Source of the DNA: Zhihengliuella flava
GTDB lineage: Bacteria > Actinomycetota > Actinomycetes > Actinomycetales > Micrococcaceae
Length of the DNA stretch: 64,000 nucleotides
Direction of reading: 5' to 3'
NCBI RefSeq assembly: GCF_015751895.1
Contig: NZ_JADOTZ010000001.1
Coordinates: 558,001 to 622,000, forward strand
This document shows positions 1-64,000 of the stretch, piece by piece. Position numbers and translations under genes: made by a program. Below the pieces are notes generated by a model that had not been told where the DNA came from, ran no database searches, and saw only the letters and a list, made by a program, of their open reading frames with translations. Position 1 is the stretch's first letter; every line of letters starts with the position of its first letter.

Positions 1-494
1 AGCAGCCGCAGCAACGCCACCTGACGATCGTCGAAAATTCCCTGCCACTCGTCGATGGGTGCACAGACGTCGACGCCCAAAACACGGTCCCCAGGTGCCA
101 CGCCGACCAGGAGCCACCCCTGGGTGAGTCCCGACGCGACCCGCGTCGGCCCGCCAGCGCCTGACGCTACGGGGACATCCACGCGGGAATAGCTCAGGCT
201 CAACGGCAGGGTCTCCGAATCCCACCGCACCAGCGGCTGGCCATGTGCGCTGGGGCCGCACCGCGGGCACCGTCCGGCGAGCTCGATCCGGCCCGGATCA
301 GCGACCGCAGCGGCGCCCAGATGCGCGGCAAGAGCGAACCGGACTCCTAGGCGACCCGCCAGAAACCGCGCCCGGGACGCGCCGTCGTCGTAGGCGGCGG
401 CCCGCTCGGCTTCTGCCGGCGAGAGCCACGCCTCGGGCAAGCCCGCGCCGAGTGAAAGGGGCACGGCGATCAAGGTGGCCTCGGGCGTCGTCAC
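1..494 (-). CDS. 4'-phosphopantetheinyl transferase family protein (C-terminus cut by window edge)
   Basis: The reading frame opens with GTG at 494, preceded by a good ribosome site (GGGAGAAACC), and runs off the left edge after about 164 codons without a stop. The N-terminal half carries an RFLAGR-like segment near residue 45, a PLSLSYSR segment (equivalent to the SLSHS of Sfp proteins) and, further on, VLGVDVC, which matches the GVD(V/I)E metal-binding motif of Sfp-type transferases. Such enzymes attach the phosphopantetheine arm of CoA to acyl or peptidyl carrier proteins. The start lies 9 nt after the YbaK-like gene, so both probably share a transcript. The Cys in place of the usual Glu after GVDV is unusual. 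The carrier-protein target cannot be told. Confidence 0.72.
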   Translation of the reverse strand, partial: MTTPEATLIAVPLSLGAGLPEAWLSPAEAERAAAYDDGASRARFLAGRLGVRFALAAHLGAAAVADPGRIELAGRCPRCGPSAHGQPLVRWDSETLPLSLSYSRVDVPVASGAGGPTRVASGLTQGWLLVGVAPGDRVLGVDVCAPIDEWQGIFDDRQVALLRL

Positions 495-503
495 GGTTTC
501 TCC

Positions 504-992
504 CTACCGCCCGGCGGCAGGCCCGTCCCGATCGGAAATGTCGGCAAGGGTGGCCCCAAAATGGGCGACGACGTCGTCCGCGGCCAGGCTCATGCCAGCA
601 CCGTGCGCGCCAGCCCCGAGGGAAATCGTGCGCCCCGCGATGAACGCGTCCGCAATCACGGGCAACGGAGTGAGCGTGCCGAAGGGCGTGATGGTGCCGC
701 GTTCGTACCCCGTCACGCGCTGCGCCTCGGCCGCGTCCGGCATCGACAGGCGGTTCGTCCCCAGCACAGCCCGCAGCTTGGGCCAAGAAAACGTGCGATC
801 CCCCGGCACCAAGACGAGGACGTAGTCGTCCTCGCCGCGGCGCACCACGAGCGTCTTGATGAGGTCTCGCGGTTCAACGCCCCGGGCAGCCGCTGCCTCG
901 GCGATGTTCGCCACGCGTCCGTGGCGCGTCGTCGTCACCTCGAGGCCGGCCGCGCGGGCCGCGGCGACGGCTGGTGTGTCCACGTCGGTCAT
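504..992 (-). CDS. YbaK/EbsC family aminoacyl-tRNA deacylase
   Basis: The 162-residue product is a full-length single-domain YbaK/EbsC protein. Family members hydrolyse mischarged tRNA (typically Cys-tRNAPro or similar) or related aminoacyl esters in the cytosol. Visible hallmarks are the conserved Lys in DLIKTLVV (Lys46), the G-x3-G-x3-PFG stretch at residues 95-105, and the glycine-rich GAGAHGAGMSL segment from about 127. The start ATG at 992 has GGATGAGG just upstream. It is followed after 9 nt by the phosphopantetheinyl transferase gene. Exact tRNA specificity cannot be read from sequence. Confidence 0.88.
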   Translation of the reverse strand: MTDVDTPAVAAARAAGLEVTTTRHGRVANIAEAAAARGVEPRDLIKTLVVRRGEDDYVLVLVPGDRTFSWPKLRAVLGTNRLSMPDAAEAQRVTGYERGTITPFGTLTPLPVIADAFIAGRTISLGAGAHGAGMSLAADDVVAHFGATLADISDRDGPAAGR

Positions 993-1108
993 GGCCTCAT
1001 CCTACGGCGGGCCCGGTCCTGCCGCAGCCCTGAGGCACGAACGACGACGGCGCCCGTGCCACCGGGGAGGTGGACCGGGCGCCGTGGCGCCGGGGACGGG
1101 ACGGGCCC

Positions 1109-3652
1109 CTAGCGCTGAACCGCCCCGTGGCGCTCGGCGGCCAGACGGACGGCGGACTCGCGTGCGGCGGAGGCCTCGTCGGCGGTCAGCGTCCGGTCCT
1201 CCGCGCGGAAGCGCAGCCCGAAGGCCAGCGACTTCTTGCCATCCTCGATGCCGGTGCCCGAATAGACGTCGAACAAGTGGACGTCTTCCAGCAGCTCGCC
1301 GGCGCCTTCGCGCAGGGTCTGCAGCACCTCGTCGGCCACGGTGTCCGCGGCGACCACGAGGGCCACGTCCTGCGTGGAGACCGGGAACGTGGAGATCGGC
1401 TGGGCGACGATCACGTCGGCTGCAGCCTCCATGACGGCCTCGAGGTTGAGCTCGAACGCGGCCGTGCGCTCCGGCAGGTCCTGCTCCTTGAGCAGGTGCG
1501 GGTGCAGCTCGCCGGCGAAGCCGACGAGTGCGCCGTTGCGCAGTTCCAGCCGCGCGGTACGGCCCGGGTGGAACGCCTGGTGCTGGCCCTGCGCCACCAG
1601 CAGATCGACGCCGAGCAACTCGGCGACGGTGCGGGCGGCGCCCAGCGCGTCGGACCATTCCCACACCCGCGGGGCGAACCCGGCGGCCGGCTGGGCCTCG
1701 CGGCCGGTCAGCACAGCGCCGACGTGCCACGGCTGGTTCGGGATGCCCGCGTACAGCTCGTCGAGCACCTCGTCGGCCGGCTTCGCGCCGAGCGGCGGCA
1801 GGACGGCGGAACCGAGCTGCTCGCCCGGCTCGAACACGAGGCCTGCTTCATACAGCGCCAGATCGCGGAAGCCGCGCGCGTGGTTGCGCTTGGCGGCCTC
1901 CAGCAGGCCCGGTAGCAGGGAGCGGCGCAGGTAACCGAACTCGGAGGAGATCGGGTTCGCCAGCTGGACCGCGGCGACTTTCTGCCCCTCCTCGGCCGTC
2001 CCGAACAGATTGTTCTGCGCGGTGGAGACGAACGGGTAGTTGAGCACCTCGGTCAGGCCAGCATCCGCTAGGCCCTGGACGGCACGACGGCGCTGCTGCT
2101 GAGCGCGCGTCAGGCCACGGCCGGGAGGGGCCACGGGAAGGGTCGCCGGGATCTGGTCGTAGCCGACCAGGCGGGCGATCTCCTCGACGAGGTCCTCCGG
2201 GATGGTTAGGTCAGGCCGCCACGTGGGAGCGGTGACCCGCAGGCCGCCGTCGTACTCTTCCACCTCGGCGCCGATACCGGCGAGCGCGGAGCGCTCCTGC
2301 TCACGCGTGTAATCGATCCCGATGAGGCGGGCGGCGAAGCCGTCCGGCAGGTCGATGACGACGGCGTCCGGCGCTTGCTGCGCGTCGGTTACTTCGGTCT
2401 CGGCGGTGCCGCCGGCGAGTTCGACCAGCAGGTCGATGGCGCGCTGGGCTGCCACGGGTGCGAGGGCGAAGTCGACGCCGCGCTCGTTGCGCTTGGAGGC
2501 CTCCGACGGCAGCTTATGGCGGCGCCGGGTGCGGCCCATCGACACCGCGTCGAAGTGCGCGGACTCGACGAGGACGCTCGTGGTGGACGAGTCGACCTCG
2601 GTTTCCGCGCCGCCCATGACACCGGCGAGGCCGATGGCGCCGCGGTCGTCCGTGATGAGGAGGTCCTCAGCGGAGAGCGCCCGCTCCTTGTCGTCGAGGG
2701 TCGTGAGCTTCTCGCCGGCGTCGGCGCGGCGCACCACGATGGGGCCGCGCAGCTTCTCCGCGTCATAGAAGTGCAGCGGCTGACCGAGCTCGAGCATGAC
2801 GTAGTTGGAGATGTCCACCACGAGGGAGATCGAGCGCATACCGGCCAGGCGGAGGCGGGAGGCCATCCACTGCGGGGTCGGCCGCGTCGGGTCGATGCCG
2901 GTGACCTTGCGGGCCACGAACCGATCGCAGCCGGGCACGCCGTAGATCGGTGCCTGATCCTCAAGACGCACGGGGTAGCCCTCACCCGTCGGTTCGGCGA
3001 CCTCGACCCGGCTGACCGGGTCGACGTACTCGGTGCGGGTGGCCAGCGCGTATTCGCGGGCGACGCCGCGGATCGAGAAGCAGTAGCCGCGGTCCGGGGT
3101 CACGTTGATCTCGGCGGCCTCGTCGTTCAGGGCGAAGAGCTCGAAGACGTCGGTGCCCGGCTCGGCGTCGAGGCCGAAGTCGGAGAGCACCATGATGCCG
3201 TCGTGCTCCTCACCGAGTCCGAGCTCGCGCACGGAGGCGATCATGCCGGCCGAGACGTGGCCGTAGGTCTTCCGCGGCGAAATGCGGAAGTCGCCCGGCA
3301 GCACGGCGCCCGGCAGGGTCACCACCACCTTGTCCCCGACCTCGAAATTGTGGGCGCCGCAGACGATGCCCTGCACGCCGGACGGGTCGATCCCGTCGCC
3401 GGTGAGGGTCTGCTCCTGACCCTCCGGCACCACGCGGACCTGGCACCAGTTAATGGTTTTGCCGTTCTTCTGCGGCTCCTTCTCGAGGGAGAGGACCTCG
3501 CCGACGACGATCGGGCCCGTGAGCTCGTCTGTGGGGCGGTGCACGTCCTCCTCTTCGAGGCCGACCTTCACGAGGTCTGCCATGACGTCTTCGGCCGTCG
3601 CGCCGGCCGGTACCTGCGCGTACTCGCGCAGCCAAGAAAGCGGAATACGCAT
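1109..3652 (-). CDS. pheT: phenylalanyl-tRNA synthetase beta subunit
   Basis: The 847-residue protein is the beta subunit of the cytosolic (alpha-beta)2 synthetase that charges tRNAPhe. Domains run in the expected order: an N-terminal fold, an EMAP-like tRNA-binding OB domain (about 40-155), the B3/B4 editing domain (about 225-400), the B5 domain, the catalytic-like core, and a C-terminal anticodon-binding FDX-ACB domain (about 750-847, beginning near STFPVSTQDVALVV). The length is normal for bacteria. It starts 3 nt after the pheS stop, so it is the second gene of the pheST operon. Confidence 0.97.
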   Translation of the reverse strand: MRIPLSWLREYAQVPAGATAEDVMADLVKVGLEEEDVHRPTDELTGPIVVGEVLSLEKEPQKNGKTINWCQVRVVPEGQEQTLTGDGIDPSGVQGIVCGAHNFEVGDKVVVTLPGAVLPGDFRISPRKTYGHVSAGMIASVRELGLGEEHDGIMVLSDFGLDAEPGTDVFELFALNDEAAEINVTPDRGYCFSIRGVAREYALATRTEYVDPVSRVEVAEPTGEGYPVRLEDQAPIYGVPGCDRFVARKVTGIDPTRPTPQWMASRLRLAGMRSISLVVDISNYVMLELGQPLHFYDAEKLRGPIVVRRADAGEKLTTLDDKERALSAEDLLITDDRGAIGLAGVMGGAETEVDSSTTSVLVESAHFDAVSMGRTRRRHKLPSEASKRNERGVDFALAPVAAQRAIDLLVELAGGTAETEVTDAQQAPDAVVIDLPDGFAARLIGIDYTREQERSALAGIGAEVEEYDGGLRVTAPTWRPDLTIPEDLVEEIARLVGYDQIPATLPVAPPGRGLTRAQQQRRRAVQGLADAGLTEVLNYPFVSTAQNNLFGTAEEGQKVAAVQLANPISSEFGYLRRSLLPGLLEAAKRNHARGFRDLALYEAGLVFEPGEQLGSAVLPPLGAKPADEVLDELYAGIPNQPWHVGAVLTGREAQPAAGFAPRVWEWSDALGAARTVAELLGVDLLVAQGQHQAFHPGRTARLELRNGALVGFAGELHPHLLKEQDLPERTAAFELNLEAVMEAAADVIVAQPISTFPVSTQDVALVVAADTVADEVLQTLREGAGELLEDVHLFDVYSGTGIEDGKKSLAFGLRFRAEDRTLTADEASAARESAVRLAAERHGAVQR

Positions 3653-3655
3653 ACG

Positions 3656-4765
3656 TTAGATCTCCATCCCGAAGTGCTGGCTGAAGCGGACGTCGCCCTC
3701 GATCATGTCGCGCATGTCGGAGACGTCGTTACGGAACATCAGGGTGCGCTCGACGCCCATGCCGAACGCGAACCCGGAATACTCCTCCGGGTCGATGCCT
3801 GCGGCGCGCAGGACGTTGGGGTTGACCATGCCGCAGCCGCCCCACTCGATCCACCGCGGGCCACCCTTGGCACCCGGGTGCCAGATGTCCAGCTCGGCGC
3901 TCGGCTCGGTGAACGGGAAGTAGGCCGGGCGCAGACGGATCTGCGCTTCCGCGCCGAACATCTGCCGGGCAAAGTGCTCCAGCGTGCCCCGCAGATCGGC
4001 CATGGTCAGCCCCTTGTCGACCGCGAGCCCCTCGAACTGGTGGAACACCGGGGTGTGCGTCGCGTCCAGTTCGTCCGTGCGGAACGTCCGGCCGGGGCAC
4101 AGCACGTAGAGCGGGAGGTCGCGCTCGAGCATGGAGCGTACCTGCACGGGAGACGTGTGCGTGCGCAAGACGAGGTGCGCGTCGGCGGGCTCCACGAAGA
4201 AGGTGTCTTGCATCTCGCGGGCTGGGTGATCCGGTTTGAAGTTGAGAGCATCGAAATTGAACCACTCCGAGTCGACCTCGGGGCCCTCGGCGATCTCCCA
4301 GCCCATCCCGACGAAGATGTCGGAGACTCGATCCTGCAGGACGGACAGTGGGTGCCGGGCCCCGGCACGACGGCGGCGCGGAGCCGCCGTGACATCGACG
4401 GCCTCTTCCGCGAGGATGCGCTCGGCCTCTTCGGCCTCGAGTACCTCGGTGCGCGCGGCGAGCGCCTTGTTGAGGCGGCCACGCGAGCCGCCGACCAGCT
4501 TGCCCGCAACAGCCTTTTCCGACTTGTCGAGCTGGCCGATCTGCCGGTTCGCGAGCGCGAGCGGGGACTTGTCACCGGTATGCGCGATCCGGGCGGCCTT
4601 CAACTCGTTCAGGTCGCCGGCGGCCTCGAAGGCGGCGAGCGCCGCCTCGACGGCGGCGGTGACGGCCGCCTCGTCGGTGGGGTGCGGCACTGCGGGAGTC
4701 GCCGGCGCGCTCTCGCCGCTGGTGGTCTCGGTGGCGTCGGTCGAAGCCGACGATGCGTCAGACAT
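3656..4765 (-). CDS. pheS: phenylalanyl-tRNA synthetase alpha subunit
   Basis: The 369-residue alpha subunit holds the class II catalytic core. Motif 2 is visible as [14 protein letters not shown], and motif 3 as [15 protein letters not shown] near the C-terminus; the preceding region has the coiled coil that contacts tRNAPhe. The first ~25 residues are Ser/Ala/Thr/Glu-rich and low in complexity, as often seen in actinobacteria. The 178-nt region upstream (4766-4943) separates it from a divergent gene and contains a short inverted repeat (GCTCTG/CAGAGC around 4830-4860), but no clear terminator-antiterminator or T-box was recognised. Confidence 0.97.
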
Positions 4766-4943
4766 GAATAATTACGGCCCTTTTCGCTGTGATTCGGGTG
4801 CGGTTAACCAGAGTCCAGTCTAGAACACGGGCTCTGCCCTGCCCGACGTTGGCCAGAGCGGGTTACGTACCCCCGCCGACGCTCCCGGTGGCAAGCCTGC
4901 CGTCTGACCGAGGCCGCACGTGACCGGGACGTAGGCTGGCACC

Positions 4944-5432
4944 ATGGAGTGGGTACGCGTGCGGACCGTCCTGAATTGGGTCAACCTCTCAACTCCGGCT
5001 GGCCTGGCCCTCGCCCGGGCGGGTCGCTGCAGGCCGCGCCGATACGACGGCGGCCTGTGGGTGGCCGAGGGGTGGCGGGCGCCGCTGCCGAAGGCCGGAG
5101 CCTTCACGGTGGGCAGCGTCGTCGTCCTCCGCCCTCACCTGTGCCCGCCCGAGGCGCACCCGGGCCTCATGGGGCACGAGGCCGCGCACGCCAGCCAATA
5201 TGCCGTGTGCGGCCCGTTGTTCCTTCCGCTGTACTTCGCCGCCGCCGGTTGGTCTTGGCTGCGCACGGGCGACGCCGCCTCTCAGAACCTGTTCGAACGC
5301 CGGGCGGGGCTTGTCCGGGGCGGCTACCGCGAGGCCCCGCCCCTCCCCTTGCGGGCGCGGGCGTCGGGCCTCCTCCGCGCTGGCACCCGCGCCGCGGCCC
5401 GGGCCATTCCGTCCCGGCGCACGGCCTTGTAG
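4944..5432 (+). CDS. small HExxH protein, putative metal-dependent peptidase-like
   Basis: This 162-residue protein has no assigned function. It carries HEAAH at residues 78-82 (zinc-binding HExxH) followed by SQYAVCGP, then a hydrophobic stretch (about 91-105, FLPLYFAAAGWSWL) and ASQNLFERRAG, where Glu118 is a plausible third zinc ligand (gluzincin-like spacing). No signal peptide is evident. The C-terminal 30 residues are rich in Arg and Ala. It starts 178 nt from divergent pheS and ends 9 nt before the VOC gene, suggesting co-transcription. I recall similar uncharacterised actinobacterial proteins. The HExxH and Glu are seen; zinc binding and peptidase activity are inferred. Confidence 0.72.
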   Translation: MEWVRVRTVLNWVNLSTPAGLALARAGRCRPRRYDGGLWVAEGWRAPLPKAGAFTVGSVVVLRPHLCPPEAHPGLMGHEAAHASQYAVCGPLFLPLYFAAAGWSWLRTGDAASQNLFERRAGLVRGGYREAPPLPLRARASGLLRAGTRAAARAIPSRRTAL

Positions 5433-5441
5433 CATGCGGGC

Positions 5442-6224
5442 ATGAGCCTGCGCCCCGTTCAGATCGCGTTCAATGCCGCCGACGACGTCGCCCTCGGCGC
5501 GTTCTGGGCCGAGCTATTGGGGTACGCCTCCGAGGAGGAAGAACCCGGGGTCACGTGCCTCACCCCGCAAGACGCCGACTATCTGGCCCCGGGCACGTTC
5601 GGCGTCGATGTGGTCCGCACGCCGGACCCGGAGACCACCCGGTACCGCGTACACCTAGACCTCGGCGCCGCCGACCACACAGAATACTCGCGGCTCATCG
5701 ACAAGGCGCTGGCCCTCGGCGCACGGAGGGCGAACATCGGTCAGGGCGATGCCCCGTGGGAGGTCCTCGCGGATCCCGAAGGCAACCTGTTCTGCGTCCT
5801 CAAGCCCACGGCCCAAGCGCCCTCAATCGAGGACGTCAGGTGCCCCATCGCGCAGGTGGTGATCCATTGCGCGGACCCGCAGCGCCTCGCCAGCTTCTGG
5901 GATCAGGCGCTGGATTGGGTGCGCAGCGACGCCCCGTGGGCGCCCGCATCGCACGACGTCGTCCGGTTTCGGTCCGCCAGCGGCACCGGCCCCTTTCTCA
6001 CCCTGCTGCGCACGGAAGAGCCGGATGCCCTCGCCGGCCGCGCGCATCTGGACTTGCGCCCGTATGCCGGAGGCGACCGTGCCGACGAGTCCGCCCGCCT
6101 GCGCACCATGGGGGCCACAGACCTCGATCTGGGACAGGGCGACGCGCCGTGGACTGTGCTAGCTGACCCCGAGGGAAACCCGTTCTGCGTGCTCAGTCCC
6201 GGTGGCCACCCCCACGCACCCTAA
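5442..6224 (+). CDS. two-domain VOC (glyoxalase-like) family protein
   Basis: The 260-residue protein consists of two related VOC modules (about 1-125 and 130-258). Each begins with a beta strand and a helix containing LGAFWAELLG or LASFWDQALD. Each ends with the same pattern, QGDAPW(E/T)VLADPEGN(L/P)FCVL, where the Glu is the usual metal-ligand position. VOC proteins bind a divalent metal and cover isomerase, dioxygenase and resistance functions, so the substrate is unknown. It lies 9 nt downstream of the HExxH gene. Its TAA stop overlaps the TAG stop of convergent pcp, with no terminator between. Confidence 0.85.
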   Translation: MSLRPVQIAFNAADDVALGAFWAELLGYASEEEEPGVTCLTPQDADYLAPGTFGVDVVRTPDPETTRYRVHLDLGAADHTEYSRLIDKALALGARRANIGQGDAPWEVLADPEGNLFCVLKPTAQAPSIEDVRCPIAQVVIHCADPQRLASFWDQALDWVRSDAPWAPASHDVVRFRSASGTGPFLTLLRTEEPDALAGRAHLDLRPYAGGDRADESARLRTMGATDLDLGQGDAPWTVLADPEGNPFCVLSPGGHPHAP

Positions 6225-6901
6225 TCCTCGGTTCCGGCGCTCACCTTGAGGTCACCGGACGGATGACGCGCGGCGGCGAGGGCCTCCCGGGCCACCACGC
6301 TGAGACCGCGGGCGATCCGCTCAACAGACCACACGCCGTCGTACAGCTCCGTGGGCACCTGGCCGGGCTCGGCGGGCGCCGGACACACGGTGCCCACCTC
6401 CGGCACGTGCACAAACCCCGCCGCCATCTCCGGACGATCGGCCACCGCGTGCATGAGCCCGAAGAACGTGTCATTGCAGACGTACGTTCCGGCCGTGTGG
6501 GAGACCTCCGCGGGAAGGCCGGCCGCCTCCAACTGGGCCACCATGCGCTTGATGGGCAGCCGCGTGAAGTAGGCGGCTGGAGCGCCGGGCACGCTGGACT
6601 CGTCGATCGGCTGAGCTCCGGCATTGTCGGGAATGCGGGCGTCAATCAAGTTGATGGCGACCCGTTCCAGCGACAGGCGCTGCCGGCCGCCGGCCACGCC
6701 AGCGGCGAGTACGGCCTCCGGCTCATATGCCCTCACCGCTGCCTTCAGGTGACGTGTTGCCTCACCGAAAGTACACGGGAGGACGACGGCGACGGCGCTC
6801 TCGCCGGCCGCCCGCAACTCGTGCGCCGCGCGCTGAGCAGCCTCCGCCGACGGGTTGGAGGCCGCGCCGCCAAATGGCTCAAATCCGGTCAACAAGATCA
6901 T
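6221..6901 (-). CDS. pcp: pyroglutamyl-peptidase I
   Basis: The 226-residue cytosolic cysteine peptidase removes N-terminal pyroglutamate from peptides. The N-terminus ILLTGFEPFGG is diagnostic of peptidase family C15. The catalytic triad can be placed at Glu79 (in LSLERVAIN), Cys142 (in YVCNDTFFG) and His165 (in FVHVPE). The length is near the family's ~215. It is convergent with the VOC gene (stops overlap) and divergent from the radical SAM gene, with a 77-nt gap that must hold both promoters. The product is usually a monofunctional housekeeping or nutrient-recycling enzyme. Confidence 0.94.
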   Translation of the reverse strand: MILLTGFEPFGGAASNPSAEAAQRAAHELRAAGESAVAVVLPCTFGEATRHLKAAVRAYEPEAVLAAGVAGGRQRLSLERVAINLIDARIPDNAGAQPIDESSVPGAPAAYFTRLPIKRMVAQLEAAGLPAEVSHTAGTYVCNDTFFGLMHAVADRPEMAAGFVHVPEVGTVCPAPAEPGQVPTELYDGVWSVERIARGLSVVAREALAAARHPSGDLKVSAGTED

Positions 6902-6978
6902 GGGCCCAGCCTACCCGAGGAGTTTCGAATTCGATGTTCGACTAGACACCGCAATCGAAGACATGTTCTAATCAATGT

Positions 6979-8109
6979 GTGAGATGGGAAGCTCAGCTGA
7001 TCCAGCCCCATGCTGGACAGCCGGATGCGGGCACCGGCCGGGTGTCCCCCAAGGCCCTCACCGGTTCGGCCGCCTCCTTGGCCGCACCGGGGGCCGGTGC
7101 CCCGCATCCGCACACACGCGAGCTGGTCTCCATCCCGGGACTCCTCTCCACCGTCCGCGCTCCTGAGTTTGAGGGAATCACGTTCCACGAGGTCCTAGCC
7201 AAGAGCGCGCTCAACAAGGTGCCCGCGTCGTCGAAGATGCCGTTCACCTGGACTATTAATCCGTACCGCGGGTGTACGCATGCCTGCGTGTATTGCTTCG
7301 CGCGGAAGACCCACACCTACTTGGATTTCGATGCCGGGACGGATTTCGACTCGCAAGTCGTCGTCAAGCGCAACCTCGTCGATATCCTGCGCGCCGAACT
7401 CCGCCGGCCGTCCTGGAAACGCGAGCACGTGGCGCTCGGGACCAACACGGACCCCTACCAACGGGCCGAAGGACGCTACCGACTCATGCCGGGCATTATC
7501 GAGGCCCTTGCCGAGTCCGGGACCCCGTTCTCCATCCTGACCAAGGGCACCCTACTGGCACGCGATGCGGAGCTCATCACGGCCGCGGCCCAACGAGTTC
7601 CCGTCGGCGTCGGCCTGTCGATCGCCATGACCAATGACCAGCTCAGCGAGAGCATCGAGCCCGGCACTCCCTCCCCGACCGCTCGGTTGCGCCTCGTGGA
7701 ACGGCTCAGCGCCGCGGGAGTGGATTGCTCCATCATGGCCATGCCGATCTTGCCGTGGCTGAGCGATTCCGATGAGGCGCTCGATGCGCTGATCGGGCGG
7801 GTGGCCGCGGCCGGCGCCAACGACATCACGGTGGGCCCGCTGCACCTGCGTCCGGGCGCGCGGGAGTGGTTCATGACGTGGCTGGCCCAGAATCATCGTG
7901 AGCTGGTCCCGCGCTACCAGCAGCTGTACGGCCGCGGAGCCGTCGCGTCCCGCGAATACCGGCAGTGGCTCTCAGGGCGAGTACGCGAGTTGACCCGCCG
8001 GCACGGCATGAATCGGAGCGGGTGGGAACTGCGCCAGCCCGAACAGGCCGCGCAGGCCGCCATCGCCCCTCAACCCAACACCGCACCGGAGCAGTCGGCC
8101 ATGTTCTAG
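6979..8109 (+). CDS. Rv2578c-type radical SAM protein
   Basis: The 376-residue protein has the CX3CX2C cluster motif at residues 99-106 (YRGCTHACVYCFAR), the site of the 4Fe-4S cluster that cleaves S-adenosylmethionine. The N-terminus (MRWEAQ..., then APEFEGITFHEVLAKSALNKVP) matches the actinobacterial Rv2578c family as I recall it, supporting the GTG start at 6979. The family is related to SplB-like proteins but lacks an established substrate. A Gly/Ala/Pro-rich insertion covers residues 15-45. The gene is single, and its stop shares the CTAG at 8106-8109 with the convergent mutT stop. Confidence 0.88.
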   Translation: MRWEAQLIQPHAGQPDAGTGRVSPKALTGSAASLAAPGAGAPHPHTRELVSIPGLLSTVRAPEFEGITFHEVLAKSALNKVPASSKMPFTWTINPYRGCTHACVYCFARKTHTYLDFDAGTDFDSQVVVKRNLVDILRAELRRPSWKREHVALGTNTDPYQRAEGRYRLMPGIIEALAESGTPFSILTKGTLLARDAELITAAAQRVPVGVGLSIAMTNDQLSESIEPGTPSPTARLRLVERLSAAGVDCSIMAMPILPWLSDSDEALDALIGRVAAAGANDITVGPLHLRPGAREWFMTWLAQNHRELVPRYQQLYGRGAVASREYRQWLSGRVRELTRRHGMNRSGWELRQPEQAAQAAIAPQPNTAPEQSAMF

Positions 8110-8531
8110 CCGTCCGCCCCGTTCAGCCGGCCCACGAGAGCCTCAACGATGGGCAGGTCGGCGGGAATCCATGCCAACTCGGCGGCTGTGCTGAGCGGAA
8201 CCCAACGCAACAGGTCATGGTCTTCCAGCGGCAGGGGAAAGCCGTCGGTGACGTGGGCAATCCACACGCGCATGCTCGCTCCGTTGGCCAACGGCCAGCC
8301 GGACGCCTGCGGAGCAACGACCTCGTCGTGGAGTGTGGCATCGACGCCGAGTTCTTCACGAAGTTCACGCAACAACGCTGCCTCGGGCTCCTCCCCAGGC
8401 TCGACCTTGCCGCCCGGAAATTCCCACCATCCGGCGAGCGATGCCGGCCTCGTCCTCCGCGCAGCCAAAAGCCGGTGCGGCGGCCGGAGTGAATCAAGAA
8501 GGGCCGCCCCGACGATCAGGGGCGCGCTCAC
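8106..8531 (-). CDS. MutT-like NUDIX hydrolase (putative 8-oxo-dGTP diphosphatase)
   Basis: The 141-residue protein holds a complete Nudix box at residues 41-63 (GKVEPGE...RELREELG), in the G-x5-E-x7-RE-U-x-EE-x-G-U form. The preceding WWEFPGG segment and the C-terminal DHDLLRWV pattern are typical of MutT-type enzymes, which hydrolyse oxidised purine nucleotides before they enter DNA. The substrate assignment is by similarity only. The start overlaps the CDF transporter stop by 4 nt (ATGA), so the two are translationally coupled. Confidence 0.88.
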   Translation of the reverse strand: MSAPLIVGAALLDSLRPPHRLLAARRTRPASLAGWWEFPGGKVEPGEEPEAALLRELREELGVDATLHDEVVAPQASGWPLANGASMRVWIAHVTDGFPLPLEDHDLLRWVPLSTAAELAWIPADLPIVEALVGRLNGADG

Positions 8532-9484
8532 CGGACCTCACTCTCCTGAGCGCGATCCGTTGGCTGCTGAGTTTCACCGTGCCGGATATCCGGTTCGAGG
8601 TAGATCACTCGGGCCATGGGGACCGCCGCTCTGATGCGGCCCTCAGTGGCGTTAATCTGCTCAGCGATCCCTGCGCCTGTCGCGTTGTGGGCCACCGAAA
8701 TCTTGGCGGCCACCATGATTTCCTCCGGCCCCAAATGCAGGGTCTTGAGATGGATAATTTGCGTGCCATCGTCGGCGATGGCCGCTTCGATCTCGGCGAC
8801 GTTTTCCTTGGTCGCCGATTCACCCAAGAGGAGCGAGCGTGTCTCCAGGGCGAGCACGATGGCAATCACCACGAGCAGCAGCCCAATGCACGCCGTGCCC
8901 GCAGCATCCCACAGACCGTTTCCCGTGACGATGGTCAGGGACACACCGATGAGCGCAAAAATCAGGCCGAGGAGCGCCCCCAAATCTTCCAACAAAATGA
9001 CGGGTAGTTCCGGGGACTTGGCCCGACGCACAAATTGCGCCCAGCTCTTGCCGCCGCGCACCCGGTTGGACTCGACGATGGCCGTGCGGAAGGAAAACGA
9101 CTCGGCAATGATGGCACCGACAAGCACCGCCACCGGAACCCACCACCACTGCCCCTCGATACCGTGGGGATCCTGGAACTTATGCCACGCCTCGTAGAGG
9201 GCAAACAACCCACCCACGCTGAACAGAACGATCGCGACGATGAAGGAGTACAGATAACGTTCACGCCCATAGCCAAAGGGATGCTCCGGGCTGGCCTGCT
9301 TCTTGGCCGCTTTACCCCCGACCAGCAACAGCACTTGGTTACCTGAATCGGCCACCGAGTGGATCGCTTCGGCGAGCATGGACGAGGACTGCGTCAGAAG
9401 CCAGCCCACAAATTTGAAGACTGCAATGGTGAGGTTCGCGATCAATGCGGCCAGTACGGCCTTCGTTCCTCCGGATGCTGCCAC
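8528..9484 (-). CDS. cation diffusion facilitator family transporter
   Basis: The 318-residue inner-membrane protein is a CDF-type exporter. Transmembrane helices are evident at about 8-30, 75-97, 113-130 and 165-210. The first metal-site half is AEAIHSVADSGNQ (His42, Asp46). The HPFGYGRERY loop follows the second helix, and the C-terminal cytoplasmic ferredoxin-like domain begins after about 215. The wording of the helices resembles the ZNT9-like branch. The transported ion (Zn, Mn, Fe, Co) is not decided by the sequence. It is the first gene of a two-gene unit with mutT. Confidence 0.92.
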   Translation of the reverse strand: MAASGGTKAVLAALIANLTIAVFKFVGWLLTQSSSMLAEAIHSVADSGNQVLLLVGGKAAKKQASPEHPFGYGRERYLYSFIVAIVLFSVGGLFALYEAWHKFQDPHGIEGQWWWVPVAVLVGAIIAESFSFRTAIVESNRVRGGKSWAQFVRRAKSPELPVILLEDLGALLGLIFALIGVSLTIVTGNGLWDAAGTACIGLLLVVIAIVLALETRSLLLGESATKENVAEIEAAIADDGTQIIHLKTLHLGPEEIMVAAKISVAHNATGAGIAEQINATEGRIRAAVPMARVIYLEPDIRHGETQQPTDRAQESEVR

Positions 9485-9519
9485 GTCAAATCCCTTCCTC
9501 TGCCCTCACTGCTGGCCTC

Positions 9520-10416
9520 TTACTCGGCCGGTTCGACGACGCCGGCGTCCCGCTGAGCGTGTGAGCCTGCACGGTGCGCCCGAGCCGAAGCATACAGGCA
9601 GACCGTGGCAGCCGTCCCGACATTGAGCGACTCGGCGACCCCGTACAACGGCACCGCAACGCGTCGATCTGCCGCGGCGAGCTCGGCCTCCATCAAACCC
9701 GCACCTTCATTGCCGAAGAGCCACATCGTGGGTTGGCCGAGCAGCGGTTGTCCGCGCCCGGAGGCTCGATGGGCCGCGGCCTCGTCTTGCAAGTCGTCGA
9801 GATCTGCGTCCCCGTACCCGTCGGCCGCGAGCAGTGTGAGCCCGGCAGAGCGCGCACCCTGCACGAGGTGCGCGAAGTCAATACCGACGACGATTGGAAG
9901 GTGAAAGATCGATCCGACGGTTGATCTGACCGCCTTGGGATTGAAAACGTCCACGCTGCCATTCGTGGTGATCACGGCGTCAGCCCCCGCCGCGTCAGCG
10001 GCCCGCAGAATGGTGCCGGCGTTGCCCGGGTCCTGCACGCTACAGAGCACCGCGACCAGCCTCGGAGTCGCGCTCAATACTGACGTCAGGTCCACGTCGA
10101 CACGCTCGCACACCGCGATCATCCCCTGCGGTGTCACCGTGTCAGCCATGGCGCGAATGACCTCGGGCTCTGCCCACCGAATGGTGACGCCGGGCAACTC
10201 GTCCACGAGCTCCGGATACCGCTGCGCAGCAGCCGTCGTCGTATAAATACTGTGCACCACGGGTCCCCGACCCTCGGCACGGCGCGTCGTGTGGAGTTGG
10301 CGCGCCTCACGCACCGCCTGCGGCCCCTCAGCGAGAAATCGCCCCGCCTTGGCCCGGCCAGACCTCGTGCTCAGCCTCGCGATCTCTTTCACGCGCTCAG
10401 CTTTGGGATTGGCCAT
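9520..10416 (-). CDS. TrmH/SpoU family RNA 2'-O-methyltransferase
   Basis: This SPOUT-class enzyme methylates a ribose 2'-OH of rRNA or tRNA. I choose the ATG at 10416 (298 residues), because the product then opens MANPKAERVKEIARL, typical of the N-terminal substrate-binding region. The frame itself extends upstream to 10455. SPOUT motifs follow: VQDPGNAGTILRAADAAG (motif 1), WLFGNEGAG (motif 2) and SLNVGTAATVCLYA (motif 3, knotted SAM site). It lies downstream of rplT, separated by a strong hairpin at 10504-10541, so it probably has its own promoter in 10417-10503. The exact target nucleotide is unknown. Confidence 0.92.
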   Translation of the reverse strand: MANPKAERVKEIARLSTRSGRAKAGRFLAEGPQAVREARQLHTTRRAEGRGPVVHSIYTTTAAAQRYPELVDELPGVTIRWAEPEVIRAMADTVTPQGMIAVCERVDVDLTSVLSATPRLVAVLCSVQDPGNAGTILRAADAAGADAVITTNGSVDVFNPKAVRSTVGSIFHLPIVVGIDFAHLVQGARSAGLTLLAADGYGDADLDDLQDEAAAHRASGRGQPLLGQPTMWLFGNEGAGLMEAELAAADRRVAVPLYGVAESLNVGTAATVCLYASARAHRAGSHAQRDAGVVEPAE

Positions 10417-10503
10417 CAGTGGTTCGCGGCTCTGGGCGTCCTTCATGGAGTTCACCTTATCTTCAGCGGCCTCGCGTGGGGTCCGCTCAGGGCAGTAGAC
10501 ACG

Positions 10504-10541
10504 ACGTAGGGGACGGAACCTCTTGGTTCCGTCCCCTACGT
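10504..10541. terminator. intrinsic terminator after rplT
   Basis: A perfect 17-bp stem (ACGTAGGGGACGGAACC pairing with its complement) has a four-base TCTT loop. It lies 35 nt past the rplT stop in the direction of minus-strand transcription. Two smaller hairpins follow the stop codon directly (10544-10558 and 10559-10575). No long T run is present, as is common in actinobacteria. Confidence 0.8.
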
Positions 10542-10575
10542 CAAGCCCTCTCAGGGCTCTCAGGCAGAGCCTGAG

Positions 10576-11220
10576 TTACTTCATCTGCTGGCGGGACTCG
10601 CCGCCTGCCGGCTCGAAGCCAGCGGCCTTTGCGGCCTCGATGGAGTTGAACCACCACTCGGCGGTGGTCTGCTCGTACCAGGTGGAGCCCGGCACGTGGT
10701 ACTTCTTGGACTGGTTGCCCTTGATCACGAAGCCCTCCGGGGCGTCCTCGCCCTCGACTGCCTTCACGGCGCCCTCAGTGGCGTCGGCCGACGGCGCAGC
10801 CTTCGCGGCGGCCGGAGCAGCCTTGGGTGCCGGAGCAACCTGAGCTGCAGGAGCGTTGACGTCTGCCGGAAGCGCGTCCTTAGCAACCTTGACCAGCGTG
10901 GCAAAGGCGTTGGCGTCGGAGACGGCCAGCTCTGCCAGCATGCGGCGGTCCACCTCGACCTCGGCGGCCTTCAGGCCCTGGATCAGGCGGTTGTAGGTGA
11001 GGCCGTTGGCGCGGGACGCAGCGTTGATGCGCTGGATCCACAGGCGACGGAAGTCACCCTTACGCTTGCGGCGGTCGCCGTAGCTGTAAACGAACGAGTG
11101 GAGCAGCTGCTCCTTGGCCTTGCGGTAGAGACGCGAACGCTGACCACGGTAGCCCTTGGCGCGCTCGAGGACGACCCGGCGCTTCTTGTGGGCGTTGACC
11201 GCCCGCTTCACACGTGCCAC
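10576..11220 (-). CDS. rplT: 50S ribosomal protein L20 with C-terminal extra domain
   Basis: Residues 1-118 are a standard bacterial L20 ([15 protein letters not shown]..., [15 protein letters not shown]), an early assembly protein that binds 23S rRNA. The usual length is about 118-130, but this protein has 214 residues. An Ala/Pro/Lys linker (about 119-150) leads to an acidic hinge and a compact segment (160-205) with the pattern [28 protein letters not shown] and [13 protein letters not shown]. The frame is open throughout, with no sign of a frameshift. The gene is third in infC-rpmI-rplT, 94 nt after rpmI. In many bacteria L20 represses this operon by binding its mRNA; whether that holds here is unknown. 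Confidence 0.96.
10606..10743 (-). other. C-terminal extra domain of L20 (sunset-like domain)
   Basis: This segment encodes residues 160-205 of the L20 protein. The pattern PEGF-x2-KGN, YHVPGS-x-WY and AEWWF...EAA-x-AAGF matches a short actinobacterial module that I recall being called a sunset domain. It often sits at the C-terminus of unrelated proteins. Function is unknown. The linker before it is flexible and Ala/Pro-rich, consistent with a tethered accessory module outside the ribosome core. The family name is from memory and should be confirmed by profile search. Confidence 0.6.
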
Positions 11221-11314
11221 GTGTGTACTCCTTTTGGTTGTGTCCCGTCATGACTCGGCAGCTGCCGGTGGGGGACGAGGTTTAATTCTTTGTGGTGCGA
11301 CCTAGCAGGTGGGC

Positions 11315-11509
11315 TTAGAGGCCCAGCATCCGCTTGATGGTCTTCACGTCAGCCTTGGCAACCAGCTGGTCGCTCGCCAGACGGCGGGTCAACCGGGAGG
11401 ACTTGTGCTCCAGGTAGTGGCGACGGTTGGCCTGCTGGCGCTTCAGCTTGCCGCTGCCGGTCAGCTTGAAGCGCTTCTTGGCACCACTGTGAGTCTTGAA
11501 CTTCGGCAT
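11315..11509 (-). CDS. rpmI: 50S ribosomal protein L35
   Basis: The 64-residue basic protein begins [15 protein letters not shown], the invariant N-terminus of bacterial L35, and ends MLGL. I place the start at the ATG at 11509 rather than the longer frame from 11539, because the family always starts with MPK and an AAGGAG lies 11 nt upstream. It is second in the operon, 178 nt after infC. That spacer contains a short GAGCC/GGCTC hairpin but no strong terminator. Confidence 0.97.
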
Positions 11510-11687
11510 GTCCGCCGTTCTCCTTACGTGCTCCCGCACCCAGACGGGCCGGGGATCTTCTGGGGCCTTCCGTCACCGGAGGACCTGTTGGTCTATCTGC
11601 ATCTGCGAGCCGCGAATGGCTCACCGATGCCCCATTCAAACTGTTGAACTGTCCGAGGCCTTCACGGCGCGAGGGCCAAACGGCCAG

Positions 11688-12371
11688 CTACGCCTCAGAG
11701 CCCTTGGCCTGCTCGAGCTTCGCCTTAGCCTCGTCCGAGAGGTTGTCGCCGAGAGACTGATTCATCTCTTCCGACGGACCGTCCGTGTCGACCCGCTGCT
11801 TCTTGCCGCGGCCACGGGACTGCTCCTTCTGAGCCCGGCGGTTCTCAGCCTTGGCTTCCGCCTTAGTCTTGACCGGACCGATGACCATGACCATGTTGCG
11901 CCCGTCAATCCGCGGTGCCGATTCGACGATGCCAACCTCGGCGACGTCTTCTGCAAACTTCTCCAGCAAACGGATGCCAAGCTCGGGACGCTGCTGCTCG
12001 CGGCCCCGGAACTGAATGATGGCCTTGACCTTGTCGCCGGCGCCCAAGAATCGGCGTGCGTGACCGGTCTTGGTCTCGTAGTCATGCGTGTCGATCTTCA
12101 GGCGGAAGCGAACTTCCTTCAGAACCGTGTTGGTCTGGTTCTTCCGGGATTCGCGAGCCTTCACGGCGGCCTCGTACTTGAACTTGCCGAAGTCCATCAG
12201 CTTGCACACCGGCGGCTTGGCGTTCGGGGCAACCTCAACGAGGTCAAGGTCCGCTTCGCCAGCTAGGCGCAATGCGTCATCGGTTGGGACAACGCCCACC
12301 TGCTCGCCGTTCGGTCCAACCAACCGCACCTCGGGGACGCGGATTCGCTCGTTAATGCGTGGATCGCTGAT
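11688..12371 (-). CDS. infC: translation initiation factor IF-3, ATC start
   Basis: IF-3 binds the 30S subunit and proofreads start-codon and initiator-tRNA selection. The family alignment starts at [19 protein letters not shown], and the codon for the first residue is ATC at 12371-12369, preceded by AGGAG at a 6-nt spacing. No ATG, GTG or TTG fits in that place. Non-standard starts in infC are known from other bacteria (AUU in E. coli) and let IF-3 repress its own synthesis. From this start the protein has 227 residues: N domain 1-75, linker, C domain about 80-170, and a charged C-terminal tail of about 50 residues. It leads the infC-rpmI-rplT operon. Confidence 0.93.
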
Positions 12372-12590
12372 GTGTAGCTCCTGCTTCTTCGTGTACGGGG
12401 CACCGCCCACACATGGAAAAGGCCTCCATCTGCGGAGCAGGTGGAGGCCAACGTTTCGGCTTCCCACGCGTGGGAAAGCTGACTACATGAGTAGTCGATC
12501 CGAACGACCCGGCAGCCTGAGGCGGCTACAGCGGGTGGGAGTTGGTCTCCACTTGCATCCTTGAATCATTCATCTGACGATGCCGTGGCG
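12372..12590 (-). promoter_or_regulatory. infC leader with possible attenuator and alternative pairing
   Basis: The 286-nt gap between infC and the divergent DUF1844 gene contains a long structured leader on the minus strand. It includes the palindrome TTCCCACGCGTGGGAA (12461-12476) and a terminator-like hairpin (12417-12449). GTGGAGACC (minus strand, 12552-12544) could pair 8 of 9 bases with the 5' arm of that hairpin and act as an antiterminator. A 15-codon open frame beginning ATGAATGATTC (MNDSRMQ...) lies in the upstream part on the same strand. Only the pairing potential is seen; regulation is inferred. Confidence 0.45.
12417..12449 (-). terminator. infC: terminator-like hairpin inside infC leader
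   Basis: Read on the minus strand, a 13-bp stem with one mismatch (GGCCTCCACCTGC with GCAGATGGAGGCC) and a three-base loop is followed directly by TTTT. It lies 45 nt before the infC start codon. The form is that of an intrinsic terminator located in a 5' leader, hence a candidate attenuator. Confidence 0.6.
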
Positions 12591-12657
12591 AAACTTTGAG
12601 GCTTCTCACGTACCGCCGACTCCATGATCCAAGTCGGTCTATGAAAAGCTTAGCAGT

Positions 12658-13038
12658 ATGAACACCTCTGAAACCAATCCGGCCGGCTCCCACCGCCATT
12701 CCATGACTGAAGAGTCCGCCGCCCGCGATATCGCGGAAGTGCCTGCAGTTGAAGTCATCACGACCGCTGCCGTGCACCTGATGAGCGCGGCCGCCGTGAA
12801 ATGCGGCCTGGCTGACGGCGACGATGCCGAGGAGCTCAAGGACCTCGACGAGGCCCGCAAACTCATCACGGCACTGGCCGGCCTCATCACCGCTGGGGCA
12901 CCCGAGATCGGCAGTCAGCATGCCACTCCCCTGCGCGACGGGCTGCGCTCGCTGCAGCTCGCGTTCCGTGAGGCCTCCATTATTCAAGATGAGCCGGGCA
13001 AGGGGCCGGGCGAGAAATACACGGGCCCCGTCTCCTAG
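12658..13038 (+). CDS. DUF1844 domain-containing protein
   Basis: The 126-residue acidic protein contains the DUF1844 core at about residues 24-80 (RDIAEVPAVEVITTAAVHLMSAAAVKCGLA). This family is widespread in actinobacteria and has no established function. There are no signal peptide or membrane helices beyond moderate hydrophobicity in that core. It is divergent from infC. The ATG at 12658 has only a weak AAAAG upstream, and a TATGAA about 14 nt before it could make the message nearly leaderless. A hairpin at 13070-13101 probably ends the transcript. Confidence 0.85.
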   Translation: MNTSETNPAGSHRHSMTEESAARDIAEVPAVEVITTAAVHLMSAAAVKCGLADGDDAEELKDLDEARKLITALAGLITAGAPEIGSQHATPLRDGLRSLQLAFREASIIQDEPGKGPGEKYTGPVS

Positions 13039-13069
13039 CGAGCGCTCCCAGCGCAGCCCGGACAACCGT

Positions 13070-13101
13070 GCGGCTCCCCATTCTGCCGAGTGGGGAGCCG
13101 C
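13070..13101. terminator. bidirectional terminator hairpin
   Basis: An 11-bp perfect stem (GCGGCTCCCCA with its complement) with a 10-nt loop lies 32 nt past the DUF1844 stop. It also lies just beyond the end of the convergent SseB-family gene. No T tract follows. Confidence 0.65.
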
Positions 13102-13125
13102 CGGCGTGTCCGCGGGGCCCGATCC

Positions 13126-14016
13126 CTATGAGGCCGGCAACGATTCGAGCCGGATCTCCAATGAGTCGACGGCTTCTGCGAAAGCCCGGGTCGTGGACAA
13201 GTGCTGCTGCAGACGCGCGACGATTCCCCGTGCCTCATCACTACCAGTCTGGGCTTTAAACTGCGCGGTCAATCGCAGTTCTGGGCCGTGCCCACCGCCA
13301 GGCACGACCGTTCCGGAACGATCCCGAGTCGCGACCCCTGACCCAGGCGACAGCGCAACACGAACAAGGTTCGGCTCCTTCTCGACAAAGTGGAGGACAT
13401 GACCAGTGAGCGCCTCATCGCGGTAGCTCGGCGTCCACTCGCGCTGCTGGGCCAACGCCCACATGGCGGGACGACGCACCACAAAAGTCACCTCAGCCCC
13501 GGGGTCCACGACGAGCAGCTCCGCCTTCTCCTGCACTGCCGACAAGGCCGCCCGCGGCGCAAAGACGGCCACGGGGCGGGCTTCAGGATGCCAATTTTGC
13601 AGGGTGCCAACGGAGGTGAAGACTGGCAATGCCATCCGGCCGTCTGGCGCCTTGAGCGTGACGAGAGCCATGTCGGCTTCTTTGTCCGCGGCGACACCAT
13701 GCTCGCCCTCGACCGTCTCGGCGGCCGTGGCGACCACGGGGACAAAGACACGAGCCGTTGAAAGCGCACGGATGATGTCTTCCTCGGCGCCCGACCGCTG
13801 CCGCAAGGCCGTCATGGCCTCGGCGTAAGCGGTGTCAACTGATCCGTCGTCGCCGTCGAACTGGTGCAGGGGGTTGCCCTCACCGGCCAAGTCGCGCCCC
13901 TGCCACGTTTGACCGGCCGAGTCCCCGTCTCCCCCAGCACCCGCTAGCGCTGCGGCGATGTGTCCCGGAAGGCTACGCCCTCCCCCAGCCGCCGGCCCCT
14001 GGTCTTTCTCGTCCAT
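13126..14016 (-). CDS. SseB family protein
   Basis: The 296-residue protein contains an SseB N-terminal-type region (about 85-205: VFVPVVATA, ALVTLKAPDGRMALPVFTSVGTLQNW, ALSAVQEKAELLVVDPG). In actinobacteria such proteins are free-standing and of unknown role; the name comes from a type III secretion factor that is not otherwise present here. The first 45 residues are Gly/Ala-rich and disordered. It follows priA without any gap (stop and start adjacent), so it is probably the last gene of the his block. The C-terminal third looks like a second, weaker domain. Confidence 0.82.
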   Translation of the reverse strand: MDEKDQGPAAGGGRSLPGHIAAALAGAGGDGDSAGQTWQGRDLAGEGNPLHQFDGDDGSVDTAYAEAMTALRQRSGAEEDIIRALSTARVFVPVVATAAETVEGEHGVAADKEADMALVTLKAPDGRMALPVFTSVGTLQNWHPEARPVAVFAPRAALSAVQEKAELLVVDPGAEVTFVVRRPAMWALAQQREWTPSYRDEALTGHVLHFVEKEPNLVRVALSPGSGVATRDRSGTVVPGGGHGPELRLTAQFKAQTGSDEARGIVARLQQHLSTTRAFAEAVDSLEIRLESLPAS

Positions 14017-14748
14017 CTAGCGGCGTCCCGCGACGTCGAGCGCCTCGGGGAGGGTGAACTTGCCGGCGTACAGCGCCTTGCCCATGATGGCGCCCTCCAC
14101 ACCGAGCGGAACCAGTTCCCGCAGAACGCGCAGATCGTCGAGGCTGGAAATGCCGCCCGAGGCGACGACGGGCTTCTGGGTCTTGGCGCAGATCTCACGC
14201 AGCAACTCGACGTTGGGCCCGCGCAGCGTGCCGTCCTTCGTCACGTCGGTGACGACATAGCGAGAACATCCGGCCTGTTCCAGCCGCTCCAGCACCTCCC
14301 ACAGGTCGCCGCCCTCTCGTGTCCAGCCGCGGGCCGCCAGCGTCGTTCCGCGCACATCGAGTCCGACGGCGATCTGGTCCCCGAACCGTTCGATCACTCG
14401 CTCGGTCCATTCCGGGTTTTCGAGGGCCGCGGTCCCCAAGTTGACGCGGGTCGCCCCGAACTCGAGGGCGCGTTCTAAGGAGGCGTCATCGCGGATTCCC
14501 CCGGAGAGTTCCACTTTGATGGACAGCTCGTCTGACACGCGGCGCAGAATCTCGGTGTTGTGTCCACGTCCAAAGGCCGCATCGAGGTCCACCAGGTGAA
14601 TCCATTCGGCTCCGGCGTCCTGCCAGGCCATAGCTGCCTCCAGCGGATCGCCATAGCCAGTTTCGCTGCCCGCTTCGCCCTGGACGAGGCGCACGGCCTG
14701 TCCATCTGCGACGTCAACGGCTGGCAGGAGTTCAAGAATGTCAGTCAT
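14017..14748 (-). CDS. priA: bifunctional ProFAR / phosphoribosylanthranilate isomerase
   Basis: The 243-residue TIM-barrel enzyme catalyses the fourth step of histidine synthesis and, in actinobacteria, also the TrpF step of tryptophan synthesis. The N-terminal [17 protein letters not shown] holds the first catalytic Asp (Asp12), and [16 protein letters not shown] the second. Phosphate-binding loops are [10 protein letters not shown] and VVASGGISS. Dual function is inferred from the taxon and family (PriA) rather than proven by residues. It lies 28 nt after a tiny membrane-protein gene that is coupled to hisH. Confidence 0.93.
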
Positions 14749-14776
14749 AAGATTCCTTGCGGTGAGAGGAGAGCGA

Positions 14777-14926
14777 TTAGAGAGTCAGGACGTACGCAGC
14801 CACGAGTGCGAGCCCGGCCAAGACCCATGCCGTGATAATCCACGACACGTGTGCCTTTTGTTGCCGAAGGGATAGCGCGCCTCCGGCGAGGAGACCACCC
14901 AGTGCCATGAGAAGGATCGACCACAT
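14777..14926 (-). CDS. 49-residue two-helix membrane protein between hisH and priA
   Basis: The start ATG (14926-14924) overlaps the hisH stop TGA by one base (TGATG), a classic reinitiation arrangement. The product ([11 protein letters not shown]...) has two predicted transmembrane helices, about residues 2-20 and 28-48, joined by a short basic loop (RQQKAH). It ends at TAA 14779-14777, 28 nt before priA. No family is recognised. Position and coupling argue that it is translated with histidine genes, although a membrane role in that pathway is not known. Confidence 0.72.
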
Positions 14927-15558
14927 CAGAGCGTGCCCAGCCAATTCTTCAGCAGCTGTGAGCCGGCTTCTCCAGACTTCTCAGGGTGAAATTGGACCGC
15001 CGACAGCGGGCCATTTTCGACGGCTGCAATGAAGTCTGAGCCGTGCGTTGACCATGTCACTTGAGGCGCCTTCATGCGCGGCTGCAGGACTTCAAAGTCC
15101 CACGTTTGGACGCCATAGGAATGCACAAAGTAGAAACGCTCATCGTGCAACGATTCGAACAGGACGCTGTCCGATGGCGCTTTGACCGTGTTCCAGCCCA
15201 TGTGCGGGACAACGGGGGCATTGAGTCGCTCGACGGTGCCCGGCCATTCACCGAGTCCTTGGGTGCGCACACCATGCTCCACCCCTTCCTCGAAAAAGAC
15301 CTGATGACCCACACAGATCCCCAAGACTGGGCGGCCACCAGCAATGCGCCGCCCAATGTGCGGAACGGCCCCGACGTCCCGCAGCGCCGCCATGACTGCT
15401 GCGAAAGCACCGACACCGGGGACCACGAGCCCGTCCGCACGAGCAATAGCCTGCGGATCCTTGGTCAGCTCCACGCGGGCGCCCACATACTCCAGGGCGC
15501 GGACGGCCGAGCGTACGTTGCCAGATCCGTAGTCAAGAACCGTGACCGTCGGTCCCAT
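14926..15558 (-). CDS. hisH: imidazole glycerol phosphate synthase, glutaminase subunit
   Basis: The 210-residue class I glutamine amidotransferase supplies ammonia to HisF in the fifth step of histidine synthesis. The N-terminus [13 protein letters not shown] is typical. The nucleophile Cys sits in [12 protein letters not shown], and the His-Glu pair in VQFHPEKSG. The start abuts the hisB stop, and the stop overlaps the next small gene by one base. The partner hisF is not in the window. Confidence 0.95.
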
Positions 15559-16179
15559 TCAGAGCGCACCCTTCGTTGACGGGATCTCATTGCCGAGGCG
15601 CTCGTCCGGTTCAACGGCTTCGCGCAGCGCTCGCGCAAAGGCCTTGAACTGGGCTTCGACAATATGGTGAGGATCGCGGCCACCGAGGACGCGCATATGA
15701 AGGCAAATTTGGGCATGGAGGGTCAGCGCTTCGAAGACGTGACGCGTCAATGACCCGGTGAAGTGGCCGCCGATCAGGTGATATTCCTGGCCGGCTGGTT
15801 CTCCGTCGTGCACGAGGTACGGCCGCCCGGAAACGTCAACAACTGCATGCGCCAACGCTTCATCCAGCGGGATGGTGGCTTGCCCGAACCGGCGAATACC
15901 TGACTTATTGCCCAGTGCCACTCGCAGCACTTCGCCGAGCGTAATGGCAACGTCCTCGACCGTGTGGTGAACGTCAATGTGGGTATCGCCGGTCGCCTCA
16001 ACCGTCAGATCAATCATGGAGTGGCGGGCGAGCGCAGTCAGCATGTGATCGTAGAACGGCACGCTTGTGCTGATCTTCGATTGGCCCGTCCCGTCCAGAT
16101 CGAGTTCGACGACGACGGATGACTCGCTGGTCCTGCGCTCCATGCGGGCACGGCGACCCGAGATCAGTTCGGCTGGCAT
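15559..16179 (-). CDS. hisB: imidazoleglycerol-phosphate dehydratase
   Basis: The 206-residue monofunctional HisB catalyses the dehydration step of histidine synthesis, using two Mn ions. The repeated metal-binding motifs are visible: [16 protein letters not shown] and [15 protein letters not shown] in the first half, and [16 protein letters not shown] and [14 protein letters not shown] in the second. The length matches the bacterial single-domain form. It lies 101 nt downstream of hisC and directly before hisH. Confidence 0.95.
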
Positions 16180-16280
16180 GTCCTGGTCCTTTGACGTTGC
16201 GGCGGCAGCGTGACTCGCTGCCGTGACATTGTATCGATGGGCGATGCCGGCTGGTGCCGGTCCGCTCTGCAGTGCGCGGG

Positions 16281-17390
16281 CTACCCCTGCCCTGTGCCAA
16301 GGTGACGTTCCAAGGCCGAGAGAAAGGCGGTGGTCTCAGCTTCCGTGCCGGCCGTCACGCGCAAGTGACCCGGAATGCCGACGTCGCGAACAAGAATCCC
16401 GTGGGACACCAGCGCTTCCCACGTCCGCTGCGGATCGGCTAAACCGCCGAAGAACACGAAGTTTGAATCGCTAGCAGCAGGCGTCAGGCCCAGTCGCGTC
16501 AGTTCATTCACGATCCTGTCGCGCTGGAGTTTGATGTCCTCGACATTGGCCAGCAGAGCATCCACATGCTTCAGCGCGGCGTTGGCGGTTGCTTGAGTGA
16601 CCGCTGAAAGGTGATACGGAAGCCTGACGAGGCGCAAGGCCGCGGTGACTTCTTCTGCCGCGGCCACGTAGCCGAGGCGGGCACCGGCCAACGCAAAGGC
16701 CTTGCTCATGGTTCGGCTGACGATGAGTCGGGGGCGCCCTGGCAAGAGCTCCAGCGCGGACGGGGTCCCTGTCTGACGAAATTCTGCGTAAGCCTCATCC
16801 ACCACGACCACGGTTTGCGCGTCCTCCCCGGCCGCGTAAACCGCTTCCACGACGTCCAGACCGAGCGCCGTACCGGTGGGATTATTGGGAGAACACAAAA
16901 AGACGATGCTTGGTTGAGATTCACGGACCTGACGCGCGGCGGCTTCCGCCGTGAGATCAAAGTCTGCTCCGCGTTCACCGGCGATGTACGCGGTGTTCGT
17001 GCCGCTGGCCAGCAGCGGATACATCGAATACGTGGGGGGGAAGCTCAGAAGGCTACGGCCCGGGCCGCCGAAAGTCTGCAGAATCTGCTGCAACACCTCG
17101 TTGGATCCGTTGGCTGCCCACACCTGGTCCGGCGTCACTCCGTGGCCTAGGAAGGCCGCGAGGCGCTCGCGCAACTCGACGAATTCGCGATCGGGATACC
17201 GGTTGAGCTGGCCAGCGACTCGATGAACCTCTTCGGTGATAGCCTGCCGTACCACCTCGGGCATCGGGTGAGTATTCTCATTGACGTTGAGCTGAATGGG
17301 TACATCGAGCTGCGGAGCACCGTAGGGCGAAACGCCCCGCAAGTTTTCCCGCAATGGTAGGTTTGCCAGTCGCTCAAGCAGTTCACTCAC
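16281..17390 (-). CDS. hisC: histidinol-phosphate aminotransferase
   Basis: The 369-residue fold-type I PLP enzyme converts imidazole-acetol phosphate to histidinol phosphate. The PLP Lys is Lys230 in [17 protein letters not shown], and Asp198 in [11 protein letters not shown] is the cofactor-pyridine partner. The N-terminal [12 protein letters not shown] motif is family-typical. It stands 80 nt after the LysM gene on the same strand. No hisD lies between them, and hisD, hisG, hisF and hisI are not present in this window. Confidence 0.94.
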
Positions 17391-17470
17391 CGGCCCAGTC
17401 TAGGACTCACCTCCGGCCGCGAACGAATGAGGGACAAGCAGGAGTAACAATCACCACGTAGGGTCATGGC

Positions 17471-17836
17471 CTAATTCACCGGTACATGCACCTGCTGGCC
17501 CACCTGAAGCACGTTCCGCTCCAGATTGTTGAGCTCAACGATCTCGGCCACGACGACGCGTGGATCTCGGTCGGGCGCGAACTCCGCGGCGAGGCCCCAG
17601 AGGGTGTCGTCCTCCAGAACTGTCACGGACTCGACGTCGGGGAACTGTACATCGCTAGAACTTGCGGCGCTCACCGGCGAGGCGATCATCGCGAGCCCGA
17701 GAACCAGCAAAGCACCCACGAGCATCAGCGGCAGGCCAATCAAAACCAGCCGCCCACGCTGGGTGAGGCGGAGCCGGGAGGACGATCCGGCGGCCATGCC
17801 GTACCCGGCGTCCGTTGCGTTCAGTGCGTAAGCCAT
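17471..17836 (-). CDS. membrane-anchored LysM protein, divergent from lexA (ChiZ/DivS-like position)
   Basis: I choose the ATG at 17836 (121 residues, MAYALNATDAG...) over the upstream GTG at 17983, because the longer frame would run through the operator region. The protein has a cytoplasmic N-terminus (1-30), one transmembrane helix (about 29-52) and an outside LysM domain (about 70-120, VTVLEDDTLWGLAAEF ... VLQVGQQVHVPVN). LysM domains bind peptidoglycan. In mycobacteria (Rv2719c/ChiZ) and corynebacteria (DivS), the gene divergent from lexA is an SOS-induced inhibitor of division. Position, LysM content and SOS boxes fit that role, but it is inference. Confidence 0.82.
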   Translation of the reverse strand: MAYALNATDAGYGMAAGSSSRLRLTQRGRLVLIGLPLMLVGALLVLGLAMIASPVSAASSSDVQFPDVESVTVLEDDTLWGLAAEFAPDRDPRVVVAEIVELNNLERNVLQVGQQVHVPVN

Positions 17837-17919
17837 CGTCTTGCCCTTCTTCTCTCTCGAGTCATCAAGCCCAGCCGAAACCGTGAGTTTCGAAGTGGGC
17901 CGGCGTTCGAACATTTCTG

Positions 17920-17935
17920 TAGAACGAAGTTTCGA
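17920..17935. promoter_or_regulatory. SOS box (LexA operator) near LysM gene
   Basis: TAGAACGAAGTTTCGA matches 10 of 12 fixed bases of the actinobacterial SOS consensus TCGAAC-N4-GTTCGA. It lies 84 nt upstream of the LysM start and is surrounded by further TTCGAA half-sites. Confidence 0.75.
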
Positions 17936-17985
17936 ACGACCTACCTCATGTTTAGCACTCTTGACCGAAGATTGTCGAGACACGT

Positions 17986-18001
17986 TCGAACAAATCTTTG
18001 A
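17986..18001. promoter_or_regulatory. SOS box (LexA operator) in lexA promoter
   Basis: TCGAACAAATCTTTGA matches 10 of 12 fixed bases of the consensus TCGAAC-N4-GTTCGA. It overlaps the proposed -35 element of lexA, the expected arrangement for LexA autorepression. Confidence 0.78.
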
Positions 18002-18026
18002 AACCCCTAGTCGGCTGGACTAGGGT
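17998..18026 (+). promoter_or_regulatory. lexA: lexA promoter candidate
   Basis: TTGAAA (17998-18003) and TAGGGT (18021-18026) are separated by 17 nt. The -35 element overlaps the SOS box at 17986-18001. An inverted repeat AACCCCTAGTC/GACTAGGGTT (18002-18027) spans the spacer and -10 region. Confidence 0.55.
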
Positions 18027-18124
18027 TAATCCCGGTAGGTCACAGGAACTACTGCACCACCCGGCCCCCACAATTTGGGATGTGCCTGGAGCAGGTGCCC
18101 ACCGGGTAGCGAGGAAGATGGTCC

Positions 18125-18835
18125 ATGGCTTCGAGCGAGATTCCCAAGCGACGGCAGCAAAAGAGCCTCACCGTTCGCCAGCGCAAGATCTTGGAGACGA
18201 TCCAACGGTCCATTGCCGCACATGGGTACCCGCCCTCCATGCGGGAGATTGGCGATACCGTCGGCTTGGCCAGCCTCTCCAGCGTGACCCACCAGCTCTC
18301 CCAATTAGAGCGGCTTGGCTATATTCGCCGGGATCCTCGGCGCCCACGAGCCATGGAAATCCTCAAGCCGTTGACACTCAATGCGGACACCACCGAGGAC
18401 GAGCAGCCCAGCTACACATCGATCAACGGCACACCGGTAGCGGAGCTCACGAGTGCGGTCGACACGGCCATGGTCCCGCTGGTCGGACGCATCGCGGCTG
18501 GTGGGCCCATTTTGGCTGACCAAACTGTCGAAGATGTGATGCCCCTTCCCCGTCAGTTGGTGGGACAAGGTGAGCTGTTCATGCTCAAGGTCAGCGGTGA
18601 CTCCATGGTGGAGGCGGCGATTTGTGACGGCGATTGGGTTGTGGTTCGGCAACAGAACACAGCAGAGAACGGCGACATCGTTGCGGCGCTCCTGGACGAC
18701 GAAGCCACCGTCAAAACGTTCCGGCAACGTGACGGTCACACCTGGTTGTTGCCCCAGAATCGCCAGTACGAGCCCATCTTGGGCGACCACGCGTCCATCA
18801 TGGGCAAAGTCGTTTCCGTGATGCGCGCCATCTAG
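18125..18835 (+). CDS. lexA: SOS transcriptional repressor LexA
   Basis: The 236-residue repressor blocks SOS genes until RecA filaments stimulate its self-cleavage. The winged-helix N-domain covers about residues 12-80, with the recognition region [20 protein letters not shown]. The cleavage site is Ala125-Gly126 in RIAAGGPI. The catalytic dyad is Ser160 ([10 protein letters not shown]) and Lys197 (EATVKTF). The 40-residue acidic linker is typical of actinobacteria. It is divergent from the LysM gene, with two SOS boxes between them, and a strong hairpin follows the stop. Confidence 0.97.
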
Positions 18836-18855
18836 CAGCCTTCTCCAACGGCCAG

Positions 18856-18899
18856 ACGGGCCGGTGTCGACCCACCAGTGCAGGTCGACACCGGCCCGT
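18856..18899. terminator. bidirectional terminator between lexA and the DinG-like gene
   Basis: A perfect 17-bp stem (ACGGGCCGGTGTCGACC with its complement) with a 10-nt loop sits 20 nt past the lexA stop and 8 nt past the end of the convergent helicase gene. It can serve both directions. Confidence 0.85.
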
Positions 18900-18907
18900 C
18901 GTTGAAT

Positions 18908-20914
18908 CTAGGCCGTCTCGCCCAGCCGTTTGAGCGCGCCGGTCACAATCTTCTTATCGACCGTTGGCCACATTGGCGGTAGTGATGAGCGCAGGAACCC
19001 GCCGTAGCGCTCCGTTGCGAGGCGCGAGTCCAGCACGGCGACCACGCCACGGTCATCGGTCGAACGGACGAGCCGGCCCGCGCCTTGGGCCAGCCGCACG
19101 GCGGCGTGGCTGGCCGAGACCGCCATGAACCCGTTGCCCCCGCGTTGGGCGATATCCCTGCTCCGCGCCGTCGAGAGGGGGTCATCTGGCCGCGGGAAGG
19201 GGATGCGGTCAATGATGACCAACCGGCACGAGGGCCCAGGAACGTCGACGCCCTGCCAGAGCGTCATCGTGCCGAAGAGGCAGGAATCCTTCTCGGCCCC
19301 GAATTGCTCCACGAGCGCGGTCATGCCCGACTCGCCTTGGCACAAAATGGTGGGTTTCAGCCGGGGCCGCAAGGCTTCGGCGGCGTCCTCCGCTGCGCGT
19401 TTCGACGAAAACAGCACCAGCGCACCGCCGTCTGAGGCCTCGATGAGATCGGCGATTTCGTCCAACGCCTCGGCTGAGACCTGGCGCCCCGGCTTCGGCA
19501 GGTGCTTGGCGACGTACAGCATGCCCTGTTTGGGATAGTCGAAGGGGCTGCCGACATCGATCCCTTCCCACGACGGCGCCCCGTCGCCTAAGAGCCCCAG
19601 ATCCCCTGCCACGTGTTCGAAGGCGGCCCCAATGGCCAGCGTGGCCGAGGTCAACACAACGGTGCGGCCGTCAAACAACCCTTCACGCAACTTGCCAGCA
19701 ACCGACAACGGAGCGATGTAGAGCGTGGCCGGGGTCGAATCGTCGGGCTGCACGTATCCCTGGCCGGGCACGAAGCTCCCAGGGCGCGAGGCCCACACGA
19801 CCTCCCGCTCCTCAGCCGCCTCCAAGAGACGCCCCGACTGCTCCACGAGATAGACCAGTTGAGAACGTGCCATCTGCCGGGCACCATCGACCGGCTCGTT
19901 CCCTTCCGGCTTGGAATCGGCCATCGCCACGCGAGCCGCGTCATAGACTTCCTGGACTGCGGCGGACTGCACGTCATTGAGGCCCTTCGGCATGAGGCCA
20001 GCAGCAACACCCGTCAATGACTTGTCCAATGACTTGCCCGCTTGAGTCAACTTCTCGACGTTGACCTTGCAGTGCTTCCGTGCCGCGTTGGCAGCGCTGA
20101 GCACCATGCCGCCGGACAGGTCGCGGGTCACCGAACCCGTGACCCGGTCTTGGAGTTCGTGGGCTTCGTCGATGATCACCGTGTCGAACTCTGGCAGCAC
20201 GGCGAGGCCCTCAAAGGCTGAGACAGCCAGCATGGCGTGGTTGGTGATGACGACGTCGGACTCCGCTGCTCGCGCGCGAGCCATCTCACTGAAGCATTCC
20301 TCTGCCATGGGACACTTCTGCGCACCGAGGCAATCGCGGGCGCTCACCGAGACTTGGCGCCAGGCCAGATCGCTGACGCCGGGGCGCAGATCGTCACGGT
20401 CCCCGGACTCCGTCTCTTCCGCCCACTCGCGCAGGCGAACGACCTGCCGCCCGAGGGACGACGTCGGTCCTGACGCCGCCTGGCGCGAGGCCCCATCCTC
20501 GGTCAGCGCAAAGAGCGCCCCCTCGTCCTCGTCCGGGTACCCACCACCCAGCTTGTACTTGCAGACGTAATTTCCACGGCCCTTGGCAATGGCCACGTCC
20601 ATAGGCCGCGGTAATTGATCTTCGAGGTGCTCGAGAAGTCGCGGCACATCCCGATTGACGATCTGCGACTGCAGCGCGAGAGTCGCCGTGGAGACGATGA
20701 CCGGCTTGTCCGCATTCACCGCGTGGGCGAGCGCTGGAACCAGATACGCCAGAGACTTTCCGGTTCCAGTCCCGGCTTGCACGAGGAGGTGGCGTCCCGT
20801 GTCGAAGGCGTCCGTGACGTGCTTGGCCATTTCCTGCTGGCCCGTGCGGCTTGTGCCTCCCATGCGAGCCACTGCGGTACCGAGTAGGTCAAGCACCTCG
20901 CTCGTACTAGGCAT
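18908..20914 (-). CDS. DinG-like ATP-dependent DNA helicase
   Basis: The 668-residue superfamily 2 (XPD/DinG class) 5'-3' helicase has Walker A in VQAGTGTGKSLAYLVPAL, the DEAH box in VIIDEAHEL, and a C-terminal motif VI region (AAVRLAQGAGRLVRS). Four cysteines that could bind a 4Fe-4S cluster are seen: one in NYVCKYK, and three in DCLGAQKCPMAEECF. Such enzymes unwind R-loops and damaged forks. It overlaps the end of hflX by 8 nt, so it is read from the hflX transcript. No SOS box was seen directly upstream, so LexA control is not supported. Confidence 0.9.
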   Translation of the reverse strand: MPSTSEVLDLLGTAVARMGGTSRTGQQEMAKHVTDAFDTGRHLLVQAGTGTGKSLAYLVPALAHAVNADKPVIVSTATLALQSQIVNRDVPRLLEHLEDQLPRPMDVAIAKGRGNYVCKYKLGGGYPDEDEGALFALTEDGASRQAASGPTSSLGRQVVRLREWAEETESGDRDDLRPGVSDLAWRQVSVSARDCLGAQKCPMAEECFSEMARARAAESDVVITNHAMLAVSAFEGLAVLPEFDTVIIDEAHELQDRVTGSVTRDLSGGMVLSAANAARKHCKVNVEKLTQAGKSLDKSLTGVAAGLMPKGLNDVQSAAVQEVYDAARVAMADSKPEGNEPVDGARQMARSQLVYLVEQSGRLLEAAEEREVVWASRPGSFVPGQGYVQPDDSTPATLYIAPLSVAGKLREGLFDGRTVVLTSATLAIGAAFEHVAGDLGLLGDGAPSWEGIDVGSPFDYPKQGMLYVAKHLPKPGRQVSAEALDEIADLIEASDGGALVLFSSKRAAEDAAEALRPRLKPTILCQGESGMTALVEQFGAEKDSCLFGTMTLWQGVDVPGPSCRLVIIDRIPFPRPDDPLSTARSRDIAQRGGNGFMAVSASHAAVRLAQGAGRLVRSTDDRGVVAVLDSRLATERYGGFLRSSLPPMWPTVDKKIVTGALKRLGETA

Positions 20915-22502
20915 CCGGTTCGTTCCGCGCGTCGAGTCGGAATTCCTGCAGCTCGGCGCTCAAGGATTCGCGCACTTTGACCAGCAGCTTGGTCCCCTCG
21001 GCAAGGTGTTCAGTGGAAAGGATCTCGGCGTCATCTGCGTGGAGCCGACTGACCACATCGCCACGCTGATAGGGAACGAGCAGTTCCATGAGCACGTTAG
21101 GACGCGGAATTGCTTCCGACACGAGCTCCATGAGCTCCTGGATACCAGCACCCGTGCGCGCGGAAACGACGGCGGTGCGCGACTCGTGCTGCCGCAGGCG
21201 TTCGATGACAAACGGATCTGCCGCATCCGCCTTATTGAGCACGACGATCTCCGGAACGAGGTGCGCATCGACCTCCCTCAGAACCTCACGCACCGCGCGA
21301 ATCTGGCCTTCAGGATCCGGATGGGAGACGTCAACCACGTGCAAGATGAGGTCGGAGTCAGCGACTTCCTCCAGCGTTGAGCGGAAGGCCTCGACGAGCT
21401 GTGTCGGCAGTGAACGGACGAACCCCACGGTGTCGGCGATCGTGAAGCCCACCCCGTCCGGCGTTTCTGCCTTACGGACTGTGGGGTCAAGCGTGGCGAA
21501 CAGCGCGTTCTCCACGAGGACTCCGGCTTGAGTCAGGCGATTCAAGAGCGAGGACTTTCCCGCGTTGGTGTAGCCAGCAATCGCCACCGAGGGGACGGAA
21601 TGGCGCTGTCGATTGGCGCGCTTGGCTTCTCGGGCCGGCTTCATGGCGGCGATTTCGCGACGTAGTTTTGCCATGCGGTTGCGGATGCGGCGGCGATCCA
21701 GTTCGATTTTCGTCTCACCAGGACCACGCGACCCAATCCCGCCGCCTGCCGCTCCGACGCGACCACCAGCCTGCCGGGACAGCGATTCACCCCAACCACG
21801 CAGGCGCGGCATCATGTATTCGAGCTGAGCCAGCTCCACCTGCGCCTTGCCTTCGCGACTCTTGGCGTGCTGAGCAAAAATATCGAGGATCAACGCGGTG
21901 CGGTCGATGACCTTGACTTTGACGATGTCTTCCAGCGCGCGCCGTTGTGACGGAGCCAATTCGGAATCGACAATGACCGTGTCCGCGCCCGTCTCCTGAA
22001 CAATGTCTCGCAGTTCCTCGGCCTTGCCCGAGCCGAGGAACGTGCCGGGGTCCGGCTTCATGCGCCGCTGGAGGACACCATCGAGCACCTCGGAACCGGC
22101 TGTTTCCGCCAAGGCCGCGAGCTCTCGCAAAGAATTCTCGGCGTCTTGAGCCGTGTTCTCGCCCCACACTCCAGCCAAGACCACTCGTTCCAGGCGCAGC
22201 TGGCGGTACTCGACCTCGGTGACGTCTTCCAGCTCGGTCGACAATCCGCTGACGCGACGCAGTGCACGGCGATCAGCCAGGTCCTGTTGCTCGCCGTCGT
22301 AGTGACCGTGCTCCTCGCGCAGATCTGATAGCTCGCGAGCTGTCCCACTCAACCCCGCGGTGGATGCGCGCGCAGGCGCGGCGCCGCCTTCCGTTGCGAG
22401 GATGCGATCGATGACGGACTGGATTTCGGCATCGGCGGCCGAGGGCGTCGAGTCGTTGCCACGCGGCTCATCGGCAGCTGGAGTGTTGTGCTTCTGGGTC
22501 AT
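20907..22502 (-). CDS. hflX: ribosome-associated GTPase HflX
   Basis: The 531-residue protein has the N-terminal HflX domain (about 110-290, with VDSELAPSQRRALEDIV and the glycine-rich GGRVGAAGGGIGSRGPGETKIE linker) and the GTPase domain. G1 is GYTNAGKSSLLN, G3 is DTVGFVRSLP and G4 is NKAD. HflX rescues stalled or heat-damaged 70S ribosomes by splitting them. The ~100-residue N-terminal extension is Asp/Glu-rich and common in actinobacteria. The DinG-like gene overlaps its 3' end. Confidence 0.95.
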   Translation of the reverse strand: MTQKHNTPAADEPRGNDSTPSAADAEIQSVIDRILATEGGAAPARASTAGLSGTARELSDLREEHGHYDGEQQDLADRRALRRVSGLSTELEDVTEVEYRQLRLERVVLAGVWGENTAQDAENSLRELAALAETAGSEVLDGVLQRRMKPDPGTFLGSGKAEELRDIVQETGADTVIVDSELAPSQRRALEDIVKVKVIDRTALILDIFAQHAKSREGKAQVELAQLEYMMPRLRGWGESLSRQAGGRVGAAGGGIGSRGPGETKIELDRRRIRNRMAKLRREIAAMKPAREAKRANRQRHSVPSVAIAGYTNAGKSSLLNRLTQAGVLVENALFATLDPTVRKAETPDGVGFTIADTVGFVRSLPTQLVEAFRSTLEEVADSDLILHVVDVSHPDPEGQIRAVREVLREVDAHLVPEIVVLNKADAADPFVIERLRQHESRTAVVSARTGAGIQELMELVSEAIPRPNVLMELLVPYQRGDVVSRLHADDAEILSTEHLAEGTKLLVKVRESLSAELQEFRLDARNEPDA

Positions 22503-22656
22503 ATTTCCTTTGCAGTCATTGGTCCTTTAAGGATAGTCGCCCGGGCCCACAAAGTAGATCCCGTGGAAGAGGATGTGCCGGACAATTCAGTGATTGGGAA
22601 AAGTCTATCAGTTCGCTGATTCGCGCGCGGCCACACGGACTATTAAGGTTCAACGC

Positions 22657-23268
22657 ATGAGCTCGGAGCACTATTTCAGCGCCCAACCGGCCACGGATCA
22701 GCAGCGTCGGACCCTGACCGTGACGCTGCGCGGCCAAGACCGCCGCGTGGAGACGGCAAACGGCATTTTCAGCCCGGGTGGGCTCGACAAAGGAACGGCC
22801 GTCCTGCTGGATGCCGTGCCCGAGCCCTCACAGGTCGGCCGCCTGTTGGATGTGGGGTGCGGCTGGGGCCCGCTGACCTTGTCGCTCGCCTGGGCCTCAC
22901 CGGATGCGATGGTTTACGGGGTCGACGTCAATGAACGTTCCCTTCAGCTCACGCGGGACAACGCCGAACGCCATGGACTCACGAATGTCCATGCGGGTCA
23001 GCCCGAGTCGATCGATCCAACGCTCACCTTTGACACCATCTGGTCCAACCCGCCGATCCGCATCGGCAAAGACGCCCTGCACGCCCTGCTCCTCACCTGG
23101 CTGCCGAGGCTCACGGTCGGCGGCGAAGCGTGGCTCGTGGTCCAAAAGAACCTCGGCGCAGACTCATTGCTCCCGTGGCTTGCTCGGGAACTCGGCGCAG
23201 GCTATTCCTGCACCCGAGACTCGTCGGCGAAGGGATTTCGCGTGTTGCGGATCGTGCGCGAGGCCTAG
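22657..23268 (+). CDS. RsmC-like class I methyltransferase
   Basis: I use the ATG at 22657 (203 residues, MSSEHYFSAQPATDQQ...), since the frame from 22594 adds unconserved residues. The SAM-binding motif I is LLDVGCGWGPLTL, and WSNPPIRIGK is the NPP(Y/F/I) motif IV of base-methylating enzymes. The opening HYFSAQPA pattern and the RVETANGIFSPGGLDKGTAVLL lead-in resemble the catalytic half of 16S rRNA G1207 methyltransferase RsmC. The RNA target is not proven. The gene stands alone, divergent from hflX and convergent with dapF (9-nt gap). Confidence 0.82.
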   Translation: MSSEHYFSAQPATDQQRRTLTVTLRGQDRRVETANGIFSPGGLDKGTAVLLDAVPEPSQVGRLLDVGCGWGPLTLSLAWASPDAMVYGVDVNERSLQLTRDNAERHGLTNVHAGQPESIDPTLTFDTIWSNPPIRIGKDALHALLLTWLPRLTVGGEAWLVVQKNLGADSLLPWLARELGAGYSCTRDSSAKGFRVLRIVREA

Positions 23269-23277
23269 ACCTGAGAG

Positions 23278-24207
23278 TCAGCCCACGGTACCGCGCGCCA
23301 CGATCGTTGCGGGTCCGGACAGTTCGACGTGTTCCGCCCCGTCAGCACCAGGGACGAATTTCACGCGCACCACGCCCCCTGGTACGCGGACATCCCAGGC
23401 CTCTGCCTCGGGATAGCCAGCCCAGTGCCGCGTGGCGATGACAGCGGCACACGCCCCCGTTCCGCACGACTGGGTCTCCCCCACCCCGCGCTCGTGCACC
23501 CGCATGGTGATGTGCCCGATGCCATCGCTGACCAGCGGCTCGGCGGGCACCACGAACTCCACGTTGGTGCCATGCGGCGGCGCCGGGTCGACGCGGGGAA
23601 TCGTCGTGAGCTGAGCTGCGGACAATTCGGCGAGCTGCTGGAGCGCCACCACCGTGTGGGGGTTACCCAGATCCACGCTCAACGCCGGACGGGCCGCATC
23701 GATGCCCGGCGTTTCTACGAGCGAATCGAGGGCTTTCTCCTCCGCGGAGACCGGAAACGTGAAGCGCCACGGTCCAAGATCCACGGCATAGCCGTTGGCT
23801 GAAACCGCAACGTGCTTTACCCCTGCCCGCGTGCCGATCGGCAGTGACTCTCCGGGGGCTAGCTCGACGAGTCCCTGATCTAGCAGGAAGTGCACAAACG
23901 CGCGCACCCCATTTCCGCACATTTCCGCGATCGACCCATCGGCATTGCGGTAGTCCATGAACCATTCGGCCTCTGGGTGCTCAGCATGCAGAGCTTGGGC
24001 GTCCTGTACGTGCCGAGTTGGCACAGCCCGGATCAGACCATCGCCACCGATGCCTCGATGACGATCGCAGAGCGCGGACACCTCGTCCGCCGAAAGATCC
24101 TGCTGGGCTTCCGGATCGGCAATGAGCACGAAGTCATTGCCGGTCCCGTGGCCTTTCGCAAACGCGAGAGGAGCCAAGCGGGCGAGGGTCTCTTCAAGGT
24201 GTGGCAT
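23278..24207 (-). CDS. dapF: diaminopimelate epimerase
   Basis: The 309-residue enzyme converts LL- to meso-diaminopimelate for peptidoglycan and lysine. The two catalytic cysteines lie in AEMCGNGVRAF and GETQSCGTGACAA, one in each half of the pseudo-symmetric fold. The N-terminal FAKGHGTGNDFVLI is typical. It follows miaA by 38 nt on the same strand. dapA and dapB also occur in this window but in other transcripts. Confidence 0.95.
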   Translation of the reverse strand: MPHLEETLARLAPLAFAKGHGTGNDFVLIADPEAQQDLSADEVSALCDRHRGIGGDGLIRAVPTRHVQDAQALHAEHPEAEWFMDYRNADGSIAEMCGNGVRAFVHFLLDQGLVELAPGESLPIGTRAGVKHVAVSANGYAVDLGPWRFTFPVSAEEKALDSLVETPGIDAARPALSVDLGNPHTVVALQQLAELSAAQLTTIPRVDPAPPHGTNVEFVVPAEPLVSDGIGHITMRVHERGVGETQSCGTGACAAVIATRHWAGYPEAEAWDVRVPGGVVRVKFVPGADGAEHVELSGPATIVARGTVG

Positions 24208-24245
24208 GGAACCAGCCTATCTGTGGAGGGAGTACAGTGTTTCGC

Positions 24246-25169
24246 TCAGTCGCTGGATGCTACAAAACGTTCGACGGCGGAGCATGCGGCCTCGGCCGCG
24301 TCCGGGGCAAGAACATCGAGCCAATCAACGCGCGGGTCCGCTCCGAACCAGGTGATTTGACGGCGAGCGAACTTGCGCGTGGCAATGACCGTGCGCTCGG
24401 TTGCTTCGGCGAGCGTCAGATCCCCGTCAATCACCTCGAGCGCCTCGCGGTATCCGATCGCCCGTGACGCAGTTTTGGAGTTTCGGAGCCCCACACCGGC
24501 CAGTGTTTCCACTTCCTCCAGGAGGCCTGCCTCCATCATGCCGTCCACGCGTCGGCGCAGCCGCTCGTGCAAGCTCGTGCGTTCCAGATTGAGCCCCAGC
24601 TGCAACGTGGGTTGCACGTATTCGCGTCGCGGCATGAAGGAGGTGAATGTCCGTCCGGTCAGTTCGAAGACCTCGAGCGCGCGAATCACCCGGCGTGCAT
24701 CACTCACGCGCTCGGCAGATTCCGGGTCGATCGCCCGCAGGCGGTCGCGGAGTTTCGCTGATCCCACGGCCGCGTGTTCCCTCTCGAGGGTCTCCCGCAC
24801 GGTGGCGTCCGTCGGCGGAAATTCAATGGCATCAACCGCGGCACGCACATAGAGGCCGGAGCCGCCGACGAGGATGGGCAGTTTGCCCCGTCCGCGCACC
24901 TCGGCGATGACTTTCCGCGCGTCCCGCTGGAAGCGGGCCACGGAGGCCTCCTCGGTGACGTCCATAATGTCCAGGAGGTGATGCCGGACCCCTCGGCGCT
25001 GATGGGGCAAAAGCTTGGCGGTGCCGATATCCATGCCGCGGTAAAACTGGAGTGCGTCCGCATTGATCGCCTCGCCATCGAACTGCTCGGCGATCCGCAG
25101 CGCCAGATCCGATTTGCCGGTACCGGTAGGGCCGACGACGGCGATGAGGGGCGGGTGACTGTCGCCCAC
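24246..25169 (-). CDS. miaA: tRNA dimethylallyltransferase
   Basis: The 307-residue enzyme adds an isopentenyl group to N6 of A37 in tRNAs reading UNN codons. The P-loop is [17 protein letters not shown] (about residues 10-26). Further family segments are [19 protein letters not shown] and [14 protein letters not shown]. The C-terminal [12 protein letters not shown] is the conserved tRNA contact. It begins 12 nt after miaB, whose product modifies the same base further. Confidence 0.96.
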
Positions 25170-25181
25170 GAGCAGCGCCCC

Positions 25182-26711
25182 TTAGGACCGGATGCCGATG
25201 GTCGGCATACCCAGGCTGACGCCCCGACCGTTACTGGCTGACGGCTGGGCCGGCACGCCACAACTCTCGGCCTGAGCGCGATCCCACGCGTCACCGGCTC
25301 GCGTCCGGCGCAGCACGTAGTCGCCCATCCCTTCCGGGTCAGCCACCACGTGGAAGGCGGCGGCGCCCGTCACGGTCACCGTGACCACGTCTCCTGGACG
25401 TGGCTGCTCCGCTCCGTCGGGAACCGAGAAGTGGACCAAACGTTGGTCCTTAGCTCGGCCAGACAACCGGCCGGTCTCGCTGGCTTTGCGCCCCGATTGG
25501 GCCGTGACCATGACCTCCACCTGAGTCCCGACGACCTTCGCGTTCTCTTCGGCGCTGATCCGATCTTGCAGCGCGACGAGCCGCTCGTAACGCTCTTGAA
25601 CGATGTGCTTGGGCAGCTGCCCGTCCAGTTCAGCGGCGGGAGTTCCGGGACGCTTGGAGTATTGGAACGTGAAGGCGCTGGAGAAGCGAGAGGCCTCGAC
25701 GACGTCGAGCGTGGCCTGAAAGTCCTCCTCGGTTTCGCCGGGGAAACCGACGATGATGTCCGTCGTGATCGCGGCGTGCGGGATACGCTGGCGCACCTTG
25801 TCGAGAATGCCGAGGAACTTCTTGGAGCGATAGGACCGGCGCATCTCCTTGAGCACCTTGTCCGAGCCGGATTGCAGTGGCATGTGCAGTTGCGGCATGA
25901 CGTTGGGCGTTTCCGCCATCGCGTCAATAACATCATCCGTGAAGGCCGCCGGGTGGGGGCTGGTAAAGCGCACTCGCTCGAGGCCTTCGATCTCTCCGCA
26001 GGCGCGCAGGAGTTTACCGAACGCCAAACGGTCACCGAACTCCACACCGTACGAGTTGACGTTCTGCCCCAAGAGCGTGACTTCAATCGCCCCGTCGTCG
26101 ACGAGCGCTTGCACCTCCGCGAGGATGTCACCTGGACGCCGATCCCGCTCCTTACCGCGCAGCGACGGGACGATGCAGAAGGTGCACGTGTTATTACACC
26201 CGACGGAAATCGAGACCCAGCCCGCATAGGCGTTGTCCCGCTTCGTCGGGAGCGTGGAGGGAAAGACGTCGAGGGATTCGAGGATCTCCAGCTGCGCTTC
26301 ATCGTTGTGGCGTGCGCGTTCTAACAAGGTGGGTAGCGACCCGACATTGTGAGTACCGAAGACAACGTCTACCCACGGCGCCCGCTGAAGGATGGTGTCC
26401 CGATCCTTCTGGGCCAAGCAGCCACCGACAGCGATCTGCATCCCCGGACGTTCTTCCTTGACACGCGCTAGCTGTCCGAGGTTTCCGTAGAGCTTGTTGT
26501 CTGCGTTTTCCCGAACTGCGCACGTGTTAAAGACAACAACGTCTGCCGGAGCCTCATCGTGCTGCGAGGCCTGACTGAGTCCGGCGTCCTCGAGGAGGCC
26601 GGCAAGTCGCTCGGAATCATGCACGTTCATCTGGCAGCCGAAAGTGCGCACCTCGTAGGTGCGGGCGGCTGCAGGGGCTTGGGTCTCACTGGCGTCGGTT
26701 GTCACACTCAC
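25182..26711 (-). CDS. miaB: tRNA (i6A37) methylthiotransferase
   Basis: The 509-residue radical SAM enzyme adds a methylthio group to i6A37. An N-terminal UPF0004 domain ([14 protein letters not shown], with Cys in NTCAVRENA and VGGCLAQK) precedes the radical SAM core ([11 protein letters not shown], residues about 170-180) and a TRAM domain (about 395-460). A C-terminal tail of about 45 residues after TRAM is longer than in E. coli and has no recognised domain. It is upstream of miaA in a miaB-miaA-dapF unit. Confidence 0.96.
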
Positions 26712-26758
26712 CCTTAAAGATTACCGAATCCGGGCAAATCGCCCGCCGTCGCGCAGCG

Positions 26759-27604
26759 TTAGTCCTGCGGGGCAGCACGAGCCTCGTCAATGGCCTCGGC
26801 GACCAGGGAGAACGCCAGCCCTCCGCCATACCCGCGGCGCGCCAGCAGTGACACGAGGCGGCGCGTGACCTTGTCCCGCTGCCCGCGGTCCGTCCAGTCA
26901 ATACCGTGCTGGGTGCGTAGTTTCTTGTCAATCAGTTCCCGCGCCGCGGCTCGCTCGTCATCCTCGCTGACCTGTTCGAGAGCTTCCTCGATAAAGTCGG
27001 GGTCAATCCCTTTGGTTATCAGTTCCCGCTTGAGAGCGCTCGCCGAGAGCCGCTTGGTGGCCGCCCTGCTCCGCACCCACTGGGTGGCGAAATCGCGGTC
27101 ATCAACCAGGCCCAGTTCTTCAAACCGATCCAAGAGGCTGCTCGCCACGTGAGCCGGAATGTCACGCTCACGGAGCTTAACGGTCAACTGGTGGCGCGAT
27201 TTAGCCGCGCCCGTCAGCTGGCGCAACACGATGGCACGGGCTTGTTCCGTCAGCTCCGCGTCTGTGGGCTCCGCGGACGCAGACGAGGCCGTGACTGCGC
27301 CACGCCGTCCGGCGCCCCGACGCTCCGATCGGCGCCGCGGTGCGTCGGAGCGTGGCGGAGGACTTTGCTCGATCTGTGAGATCTTCTCCGCCAGCAGATG
27401 CCGCACGTCGTCAGGGTTCGACGTCTCGACCGGCGCGTGGCCAGCATCGGCCTGCGTCGCGGCCGCCGGAACCTGATCGGGAGCGGCCACCACGGGATCG
27501 TCGTCGGGATGCACGGCCCAATCGGGCGGCGGCCCAGCGGAAGAGAGCCACTCTTCCGCGTCCGGCGACACTCCGGTGACGGTTCGTTGGTCCCTGCGGG
27601 CCAT
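26759..27604 (-). CDS. recX: regulatory protein RecX
   Basis: The 281-residue protein has the RecX three-helix repeats in its C-terminal 160 residues (ARAIVLRQLTGAAKSRHQLTVK, VDDRDFATQWVRSR, RRLVSLLARRGYGGGLAFSLV). RecX binds RecA filaments and limits their activity. The first ~110 residues are a low-complexity, Ala/Pro/Asp-rich extension typical of actinobacterial RecX. It starts 4 nt after recA, so the two are co-transcribed and possibly coupled. Confidence 0.92.
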   Translation of the reverse strand: MARRDQRTVTGVSPDAEEWLSSAGPPPDWAVHPDDDPVVAAPDQVPAAATQADAGHAPVETSNPDDVRHLLAEKISQIEQSPPPRSDAPRRRSERRGAGRRGAVTASSASAEPTDAELTEQARAIVLRQLTGAAKSRHQLTVKLRERDIPAHVASSLLDRFEELGLVDDRDFATQWVRSRAATKRLSASALKRELITKGIDPDFIEEALEQVSEDDERAAARELIDKKLRTQHGIDWTDRGQRDKVTRRLVSLLARRGYGGGLAFSLVAEAIDEARAAPQD

Positions 27605-27608
27605 CGAG

Positions 27609-28664
27609 CTACTTCTTGCCGTCGACGGCCTTCAATGGTGCCTCGGCCTCGACCTCAGACTCGATCGGCTTGTCCACGCCCAGCTTTTCGCGGATTCGGC
27701 GCTCAATTTCCGCGGCGAGATCCGGATTATCTTTCAGGAACTGACGGGCCTTTTCCTTACCCTGGCCCAGCTGATCGCCGTCATAGGTGAACCATGCCCC
27801 GGACTTCTTCACGAGGCCATGCTCCACACCCATATCGATGAGGCCACCTTCACGAGAGATGCCTTGACCGTACAGAATGTCCATCTCAACCACCTTGAAG
27901 GGCGGGGCCATCTTGTTCTTGACGACCTTGACCTTGGTGCGGCTGCCGACCGGGTTGGTGCCCTCCTTCAGCGTATCGATGCGGCGGATATCGATTCGCA
28001 CGGAGGCATAGAACTTCAGCGCCTTACCACCAGTGGTGGTTTCTGGGCTGCCAAAGAAGACGCCAATCTTCTCTCGCAGCTGGTTAATGAAGATCGCGGT
28101 GGTCTTGGACTGCGCCAGGCGACCAGTGATCTTGCGCAGGGCCTGGCTCATCAGGCGTGCCTGCAGGCCGACGTGGCTGTCCCCCATCTCGCCCTCGATT
28201 TCGGCGCGCGGCACAAGGGCAGCAACCGAATCGATCACGATGATGTCCAGCGCGCCCGAGCTCACCAGCATGTCCATAATTTCCAAGGCCTGCTCGCCGG
28301 TGTCAGGCTGTGAAACGAGCAAGGCGTCGGTGTCGACGCCGAGGTTCTTCGCATACTCCGGATCCAGGGCGTGCTCGGCGTCAATAAACGCAGCGATGCC
28401 ACCGTTCTTCTGAGCATTAGCGACAGCGTGGAGGGCAACAGTGGTTTTACCCGACGACTCCGGGCCATAGACCTCCACCACGCGCCCGCGTGGCAACCCG
28501 CCAATACCGAGTGCGATGTCCAAGGCGATCGAGCTCGTGGAGATCGTCTCGATGGGGGCCCGCGTCTCGTCGCCGAGGCGCATCACCGACCCCTTGCCAT
28601 ACTGCTTATCGATCTGCGCGAGTGCGGTCTCTAGGGACTTCTCACGGTCCATTGCTGCAGCCAT
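27609..28664 (-). CDS. recA: recombinase RecA
   Basis: The 351-residue protein binds single-stranded DNA, drives strand exchange and triggers LexA cleavage. Walker A is [13 protein letters not shown] (about 69-81), Walker B is [16 protein letters not shown], and the [14 protein letters not shown] segment is highly conserved. No intein interrupts it. The acidic C-terminal tail is normal. An SOS box lies about 150 nt upstream (28816-28831). recX follows at once. Confidence 0.98.
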
Positions 28665-28815
28665 TGTTCACCTCAAGTTCTTGGGCCCAAGGCCCGTATT
28701 CCGATTCGAGTCCTACGCTAGCGATTCGTACACACACATTGGGTTGAACGGCACGACGTGTGGACAAGATCCAGACTGTGGATGGGAAGTAGTTCGGGTT
28801 CAACTGTACCGCCAA

Positions 28816-28831
28816 CCGAAGAAATCTTCGA
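28816..28831. promoter_or_regulatory. SOS box upstream of recA
   Basis: CCGAAGAAATCTTCGA contains the perfect 14-nt palindrome CGAAGAAATCTTCG and matches the consensus TCGAAC-N4-GTTCGA at 9 of 12 fixed bases. Its central AAAT equals that of the lexA box. On the minus strand TACAGT lies just downstream at a spacing compatible with a -10 element. Confidence 0.6.
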
Positions 28832-28867
28832 ATGTCGGGCCGGCGTGTTCGATCGGGATTCGAACGG

Positions 28868-29095
28868 TTACCCCTTGGGAGGAAGGTCGCGCCCCAACCG
28901 CCGCCCCTCAGGAATGGACTGGGTGTCACACACCGCGAGCCACACCGCTCGCGGATCCTCACCATCCGCCAAGGCTTGGCTGCCCGTGCGGTCCCCCATC
29001 CCATTGAGAACCAAGTCATCTGCCACCACGTGGGCATACCCGGTACCAAACTCGTCTTCCATCAGTCTCCAGAATTCACTGCGTCGCACCTGCAC
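28868..29095 (-). CDS. DUF3046 domain-containing protein
   Basis: The 75-residue protein begins VRRSEFWRLMEDEFG and continues to DPRAVWLAVCDTQSIPE, the pattern of DUF3046. This small actinobacterial family has no known function and commonly sits next to recA. The start is GTG, either at 29095 or two codons later at 29089, and sequence alone does not decide. It is divergent from the MarR gene, with 61 nt between them. The recA SOS box lies downstream, between its stop and recA. Confidence 0.82.
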   Translation of the reverse strand: MQVRRSEFWRLMEDEFGTGYAHVVADDLVLNGMGDRTGSQALADGEDPRAVWLAVCDTQSIPEGRRLGRDLPPKG

Positions 29096-29156
29096 ATTCT
29101 GTCATGCAGTCGGCCCGGAATCTGGGCCTAGCCCTAGCCGCCCTAGGATGGTCTGC

Positions 29157-29630
29157 ATGACTTCCGAGGAAAGCACCGAGCGCGTGCGCGAGGACGCGAT
29201 CAGCAGTATGGAGGAACAGCTCAGCCTGCTTTTTCGCCGCTCGCGAGCCATCGGCAACCGAGTCGCGCGCCGCGTCCATCCCGATATGGAACCCGGCGCC
29301 TACGGTTTATTGCGCGCACTGCAGCGCCACGGCTCTCTGCGCTTGACAGACCTCGCCGCGGAAATCGGCGTAGGCAAACCGACGGTGAGCCGGCAGGTGG
29401 CCATGCTGGAGAGCCTCGGCGTCGTGGAAAAGAAGTCCGACCCCCGCGACGGGCGCGCGCAAGCGATCTCGCTGACGGGCGACGGTTCCGCCCAATTGGC
29501 AGCCGCCCAATCCGCCCGACGCACCGTCTTCCACGGGCTGCTCGAGGATTGGGACGACGCAGACCTGACGCAGCTCTCGGGGCTCTTGGAACGGCTCAAC
29601 GAGGCCTACCAGCGCGACGACGCCTTCTAA
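29157..29630 (+). CDS. MarR family transcriptional regulator
   Basis: I start at the ATG at 29157 (157 residues, MTSEESTERV...), because the longer frame overlaps the divergent DUF3046 gene. A winged-helix MarR fold is clear: GAYGLLRALQRHGSLRLTDLA, then recognition helix GVGKPTVSRQVAMLESLG, then the wing VEKKSDPRDGRAQAISLT. MarR dimers usually repress a neighbouring gene and are released by small phenolic or oxidant ligands. No obvious target gene adjoins, since DUF3046 is the only divergent neighbour. A hairpin terminator follows the stop. Confidence 0.92.
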   Translation: MTSEESTERVREDAISSMEEQLSLLFRRSRAIGNRVARRVHPDMEPGAYGLLRALQRHGSLRLTDLAAEIGVGKPTVSRQVAMLESLGVVEKKSDPRDGRAQAISLTGDGSAQLAAAQSARRTVFHGLLEDWDDADLTQLSGLLERLNEAYQRDDAF

Positions 29631-29646
29631 GCGCTCGGAACGCAGT

Positions 29647-29684
29647 ACGCCCCGACACGCGATGAAGACTGCGTGCCGGGGCGT
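29647..29684. terminator. bidirectional terminator between marR-type gene and clgR
   Basis: ACGCCCCG pairs with CGGGGCGT, and the stem extends through CACGC/GCGTG past one mismatch, with a 10-nt loop. It sits 16 nt after the MarR stop and 23 nt after the end of the convergent clgR gene. Confidence 0.78.
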
Positions 29685-29707
29685 TGACGGATGGCGCTAC
29701 TGGGCCG

Positions 29708-30058
29708 TTAGGGCTGGGAGACCGCTGGTTGCGGAAGATCTCCCGGCGTCGTCGGCCAATCCGTCAGTTCTTGACCGTATTCGTGAGTCAGCTCGCTCGG
29801 GACGGTATCGGGGACGCCGACACCCTCCGCCAGCGCCACGCGATCGCTGACTTCACGCAACATGAGGGACAGGGGGACGTCCAAAGCGGTACAAATCGAG
29901 GAGAGGAGCTCTGATGAGGCTTCCTTTTGTCCGCGCTCGACCTCGGACAGGTATCCAAGGGACACACGAGCGCTGTGCGACACCTCGCGCAGGGTCCGGC
30001 CCTGGCGCTGGCGAACGTCACGGAGGACTTCGCCGATCTCGTGGCGTAGGACAACCAT
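29708..30058 (-). CDS. clgR: ClgR-like XRE family regulator
   Basis: The helix-turn-helix core reads [40 protein letters not shown] and [20 protein letters not shown], closely matching ClgR, the activator of clp protease and repair genes in actinobacteria. I place the start at the ATG at 30058 (116 residues). It has AAGGAG at ideal spacing, and known ClgR proteins are about 110-120 residues long. In-frame ATGs at 30151 and 30163 would add an N-terminus ([14 protein letters not shown]...) that may be genuine in Micrococcaceae. It is preceded by two inverted repeats at 30179-30246. cinA lies upstream on the same strand. Confidence 0.88.
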
Positions 30059-30178
30059 GGTGCGCTCCTTCTGGTCTCGACGTTCGTCTTCTGCCGTGCC
30101 CACGTCCCGCCAACGGACCACGCCGTTGATGGTGACGGGTTGCTTGACCATTGGTATAGCCATTCTCCTTAGTCCTAG

Positions 30179-30246
30179 TCGCCACCGGGAGTAGCGGCGA
30201 CACCGGGCCTTCACTTTCCGTTGGCCCTCATGCACTTCCAACGGAG
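30179..30246. promoter_or_regulatory. two inverted repeats upstream of clgR
   Basis: GTCGCC...GGCGAC (30179-30202, 12-nt spacer) and TCCGTTGG...CCAACGGA (30218-30246, 13-nt spacer) lie in the 275-nt region between cinA and clgR. They could be operators or RNA hairpins. Neither matches the ClgR site as I remember it, and there is no T tract. Nothing else is seen in the rest of this gap. Confidence 0.35.
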
Positions 30247-30333
30247 GAGCGGGTGCTTTTGTTCCCGGTTGATTCTCACCCTATCCAGAGTGAGGCGCAT
30301 GTCACCACCTCATTCCCCGAAGTTGTGGAAATT

Positions 30334-30810
30334 CTAGGAAACAAGATGCCGCAAAAGTGCCTGCAGGGCCGCGTCCGTGGCCTGTGCGCGGATGCTCTCC
30401 CGATCGCCCGCGAGTGAAAGCCTCTGCTGTCCGGTGCCACGCGACGTCGACCACCCGATGTAAACGGTTCCGACCGATTGACCATCATGGGCCTCCGGAC
30501 CGGCCACCCCCGTCGTCGACACGGCGACGTCGGCGCCACACGCCGTCCGCGCCCCCACCGCCATGCGTTCCGCAACGTCTGGATGCACACTGCCGACCCG
30601 GGCTAGGAGGCTCGTCGACACCCCCAGGAGGGAGGCTTTAACTTCACTCGCATAGGAGACCACTCCGCCGCGCAGTACCGCCGAGGCACCCGGAGTATCA
30701 GCGATCGCTGCGGCGACTCGGCCCGCAGTGAGCGACTCGGCCGTCGCCACGGTCAAGCCACGCGCGACCGCCTCGGCGACGATGCGGGCCGAAACCGAGG
30801 CCTCGGTCAT
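30334..30810 (-). CDS. CinA C-terminal family protein (nicotinamide-nucleotide amidase type)
   Basis: The 158-residue product is the CinA C-terminal domain alone. The motif TVATAESLTAGRVAAAIADTPG holds the catalytic Ser, and VVSYASEVKASLLGV, CGADVAVSTTGVAGPE and GTVYIGW follow in order. Proteins of this type deamidate NMN to nicotinate mononucleotide (PncC). I start at ATG 30810, which overlaps the pgsA stop by 4 nt (ATGA) and gives the normal family length; the longer frame to 31068 is antisense-free but unconserved. It is probably co-transcribed with pgsA. Confidence 0.9.
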   Translation of the reverse strand: MTEASVSARIVAEAVARGLTVATAESLTAGRVAAAIADTPGASAVLRGGVVSYASEVKASLLGVSTSLLARVGSVHPDVAERMAVGARTACGADVAVSTTGVAGPEAHDGQSVGTVYIGWSTSRGTGQQRLSLAGDRESIRAQATDAALQALLRHLVS

Positions 30811-31460
30811 GAATCCTTCTGTTGCCGCGCCGTGTGCCGCAAGCGCACGGCTTGCACGACGTAGTCGACGCCGGTCACGACCGTGAGGACGATGGCCGCC
30901 ACCATGACGACCATGGCGACCACCCAGAGCCATCCAATGGTCCATGTCAGCGGAATCAAGAAGAGCACAATGGCCACAGCCTGGGTGACGGTCTTGAGCT
31001 TGCCACCGCGGGAGGCCGGCATCACGCTGTATCGAATGACTACGAACCGCATGGCGGTAATGCCCCACTCACGCACCAGAATCAGCCCGGTGGCCCACCA
31101 CGACAGCTCGCCGTAGATCGAGAACAGCACCAAGGCTGAGCCGGTGAGGAGCTTGTCCGCAATCGGGTCAGCGATCTTGCCAAAGTTGGTGATCAATCCG
31201 CGGCTACGCGCGAGGTCGCCGTCGAGCTTGTCCGTGTACATCGCCAGTGCAAACAGGGCGAGGGCGGCCCAGCGCCACGGCCCGTACTGCGGGTCACCGG
31301 AAGAGGTATCAAGAACATAGAACCAGACGAACACGGGGACCATGACGATCCGCGCCGTGGTGAGGACGTTGGCAATGTTCAGCGTGGGCACCGCATCCTG
31401 TGGAGCCCGCTCGCTGGCACTACCGCCGGCTGCGTGAGATTCACCTTGTTCGCTAGTCAC
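30807..31460 (-). CDS. pgsA: CDP-diacylglycerol--glycerol-3-phosphate 3-phosphatidyltransferase
   Basis: The 217-residue inner-membrane enzyme makes phosphatidylglycerol phosphate. The CDP-alcohol phosphotransferase motif is present as DKLDGDLAR...G...DPIADK (D-x2-DG-x2-AR-x8-G-x3-D-x3-D). Membrane helices are evident at about 28-50, 60-75, 105-130, 140-165 and 170-195. The first 30 residues are hydrophilic. It starts 9 nt past the ftsK stop, and its own stop overlaps cinA. Confidence 0.93.
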   Translation of the reverse strand: MTSEQGESHAAGGSASERAPQDAVPTLNIANVLTTARIVMVPVFVWFYVLDTSSGDPQYGPWRWAALALFALAMYTDKLDGDLARSRGLITNFGKIADPIADKLLTGSALVLFSIYGELSWWATGLILVREWGITAMRFVVIRYSVMPASRGGKLKTVTQAVAIVLFLIPLTWTIGWLWVVAMVVMVAAIVLTVVTGVDYVVQAVRLRHTARQQKDS

Positions 31461-31469
31461 GGTTCAAGG

Positions 31470-34442
31470 CTACCTGCCGGTGAGATTCCACGCGTCTTCT
31501 GAACCCGAGTCCTCGCCGTCGTAGTAATCCACCGCTTCCGGGCGGGCGTTTTCCTCATCCGCCAGGACGTCATGGGAATACTCCTGAGCGCTCGCGTACT
31601 CTTGCCCCTCGCCAGAGTGATTGGCGTTGGCGTTCTCCACCAACGCCGACTCCTGCGCGGACACCTCCCCCTCGTTGGCCGGCGGGGTTTCGCCCTTCAT
31701 GGCAGCCAACACTCCGGGGAGATCATCCGGCTTAACCAGGACATCACGCGCCTTGGACCCTTCCGACGGGCCGACGACGCCACGCGACTCGAGCAGGTCC
31801 ATGAGGCGCCCTGCCTTGGCGAAGCCAACGCGCAGTTTGCGCTGCAGCATGGAGGTGGAGCCAAACTGAGTCGTCACGACCAGCTCGGTGGCCTGCAGCA
31901 ACACCTCGAGGTCGTCGCCGATGTCCTCGTCGATCTGCTTCTTCGGCGCCTCGACGGTCACGTCCTCCCGGTACACGGCCTGGAGCTGCCCCTTGACGTG
32001 TTCCACGACCTGGTGAATCTCGGATTCGGTCACCCAGGCGCCTTGGACGCGCATCGGCTTGGAGGCGCCCATGGGCAGGAACAAAGCATCGCCTTGTCCC
32101 AGGAGCTTTTCCGCACCCGGCTGGTCCAACACCACGCGCGAGTCCGTCACCGAGCTGGTCGCGAAGGCCATGCGGGAGGGGACGTTGGCCTTGATCAAGC
32201 CGGTGACGACGTCGACCGAGGGCCGTTGCGTGGCCAGCACGAGGTGAATACCCGCCGCGCGGGCGAGCTGGGTGATGCGCACGATCGAATCCTCGACGTC
32301 GCGCGGGGCGACCATCATCAGGTCAGCGAGCTCGTCGACGATCACCAGCAAATACGGGTAGGCCTTAAGCACCCGTTGGCTTCCGGCGGGCGGAGTCACT
32401 TTGCCGGCGCGCACGGCCTTGTTGAAGTCGTCAATGTGCTTGAACCCGAAGTTCGCCAAGTCGTCGTATCGGGTGTCCATTTCCTTGACGACCCACTGCA
32501 GCGCCTCGGCGGCCTTCTTCGGGTTGGTGATGATCGGGGTGATCAGGTGCGGCACGCCCTCGTAAGCCGTCAGCTCCACGCGCTTCGGGTCCACCATGAC
32601 CATGCGCACTTCATCCGGGGTGGCCCGCATGAGGATCGAGGTGATCATCGAGTTCACGAACGAAGACTTACCGGCACCGGTGGCACCGGCGACCAGCATG
32701 TGGGGCATTTTGGCGAGGTTGGCGACGACGAAACCGCCTTCAACATCCTTGCCCACGCCCATGACCATCGGATGGTCCGTCTTGCGGGCCGCGTTGGAGC
32801 GCAGGACGTCGCCGAGCGCGACGACCTCCTTGTCCGCATTCGGGATCTCAATGCCGATGGCGCTCTTCCCGGGGATCGGCGAGAGGATGCGCACGTCGGA
32901 CGACGCCACGGCGTAGGAAATGTTCTTCGATAGCGCGGTGACCTTCTCCACCTTGGTGCCCGGGGCCAGCTCGATTTCGTACCGGGTCACGGTGGGGCCG
33001 CGGCTGAAGCCCGTCACCTCGGCGTCGACCTTGAATTGCTGCATCGTGGAGGTCAGTGCGGCAACCACCGCGTCGTTCGCCTCGGAGCGTTCCTTCGCCG
33101 GGGGGCCCGCGGGCAGGAAGTCGGACTGCGGCAGGGTGTAGGCGACGTCGCCCGCCAGCTCTAGTTGTTCCGTCCGCTGCGGAATCGGCGGTAGCGGGGC
33201 GCCAGCCTTGGGGAGCACTTGAGTTTCGTTCGGGCCGTGCTCGGCGAGAGCGCGATTCACGGCCGTCGCGTCCAACGCCTCCGTATCAGGCTCTGCTGCT
33301 GTGGAAGCGGACGCGGCCGAGGAGCTGGAACCCAGACCCACGTTTTCCTTCACCCGGGCCATGGCCTTCTCGGCCGCTGTGGGACGCTTAACGCCCGGCG
33401 GGACCGCGGGCTCGCTCGGCTCGTCCGCAGTGCCACGGAACGAATCTCGCGCCGGATCGATCGGCTGGGTCGGGTCCAAACGGCGCGCCCGGTCGCCCTC
33501 TGAAATCACGGCGGTGTCGTACGCGCCATCTCCGGCGTCCTCGACGTCGTACACCGGGGGCTCCGCCTGACCCTTCCGTCCGAAGAACGAGGTGCGCGCC
33601 TTGGCCGGCTTCGAGCCGCGCTTTTTCTTCCGGCCCTCACTGTCATACAAGTAGGACTGGTCATGTTCGCCGTCCGCGGGCGACGAGGCGCTCTCATTCG
33701 CGGCCGTGTCCTGGCCCAGCAGCCAGCGGTAGCCCGTCCGGACGCGCTCGGGAATGCGTTTCAGCGGCGTGGCCGTGGTGATCATGAGGGAGAGGAAGAC
33801 CAACATGGCCATGACGACGAGCGCGCCCCACCGGGAGATCAGACCCGCCAACGGCGAGGTGAGGAGGAAGCCGAGGATGCCGCCGCCGGCCCACAGGTGC
33901 TCGACGGCGTCGTTCACCGTGGGAATTCCGGCCACCGCGTGGGCCATGCCAGCGCCGCCAGCGATGCCGACCGTCAAACCGATCCCTACGCGATTGTTGA
34001 CGGCGTCCTGCTCCGGATGCCGGAAGAGGCGGATGGCTCCCAGGAGAAGGACGAGTGGCAAGAGCACGCCCATGTAACCGATGGACCCCGCCACAATGTT
34101 GTGCACCCACGTGCCGTAGGCCCCAACGTCGCGCAGCCCCCACCATTCAACCGAGGCAACGATCAGTGCCACGACGACGAGGAAGAGCCCCGTGCCGTCG
34201 CGGCGGACTGCGTAGTCAGGCTGGACTTTGCTCCCGATCTGCCGAAAGGCTCCGCCGACGACGCGGCCGATCCCCATCCACGCCCCGCGGATGGCGCGCA
34301 GCGGCCACGCGAGCTGATGCTCGGGCGCGGCTGCGGACGGCTTCGCCGACTTTTTACGCGAACTAGAGCCACTGCTGGCCGTCGAGCGCTTCGTCGACGA
34401 TCCGGACCGGCTGGAGGTTGTACGGGTCGCCATACTCTCCAC
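31470..34442 (-). CDS. ftsK: DNA translocase FtsK/SpoIIIE
   Basis: The 990-residue motor clears chromosome termini from the division septum. A Ser/Thr/Arg-rich tail (1-40) precedes several transmembrane helices (about 80-235). A low-complexity acidic linker (240-430) is followed by the motor: FtsK beta (SNAARKTDHPMVMGVGKD), Walker A in VAGATGAGKSSFVNSMI, Walker B in YLLVIVDELADLMM. The DNA-reading gamma winged helix comes near 850-910 (GSTSMLQRKLRVGFAKAGRLMD). The length is usual for actinobacteria. It lies between rnj and pgsA on the same strand. Confidence 0.96.
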   Translation of the reverse strand: MESMATRTTSSRSGSSTKRSTASSGSSSRKKSAKPSAAAPEHQLAWPLRAIRGAWMGIGRVVGGAFRQIGSKVQPDYAVRRDGTGLFLVVVALIVASVEWWGLRDVGAYGTWVHNIVAGSIGYMGVLLPLVLLLGAIRLFRHPEQDAVNNRVGIGLTVGIAGGAGMAHAVAGIPTVNDAVEHLWAGGGILGFLLTSPLAGLISRWGALVVMAMLVFLSLMITTATPLKRIPERVRTGYRWLLGQDTAANESASSPADGEHDQSYLYDSEGRKKKRGSKPAKARTSFFGRKGQAEPPVYDVEDAGDGAYDTAVISEGDRARRLDPTQPIDPARDSFRGTADEPSEPAVPPGVKRPTAAEKAMARVKENVGLGSSSSAASASTAAEPDTEALDATAVNRALAEHGPNETQVLPKAGAPLPPIPQRTEQLELAGDVAYTLPQSDFLPAGPPAKERSEANDAVVAALTSTMQQFKVDAEVTGFSRGPTVTRYEIELAPGTKVEKVTALSKNISYAVASSDVRILSPIPGKSAIGIEIPNADKEVVALGDVLRSNAARKTDHPMVMGVGKDVEGGFVVANLAKMPHMLVAGATGAGKSSFVNSMITSILMRATPDEVRMVMVDPKRVELTAYEGVPHLITPIITNPKKAAEALQWVVKEMDTRYDDLANFGFKHIDDFNKAVRAGKVTPPAGSQRVLKAYPYLLVIVDELADLMMVAPRDVEDSIVRITQLARAAGIHLVLATQRPSVDVVTGLIKANVPSRMAFATSSVTDSRVVLDQPGAEKLLGQGDALFLPMGASKPMRVQGAWVTESEIHQVVEHVKGQLQAVYREDVTVEAPKKQIDEDIGDDLEVLLQATELVVTTQFGSTSMLQRKLRVGFAKAGRLMDLLESRGVVGPSEGSKARDVLVKPDDLPGVLAAMKGETPPANEGEVSAQESALVENANANHSGEGQEYASAQEYSHDVLADEENARPEAVDYYDGEDSGSEDAWNLTGR

Positions 34443-34493
34443 CGTACCGCCACCGGTCCCTCGCGCCCCGAATTTACACGCTCCTGCGGGGTC

Positions 34494-36200
34494 CTAGACC
34501 TCGAGGACGACCGGCACGATCATGGGGCGGCGACGCAGCTTTCGCCCAACCCACGCGCCGATGGTGCGGCGCACCACCTGCTGCAGTTGGTGGGTCGTAT
34601 GCTCTGGATGATCGCGGACCGCCTCCTGCAGCGCGGCCGCAATCTTGGGCCGAATTCCGTCGAAGACGGCATCATCCTCGGCCACCCCACGCACGTGAAT
34701 GTCAGGACCGGAGACGATGGTTCCATCCTGCCGATTGACGACCGAAATGACGGAAATGAAACCCTCTTCACCCAAAATCCGGCGGTCCTTCAGGTCATCA
34801 TCCGTCACGGCGCCCACCTTGGACCCGTCCACATAAACGTAACCGCAGTCGACGTGGCCCACCTGCTGCGCGATTCCGTCGCGCAAGTCAACGACAGACC
34901 CGTCCTCTGTGAGCAACACGCGCTCGGTCGGAACGCCCGTGGATTCGGCCAACCGGCCATTGGCGATGAGGTGTCGTGTCTCCCCATGCACCGGCATCAC
35001 ATGTGCTGGTCGAATGATGTTGTAGCAATACAGCAATTCACCGGCCGAGGCGTGCCCGGAGACGTGTACGCGCGCATTCCCCTTGTGTACGACCTCGGCG
35101 CCGAGGCGCATCAGCGCATTGATCACCCGGAAGACGGCATTCTCGTTGCCGGGGATCAACGACGACGCCAAGATCACCAGATCGCCCGGGCCGACCTGAA
35201 CAGGGTGATCTCCCGTCGCCATCCGTGACAGCGCAGCCATCGGTTCGCCTTGCGAACCCGTCGACATCAGAACCTGCTTCTCCTGCGGCACCTCGTGGAT
35301 CTTCTTCAGATCCACCAAGATGCCCTCGGGCACCCTGAGGTACCCCAATTCTGCCGCGATGGCCATGTTGCGCACCATCGAGCGACCTACGAGCGCGACC
35401 CTGCGCCCGTGTTCGGCGGCGGCGTCGAGGACTTGCTGCACCCGGTGTACGTGGGAGGAGAAGGAGGCGACGATGATGCGCTGGTCTGCGCTGGCAAAAT
35501 AGCGGCTCAATACGGGGCCGATGTCCCGCTCCGCGGTCGTGAAGCCCGGGACGTCAGCGTTGGTTGAGTCCGGGAGGAAGAGATCCACCCCTTCCTCACC
35601 CAGCCGAGCGAAGGCACGCAAGTCAGTGATCCGGCCATCGAGAGGCAACTGATCCATCTTGAAATCGCCGGTATGCAGTACCGTGCCCGCGCTCGTGCGC
35701 AGGAAGACCGCCAGCGCGTCCGGAATCGAGTGATTGACGGCCACAAACTCGGCCTCAAAGGGGCCGAACGTCTCCGTCTGCCCCTCGGAGACCGTCAGCG
35801 TCACGGGGCTGATACGATGCTCCGCGAGCTTGGCCTCCACCAGGGCGAGCGTGAACCGTGAGCCGATGAGGGGAATGTCCTCCTTCAGCCGCAGCAGGTA
35901 GGGCACGGCCCCAATGTGGTCCTCGTGGCCGTGCGTGAGCACCAGCCCCACGACGTCGTCGAGCCGGTCCTTGATGGGGGCGAAGTCCGGCAGAATCACG
36001 TCCACGCCGGGCTGCGTCTCTTCAGGAAAGAGGACGCCGCAATCCACGATGAGAAGCTTGCCGTCGATTTCAAAGACGGTCATGTTCCGCCCCACTTCGC
36101 CGATCCCGCCGAGCGGGATCACCCGGAGGGTCCCGGCCTCGAGCGCAGGCGGGTCAGTGCTGCGCGCCGCGTCCGCGAGGGCCACCGTGGTTTCGCTCAT
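34494..36200 (-). CDS. rnj: ribonuclease J
   Basis: The 568-residue metallo-beta-lactamase/beta-CASP nuclease processes and degrades RNA from the 5' end or internally. The metal motif is LTHGHEDHIGAVPYLL (HxHxDH), with further ligands in VLHTGDFKMDQ and, in the C-terminal half, HVSGHASAGEL and PVHGETRHL. The N-terminus LRVIPLGGIGEVGRNMTVFE is characteristic. It follows dapA by 9 nt, an arrangement (dapA-rnj) that is conserved in actinobacteria. Confidence 0.96.
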   Translation of the reverse strand: MSETTVALADAARSTDPPALEAGTLRVIPLGGIGEVGRNMTVFEIDGKLLIVDCGVLFPEETQPGVDVILPDFAPIKDRLDDVVGLVLTHGHEDHIGAVPYLLRLKEDIPLIGSRFTLALVEAKLAEHRISPVTLTVSEGQTETFGPFEAEFVAVNHSIPDALAVFLRTSAGTVLHTGDFKMDQLPLDGRITDLRAFARLGEEGVDLFLPDSTNADVPGFTTAERDIGPVLSRYFASADQRIIVASFSSHVHRVQQVLDAAAEHGRRVALVGRSMVRNMAIAAELGYLRVPEGILVDLKKIHEVPQEKQVLMSTGSQGEPMAALSRMATGDHPVQVGPGDLVILASSLIPGNENAVFRVINALMRLGAEVVHKGNARVHVSGHASAGELLYCYNIIRPAHVMPVHGETRHLIANGRLAESTGVPTERVLLTEDGSVVDLRDGIAQQVGHVDCGYVYVDGSKVGAVTDDDLKDRRILGEEGFISVISVVNRQDGTIVSGPDIHVRGVAEDDAVFDGIRPKIAAALQEAVRDHPEHTTHQLQQVVRRTIGAWVGRKLRRRPMIVPVVLEV

Positions 36201-36209
36201 GCTGCCCTC

Positions 36210-37127
36210 CTACAGGGTTCGCCCGGCCTCCGCGAGGTCCGCTTCAATGGCGGCCATTTCGGCCTCGCTCGGGGTCACCAACGGCAGGCGCACGGCCGGG
36301 CTGGCGAGCACGCCCTCGCGATTGAGGATCGTCTTGGCGGCCACGGCCCCCTGGGCGTGCGTCATCACGGCACGCTGCAGCGGATCGATCTCAAAGTGCT
36401 TAGCGCGGGCGGTGGCCAAGTCGCCAGCGTGAACGGCATCGACCAGCTCGCGGAAGAGCGGGGCGGCGATATGCGCGGTTACCGAGACGACGCCGATGGC
36501 GCCAGCGGCCATGAGCGGCATGGTGAGGCCGTCGTCGCCCGAGTACACGTGCAAATCCGTGTTCGCCAACACCCGGGTCGTCTCCTGATAGTCCGCCTTC
36601 GCGTCCTTCAGCGCCACAATATTGGGGTGATCCGCGAGGCGAATCAGCGTTTCAGTGGCGATCGCGATGCCAGCCCGGCCCGGAATGTCGTAGACCATGA
36701 CGGGCAACTCGACCGAGTTGGCGATGGTTTCCAAGTGCGCTTGGACGCCCGCCTGGCTGGGCTTGTTGTAGTACGGTGCCGTGGCCAGAATCCCGTCCAC
36801 ACCGGCCTTGACGGCCTCCGACGTGAGGTGCAGCGAGTGGCGGGTGTCGTTCGTCGTGGAACCTGCGATGACCTTCGCTCGGCCACCGACGGCCTCGACG
36901 ACGGCCCGGAACATGCCGATGTTCTCCTCATCGGTCAGGGTCGACGTCTCACCCGTGGTGCCTGTCACCACTAGGGAGTCGCAGCCATCGTCGACCAGCT
37001 TGATGGCGAGTTGGGCCGCCTGATCGTAGTCGACCTCTCCGGCGTCGGTCATCGGGGTCACCATGGCGGTGGACAGCGTCCCGAAGGGGTAGTCGTACGA
37101 GGGCGTGTTCGCGACGGTTTCAGACAT
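36210..37127 (-). CDS. dapA: 4-hydroxy-tetrahydrodipicolinate synthase
   Basis: I use the ATG at 37127 (305 residues, MSETVANTPSYDYPFG...). The frame continues upstream to 38027 but there overlaps the next gene on the other strand. The TIM-barrel aldolase condenses pyruvate with aspartate semialdehyde. Typical segments are VVTGTTGETSTLTDEE, the Tyr in LATAPYYNKPSQAG and the Schiff-base Lys in IVALKDAKAD. It starts the dapA-rnj-(ftsK) run. dapB lies about 7 kb away in another transcript. Confidence 0.96.
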   Translation of the reverse strand: MSETVANTPSYDYPFGTLSTAMVTPMTDAGEVDYDQAAQLAIKLVDDGCDSLVVTGTTGETSTLTDEENIGMFRAVVEAVGGRAKVIAGSTTNDTRHSLHLTSEAVKAGVDGILATAPYYNKPSQAGVQAHLETIANSVELPVMVYDIPGRAGIAIATETLIRLADHPNIVALKDAKADYQETTRVLANTDLHVYSGDDGLTMPLMAAGAIGVVSVTAHIAAPLFRELVDAVHAGDLATARAKHFEIDPLQRAVMTHAQGAVAAKTILNREGVLASPAVRLPLVTPSEAEMAAIEADLAEAGRTL

Positions 37128-37190
37128 GACACCTACGTTACCGCCCGGACTCAACTGGCGTCGCCCTCGGCACACCGTAGGCTGGTGCGC

Positions 37191-38366
37191 ATGAGCGCAT
37201 TGAGCCGGACTGGTCAGCCCCGTATTGCGGGCGTGGACGCGGCTCGTGGGCTGGCTCTGCTGGGGATGATGGCAACCCACATTGTGCCGCTGGCCGCCGT
37301 GAATGCTACTGGCGATGACGAACCCACGTGGGCGGCCACCTACTTTGCGGGTACGGCCTCGGCGCTCTTCGCAGTGCTCGCCGGCGCCAGCCTTGCGTTT
37401 GTGGCCCGATCCAAGGCTCCACACGCCGTCAGCCGCTCCGTCGCTCTGCGCGCGCTCATGATCACCGCGATCGGGTTGGCCTGCGGCATGTTGGACACCA
37501 ACGTCGCCGTGATCCTGACGCACTACGGGTTGTTGTTCCTCGCCGTGATTCCCTTCTTGTGGGTCCGCACCAGCCACCTGCTGATGTGGGCTGTGGGCTG
37601 GCTCTGCCTCTCCCCCGTCGTTCTGTACGTCGCCGTGCCCTGGGTGACGCGGTGGGTGCATCCGGCCGACGTCGGCGGCTCCCCGACGTTCACCGATCTC
37701 ACCCGGCCCGCGACGCTCGTGGCCGATCTTCTCTTCACGGGCTACTACCCCGTCGTCGTCTGGGTAGGGTTTCTGCTCTTGGGACTCTGGGTGGGACGGC
37801 TCAACGTGCAACGCCCACCGCTGGCGCTCGCCCTGCTGCTGGGCGGCGCCGTCGTCTCCGCGGGCGCGCGAGCCCTCAGCGCGGCGCTGTTGACCCCCGC
37901 TGGTCGCGCCGAGTTGGCCGCCGCGCAGGGCATCTCGCTGGAGCAACTCGATCTGGGGCTGAGCACCGGGTACTACTTCGGGCCCGTCGTGCAGAGCGGC
38001 TGGTGGTTTGCGCTGTCCGCTCCCCACACGTCAGCGCCACTCGATGTCCTCCATGTGGCCGGAACAGCCGTCGCCGCTATCGGTGCTTGTCAGCTGTTGG
38101 CGTTGGGGCTCGCTGCCTTGCTCGGCCGGTATGGGGAGGCGTTGCTCTGGCCGCTCTCCGGCGCGGGTTCCATCACCCTGACCCTGTATGTGGCTCACTT
38201 GGTCGCGCTCGACGCGCTGGCCAGCGTGACCGCGTCGCTTCCTCGGGTCGAGCTCTACCTCTGGTTTGCCGCCCTCAGCGCGCTGGCCGGAATCGTGGTG
38301 AAGTTTTGCGGGATCCGCGGACCGCTGGAAGCGCTGATCCGCGCCGTGGCGCGCCCGACGACGTAG
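37191..38366 (+). CDS. DUF1624/DUF418-type polytopic membrane protein (acyltransferase-like)
   Basis: I start at the ATG at 37191 (391 residues, MSALSRTGQPRIAGVDAARG...). The N-terminus RIAGVDAARGLALLGMMATHIVPL is typical of heparan-alpha-glucosaminide acetyltransferase-like (DUF1624) proteins, and the C-terminal PLSGAGSITLTLYVAHLVAL of DUF418. About ten hydrophobic helices are visible. Such proteins may transfer acyl groups to cell-envelope sugars across the membrane, but no substrate is known here. It is divergent from dapA (63-nt gap) and convergent with the UvrA2-type gene. Confidence 0.8.
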   Translation: MSALSRTGQPRIAGVDAARGLALLGMMATHIVPLAAVNATGDDEPTWAATYFAGTASALFAVLAGASLAFVARSKAPHAVSRSVALRALMITAIGLACGMLDTNVAVILTHYGLLFLAVIPFLWVRTSHLLMWAVGWLCLSPVVLYVAVPWVTRWVHPADVGGSPTFTDLTRPATLVADLLFTGYYPVVVWVGFLLLGLWVGRLNVQRPPLALALLLGGAVVSAGARALSAALLTPAGRAELAAAQGISLEQLDLGLSTGYYFGPVVQSGWWFALSAPHTSAPLDVLHVAGTAVAAIGACQLLALGLAALLGRYGEALLWPLSGAGSITLTLYVAHLVALDALASVTASLPRVELYLWFAALSALAGIVVKFCGIRGPLEALIRAVARPTT

Positions 38367-38381
38367 CCAGCGACGAAGCGT

Positions 38382-40811
38382 TCACGCCTCGTGCCCCAGT
38401 GCGACGCGCAAGTACGACGCCGTCGCGCCCCGGGCGGCGCGCGCCACCTCGGCTGGCCGGCCCTCCGCAACGATGTGCCCGCCCGCGCTGCCGCCGGCTG
38501 GCCCCAGGTCGATGACCCAGTCAGCGCCCGCGACGACCTCCATGTCGTGTTCGACCACCACCACGGTGTCCCCTGCCTCGACCAGAGCGTGCAGTTGCCG
38601 CAGCAACACGTCCGTATCCGCCGGATGCAGTCCCGTGGTGGGCTCATCCAGCAAGTACAGCGTCCCGCCGCGGCGCCGCCGCTGCAGCTCTGAGGCGAGT
38701 TTGATGCGCTGGGCTTCGCCACCGGAAACCTCCGTGGCCGGCTGCCCCAACCGGAGGTAGCCTAAGCCCACCCGGCGCAGCGTTTCCAAGCTGCGGGACG
38801 CTGCGGGCAGGTCGGCGAGGAATTCCGCCGCGGCATCGACCGTGAGCTCGAGGACCTCCGCGATCGTCTTGCCGCGGTACCTCACCTCGAGTGTCTCTGG
38901 TTCGTACCGGGAACCTCCGCAGTCCGGGCACGGGCCATAACTGCCGGGCAGAAACACCAGCTCGACGGCGACGAACCCCTCGCCCTGGCAGGTTTCGCAA
39001 CGGCCGCCCGCCACGTTGAACGAGAACCGGCCGGCGCCGAAGCCGCGCGCGGCCGCATCGTCCGTGTCGGCAAAGGCTCGACGCACGGCGTCGAACAGGC
39101 CGGTGTAGGTGGCGACGTTGGATCGCGGGGTGCGGCCGATCGGCTTTTGATCCACCGTGATCACGCGGTCCATACCGGAGCGCGCCGCGAGTTCGTCCAC
39201 CAGCGTTGACTTGCCGGCGCCCGAGACGCCGGTCACCGCGGTCAACACCCCGAGCGGGAAACGGGCGTTCACGCCGTCAAGGTTGTGCCGCTGTAGGGCC
39301 GTGAGTTCGATCCATCCCGTCGGTTCACGCTCGGCGCTCAACCGGGGTGCCACCCGACCGGCCAGGTAGGGGCCGGTCACGGACTCGGCCACGTCAACCA
39401 GGCCTTCCGGCGGACCGCTGTAGATGACGCGGCCGCCGTGCTCACCGGCGCCCGGCCCCACGTCGACGATCCAGTCGGCCGCCGCGATGATCTGCCGATG
39501 ATGTTCGACCACATACACGGTGTTGCCGGCAGCCTTGAGCTCGTCCAACACCTCGAGCAGGGCCTCGGCATCCGCCGGGTGAAGCCCCGCGGACGGTTCG
39601 TCCAAGACATACACCACGCCGAACAGCCCCGACCGTAGCTGCGTGGCGATCCGAAGGCGCTGCAGCTCGCCGGCGGACAGCGTCGGCGTCGTCCGGTCCA
39701 ACCCTACGTAGCCCAACCCCAAGCGCAGCAGCACCTCGATCCGGCCGACCAGGTCGCGGCAGAGCTGCACCGCCACGTCGGTGCGCTCGCCGGTGCGGTG
39801 CCGTCGCGTCGCGGAGTCGGCACGTTCCAGTCCGGCGGTCGGCCGGAGGATGTCGATGAGGTCCTCGAGCGGCAGCGCGGACAGCTCCGCGATCGTCCGC
39901 CCGGAAAACTGCACGTCGAGGGCCGCGGCACGCAGCCCGCTCCCCGCACACGCGGGGCAGGGCTCGGTGCGCATGAAGTCCATGGCCTTGCGGCGTGCGG
40001 ACTCGCTCTTGGAGTTCGCGACGACGTGTTTCACGTGGCTGCGCGCGCTGATGTAGGTGCCCTTATAGGGCCGGGCGTTGTGCTCGCGAAAGGGCACCAC
40101 CTCCACCACCGGACGCTCCTCGGTCAGCAGGATCCAGTCCCGATCCGTCGCGTCCAGTTGCTCCCACGGGGTGTCGATGCTGTAGCCGAGGTGCACCAGC
40201 ATGTCCAGCAAGCTTTTACCCTGCCACGCGCCCGGCCACGCGGCGATCGCCCCCTCGCGAATGGTCAGTGTTGGGTCCGGCACCAGCGATGCCGTGTCCA
40301 CGGTGTGGGCCTCGCCCAACCCGTGGCACTGCGGGCACGCGCCCGCTGGGGTATTGGGCGAGAAGGCGTCCGAGTCCAGCACCTCCACTCCCTCCGGATA
40401 GGTGCCGGCGCGGGAAAAGAGCATCCGCAGCGAGTTGGACAGCGTGGTCACCGTGCCGACGGTCGAGCGCGTGCTCGCCGTGCCGCGGCGCTGCTGCAGG
40501 GCGACCGCTGGCGGCAAACCGTCAATCCGATCCACCTGGGGGTGGTGCCCCTGCTGAATGAGCCGGCGCGCGTACGGGGCCACCGACTCGAGGAAACGAC
40601 GCTGAGACTCGGCGTAGAGCGTGCCGAAGGCCAACGAGGATTTTCCGGACCCCGACACCCCCGTGAACGCCACGACCGCCCCGCGCGGTACCTCGAGGTC
40701 CACATCACGCAGGTTGTTCTCTCGGGCACCGTAGACGCGGACCATGCCGTCGCTAACGGCGCAGGCGTCGTCGGTCGGTGATGGCACGGGGTGAGAGTTC
40801 TCGCTGAGCAT
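38382..40811 (-). CDS. UvrA-like ABC excinuclease subunit, short (UvrA2) type
   Basis: Starting at the ATG 40811 (809 residues), the protein has two ABC ATPase units: Walker A in FTGVSGSGKSSLAF and VTGVSGAGKSTLVDE, signature motifs LSAGELQRLRIATQL and VSGGEAQRIKLASEL. It has zinc-finger cysteines (CPQCHGLGE, CPACAGSG, CETCQGEG, CPDCGGSRY). At ~810 residues it is shorter than canonical UvrA (about 950), lacking the UvrB-binding insertion, as in UvrA2 or DrrC-type proteins linked to drug or DNA-damage tolerance. It is not the main UvrA. Its role here is inferred from family only. Confidence 0.9.
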   Translation of the reverse strand: MLSENSHPVPSPTDDACAVSDGMVRVYGARENNLRDVDLEVPRGAVVAFTGVSGSGKSSLAFGTLYAESQRRFLESVAPYARRLIQQGHHPQVDRIDGLPPAVALQQRRGTASTRSTVGTVTTLSNSLRMLFSRAGTYPEGVEVLDSDAFSPNTPAGACPQCHGLGEAHTVDTASLVPDPTLTIREGAIAAWPGAWQGKSLLDMLVHLGYSIDTPWEQLDATDRDWILLTEERPVVEVVPFREHNARPYKGTYISARSHVKHVVANSKSESARRKAMDFMRTEPCPACAGSGLRAAALDVQFSGRTIAELSALPLEDLIDILRPTAGLERADSATRRHRTGERTDVAVQLCRDLVGRIEVLLRLGLGYVGLDRTTPTLSAGELQRLRIATQLRSGLFGVVYVLDEPSAGLHPADAEALLEVLDELKAAGNTVYVVEHHRQIIAAADWIVDVGPGAGEHGGRVIYSGPPEGLVDVAESVTGPYLAGRVAPRLSAEREPTGWIELTALQRHNLDGVNARFPLGVLTAVTGVSGAGKSTLVDELAARSGMDRVITVDQKPIGRTPRSNVATYTGLFDAVRRAFADTDDAAARGFGAGRFSFNVAGGRCETCQGEGFVAVELVFLPGSYGPCPDCGGSRYEPETLEVRYRGKTIAEVLELTVDAAAEFLADLPAASRSLETLRRVGLGYLRLGQPATEVSGGEAQRIKLASELQRRRRGGTLYLLDEPTTGLHPADTDVLLRQLHALVEAGDTVVVVEHDMEVVAGADWVIDLGPAGGSAGGHIVAEGRPAEVARAARGATASYLRVALGHEA

Positions 40812-40844
40812 CGGACTGACCCTATCAGCGGGGACACAGCGCAC

Positions 40845-40879
40845 CGCCGGCGCCGCCCGCTGGTGCGGGGGCGCCGGCG
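40845..40879. terminator. hairpin terminator after the SLH gene
   Basis: CGCCGGCGCC (40845-40854) pairs perfectly with GGCGCCGGCG (40870-40879) around a 15-nt loop. It lies 16 nt past the end of the SLH-protein gene on the minus strand and before the UvrA2-type gene. There is no T run. Confidence 0.65.
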
Positions 40880-40895
40880 ACTTGATGCTCAGCGC

Positions 40896-43208
40896 TTAGC
40901 TGGCCTGCTCCGCGAGGTAGGCATCGAGGCGCTCCAGGAACGCCGCCATCTCACCACGCGTGGTGGACTTGCTGGCCCGGAACGTCTCATCACCGAAACC
41001 ACCGGTGATGCCCGTGGACTCCAGCCACGTAATCGGCCCATAGAACGCACCGCCGGCAGCGACATCCGCAAACGGCGACTCAGCCGGGGCTTGGAAATCC
41101 ATCCCCACCCCGTACACGTTCTGTGCATAGGACTGCAGGAACGCCGCCATCTGGCCGCGGGTAATCATCTCCTGAGACCCGAACCGGCCATCGGTGTACC
41201 CGGAGGTGATCCCGTTCGCCTTGGCCCAACCGACTTCCTCAGCCCAGCTATGCCCGGCCGGAATATCCGTAAAGACGTCCCCGGAACCGGCCTCAAACTC
41301 CTCACCCGCATACCGGTACAAGAAGCCCGCCATTTCCAACCGCTTCACATACTGCTGCGGACGGAACGTCCCATCGGTATAACCCGCCGTGACCCCCGAG
41401 CCATACAACCACTGAATCGACTCCTCAAACGAGGTCCCCTCCACATCCGTGAACGGGACGTCGACGGGCTCGACGGTGCCGGACTCAACGGAAATAGTGT
41501 GGATCGTCGTCGTGCCGGTGACCTCGTTGCCCACCACGAGCAACGGTTCACCATTCGGCGAGGCCGCAGCCGGAACGAAGTCTAGGCCCTCCGGGCCAAG
41601 GTCTCCCACTTGGTTGACGAGCGCTGCACGCTCTGCGTCACTGGCACCAGCGTCTTCCAGGGCCTCATACTCGTCACCGAGGTTCGTCGTGAATTCACGA
41701 TTGTTCAGGTAGGACTCGTACACCGGCGCAGTGGGGTCAGTGATGTCATAAATGATGACGCCAGAGAGACGTTCAAACCCGATAAATGCGTAGGTCCTGC
41801 CCTCCAGTTCACCAATGACCAGATTCTCCGGCTCTACGCCTTTAGCGTCACTGCGGTTCTCAACCTCATTGTTGTCGTGCCCCGCATTGAAGACGAGATC
41901 GGTGGATTCGCTCAACGCGGCCGTGATCCTTTCGAAATCAGCGCCAGAGTCGAAGACCAACTGGCCAGCCGTATCGAAGATCGAGAAGGAGCGAGCGCCA
42001 TAAGCATAGAGCTCGCGATAGCAGCCAGCCTCCGCGTCGAAACCCATGTCGAGAGCGACCTCAAGCCGGCCAAGCTGAGCATCATGGGTGGACTCGGCCA
42101 GCGACGCGCATACCGAACCGTGACCTGCGTCCGCGAGGTTCTTCACACGATCTCCCCCGACGAAATCGCCCCACTCCCGCATGTCCCCCTCATTGGCGGT
42201 GACGAGGTAGGTCTCGCCATCGACCTCATAGGAGTGCAGGCCGTCGGGCATGAAGAGTCCGAACAAGCCAGGGTAGGTCTCGAGGTTTACTCTCGGGGCA
42301 TCTTCGGGGTCGCGATCCGACGCATCGAGTGGCACCGTACCCCAGTCCTTGGCGCCCAACGGCAGCAGATCGGTCACCGTGGCGCTGGGCAAATCGACGA
42401 CGGCGATGGTGTTGTTTTCCTGCAAGGCTACGTAGGCGGTCGTTCCGCTGGTGGTGACGTACTCGGGCTCAAGATTTCGGGACACCGGGAGATCGTCCCC
42501 GTGCGGTGCCGGCCCGAAGATCCGCACGCCGTCCGGCAACTCGTCCCCCTCAAACGCATGGAAGTCGGCGGTGCTGACATCGGTCTGTGCAGGAGCGGCC
42601 AACTCCTGGGGCAGGGACACAACCCCGACGGACCCTTCGGGATCCACCGCAAAATCCTCGCTCGGCTCACCCTCATTGGCGACGACGGCGTAGCGACCGT
42701 CGTCAGAAAACGTCACCATGTCTGGCAAGGCTCCGACGGTCACCTCTCCCAAGATGGCCTGCCCCTGACTCGTGGCATCAAAAAACATCAAGCGTCCCGG
42801 AAGCGTCTTTTCCTGAGCCGGTTCGAGCGCGACGACCCCGAGGCCGTCCGAGCGAATCGCGACGGAATTGGCAATACCGTCTTCGGACGCGATGGTGAAC
42901 GATAACCGCGGGGATGCCGGGTTGGACACGTCCAACACATCAATGGCTCCCTTAGCCGCATTAACCTGGAAGACACGATCGCCAAAGGCTTGAACGATTT
43001 CAGCGGCACCCTGGTCATAAATCCCCGTTTGATACGTACCCATGGGCTGTAGTTGCACCACCGCATTCGGTGCGGCATCCCGGATGGGGTCAATCAACCC
43101 GGGCGGCGCGGCTACAGCAGCAGGTGCCACAACGAGAGCAGCGAGAGACACCGTGCACGTGGCAGCGGCGAGCCGCACCCCGGATCGCGGTGTGATGAAT
43201 GCAGGCAT
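40896..43208 (-). CDS. secreted choice-of-anchor I protein with three SLH repeats
   Basis: Starting at ATG 43208 (770 residues), the protein has a signal peptide (1-34, basic start, hydrophobic core, AVAA end). A large beta-propeller-like region follows (VFQVNAAKGAIDVLDVSNPASPRL, YAVVANEGEPSEDF, YLVTANEGDMREWG), typical of the choice-of-anchor I family. Three S-layer homology repeats fill residues about 586-770 (FTDVEGTSFEESIQWLYGSG, GVTAGYTDGTFRPQ, ITSGYTDGRFG, ITGGFGDETFR). SLH repeats tether proteins to pyruvylated wall polymers. The enzyme activity, if any, is unknown (some relatives resemble alkaline phosphatases). Asp/Glu-rich composition suits an exported protein. Confidence 0.88.
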   Translation of the reverse strand: MPAFITPRSGVRLAAATCTVSLAALVVAPAAVAAPPGLIDPIRDAAPNAVVQLQPMGTYQTGIYDQGAAEIVQAFGDRVFQVNAAKGAIDVLDVSNPASPRLSFTIASEDGIANSVAIRSDGLGVVALEPAQEKTLPGRLMFFDATSQGQAILGEVTVGALPDMVTFSDDGRYAVVANEGEPSEDFAVDPEGSVGVVSLPQELAAPAQTDVSTADFHAFEGDELPDGVRIFGPAPHGDDLPVSRNLEPEYVTTSGTTAYVALQENNTIAVVDLPSATVTDLLPLGAKDWGTVPLDASDRDPEDAPRVNLETYPGLFGLFMPDGLHSYEVDGETYLVTANEGDMREWGDFVGGDRVKNLADAGHGSVCASLAESTHDAQLGRLEVALDMGFDAEAGCYRELYAYGARSFSIFDTAGQLVFDSGADFERITAALSESTDLVFNAGHDNNEVENRSDAKGVEPENLVIGELEGRTYAFIGFERLSGVIIYDITDPTAPVYESYLNNREFTTNLGDEYEALEDAGASDAERAALVNQVGDLGPEGLDFVPAAASPNGEPLLVVGNEVTGTTTIHTISVESGTVEPVDVPFTDVEGTSFEESIQWLYGSGVTAGYTDGTFRPQQYVKRLEMAGFLYRYAGEEFEAGSGDVFTDIPAGHSWAEEVGWAKANGITSGYTDGRFGSQEMITRGQMAAFLQSYAQNVYGVGMDFQAPAESPFADVAAGGAFYGPITWLESTGITGGFGDETFRASKSTTRGEMAAFLERLDAYLAEQAS

Positions 43209-43368
43209 GAAGAGTCCCCACGTCGTCGATTGATGAACAAGACGTGGCCCGTACAGCCCGTTGCTGCACCGGCCACCGCGTCCTGTGTATGCAGCCAACG
43301 TGGCGAGCAAGTAACCGGCACCTTAACGCCACTGAGTGTGACATTCGAACCGGGGCTGACTCATGACC

Positions 43369-43827
43369 TCAGGGTGCCGGAGTGGTGGTCTCCTTGCGGT
43401 AGAGCGCGATGGCTCGCTTCATGACGGTTCGCGCGTTGCGCCGATCACCCGCGGCGTCGTAGGCCAGGGCAAGACGGTGCAGGCTGCGCCATGACTCGGG
43501 ATGCGCCTCGGCCTCCTCGCGGTAGGCCACGAACGCCTCGTCGGCCGCCTCTTTGACGATCCGGCCCGAGGGCAGTTTGGGCAGGTTGTCCTCCGGCAGC
43601 AGCCCCTCGGCCTCGAGGATGTGCGCCATCTTCTGCGTCCGCGCGCCAAAGAGGAGCTCGCGAATCAGGATCCACACACCGATCACCGGCAACACCAATG
43701 CTGCCGCCCCAATGACCTTTGCCGTCGGTTCAGCGGCGGAGAGGAAACGCCACGCACTGCCGAACGCCGCCCACAGATAGAACACAAACAGCGCCAGGAT
43801 GGCCCCGACCCACAATTTCGTCTTCAT
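43369..43827 (-). CDS. membrane protein with C-terminal TPR-like region
   Basis: The 152-residue protein has two transmembrane helices near the N-terminus (about 5-28 and 35-57, WVGAILALFVFYLWAAF and VIGAAALVLPVIGVWILI). A cytoplasmic helical region follows, whose last part (ESWRSLHRLALAYDAAGDRRNARTVMKRAIALY) looks like one or two tetratricopeptide repeats. No family name is recognised. It lies 16 nt after dapB on the same strand, so it is probably the last gene of that transcript. The 160-nt gap to the SLH start (43209-43368) holds that gene's promoter. Confidence 0.78.
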   Translation of the reverse strand: MKTKLWVGAILALFVFYLWAAFGSAWRFLSAAEPTAKVIGAAALVLPVIGVWILIRELLFGARTQKMAHILEAEGLLPEDNLPKLPSGRIVKEAADEAFVAYREEAEAHPESWRSLHRLALAYDAAGDRRNARTVMKRAIALYRKETTTPAP

Positions 43828-43843
43828 ACAGCCTTTCTGGCCC

Positions 43844-44602
43844 CTAGCGACCGAGGTCCAAATAGCCGTCGAGCCCGTACGTCAGGCCCGGCCGCTGGGC
43901 CACCTTGCGGAGGCCGAGCAATACGCCGGGCATGAAAGAGGCCCGATCGTAGGAATCGTGGCGGAGCGTGAGCTGCTCCCCCGCGCTGCCCAACAGGACT
44001 TCCTGGTGAGCGACGAGCCCCCGGAGCCGCACCGAGTGCACGCGCACACCCTCCACGTCCGCCCCTCGGGCGCCGTCGAGCGCGGTTTCCGTGGCATCCG
44101 GGCTCGCACCACAGGCAGCGGCCGCGCGTTCGGCGGCGATCAATTCGGCCGTCCGCACGGCCGTCCCCGAGGGCGCGTCCACCTTATTGGGGTGGTGCAG
44201 TTCGATGATCTCCACTGACTCAAAGTATTGGGCAGCTTGGGCTGCGAACGCACTGGCGAGCACGGAGCCGAGCGCGAAATTGGGCGCGATGAGGACTCCC
44301 ACCTCGGGGTGCTCAGCGAGCGCATCCGTCAGAGCGGCGCGGCGGGCCTCGGTCCAGCCGGTGGTGCCGACCACCGCGTGCAGGCCGTGCTCCACGGCGA
44401 AACGCACGTTGGCTTCGGTGGCGTCAGGAACGGTGAGGTCCACGACGTGCGTGGCCCCGGCCTTGAGCACCTGCTCGAGGGCGTCACCGCGGCCGAGTGC
44501 GGCCACGAGCTCGAGGTCTTCAGCAGCTTCGACGGCGGCCACGGCTTCCGCACCCATGCGGCCGCCCGCGCCCAATACGGCGACGGAGATTCTTTTGCTC
44601 AT
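43844..44602 (-). CDS. dapB: 4-hydroxy-tetrahydrodipicolinate reductase
   Basis: I use ATG 44602 (252 residues, MSKRISVAVLGAGGRMG...); the longer frame to 44944 overlaps moaE. The NAD(P)-binding motif is VLGAGGRMGAE, and the substrate loop is ELHHPNKVDAPSGTAVRT. It reduces the dapA product in lysine and peptidoglycan synthesis. The gene starts only 10 nt after the moaE stop on the same strand, so it may be read from the molybdenum cofactor transcript, an odd pairing for an essential gene unless an internal promoter exists. Confidence 0.95.
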   Translation of the reverse strand: MSKRISVAVLGAGGRMGAEAVAAVEAAEDLELVAALGRGDALEQVLKAGATHVVDLTVPDATEANVRFAVEHGLHAVVGTTGWTEARRAALTDALAEHPEVGVLIAPNFALGSVLASAFAAQAAQYFESVEIIELHHPNKVDAPSGTAVRTAELIAAERAAAACGASPDATETALDGARGADVEGVRVHSVRLRGLVAHQEVLLGSAGEQLTLRHDSYDRASFMPGVLLGLRKVAQRPGLTYGLDGYLDLGR

Positions 44603-44612
44603 GCGCTCTAGG

Positions 44613-45080
44613 TTATCGCTGGTCCCCGATCCCCACCCATTCGGTGTCCCCATCCGTGAAGAACTGCTCCTTCCAGATCGGAGCATTAAACTTGATGGCC
44701 TCCACCACCTCGCGGCAGGCCTCGAAGGCTTCGCCGCGGTGCGCGCTGGCCGCCGCGGCAACGAGCGCGGCATCGCCCACGGAGAGCTCCCCCACCCGAT
44801 GGATCGCCCACAGGCGGGCCCCCGGGTGCCGCGCGGCGACCTCTTGTGCGAGCTCACGAATCCGCGCATCCGCCGTCGGGTGACCCGAATACACCAGCCG
44901 GGTGACGCCTCGGCCGCCGTCGTGATTGCGGACGACCCCGCCAAACGTGACGACGGCGCCCGTCGCCTCCGTTTCGACCGCGTCCCACGCGGTGGCTTGG
45001 TCGATGGGCTCGGCGCTGACGCCGGCGCGGACGACGACGCCCGGAGACTCTGCGGGCGTCTGAGCGGGACTAGTGGGCAT
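44613..45080 (-). CDS. moaE: molybdopterin synthase catalytic subunit
   Basis: The 155-residue protein is the large subunit of molybdopterin synthase, which with thiocarboxylated MoaD adds the dithiolene sulfurs. Family features are GAVVTFGGVVRNHDGG, RLWAIHRVGELSVGDAALVAAAASAHR and the active Lys in KFNAPIWKEQF. The first 25 residues are a Pro/Ser-rich extension. It overlaps the mogA-type gene by 11 nt. moaD is on the other side of the cluster, in the divergent transcript. Confidence 0.95.
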   Translation of the reverse strand: MPTSPAQTPAESPGVVVRAGVSAEPIDQATAWDAVETEATGAVVTFGGVVRNHDGGRGVTRLVYSGHPTADARIRELAQEVAARHPGARLWAIHRVGELSVGDAALVAAAASAHRGEAFEACREVVEAIKFNAPIWKEQFFTDGDTEWVGIGDQR

Positions 45081-45582
45081 GGCTGCCCTCCAATTGAGCG
45101 CAGATATGGTCGATCAGTGGGGCGAGCACGGACAGCGCGTCCATCACACCGGAGGGCGAACCGGGCAGATTCACGATGAAGGTTCCGGGCCCCTCCGGGC
45201 CGGTCACGACGCCCGCGTGGCCTCGAGACAGCGCGGCGAAGGGCGTTTTGGCGAGCCCGGCCGCACGAATGGCTTCCATGACGCCGGGGACGTGGCGCGT
45301 CAGCAGTGGAGCGGTCATCTCTGGAGTTTGGTCATCGGCGGAGAGGCCCGTTCCCCCGCTGGTGAGAATGACGCGCGGTGTGAGGGCGAGGAGTGCCTTG
45401 AGTCCGGAGGCCACGGGTGCTCCGTCGGGAACGATCACTGGGTTCACGACGTCGAACCCATGATCATCCAACCAGTCCGTCAGCACGGGCGCCGTTCGGT
45501 CCTCGTACACCCCGGTGGCCGCGCGAGTGGAAGCGATGAGCACGGCGGCGCTACGAGCCGGACGAGGTTCACAGGCACTCAT
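45070..45582 (-). CDS. mog: MogA/MoaB family molybdopterin adenylyltransferase
   Basis: The 170-residue protein adenylates molybdopterin before metal insertion. The signature [18 protein letters not shown] (GGTG...D-x-TPE) and [11 protein letters not shown] (LSR-x-x-AG) are clear. MogA and MoaB cannot be told apart with confidence by sequence alone. It overlaps moaC by 4 nt and moaE by 11 nt, so the order of synthesis is coupled. Confidence 0.92.
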
Positions 45583-46109
45583 GCGTCATCGCCTCCGGCG
45601 GTGGCCGCGTCGCGCGTGTCCCAGTCACCCGATTTTCCGCCGGATTTGGCGAGCACCCGGGTGGCATCGATCACGGCGTGCTTGTCCACCGCCTTGATCA
45701 TGTCGTACACCGTCAGTGCGGCGACGGAAACGGCGGTCAGCGCCTCCATTTCCACCCCGGTCACGCCGCGGGTTTTCACCGTGGCCTCCACGGCGAGCGC
45801 AGCGTCATCCCCCGTGACGGGCGCGAAATCTACAGTGACCTTGGAGAGCGGGAGCGGGTGGCACAGGGGCACCAACTCCGGGGTCTTCTTGGCCGCCATG
45901 ATGCCGGCTACCCGCGCCACGGCCAGCGCATCCCCCTTCGGCAGCGTGCCGTCGAGCAGTTGCGCCAACACCTCTGGCCGGGTGCGCACGACGGCGGCCG
46001 CGGTGGCCGTGCGAGTCGAGACGTCCTTAGTCGAAACATCCACCATGTGCGCAGTGCCATCCGCGCGGACGTGTGTCAGCGACGGGGAGTGTTGTTCGGT
46101 CACGTTCAT
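45579..46109 (-). CDS. moaC: cyclic pyranopterin monophosphate synthase
   Basis: The 176-residue hexameric enzyme completes cPMP formation after MoaA. Family segments are [16 protein letters not shown] near the N-terminus, [39 protein letters not shown] with the active-site residues, and [22 protein letters not shown] at the C-terminus. It overlaps moeA by 4 nt and the mogA-type gene by 4 nt. Confidence 0.96.
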
Positions 46110-47431
46110 TCTCCGATCACCAGGGTGTCTACCATCGCGCCGGAGCCTACGTGCGTGGTCGATTCTTCGACCAGCACGAGGGCGTTCGCAGCGGCGAGCG
46201 GGTACATCAAATGGGAGCCAGGGCCGCCGAGCAGCTCGACGCTCGGCAGTTCCGCCGGGTCGGCTGCGACGTCGGTCAGGCGGGCCCGGCGCAGTTGCAG
46301 CTTACCGGGCGGGCTGTCCGTCTCCGCCTTCAGGCGGGCGCGTTGCCGGCGGCGGGGCGCCGCACCGAAGCGTTCGGCGAGGACGGGGCGGACGAACATC
46401 TCAAAGCTGACATAGGAGCTGACGGGGTTGCCCGGAAAGGCGACGACCGGCACGCCATGCCCGTCGAGTTCGATGACCCCCGCGCCTTGCGGCCCGCCGG
46501 GCTGCATCGCCACCGCCCCAAACTCGACGCCCGCCTCGGCGAGGGCGAGCTTGACCACCTCGTACGCGCCGGCGCTGATGCCACCACTGGTGAGAATGAG
46601 GTCCGGTGTGTGACGACGGGCGGCCTCGCCGAGCTGGGCCCAGAACACCTCCGGTGCGTCGCTGGTCACCCGCAGACCGACGGCCTCCGCCCCGGCCTCG
46701 GCGAGCGCTGCGACGAGCATCGCACTATTGGATTCGTAAATCTGCCCGGGCGCGAGCCCCTGCTCCGGCGCCGTGCCCGGGTCCACAATCTCCTCGCCCG
46801 TCGCGATCACGAGCGCGCGGAGCGGGGCCACGACCGGCAGCTCGGTGAGGCCTAACGCCGCCGCCAACCCGACGTGACGGGCCGACACGCGCTCTCCAGC
46901 GGCCATGACCCGCGCGCCCACTCCGACGTCCGACCCGGCACGACGCACGTACTGGCCGGCTCCACTGGCGCCCACTGAGCCGATCCCCGGGAGACTGACC
47001 CGCGACCCGGCGTCGTACTCCACGCCGACGTCCACGACGAAGGCGGGAAACGTCTCCGGAACGGCCGCCTCGATGGGGACCACGAGCTCGGCACCGTCCG
47101 GCAACGCGGCGCCGGTCATGATGGGTGCGGCCGTCCCTGGCGCCAGAGGCGCCGGGTCGGTGCCCGCAGCGATGGGCCGCGCGACCGCCAGACCGACGCG
47201 CGCGCCGGCCTCGCTCGACGCGAGATCGGCCGCACGCACGGCATACCCGTCCATCTGCGAATTATCGAACGGCGGTAGGTCGATGGGTGCCGCAACATCC
47301 TCTGCCAAGACCCTGCCGAGTGCGGCCCGAAGGGGCAGCGTCTCGGAGCGTGCCGCGACGCGCCCCATGAGCTCCGCCACCGCGGCGCGGTGCTCGGTGA
47401 CGCTGCGCCGGAAACGGGAGACCTCCGTCAT
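46106..47431 (-). CDS. moeA: molybdopterin molybdotransferase
   Basis: The 441-residue enzyme inserts molybdate into adenylated molybdopterin. The N-terminal fold contains [16 protein letters not shown] (MoeA-specific). The MoCF-like domain has [18 protein letters not shown], and the C-terminal domain [18 protein letters not shown]. The length is normal. It follows modB by 33 nt and overlaps moaC, so it sits mid-operon between transport and cofactor synthesis. Confidence 0.95.
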
Positions 47432-47464
47432 GCTTTCCTGCCCTTCATACGTCCATCGTAGGGG

Positions 47465-48334
47465 TCACGGCGCGTCGGCGCGGGCCCGCGTGGGCTCCGC
47501 CCGCCGGGACAGCCTCCACGCCATCCAGGCAGCGCCGGCGATCACCAGCAGATAAAACCCGATGAGAAGCAAGGCGAGCCCCAGGGCCGCTGTGGGATCG
47601 GACGAATTGAAGGCCAAGTCAATCTGGAGCGGAATCGTGCGGGTCGCCCCCGCAACCGATCCGGCGAAAGTCACCGTGGCGCCGTACTCGCCGAGCGCAC
47701 GGGCGAACGCCAGCAGCGTCCCGAGAGCGATACCCGGGGCGGCCAAGGGCAGGGTCACGTACCGCAGCACCTGAGTCGCCGACCCGCCCGCATTCACGGC
47801 GGCCAGCTCGAGATCCTGATCCACACCCTCCACGCTCGACAACGCGGCGACGGTGAGGAACGGCAGAGCCACGAAGACTTGAACAATGACGACGGCGGCA
47901 GGCGTGTACGCCACCGTCAGGCCCATTGATTCCAAGAGGCCGCCCAGAGCGCCGCGCCCACCCCAGAGATACAGCAGCGCCAAGCCGGACACGACGGGCG
48001 ACAGTACCAGAGGCACGATCAGTACCAATCGCATGGCGGCGACGCCCCACGCGCGCCGGCCCGGCCCGCGCCAGCGGTGGAGCAGGATGGCGAGCGGCAG
48101 GCCGAGCAGCAAGCAGATCAGGGTCGAGACGCCCGAGGTCGTTAACGACAAGAGGACCGCGTCGCGGGCTCCCGGTGCGGCCAGCGCGCCCCACAACGCG
48201 TCCGGCTCCGTGGCGGCGACGAGCGCCACGAGGGGGGCCGCCAGAACGGCCAGCGCCACCGCCGTCGGCACCCATAGCCAGCCCGGGGTGATGCTGCGCA
48301 GGAGGCGGGGCGAGGCGGATTCGTGAGCGCTCAT
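47465..48334 (-). CDS. modB: molybdate ABC transporter permease
   Basis: The 289-residue inner-membrane permease has six or so helices and the EAA loop (GPDGG-like region ELAAVNAGGSATQVLRYVTLP; LGEYGATVTFAGSVAG marks molybdate or sulfate permeases). The start overlaps the modA stop by 4 nt. Arg-rich residues end the protein. The family includes sulfate permeases, but its position beside modA and moeA supports molybdate. No ModC ATPase gene follows, so it must use an ATPase encoded elsewhere. Confidence 0.9.
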   Translation of the reverse strand: MSAHESASPRLLRSITPGWLWVPTAVALAVLAAPLVALVAATEPDALWGALAAPGARDAVLLSLTTSGVSTLICLLLGLPLAILLHRWRGPGRRAWGVAAMRLVLIVPLVLSPVVSGLALLYLWGGRGALGGLLESMGLTVAYTPAAVVIVQVFVALPFLTVAALSSVEGVDQDLELAAVNAGGSATQVLRYVTLPLAAPGIALGTLLAFARALGEYGATVTFAGSVAGATRTIPLQIDLAFNSSDPTAALGLALLLIGFYLLVIAGAAWMAWRLSRRAEPTRARADAP

Positions 48335-49176
48335 GGGCCGTCCTCCCCCGCTGCCGCGTCGGGTACCTCAAATCCGGCGGAGGCGAGGAGGTCTTGTGCT
48401 GGTTCTGTCATGAGCCACCGGGCAAAGTCGGCACCGGGCGCTTCGGCAGCAGCGGAGGCGGGCACCAGCACGGGGTACTCGTTCACGGGGGCGTCGAGCG
48501 GCACCGCGTTAAGCTGGGGCGCGGCCGCGGCGTCCGTGGTGTACACGAACCCGGCCTCCGCTTGCCCCTCGGACACCTTCGTCAAAACTTGCCGGACGTT
48601 AGATTCCAGGCTGGCGTCCTCGCGGATGGACTCGGCCTCGTGATCTTGAAGCCACGCGTGAGCAGCACGTCCGCAGGGTACGTCGGGAGCACACAGCGCC
48701 ACTGTGATGTCAGGGAGCCACGCCGCCAACGCCGCATCGGCTCCCTCCGCTGCGGCGCCCTCGACGCCTGCCGGAAGCGCGGTGGATTCACTGGTGACCA
48801 GCATCAATCCGTTTTCTGCCACGGTGCCGAGGCGTTCATACCCCGTCCCGGGGTCTAGGGCCTCCAGCGCGGCGACGTCCGCCGTCACCAAGACGTCGGC
48901 GCGGTGCCCCGCATTGACCTGCTGGACGAGCCGCGCCGAGGACGCCAACGTCAGGGTGATCTCTGTGCCCGGGTGCGTCGATTGGTACGCCTCGATGAGC
49001 TCGGGGGCCACGTCAGTAAAAGAGGCTGGCGCGGCAAAAACCACGGGTGACTCGTCGACGGCGCACCCGGCGAGGCCTAGGGTCCCGGCGATGACGACGG
49101 CGGCGGACGCGAGGCCGCGCAGTGCCCCGTGGGACGTCACAGCACGGACGGAACGGGGGCGGTGAACGACACGCAT
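48331..49176 (-). CDS. modA: molybdate-binding lipoprotein
   Basis: The 281-residue protein has a long basic N-terminus and a signal with lipobox LAGC (about residue 36-39), so it is an exported lipoprotein. The mature part opens VVFAAPASFTDVAPELIEAYQ and includes TLTLASSARLVQQVNAGHRADVLVTADVAAL, typical of ModA-type solute receptors. It is first in the minus-strand run modA-modB-moeA-moaC-mog-moaE. The 69-nt gap to divergent moaA must hold both promoters; no clear ModE-like palindrome was found there. Confidence 0.9.
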   Translation of the reverse strand: MRVVHRPRSVRAVTSHGALRGLASAAVVIAGTLGLAGCAVDESPVVFAAPASFTDVAPELIEAYQSTHPGTEITLTLASSARLVQQVNAGHRADVLVTADVAALEALDPGTGYERLGTVAENGLMLVTSESTALPAGVEGAAAEGADAALAAWLPDITVALCAPDVPCGRAAHAWLQDHEAESIREDASLESNVRQVLTKVSEGQAEAGFVYTTDAAAAPQLNAVPLDAPVNEYPVLVPASAAAEAPGADFARWLMTEPAQDLLASAGFEVPDAAAGEDGP

Positions 49177-49245
49177 ACCGGCGAGTCTAGCCCCGGACGA
49201 CGTGCACCCTTATACATCGCCAGCCGAAGTGACTACGCTTGAGGG

Positions 49246-50283
49246 ATGGAACGCCAGCAGCTAGGACTGATCGACCGGTTCGGTCGCGTCGCGACCGATC
49301 TGCGCATCTCCCTGATTGACAAGTGCAACCTGCGCTGTACCTACTGCATGCCTGCTGACGGCATGGCGTGGCTCCCGAAGGACAAGCTGATGCGGGCCGA
49401 CGAGATCCAACGCCTGGTCCGCATTGGTGTGCGTGATTTGGGGGTTCGCGAGCTGCGTCTGACGGGCGGTGAACCGTTGGTGCGCGTCGACCTTGTCGAC
49501 ATCATCGCCGGGATCCGCGACGAACACCCGGACCTGCCCATCTCCATGACCACCAACGCGGTGGGACTCGAGAAGAAGGCCGAAGCCCTAGCCCACGCCG
49601 GGCTGAGCCGCATCAACGTCTCCCTCGACACCCTGCATGCCCAAACGTTCAAGCAGTTGGCTCGCCGGGACCGGCTGGAGGGGACCCTCGCCGGCATCGC
49701 CGCCGCCGACGCCGCAGGGCTCACCCCCCTGAAGATCAACGCCGTGCTCATGCGTGGGGTTAACGATGATCAGGCGCCGGAACTGCTGGATTGGTCCCTA
49801 CGCCGCGGCTACGAGCTCCGCTTCATCGAGCAGATGCCGCTCGACGCTGATCACGGCTGGCGCAAGGACAATATGGTCACCTCAGCCGAGATCCGTGCCT
49901 CCCTCGATAACGAATTCATCCTCACTCAGGATCCGCGGGCTCGCGACGGCGCCCCCGCCGAACGCTTTCAGGTGGCCCGGCGTACCGCGCCCGGACACCT
50001 TGCGGGCACCGTGGGCATCATTGCCTCCGTCACCGAGCCGTTCTGCACGGACTGTCGCCGCACCCGGATCACCGCCGAGGGACGCATCATGGCCTGCCTG
50101 TTCTCCCGGACCGAAACCGACTTGATGGACCTCCTGCGCGCCGATGCGAGCGATGCGGAGATCGCCGAGCGCTGGCGGGGCGCCATGTGGGGTAAACCGC
50201 GCGCCCACGGCATGGGTCACCCGGGGTTGGGCGACGACGACTTCGTCCAACCTGACCGCACCATGAGCGCCATTGGCGGCTGA
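49246..50283 (+). CDS. moaA: GTP 3',8-cyclase
   Basis: The 345-residue radical SAM enzyme performs the first step of molybdopterin synthesis. The N-terminal cluster is CX3CX2C at Cys27, Cys31 and Cys34 (KCNLRCTYCMP). The C-terminal cluster cysteines are in FCTDCRRTR and MACLF, and the protein ends in the catalytic Gly-Gly (AIGG). It is divergent from modA and is followed by moaD after 48 nt. Confidence 0.97.
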   Translation: MERQQLGLIDRFGRVATDLRISLIDKCNLRCTYCMPADGMAWLPKDKLMRADEIQRLVRIGVRDLGVRELRLTGGEPLVRVDLVDIIAGIRDEHPDLPISMTTNAVGLEKKAEALAHAGLSRINVSLDTLHAQTFKQLARRDRLEGTLAGIAAADAAGLTPLKINAVLMRGVNDDQAPELLDWSLRRGYELRFIEQMPLDADHGWRKDNMVTSAEIRASLDNEFILTQDPRARDGAPAERFQVARRTAPGHLAGTVGIIASVTEPFCTDCRRTRITAEGRIMACLFSRTETDLMDLLRADASDAEIAERWRGAMWGKPRAHGMGHPGLGDDDFVQPDRTMSAIGG

Positions 50284-50331
50284 CGGCGGGCCGAGCGGCC
50301 CCACGACCTCGTACGAGCAAGGAACTTTGTC

Positions 50332-50601
50332 ATGCTGATCCGCTATTTTGCCGCGGCCTCGGCCGCCGCGGGATGCGCCGAGGAAAAATTTGACGACGTG
50401 GCACCGCCTGTCACGCTCGGCGAACTACTCGACGCCGCTGTGGCTCGCCACCCCGCGGAGGCCGGCTCCGCCGTGCCCTCGCTCGAACGCGTCATCTCCC
50501 GATCGACGTTCCTCATCAACGAGGTCTCCGTCCGGGACCGGTCCCGCGCGCTGGCCGCGGGCGACGTCGTCGATATCCTGCCGCCGTTCGCCGGCGGATA
50601 A
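50332..50601 (+). CDS. moaD: molybdopterin synthase sulfur carrier (MoaD/ThiS family)
   Basis: The 89-residue beta-grasp protein begins MLIRYFAAASAAAG and ends in the required Gly-Gly (VVDILPPFAGG), where the C-terminal thiocarboxylate forms. Its partner moaE is in the opposite transcript. No MoeB or ThiF-type activating enzyme is in the window. A bidirectional hairpin follows the stop. Confidence 0.93.
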   Translation: MLIRYFAAASAAAGCAEEKFDDVAPPVTLGELLDAAVARHPAEAGSAVPSLERVISRSTFLINEVSVRDRSRALAAGDVVDILPPFAGG

Positions 50602-50616
50602 GCCCTGAAACAGCAG

Positions 50617-50650
50617 GAGGCGGGCGGAGCTGCGATGCGCCGCCCGCCTC
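50617..50650. terminator. bidirectional terminator between moaD and the M16 gene
   Basis: An 11-bp perfect stem (GAGGCGGGCGG with its complement) has a 12-nt loop. It lies between convergent genes: 15 nt after the moaD stop and 13 nt after the M16 peptidase stop. Confidence 0.82.
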
Positions 50651-50663
50651 AGCCGCAACGTCG

Positions 50664-51998
50664 CTAGGCGAGGCCCAATTCCGCGGCGTCGGTGAAGGGA
50701 CCGACCACGGTCACGGTGCGGCGTCGGCCGGCCAGCTCCGCCGCCAACTGCTGGACCTTCGCGGCCGTCACCGCACGGATCTTCTCCAAGGTCGTGTCGA
50801 TGTCTTGGAAGTGACCCGTGACCAATTCAGCCCGCCCCAGCCTGGACATCCGTGATCCCGGATCCTCGAGGGCGAGGACGAGGCCGCCGGACAGCTGGCC
50901 GATGGCCCGCGCCAGCTCCGCCTCGGTGATGCCTTCGACCGCCAGCAATTCGAGCTGTTCGGCCATAAGCTGCACCACCTGTGCCGCCTTGGCGGGCGAG
51001 CAACCGGCGTACATCCCGAAGTACCCGGCGTCAGAATAGGCCGCCGAAAACGAGTAGGTCGAGTACGCGAGGCCACGCTTCTCACGGATCTCTTGGAAGA
51101 GGCGCGAGGACATGCTGCCGCCGAGAACCGCGTTGAGCACGCTCATGGTCTGCCGGCGCTCGTCCGTTGCAATGAGGCCGGGGCACCCCATGATGATGTG
51201 GGCCTGCTCCACCGGCCGATGGACGACGTCGACCCGCTGCTGTCCCTCAATGATGGCGGGCTCGTGCGCTCGCCGCTCAACCGGCTGGGCGCCCTCGGCC
51301 AGTGTCCACCCCGCCTGTTCGAGCGCCGCCATGACCTGTTCGCACACCGTCGCGTGGTCCAGGGAACCGACGGCGGTCACCACGATTTCTTCCGGGCGGT
51401 AGTAGCGCTCGTAGTGCTCGAGCACGGAGTCGCGCGTAATCCCGTGAATCGCCTCCGGGGTGCCCCCGATCGGGCGGCCCAGCGGGTGATCCCCCAAGAC
51501 CGCCTCGACGAAGCGCTCGTGGGCCACGTCGGCCGGATCGTCGGCATCCATCGCGAGCTCTTCGAGGATGACGCCGCGTTCCTGTTCCAGCTCGTCAGGA
51601 TCGAGCACAGCCGAGGTCACCATGTCAGCGATGACGTCGATCGCCAGCGGGAGGTCCGTGTCCAGCACGCGTGCGTAGTAGCAGGTGCTTTCCTTGGCCG
51701 TCGCCGCGTTGGACTCGCCGCCTACCTCGTCAAAGGCCGAGGCGATGTCCATGGCGTCTCGACGGCGTGTTCCCTTGAAGAGCAGATGCTCGAGGAAGTG
51801 GGTGGAGCCATAGGTGCCAGCAGACTCATCTCGCGAGCCGACACCGACCCAAAAGCCGATCGTCGCCGAGCGCTGGGCGGGCATTGATTCGGTCAGCACA
51901 CGCACCCCGCCGGGGAGGACGGAACGGCGCACTTCGGCGCCGCCGGCCTCCCCGGCGAGCAAGACGGTGCCTGATCCGTCAAGCGGAATCAGAGCCAT
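50664..51998 (-). CDS. M16 family zinc metallopeptidase
   Basis: The 444-residue insulinase/processing-peptidase-like protein has the inverted zinc motif HFLEH (in YGSTHFLEHLLFKGT) and a downstream Glu in EELAMDADDPAD. The two-lobed M16 fold is visible, with the second lobe from about 215 (EPAIIEGQQRVDVVHRP). In actinobacteria this gene commonly lies next to pnp. Its substrates are unknown. It starts 16 nt after pnp, so both are probably co-transcribed. Confidence 0.93.
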   Translation of the reverse strand: MALIPLDGSGTVLLAGEAGGAEVRRSVLPGGVRVLTESMPAQRSATIGFWVGVGSRDESAGTYGSTHFLEHLLFKGTRRRDAMDIASAFDEVGGESNAATAKESTCYYARVLDTDLPLAIDVIADMVTSAVLDPDELEQERGVILEELAMDADDPADVAHERFVEAVLGDHPLGRPIGGTPEAIHGITRDSVLEHYERYYRPEEIVVTAVGSLDHATVCEQVMAALEQAGWTLAEGAQPVERRAHEPAIIEGQQRVDVVHRPVEQAHIIMGCPGLIATDERRQTMSVLNAVLGGSMSSRLFQEIREKRGLAYSTYSFSAAYSDAGYFGMYAGCSPAKAAQVVQLMAEQLELLAVEGITEAELARAIGQLSGGLVLALEDPGSRMSRLGRAELVTGHFQDIDTTLEKIRAVTAAKVQQLAAELAGRRRTVTVVGPFTDAAELGLA

Positions 51999-52014
51999 CT
52001 GTGTGTGACGAGCC

Positions 52015-54240
52015 TTACTCGGAGGACTCGGAGGACTCGTCCTCCGCGACCACCGGGGTCAGGGAAAGCTTGCCGCGGTCGTCGACCTTGGTCAGCTCAA
52101 CCTGCAGCTTCTGGCCCACGGAGACGACGTCTTCGACGTTGTCCACGCGCTTGCCGCCAGCCAGCTTGCGCAGCTCCGAGATGTGGAGCAGGCCGTCCTT
52201 GCCCGGCATGAGCGAGACGAACGCGCCGAACGTGGTCAGCTTGACCACGGTGCCAAGGTAGCGCTCCCCCACCTCGGGGACCTGCGGGTTGGCGATCGCG
52301 TTGATCGCCGAACGCGCGGCCTCGGCGGACTCGCCATCGGTGGCGCCAATCAGCACGGTGCCATCGTCCTCGATGGAGATATCCGCTCCGGTATCTTCCT
52401 GAATCTGGTTGATCATCTTGCCCTTCGGGCCGATGACCTCGCCGATCTTGTCCACCGGGATCTTCACCGAGATGATGCGCGGGGCGTACTCGCTCATCTC
52501 ATCCGGGGCATCAATCGCGGCGTTGAGAACATCCAGGATGTGCAGGCGGGCCTCGCGGGCCTGCTTCAGCGCTGCGGCCAAAACGGACGCCGGGATCCCG
52601 TCGAGCTTGGTATCCAGCTGGATGGCCGTGACGAACTCGGACGTACCGGCAACCTTGAAGTCCATGTCACCCATGGCATCTTCGGCCCCCAGGATGTCGG
52701 TCAGCGCCGCGTAGCGGGTCTCGCCGTCGACCTGGTCGGACACCAAGCCCATCGCAATGCCGGCCACGGGCGCCTTCAGCGGAACACCAGCGTTGAGCAT
52801 CGACAACGTCGAGGCGCAGACGGAGCCCATCGACGTCGAGCCGTTGGAGCCCAGGGCCTCGGAGACCTGACGGATCGCGTACGGGAACTCCTCGCGGCTG
52901 GGCAGGACGGGCACGAGCGCGCGCTCGGCCAGGGCGCCGTGGCCGATCTCGCGACGCTTCGGCGAACCGACGCGGCCGGTCTCGCCCGTGGAGTAGGGCG
53001 GGAAGTTGTAGTTGTGCATGTAGCGCTTCGACTTCACCGGGGACAGCGAGTCGATCTGCTGCTCCATCTTGAGCATGTTCAGCGTGGTGACGCCCATGAT
53101 CTGCGTCTCGCCGCGCTCGAAGATGGCGGAGCCGTGCACGCGCGGCAGGACCTCCACCTCGGCGGTGAGCTGACGGATGTCCGTCAGGCCACGGCCGTCG
53201 ATGCGCAGCTGCTCCGTGAGGATGCGCTGACGGACGACGTGCTTGGTCACGGCGCCGAACGCCTTGGCGACCTCGCCGCCACGGCCCTCGAGCTTCTGGC
53301 CCTCGCCGGCCAGTGCTTCCACGACGTCGTCACGGTAGGCACTCGCGGCGTTGTCGCGATCCTGCTTGTCGGCGATGGAGAAAATCTCGGTCAGCTTGGA
53401 GGTCGCCTCGGACTCGACGGCGGCGTACACGTCGTCCTCGAAGTCCTTGAAGAGCGGGAACTCCACCGTCTCCTTGGCGGCACGGGAGGCCAAATCGGCC
53501 TGCGCCTCGCAGAGGACCTTGATGAACGGCTTGGCGGCCTCGAGACCCTCGGCGACGATCTCCTCGGTCGGCGCGGTCGCGCCGCGCTCCTTGATGAGGT
53601 TCCACGCGTTGTCGGTGGCCTCGGCCTCGACCATCATGATGGCGATGTCGTCCTCGGTCTGGCGACCGGCGACGACCATGGAGAACACCGCGTCCTCGAG
53701 CTGGCTGTGCTTGGGGAACGCGACCCACTGCGGCTGGCCGGCACCGTCGTCCACGAGCGCGACGCGCACGCCACCGATCGGGCCGGAGAAGGGCAGGCCG
53801 GAGAGCTGGGTGGACATGGACGAGGCGTTGATGGCCACGACGTCGTACAGGTCATCCGGGTTGATGGACAGCACGGTGACGACCACCTGGACCTCGTTGC
53901 GCAGGCCCTTGACAAAGGCCGGGCGCAGCGGGCGGTCCATGAGGCGACACGCCAGGATGGCCTCCGTGGAGGGGCGGCCTTCGCGGCGGAAGAAGCTGCC
54001 CGGGATGCGGCCGGCAGCGTACATGCGCTCCTCGACGTCCACGGTCAGCGGGAAGAAGTCGAATCCCTCGCGCGGGTGCTTGCCGGCCGTGGTGGCCGAG
54101 AGCATCGAGGTGTCCTCGTCGATGAGTACGAGGGCCGAGCCGGCTGCCTGCTTGGCCATACGGCCGGTCTCGAATCGAATGGTGCGGGTACCAAAGCGGC
54201 CGTTATCAATGACCGCTTCGGAGAATTGAAGTTCAGACAA
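52015..54240 (-). CDS. pnp: polyribonucleotide nucleotidyltransferase, TTG start
   Basis: PNPase degrades RNA phosphorolytically from 3' ends. I start at TTG 54240 (741 residues), because the conserved N-terminus [17 protein letters not shown] begins there and GGAG lies 8 nt upstream; no ATG fits. Domains are RNase PH 1 (about 15-145), the helical PNPase domain, RNase PH 2 (about 330-465), KH (about 585-640, [15 protein letters not shown]) and S1 (about 655-735). A long structured leader (54241-54483) and a terminator separate it from rpsO. Confidence 0.96.
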
Positions 54241-54483
54241 AGCGTCTACTCCGTTTCTGGTTGGACGGATCCACCGCCGCCGCATCGATGCTCCGCACCC
54301 GCCGGCGCTTGGCGCCGTCGGATCAAGAGTGCACCCGGTCTTCGATCGAGGCCCACGGCTTCCGCGCGCAGCGGATCCGTAAACCACTACCGAGGACCGC
54401 GAATGCCGATGTCTGGGCCGCGAGGTCCGCAGTGATGTGAAACTTATTCAGTTGGTCGGGGGAAACTCCCCCAGTACAGACTA
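54241..54483 (-). ncRNA. structured pnp leader (Actino-pnp-like candidate)
   Basis: About 240 nt on the minus strand lie between the rpsO terminator and the TTG start of pnp, with no gene. Pairings seen include GGGGGAGTTTCCCCC near the 5' end, CACT..GGACC with GGTCC..AGTG around a large loop, GGCGCCAAGCGCC, and a long-range ACGGATCC with GGATCCGT. An RNA element called Actino-pnp is known upstream of PNPase genes in actinobacteria (established knowledge). That this is the same element is inference; no covariance model was run. Confidence 0.45.
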
Positions 54484-54530
54484 AAGGCGGCGAGTCGAAC
54501 AGGAAAACATCCGGTTCGATTCGCCGCCTT
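54484..54530. terminator. terminator between rpsO and pnp
   Basis: A 17-bp stem (AAGGCGGCGA plus GTCGAAC, one G-T position) surrounds a 13-nt loop, with a short TTT on the minus-strand 3' side. It lies 32 nt past the rpsO stop, before the pnp leader. Confidence 0.82.
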
Positions 54531-54562
54531 CCGTGTCCCGCCCGAAGGCGATACGCGAAGCC

Positions 54563-54832
54563 TTACTTACGCAGGCCGAGGCGCTCGATGAGCGAGCGGT
54601 AGCGCGTGATATCCACGCGCTTCAGGTAGGTCAGCATGCGACGACGGCGACCAACCAGGGCCATCAGGCCGCGGCGGGTGTGGTGATCGTGCTTGTGCTC
54701 CTTGAGGTGCTCGGTCAGGTCCGAGATCCGGCGGGTCATCACAGCGATCTGCACCTCAGGCGAACCGGTGTCGCCCTCGTGGGTAGCGTATTCGTTGATG
54801 ATCTGCGTCTTCACAGCGGCGTCAAGAGCCAC
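54563..54832 (-). CDS. rpsO: 30S ribosomal protein S15
   Basis: The 89-residue protein has the standard length when started at GTG 54832, where GAGGAG lies 6 nt upstream. The longer frame from 54940 has no support. Sequence [20 protein letters not shown] and [20 protein letters not shown] are invariant S15 features. It binds 16S rRNA early in 30S assembly. It is followed by a terminator, then pnp, as in many bacteria. Confidence 0.97.
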
Positions 54833-54952
54833 AATAAACTCCTCGAGTTGTACCGCGAACAGGAAACACGCCCTCACGGACGCCAGCGCCCTCCACCGCG
54901 GACTGCAGGGGGCACCAACGACGATTCTATCACCGATCAATCCCCGGGAGGG

Positions 54953-55780
54953 TCACGCCGATGCCCCGCGCCCAGTGAGCTCGGCCCGCCACGCGTGCGT
55001 GAAATACGGGAGCGTCAGCCCGGCTCCGGCGTCGTACTCCAAGTGCTCATAAAGGTACCAACGCAAGTTTTTCTCCACCGTGGCGCGGGTGGACTCCGCG
55101 GCACGCAGGTAGTAAGCCCGGGACCGGGCGAGTTCGATGAGGAACTCGGGCGTGACCTCCTGCCCCCAGTGCTCTTCGTGCCGACTCCACGGGCCGAATC
55201 CCTCCCCCTTGACCGGTTCGAACTCCGGCCGATGCACGTCCCCGGCGTGCATGATGCGGGCCAATCGATGCACCCACGGCACGGTCACGTCCAGCTGATT
55301 CCACACTAATCCGAGGGCAGCCGCGCCCCGGTTGGCCGCGGGCCGCAGCAGACGGCGGGCCTCGGCCGTGGCCGCCACCGGGTCCACCCAGTGCCACGCT
55401 TGGGCGCAGAGGACGACGTCGCAGCTCGCCGCAGGCAGCCCGGTCGCCTCTGCGGTGGCCTGGACCGCGGGCACCGCCGGAAGCTTTCGCCGCAACGCGT
55501 CGAGCATGTCAGCCGAGGGGTCAACGGCACTCACGTGGGCCCCGCGCGAGACGAGGTCCTTGGTCAGCAAGCCGGTACCGGCGCCGGTCTCGACCACCCG
55601 AAGACCCCGTGCTGCGGCGGGTGAACCGGAGGCTCCGAGCAGAAAGTCCACGGCGGCCGCGGGATAACCAGGACGGACGGCGTCGTACTGTTCCCCGCCC
55701 ACCGCAAACGCGCCGCCGTGCTCGCGGCGGGCCTTGGGCGCCTTCGAGGGCAGGTTGGGCCGCGGCCGGTGCGTGGTCAT
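54953..55780 (-). CDS. class I SAM-dependent methyltransferase
   Basis: The 275-residue protein has the methyltransferase fold: motif I VVETGAGTGLLTKDLV, motif II VSAVDPSADMLDALR, motif IV ASCDVVLCAQAWHWVD. The N-terminal GGEQYDAVRPGYPAAAVDFL is common in this small-molecule methyltransferase-like group. No target can be named. It is 17 nt downstream of ribF on the same strand. An rpsO promoter must lie in the gap of about 120 nt that follows. Confidence 0.88.
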   Translation of the reverse strand: MTTHRPRPNLPSKAPKARREHGGAFAVGGEQYDAVRPGYPAAAVDFLLGASGSPAAARGLRVVETGAGTGLLTKDLVSRGAHVSAVDPSADMLDALRRKLPAVPAVQATAEATGLPAASCDVVLCAQAWHWVDPVAATAEARRLLRPAANRGAAALGLVWNQLDVTVPWVHRLARIMHAGDVHRPEFEPVKGEGFGPWSRHEEHWGQEVTPEFLIELARSRAYYLRAAESTRATVEKNLRWYLYEHLEYDAGAGLTLPYFTHAWRAELTGRGASA

Positions 55781-55797
55781 GGATGCGCTGCGCGGGC

Positions 55798-56757
55798 TCA
55801 GGTGTTCGCCGTGTCCTGCGCGAGCACGGCCCGGGCACGGTCCACGTCGTCATTCATCTGCTCGATCAGTGCTTCCACCCCGTGGTAAGCAACCATGGGG
55901 CGCAGGCGCGCGATGAATTCAACGAGGACGTCCTGCCCGTAGAGATCGAAATCTTCCACTGATTCCTCGGGACGGTCGATCACGTGGGACTCGACCTGAC
56001 GGGAGACGCCGTCGAACGTCGGATTAGAACCCACGGAAATGGCGGCGGGCCAGCGCGTTCCGCCGTGATCGAGAAGCCATCCCGCGTAGACGCCATCGGC
56101 CGGGATCACACCCGTCGCGTCAGCGGAGAGGTTCGCCGTCGGGAACCCCAGTTCACGGCCGCGGGCGGCCCCGTGGACCACCTCGCCGCGCATGCGGTGC
56201 GGCCGGCCCAAGATCTCCGCCGCGGTGTCGACATCTCCTCCGGCGAGGGCCTCGCGAATCCACGTTGAAGACCACCGGCGGTCATGCCCGGCGTCGTCGA
56301 TCCCGATCACCTCAAACCCGTGCTGGGCGCCAAGCTCCGTCATGGTGTCAAAGTCTCCGGCGTTGCCGCGCCCGAAGCGCACGTCGTGACCGATGACCAC
56401 GGCGCACGCGCCAAGCCGCTCGACGATCACGGAGCGGACAAACTCGTCCGGGCTCTGCTGCGCGAAGTCGAGTGTGTAGTGGATCGTGACCAGCGCATCA
56501 ACGCCCGACGCAGCGATCAACGCGGCCCGGTCCTCGGCCCCAGTAATCAGTTCCAGCTCAACGTCCGGTCGATGCACGCGGCGCGGGTGAGGGTCAAAGG
56601 TCACCACCACCGCGCGGGCGTTCCTGCTGCGCGCTTCGGCGACGAGCTGGGCGAGCACGGCGATATGGCCGCGGTGGACGCCGTCGAAATTTCCGATCGT
56701 CACCACGGCAGGACCAAACTCCGCCGGGACGGCGTCCAAGCCGCTGAAGTGCTGCAC
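55798..56757 (-). CDS. ribF: bifunctional riboflavin kinase/FAD synthetase
   Basis: I start at GTG 56757 (319 residues, MQHFSGLDAVPAEFG...), because AAAGGAG lies 4 nt upstream and the family begins there; the frame from 56784 adds nine unconserved residues. The N-terminal FAD synthetase domain has TIGNFDGVHRGH and VTFDPHPR. The C-terminal riboflavin kinase has RGRELGFPTANLS and DGVYAGWLLD. It turns riboflavin into FMN and FAD. Confidence 0.95.
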   Translation of the reverse strand: MQHFSGLDAVPAEFGPAVVTIGNFDGVHRGHIAVLAQLVAEARSRNARAVVVTFDPHPRRVHRPDVELELITGAEDRAALIAASGVDALVTIHYTLDFAQQSPDEFVRSVIVERLGACAVVIGHDVRFGRGNAGDFDTMTELGAQHGFEVIGIDDAGHDRRWSSTWIREALAGGDVDTAAEILGRPHRMRGEVVHGAARGRELGFPTANLSADATGVIPADGVYAGWLLDHGGTRWPAAISVGSNPTFDGVSRQVESHVIDRPEESVEDFDLYGQDVLVEFIARLRPMVAYHGVEALIEQMNDDVDRARAVLAQDTANT

Positions 56758-56796
56758 GTTGCTCCTTTGACGTTCCTCAGGCACGCTCTGGTGCCC

Positions 56797-57267
56797 TTAA
56801 GACTGTAATACGTCTGCGGCGGAATCCTGCCGCGGCCGGTGCCGCCAAAGCCACCACAGACCCAGGAGTGGCAAGAGCAGCGGAATGTATCCGTACCCGC
56901 TGCCGAAATGGGACCACACGGCCGGATGGGCGAACAGTTGCGGCGCGGCGAAGCTCAGCGTGCCCACCACGAGCACGCCGACCAGCTCGAACAACACGGC
57001 GCCCAGTGAAAGCGCCCAACCGCCCCTACGCCGCGTGGCGAGGGAAATCGTCGCCACGATATAGACGACGGCCGCAAGCGCCGAGAGCAAGTAGGCCAGC
57101 GGAGCCGCGCTGAAGTCGGTGGCGATCTGGTAAGCCGCCCGGGCCGTGGCCGACAGGGCAAAGACGCCGTACACGGCCACAATGATGCGGCCTAAGCCGG
57201 TGTGCCGGGACGTCGTGCGTGGCTGGTGCGCGCCGCCGGTCGAGGCCGAGGTGTTCCGGGGGCTCAT
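56797..57267 (-). CDS. polytopic membrane protein of unknown function
   Basis: Starting at ATG 57267 (156 residues), the protein has four hydrophobic helices (about 25-43, 52-70, 78-102 and 112-138), with a short C-terminal Trp/Arg patch (WWLWRHRPRQD). No family is recognised. The start overlaps the stop of the neighbouring small membrane protein by 4 nt (ATGA), so the two are probably coupled and may act together. ribF follows downstream after 39 nt. Confidence 0.75.
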   Translation of the reverse strand: MSPRNTSASTGGAHQPRTTSRHTGLGRIIVAVYGVFALSATARAAYQIATDFSAAPLAYLLSALAAVVYIVATISLATRRRGGWALSLGAVLFELVGVLVVGTLSFAAPQLFAHPAVWSHFGSGYGYIPLLLPLLGLWWLWRHRPRQDSAADVLQS

Positions 57268-57638
57268 GCGAAGATCCCTCCGTGCCAGATCTGTTCCATA
57301 CGGACCAGCATGACGGCAACGGTGGCTCCAACGGCCGCGAGGACCACGTTCGACCACCGAGTTTTATCCGTCACCGCCCACCAAAACGCGATGATCGGGA
57401 TGATGAACGCGGTGAGGACGTACCCCCAGAACTCCCATCCTGCTCCGACGAGCGAGTCTCCTCCCAGTTGCCGCACCCCAGCGACGGCCGCGTACACCAC
57501 GAGCAAGAGCTCGACCGCAGCGACGGAAATGATCGCCACGTCATCCGGATAGTCATGGATGAACGCTGCCACCAAGCAGATGAGGAAAGAGGCCACGCAC
57601 ACGATGGTGGCAACAATAAAAAGACCGGAGGCGATCAC
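57264..57638 (-). CDS. small membrane protein of unknown function, upstream partner
   Basis: The 124-residue protein has four hydrophobic helices (about 4-27, 34-52, 68-88 and 95-112) with the charged pair KTRW between the last two. No family is recognised. It precedes and overlaps the other small membrane protein by 4 nt, and lies 40 nt after truB on the same strand. The start is GTG at 57638. Co-transcription with truB is likely. Confidence 0.75.
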   Translation of the reverse strand: MIASGLFIVATIVCVASFLICLVAAFIHDYPDDVAIISVAAVELLLVVYAAVAGVRQLGGDSLVGAGWEFWGYVLTAFIIPIIAFWWAVTDKTRWSNVVLAAVGATVAVMLVRMEQIWHGGIFA

Positions 57639-57678
57639 GGTGCGGTGTTCAGCTCGCTTTCGTTATCAGGGCGCCGCA

Positions 57679-58593
57679 CTAGTTGGCGGCGAAGACGATC
57701 TCCGGGCGGGCTACGCCGCCCTTATTCTTCAAGAGGGCGACGACGGTCCCGGACGGCGCAACGGCCGCGTGAATATCCTCGGTGGCGTTCTCTTCGACGC
57801 GGCGACCGAAGGAGAGCTCCGTGGCCTCACGGTCCGTCAGGAGGCGGTTCGGGAAGAGGGCTCTCGCCGCCGCGTCGAGCTCAAGCAGCCCGAATTCATC
57901 CGCCAGCTCGTCGAGCGTGCGTGCCACGTCAAGACCGTACGGTCCCACCCGCGTGCGGCGCAGCGCGGTGAGGTGCCCGCCGACGTGAAGCGCGGCGCCG
58001 AGGTCCCGGGCCAGCGCGCGAATATACGTTCCCGAGCTGCAGTCCACGGTGACATCCACGTCGATGATCTTGCCGCCCTGCAGGCGGCGCACGTCGCGAA
58101 TATCGAACCGCCCGACGCGCACGGGGCGCGCCTCCAGCTCCACGTTCTCCCCCTTGCGCACGCGCGCATAGGAGCGTTCGCCGGCGACCTTGATGGCGCT
58201 GACGGCCGAGGGAACTTGCATGATGTCGCCCGTCAGCTGGCCCACAGCGTCTGCCACGGCCTCTTCCGTCACGGTGGCCGCGATGGTGTGCTCGAGGATC
58301 TCGCCCTCGGCGTCGTCCGTGACGGTGCTTTGGCCGAGCCGGATCGTCGCCTCGTACGTCTTGTCGACCCCCACAATGTACGTCAGGAGCCGGGTGGCCT
58401 TATTGACACCGACCACCAAGACTCCGGTGGCCATGGGGTCTAGTGTGCCCGCGTGACCCACCTTGCGGGTGCCAGCCAGACGGCGCATGCGCCCGACGAC
58501 GTCGTGACTCGTCCATCCCGCAGGCTTATCGACGATGACGAGGCCGGACGCGCTCGTCGGCCCGGCCTGGTCTGCGGATGACCGGGGACTCAC
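57679..58593 (-). CDS. truB: tRNA pseudouridine-55 synthase
   Basis: The 304-residue enzyme makes pseudouridine 55 in the tRNA T loop. The catalytic Asp is in VGHAGTLDPMATGVLVVG. DKPAGWTSHDVV, TYEATIRLGQST and DCSSGTYIRALARDLG are conserved segments. The C-terminal part is the usual RNA-binding extension. The start overlaps the rbfA stop by 4 nt (ATGA). Confidence 0.96.
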   Translation of the reverse strand: MSPRSSADQAGPTSASGLVIVDKPAGWTSHDVVGRMRRLAGTRKVGHAGTLDPMATGVLVVGVNKATRLLTYIVGVDKTYEATIRLGQSTVTDDAEGEILEHTIAATVTEEAVADAVGQLTGDIMQVPSAVSAIKVAGERSYARVRKGENVELEARPVRVGRFDIRDVRRLQGGKIIDVDVTVDCSSGTYIRALARDLGAALHVGGHLTALRRTRVGPYGLDVARTLDELADEFGLLELDAAARALFPNRLLTDREATELSFGRRVEENATEDIHAAVAPSGTVVALLKNKGGVARPEIVFAAN

Positions 58594-59054
58594 GCCCGGG
58601 GCTCCTCGCCCGTCTGCTCGTCAGACTCGTCCTCGTCGGCCACCTTCTTGTAAGGATCGGCCTCGCCGGCATAGGCGGCCCCCTCGGCCAGCGCCGCGAC
58701 CTCCGCGTCTCGTGCCTTGGCCGCGCGGAGCACCTCCTCGAGATGGGAGGCGTTGACGGGGACCTCGTCCGGGACGAAGTCGAGGGTTGGCGTCAAGCGA
58801 ATCGTGAGGTTCTTGCCGACCTCCTTGCGCAGCACGCCGCGCGCCTTCTCCAGGCCCTGGGCGGCCGCCGCTTTCGCTTCGTCGTCGCCAAAGACGGTGT
58901 AGTAGACCGTGGCCTGCTGCAGGTCCGCGGTGACCCGAGCGTCGGTCACCGTCACCGGTTCGACGCGCGGATCCTTGACGACGCGGCCCAGCGCTTGGGC
59001 GACAACGACTTTGATGCGCTGCGCAAGGCGTGCTGCGCGTGCCTGATCAGCCAT
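58590..59054 (-). CDS. rbfA: 30S ribosome-binding factor A
   Basis: The 154-residue protein assists late 30S maturation and cold adaptation. The KH-like core ARAARLAQRIKVVVAQALGRVVKDPRVEPVTVTDARVTADLQQATVYYTV is complete (residues about 3-55), and the LTPTLDFVPDE segment follows. The C-terminal ~35 residues are acidic and unstructured. It overlaps truB. A hairpin lies between it and the upstream infB. Confidence 0.94.
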   Translation of the reverse strand: MADQARAARLAQRIKVVVAQALGRVVKDPRVEPVTVTDARVTADLQQATVYYTVFGDDEAKAAAAQGLEKARGVLRKEVGKNLTIRLTPTLDFVPDEVPVNASHLEEVLRAAKARDAEVAALAEGAAYAGEADPYKKVADEDESDEQTGEEPRA

Positions 59055-59103
59055 GATGGCCTCCTTTGAAATTCTCCTGCTGAGAAAAATCTATCAATGA
59101 GCC

Positions 59104-59143
59104 GACGACGGCGGGCACCGTGGTCACGGTACCCGCCGTCGTC
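59104..59143. terminator. hairpin between infB and rbfA
   Basis: A 19-bp stem with one G-T position (GACGACGGCGGG with its complement) lies 16 nt past the infB stop on the minus strand. It may end infB transcripts partially, leaving rbfA read-through or served by its own promoter. Confidence 0.7.
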
Positions 59144-59158
59144 TGCTGCGTGCGCCGG

Positions 59159-61921
59159 TTAGACGCGCGGCTTCTCCTGCATCTCGAAGGTCTCGATGAT
59201 GTCGCCTTCCTTGATGTCGTTGAACGCGCCGAGCCCGATACCGCACTCGTAGCCTTCGCGGACCTCGGTGGCGTCATCCTTGAAGCGCTTGAGCGACTCA
59301 ATGCTGAGCTTCTCCGCGACCACCTTGCCGTCACGCACCAGGCGAGCCTTGGCGTTACGGCGCATGATGCCCGACCGGACGATCGAACCGGCGATGTTGC
59401 CCCACTTGGAGGAGCGGAAGACCTCGCGGATCTCCGCCGTGCCCAACTGGACTTCCTCGTATTCCGGCTTGAGCATGCCCTTGAGCGCATTCTCAATGTC
59501 GTCGAGGGCCGCGTAGATGACAGAGTAGAAGCGCATATCGACGCCCTCCTTGTCGGCCAGCTCCTGCACGCGCTCCGCCGGGCGGACGTTGAAGCCGATG
59601 ATGATCGCGTCATCGACGGTCGCCAGGTTGACGTCGTTCTGCGTGATGGCGCCGACGCCGCGGTGGATGACGCGCAGCTGCACTTCCTCGCCGACGTCGA
59701 TCTTGAGCAGCGAGTCCTCGAGCGCCTCGACCGCACCGGAGACATCGCCCTTGAGGATGAGGTTGAGGGTGTCAATCTTGCCCTCAGCCACAGCCTGGTC
59801 GAAGTCTTCCAGCGTGATGCGCTTGCGGCGCTTGGCGAGCTGTGCGTTGCGGTCAGCGGCTTCGCGCTTCTCCGCGATCTGGCGCGCGGTGCGCTCGTCC
59901 TCGGTGGCGAGGAACGTGTCACCGGCGCGCGGGACCGTCGAGAGGCCGAGGACCTGAACCGGACGCGACGGCAGAGCCACATCCATGGCCTCGCCGTTCT
60001 CGTTGAACATGGCGCGGACGCGTCCGTGGCCGTGGCCGGCCACGATCGTGTCACCAACGGCCAGCGTGCCGGACTGGACGAGAACGGTCGCGACGGCGCC
60101 GCGGCCCTTATCCAAGTTGGCCTCGATCGCAATACCGCGAGCGTTCTTGTCCGGGTTGGCGCGCAGATCCAGCGCCGCATCGGCTGTCAGCAGGACGGCC
60201 TCGAGAAGATCGTCGATACCGTCGCCCTTGAGCGCGGAAACCGCGATGAACATCGTGTCGCCGCCGTAGTCCTCCGGAACCAGACCGTATTCGGCGAGCT
60301 GGCCCTTGACCTTCTCCGGGTTGGCGCCTTCCTTATCCATCTTGTTGACGGCGACCACGACGGGAACCTCGGCTGCCAAGGCGTGGTTAAGCGCCTCAAC
60401 GGTCTGCGGCATGACGCCGTCGTCCGCGGCCACCACCAGCACGGCGATGTCCGTCACCTTCGCACCACGAGCACGCATAGCCGTGAAGGCCTCGTGACCC
60501 GGGGTATCAATGAAGGTGATCGCGCGATCTTGGCCCTCGTGCTCGGCGTGGACCTGGTACGCACCGATGTGCTGGGTGATGCCGCCGGCCTCGCCCTCGA
60601 TGACGTTGGAGCGACGGATCGCATCCAACAGGCGGGTCTTGCCGTGGTCGACGTGACCCATGACCGTGATCACTGGCGGACGAGCCTCGAGCATGTCGTC
60701 GGTCTCGGCCTCGGCCTCGCCCTCAATGTCGATATCGAAGGACTCGAGCAGCTCCCGCTCCTCGTCCTCCGGCGAGACGACCTCGACCTTGTAGCCGAGC
60801 TCCTCGCCGAGCAACTCGAACGTGGTCTCATCCAGCGACTGGGTCGCCGTCGCCATCTCGCCCAACGTCATCAGGACCGTCACGAGCGCAGCCGGGTTGG
60901 CATTGATCTTCTCTGCGAAGTCAGCCACCGATGCACCGCGGCGCAGGCGCACGACCGTGTTGCCATCGCCCTTGGGGACGGTCACGCCGCCAAACTGGCG
61001 CTCGCGCTGCTGCTCAAATTCCTGACGCTTGGCGCGCTTCGACTTGCGCTGCTTGCCGCGCGAACCGCCCTTACCGAAGGCACCTGCCGTGCCGCCGCGG
61101 CCACGACCGCCGCCGCCACGGAATCCGCCGGGGCCTCCGCCCGGACGGCCGGGGCCGCCACCGCCGGGTCGACCACCGGCACCGGGGCGTCCGCCGCCGG
61201 GTGCCGGCTTGGCCGGACGCTGGGCTGGCATCATGTTCGGGTTGGGGCGCGGGGCACCGCCGCCGCTACCTCCCGGCCGGGGCGCGCCCGGACGCGGGCC
61301 ACCCTGTCCGGGTGCGGGACGAGGACCGCCCTGCCCCGGTGCCGGACGCGGACCGCCCTGACCGGCACCCTGGCGGGCCGGTCCGCGACCGCCCTCACCG
61401 CGGCCTGCGTCACGCGAACGCATGCCCTGCGACGAGGAGTACGGGTTGTTGCCGGGGCGCGGGCCACCGCGGCGGCCACCTTCGCCACGTCCGCCGTCGC
61501 GGGAGCGCATGCCCTGCGAGGAGGCGTAGGGGTTGTTGCCGGGGCGCGGCGCGCCCGGCTTCGGGGCCGGCTTGGGGCCGGGCTTGGGGGCACCGGGCTT
61601 CGGAGCCTCGGCCTGTGCAGCCGGCTTGGGGGCCTCGGCGGCCGGGGCCGGCTTGGGGGCCTCAGCTGCCGGCTTCGGGGCCGGCTTGGGGCCGGGCTTG
61701 GGAGCGGACTTGGCAGCAGACGGCTTGGCCGCCGGCTTGTCCGACTTCTGCTCGCCGCCACCCGCGTTGGGGTAGGCGCTGCGGAGCTTCTTCACCACGG
61801 GGGGCTCGATGGTCGAGGAGGCGGAGCGAACGAACTCGCCCATCTCCTGCAACTTTGCGAGGGCTTCCTTTGAAGGAATGCCGAGCTCTTTGGCGAGCTC
61901 GTGTACGCGGACCTTGGGCAC
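59159..61921 (-). CDS. infB: translation initiation factor IF-2
   Basis: The 920-residue GTPase places initiator tRNA on the 30S subunit. The N-terminal IF2_N domain (1-50, [22 protein letters not shown]) precedes a low-complexity region (50-290) rich in Lys-Pro, Ala-Pro and Gly-Arg, including tandem repeats. A second IF2_N and the G domain follow ([23 protein letters not shown]). The C-terminal IF-2 beta-barrel domains complete the normal architecture. The length suits actinobacteria. It follows ylxR in the nusA-ylxR-infB order. Confidence 0.97.
61289..61549 (-). repeat. infB: in-frame tandem repeats in infB N-terminal region
   Basis: Two near-identical blocks of about 24 residues (PRPGNNPY(A/S)SSQGMRSRD(G/A)GRGEGG; residues 126-150 and 155-178) are followed by three copies of GQGGPRPAP (about 186-211). 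They encode the disordered N-terminal arm of IF-2. The DNA is very GC-rich there. Confidence 0.85.
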
Positions 61922-62079
61922 TTTTCTCCTGTCTCGGTCCGCCCCACTCGCACAGTGCTAGGGATGGACCGTCATGTTCTTACGTCTGCGGTGTCCGCCG
62001 TGGGACGGCACACCTGCTACGGCGCATAACTTCTGTTTCATAGCTAGGCGCTCATCGCTTACCACTCATCGGGTTTCCA

Positions 62080-62409
62080 TCAGTCTTCTGACCCGCTTTC
62101 AGGTTGAACGTTTGCTTCGGCGCGTCCGCAAGTCGCGAACGCGTCGATGGCCGCGTGCATCACCGACTCATCCGGCGTCGGCACCGGGGCACGAAAGGCC
62201 CGGGCGAACGCCCGCTTCTTGACGATGATGGCGGCACACTCCGGCTGCGGATGCATCCAAGCACCCCGACCGGACTTGCGCCGAGCGGGATCGGGGACAA
62301 CGGTGAAGGGTGTTGTTTCCCGATCCAGGACCCAGCGCAGCAGCGCAGCCTGGTCATCAACACGACGGCATCCAATGCACGTCCGTTGCGGGCTGTGGTG
62401 CTCGCTCAC
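62080..62409 (-). CDS. ylxR: YlxR/DUF448 family RNA-binding protein
   Basis: I start at GTG 62409 (109 residues, MSEHHSPQRTCIGCRR...), preceded by GGAG at 6 nt; the longer frame to 62586 runs into nusA. The RTCIGCRR motif is diagnostic of DUF448. It is followed by WVLDRETTPFTVVPDPARRKSGRGAWMHP. The gene sits between nusA and infB, as in most bacteria. Its role is thought to involve transcription-translation, but is not settled. The gap of 136 nt to nusA contains nothing clear. Confidence 0.9.
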   Translation of the reverse strand: MSEHHSPQRTCIGCRRVDDQAALLRWVLDRETTPFTVVPDPARRKSGRGAWMHPQPECAAIIVKKRAFARAFRAPVPTPDESVMHAAIDAFATCGRAEANVQPESGSED

Positions 62410-62545
62410 GTGACGCTCCATCTGATCAATTCCGTCCGGCTGACGCCAAACCACCAACCAGTCTACCGCGAATGCGCAACTCGGGCCCCTCCCCTGCCGC
62501 CTCGGCGGGGCGAAACGCCGGCCGATCCCGCCGAGCCCCCGCGGC

Positions 62546-63526
62546 CTATCGTCCGGCTGCCGCCTGAGCATCGGAGACGATGTCAATACGCCAACCGGTC
62601 AACTTCGCCGCGAGTCGGGCGTTCTGCCCCTCCTTGCCGATGGCCAGCGATAGCTGGCTCTCGGGGACGATGACGCGCGCTTGACGCGACGCCTCATCCA
62701 CAATCGTGACCGAGGACACCTTGGACGGGGACAGCGCCGAGCCGATGAACGTCGCCGGATCCTCGCTGAAGTCAACAATGTCGATCTTCTCGTCATTCAG
62801 ATCATTCATCACCGCGCGCACGCGGGTGCCCATCTCGCCGATGCAGGCTCCCTTGGCATTAATGCCAGCCTTGGTGGCGTGGACGGCGATCTTGCTGCGG
62901 TGCCCCGCCTCACGGGCCACGGCGATGATGCTCACGGAACCATCCGCGATCTCGGGAACCTCGAGCTTGAACAGCTCTTTGACGAGGTTCGGGTGCGTCC
63001 GCGAGAGCGTGACTGATGGCCCCTTGGTGCCCTTGGTCACCGAGGTGACGTAGGCGCGCAGACGGCCTCCGTGCGGGTAGGACTCGCCTGGAACCTGCTC
63101 GGGAGGAGGCAGGAGGGCCTCGATCTCGCCGAGGTCCACCTGCACCATGTGCGGATTGTTGCCCTGCTGAATCTGGCCGGAGACCAATTGGCCCTCGCGG
63201 CCCTTGAAGCGACCCAGCACCTTGTCATCCTCGGCGTCGCGCAGACGCTGCATGATGACCTGACGCGCCGTCGATGCCGCAACGCGTCCGAAGCCCTCCG
63301 GGGTGTCGTCAAACTGCCCGACGACGGTGCCGTCCTTTTCGATCTCGTCCGCCCAAATCGTCACGTGGCCGCTCTTGGGGTCCATTTCGGCGCGGGCGCG
63401 AGAGAAGGCTCCGGGGGTCTTGTGGTAAGCGGCCAGAAGGGCCTGCTCGATGGTCGGGATGACCTGCTCCAGCTCGACCCCCCGCTCACTGACCAAGAGG
63501 CGCAGCGCGCTCATATCGATATCCAT
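62546..63526 (-). CDS. nusA: transcription termination/antitermination factor NusA
   Basis: The 326-residue protein binds RNA polymerase and nascent RNA. The N-terminal domain (1-105) is followed by an S1 domain (about 110-190) and two KH domains (about 195-325, including [20 protein letters not shown]). The acidic C-terminal repeats of enterobacterial NusA are absent, as usual in actinobacteria. It starts 1 nt from the end of rimP, so rimP-nusA form a unit. Confidence 0.96.
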
Positions 63527-63527
63527 C

Positions 63528-64000
63528 TCAGGCCTCCTCGTTGCTGTCGAGAATCGTCTCGGCGCCCGGGTCTGGGCGATTAAATTCCACTTCTACCTTG
63601 CCGTGAACGACCTGCTCGAACGGCAGGCTCACGGGATCGCCGGGCTTGGGCTTCATGCCCTTCTTGGGCTGGATCTCCGGCACCAACACCACGCCACCGT
63701 CCGTGACCTCACGGAGGCGTCCGGTGACGTTGTCCGCGCCGGCGATCCTGGCGGTCACCATACGGCCCAGATTCCGGCGCCAGTGGCGCGGCTCGGTCAG
63801 CGGGCGACTCACGCCGAACGAGGACACCTCGAGATCGTAGGGGGCCTCGGAGTCCTGCGGGTCCTGATCAAGGGCGCGGGAGACGGACTCAGAGACCTCG
63901 GCGATCGTGTCCAGGTCGACGCCGTCTGTACCGGTTTCACGATCAACCACCACGTGCACCACGCGGTGCGTTCCCGACCGGCGCAGCTCGACTTCCTCGA
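63528..64000 (-). CDS. rimP: ribosome maturation factor RimP (N-terminus beyond window)
   Basis: The frame continues past the right edge without a start (EEVELRRSGTHRVVHVVVDRETG at the edge), so the ATG at 63962 is internal. Segments LDTIAEVSESVSRALD, YDLEVSSFGVSRPLTEPRHWRRNLGR and GDNVTGRLREVTDGGVVLV-like text mark RimP, a 30S assembly factor. The C-terminal tail is acidic. nusA follows after 1 nt. Confidence 0.94.
   Translation of the reverse strand, partial: EEVELRRSGTHRVVHVVVDRETGTDGVDLDTIAEVSESVSRALDQDPQDSEAPYDLEVSSFGVSRPLTEPRHWRRNLGRMVTARIAGADNVTGRLREVTDGGVVLVPEIQPKKGMKPKPGDPVSLPFEQVVHGKVEVEFNRPDPGAETILDSNEEA

Follow-up and report, generated by a model that had tools for sequence, protein, structure and literature searches.

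A sunset domain on ribosomal protein L20 of Zhihengliuella flava and its occurrence on other actinobacterial proteins

The rplT gene of Zhihengliuella flava encodes, in one open frame, what its sequence marks as an ordinary bacterial L20 (residues 1-118), followed by a linker and a sunset domain. Although the fusion is already catalogued in NCBIfam, several other carriers of the domain matched no dedicated NCBIfam variant, and its spread over many carriers is the less known part of its biology. The domain on L20 is under purifying selection and, in the genomes sampled, the L20 fusion appears from profile matches to be limited to part of the Micrococcaceae and one distant genus.

The rplT gene and its C-terminal module

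The stretch of 64,000 nucleotides analysed here (the window) contains, on the minus strand, an L20 frame of 214 residues that opens with a GTG at 11220, closes with the TAA at 10576-10578 and is uninterrupted in the list of open reading frames and their translations. An earlier note, made from the letters alone, had described just such an L20 with an extra C-terminal part, and the interval to which it drew attention, 10576-10866, corresponds to residues 119-214 plus the stop codon. The features of the gene and its surroundings are as follows.

10867..11220, minus strand: L20 core (rplT), residues 1-118 (PF00453 at residues 3-109, E 9.9e-41; TIGR01032 at residues 1-114)
10735..10866, minus strand: Ala/Pro-rich linker, residues 119-162, variable in length and sequence
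10579..10734, minus strand: sunset module, residues 163-214, with the profile match at 166-206 (NF051437, 62.8 bits, cut-off 27)
10576..10578, minus strand: rplT stop codon TAA
11315..11539, minus strand: rpmI (ribosomal protein L35), 5' of rplT, from the list of open reading frames and named by eye
11688..12467, minus strand: infC (initiation factor IF3), start codon uncertain, from the same list and named by eye
10502..10543, minus strand: 19-pair hairpin, about 33 bases 3' of the rplT stop (fold of -59.5 kcal/mol for 10495-10580, z -9.7)

The core scored 138.6 bits against PF00453 in a Pfam search of the window protein, and the order infC-rpmI-rplT, its neighbours recognised by eye from the list, is presumably the usual one here. 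It is possible that the hairpin marks the end of the rplT transcript; it lacks a T-run and is absent from the terminator-like sites, the scan for which demands one, and its 12-base core has no second copy in the window with up to one mismatch allowed. A search of 10000-14000 against Rfam for an RNA leader of L20 gave no match with E allowed up to 0.1.

In an NCBIfam search the window protein proved to be a member of NF051450 ('50S ribosomal protein L20, sunset domain variant'), with no difference of note: it reached 429.1 bits (cut-off 375, E 4.6e-129), residues 1-214 being matched to positions 1-219 of the model; the entry for this family assigns it no function. The general sunset model, NF051437, scored higher on the module alone (66.3 bits) than in the whole protein (E 2.2e-17). 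These matches bear out the sunset-like identity suggested in the earlier note, whose motif, KGN...YHVPGS.WY...AEWWF...AAGF, is indeed present in the window L20. Its description of the module as an orphan was too strong: NCBIfam curates this domain, with five of its named variants matched here, and it is probably akin to the metal-binding domain of Ada. The variants for L17, L4, S2 and ArfC (NF051448, NF051449, NF051451 and NF051433), which matched below their cut-offs over about residues 98-206, linker included, have the C-terminal domain in common with the window L20 but differ in the protein that carries it. NF011109 (L20/unknown domain fusion) is likewise an L20 with an extra part, but it matched through residues 1-118 only (122 bits, cut-off 187). 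The module has no Pfam match and, in translation, no Cys. In the openly licensed literature of PubMed Central we found nothing on the domain as 'sunset domain' or NF051437, and nothing on the L17 extension or on MALDI of Arthrobacter.

Distribution and history of the fusions

L20 was found in all of 100 sampled Micrococcaceae genomes, and it carries a sunset domain in 32 of them, in 12 of 31 genera; a short L20 in all related genera, named in the earlier note as the finding that would count against it, is thus not what is seen. In 11 of these 12 genera every sampled genome has the fusion (two of the genera being represented by a single genome each), and in the twelfth, g10, it is present in one genome of four. 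Within g10, the L20 proteins of loci L264-L267 end in a Lys/Ala/Pro-rich tail without the domain, and L269 and L270 have it. Decay of a sunset domain in this genus was considered and rejected: the profile matches in G009 and G538 crossed stop codons, and the loci show no remnant, only the Lys/Ala/Pro-rich tail. Across the order, 7 of 248 genomes passed the NF051450 cut-off, all of them Micrococcaceae. A contig labelled Stenotrophomonas maltophilia (JACEFY010000097.1, L047) encodes an L20 79% identical to that of the window, perhaps through contamination.

For 38 within-genus pairs, dN/dS was 0.094 in the core, 0.233 in the linker and 0.159 in the sunset domain, and among the 32 Micrococcaceae proteins mean pairwise identity was 0.80 over residues 159-206 vs 0.54 over 119-158, the linker ranging from 38 to 67 residues (median 51). 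Nothing was found to suggest that a frameshift or a sequencing artefact had run L20 together with the DNA downstream, and the idea is refuted by the 32 genomes with the fusion, the existence of an NCBIfam model and the purifying selection on the module; because the fusion recurs across genera and dN/dS is low, we give a frame or assembly error virtually no credence.

The domain has many other carriers. Profiles built for this analysis classified 238 loci from family, phylum and order samples into 49 on L17, 33 on L20, 25 on L4, two on L22 and 129 others, three of which (L230, L231 and L233) are Ada-type and not sunset. The classification omits G392; G554:C1:2365491, G600:C34, G578, a weak G466 match at 242356 and G527:C14; both G558 matches (the L20 of G558 was read separately); and L232, which the profile built for this analysis did not match. 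At least one sunset match is present in 71 of the 100 Micrococcaceae genomes. The carrier there is L20 in 32, L17 in 18 and L4 in five (G026 has both L17 and L4), so that, by the sunset model, the domain is on a ribosomal protein in 54 genomes and on none in 46; from the latter it follows that whatever the domain does on the ribosome is dispensable. In other families of the order the carriers are L17 and L4.

The earlier note had also supposed that the module occurs on unrelated proteins, and this too held: beyond further ribosomal proteins, it is found on NusA, NuoE, NuoC and membrane-anchored proteins. Among the 129 others we recognised by eye two loci with S16, two with NuoE, one with NuoC and one with NusA, one example of each being confirmed by Pfam; most of the remainder are, to judge by appearance, membrane-anchored or secreted. 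The fusions are at L210/L363 (G196) for NusA, L248 and L283 (G512 and G609) for NuoE, L227 and L369 (G183 and G636) for NuoC, and L255 and L297 (G501 and G512) for S16. The NusA, NuoE, S16 and L22 forms (L118 being the L22 form tried) pass the general sunset cut-off and that of no NCBIfam sunset variant. Of 31 genomes from the distant family of G196, a sunset match occurs in 14; the carriers, named partly by eye, are L22 in ten (loci L115, L118, L341, L342, L344, L345, L346, L347, L348 and L364), L4 in G619, G623 and G196, S2 in G619 and NusA in G196. The family of G183 has matches in two of 31 genomes, both on a NuoC-like protein (by eye). G183 has a clear L20 fusion as well, scoring 203.6 on NF051450, below the cut-off, and passing that of the ArfC variant (103.5 vs 100); a further fragment in G636 begins at a contig end, with its carrier out of sight.

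In 235 of the 238 loci, 20 residues or fewer follow the domain, and the secreted-looking relatives are likewise terminal; on ribosomal carriers a low-complexity linker precedes it. Tandem copies occur in G018, G373 and G619. A strict rule of one carrier per genome was considered and fails, with L17 and L4 together in eight genomes and L22, L4 and NusA in G196. The 33 genomes with a sunset-L20 have no other ribosomal carrier among the classified loci, and at the level of Micrococcaceae genera the exclusion is weak (12 and 6 of 31, overlap 0, P 0.037, uncorrected for kinship).

The history of the domain was followed in a tree built from 158 domains of the Cys-less class, in which many forks are unresolved, there being only 61 columns. 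All 31 distinct Micrococcaceae L20 domains group together (support 100/99), consistent with a single gain on L20 within the family, and the G183 L20 domain stands apart from it. Since the G183 fusion both falls below the NF051450 cut-off and is separate in the tree, it seems that L20 gained the domain twice. The tree requires 12 changes for L17 outside Micrococcaceae and eight for L4. In certain genomes two carriers have domains more like each other than like those of relatives: in G466 the L4 and L17 domains are 93% alike (best same-carrier relatives, 76 and 73%), in G501 those of S16 and L17 are 89% alike (55 and 82%), and in G594 those of L4 and L17 are 86% alike, against 60% to one L17 relative, there being no L4 relative. 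In G573, G489, G508 and G512, on the other hand, the L4 and L17 domains each resemble the domain of the same carrier in relatives more than they do one another, and G026, G582 and G196 show a mixed pattern. These comparisons point to copying between ribosomal protein genes within some genomes, though not as the rule.

Relatives and structure of the domain

Two forms of the domain differ in Cys content. A Cys before F or Y defines our class 'Cys' (77 domains), and only its pairing with a second, upstream Cys is informative; 74 of the 77 have that Cys just upstream. None of the 109 domains on L4, L17, L20 and L22 has either Cys, and at the other non-ribosomal loci the upstream Cys is present in four of 52, at least one of which (L228) has the second Cys one place later. 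The Cys form, for which a disulfide would be the natural inference, sits on secreted-looking or membrane proteins, thermonucleases among them. In 17 hand-picked domains from many carriers, secreted forms included, polar K, N, H, T and E are invariant or nearly so.

The Cys of the Ada domain bind zinc. A profile comparison by hhalign of the 17 sunset sequences with four Ada-type sequences gave a probability of 97.3% over 40 columns (E 1.8e-11), a result favoured by the choice of those four, which had been picked because the sunset model already found them weakly; the one checked against PF02805 (Ada_Zn_binding) was confirmed (E 4.7e-13). Where the Ada-type sequences have two invariant Cys, C18 and C46 (A2), the aligned sunset positions are S and A, and C49 lies beyond the aligned part. 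The window domain itself had no match to PF02805 up to E 10, in a search whose HMMER filters drop most weak matches. Thus there is a likeness between the Ada zinc-binding domain and sunset, but the Ada Cys are missing from the latter, which is likely to be a metal-less relative of the Ada domain and not a member of it.

A structural parallel is with Cutibacterium acnes (C. acnes), in which uL4 has a C-terminal sunset domain (E 2.8e-11; PDB 8crx and five further entries), on a 50S protein as in the window but on a different one. In the accessible part of one account of the C. acnes ribosome, the extension of uL4 is described as solvent-exposed, without density and likely to be disordered, and the C-terminal extension of uL22 as likewise solvent-exposed (PMC10085706); the accessible part of another (PMC13392368) holds nothing on the extension. 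A point of caution for structural work is that extensions of ribosomal proteins without cryo-EM density may hold conserved domains. AF2 models of the module and of the whole window protein, with five sequences in the alignment, were of low confidence, with a mean pLDDT of 57 and 55.5, respectively; in the whole-protein model, which is poor throughout, pLDDT was mostly below 50 in the linker. With the poor model of the module as the query, Foldseek returned five hits, all with E above 0.001.

Possible function and origin of the tethered domain

The earlier note suggested that the module on L20 could recruit a partner, and this is plausible. Because the carriers share little beyond membership in large cytoplasmic or membrane-bound machines, it is most economical to regard the tethered domain as a docking module for a shared putative partner, an idea that we prefer tentatively and at rather less than an even chance. 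The sunset domain would then fold independently, as a metal-free descendant of an Ada-type domain; that of L20 would hang on a flexible arm at the solvent face of the 50S, as for uL4 of C. acnes, and would allow ribosomes to bind a cytoplasmic partner that the carriers share. Conserved between lineages would be the tagging of a large cytoplasmic machine, and not the identity of the carrier. L20 is the one sunset match that the window genome yields with E as high as 10 allowed, which leaves no second sunset protein to serve as the partner there, unless one ribosome were to pair with another. Counting for docking are the conservation of the domain while the linker is not conserved, the difference of carriers between lineages, the likeness between two carriers within G466, G501 and G594, the near-invariant polar residues and the solvent-exposed uL4 extension of C. 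acnes; counting against it are the pattern in G573, G489, G508 and G512, the 46 Micrococcaceae genomes without a ribosomal carrier and the poor structure models. Such carriers as NusA, NuoE, NuoC and membrane-anchored proteins argue against a role on the ribosome alone, and the many non-ribosomal carriers make a ribosome-specific docking less likely. A wider form of the idea, which we think rather unlikely, is that of a portable cytoplasmic tag. Actinobacterial lineages would have attached it separately to six or more ribosomal proteins (L4, L17, L20, L22, S2 and S16) as well as to NusA, subunits of complex I and membrane-anchored proteins, and through it the ribosome, RNA polymerase, the respiratory complex and the membrane might all meet one common putative receptor.

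The main rival is a compact terminal knob that, with no specific partner, would guard the disordered tail and its carrier from C-terminal proteases, or limit non-specific contacts. This is possible, though on balance we doubt it: the almost invariably terminal position of the domain, in secreted-looking relatives too, and the low-complexity linker before it on ribosomal carriers are as such a cap would have them, but it needs neither near-invariant polar residues common to the carriers nor tandem copies, and 46 of 100 Micrococcaceae genomes manage without the domain on any ribosomal protein. It is improbable, in our view, that the extension is a neutral-to-acidic helper which keeps basic, early-binding ribosomal proteins soluble or aids their loading onto nascent rRNA. 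L4, L20 and L22 are early binders in 50S assembly, and in the window L20 the balance of K+R to D+E goes from 30 vs 10 in the core to 3 vs 5 in the linker and 6 vs 7 in sunset plus tail; however, S2, NuoE, NuoC and membrane-anchored carriers fit this poorly, and the net charge of the linker varies from -6 to +3 among the 32 Micrococcaceae L20s.

Patchy presence, and the signs of copying within G466, G501 and G594, would suit a neutral or selfish passenger, moved between ribosomal protein genes by recombination and tolerated at a free C-terminus, but the selection on the module (dN/dS 0.159) and the constancy of the fusion in 11 of the 12 genera make this improbable. Least credible among the functional proposals is that the module binds nucleic acid, as a legacy of the Ada domain, and so makes an extra contact with rRNA, mRNA or DNA; we rate it very unlikely. 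The profile likeness to Ada-type sequences, kin of the domain on nucleases and the association of NusA and ribosomal proteins with RNA would agree with it, but the module has no positive excess, the Cys have been lost, and NuoE and NuoC are not RNA proteins. As to docking on a shared partner, the sunset domains of L20, L17, L4, L22 and NusA would serve as easy bait for it, and carriers that vary by lineage on the same particle amount to a natural experiment, hinting that a tagged ribosome is useful.

For sunset-L20 as an anti-phage defence protein, PADLOC gave no family up to E 0.1. No case could be made for a phage origin of the domain: the 39 pattern matches in viral contigs included no relative. 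Phage records gave two weak matches, both to Bacillus phage G (E 0.04), and two PHROG families matched with E below 0.001. The phage G match at 444235 of JN638751.1 lies in gp605 (E 0.04), a 'membrane associated protein' in the RefSeq copy, and a PHROG family described in the same way matched the module with E 6e-5. Two records labelled 'plasmid', which are perhaps chromosome pieces or secondary chromosomes, also have matches: NZ_AP024648.1 (Arthrobacter sp. StoSoilB13) matches the sunset module at 1311340, and NZ_LR134464.1 (Tsukamurella tyrosinosolvens) has a sunset match at 210512 under a gene named rplQ.
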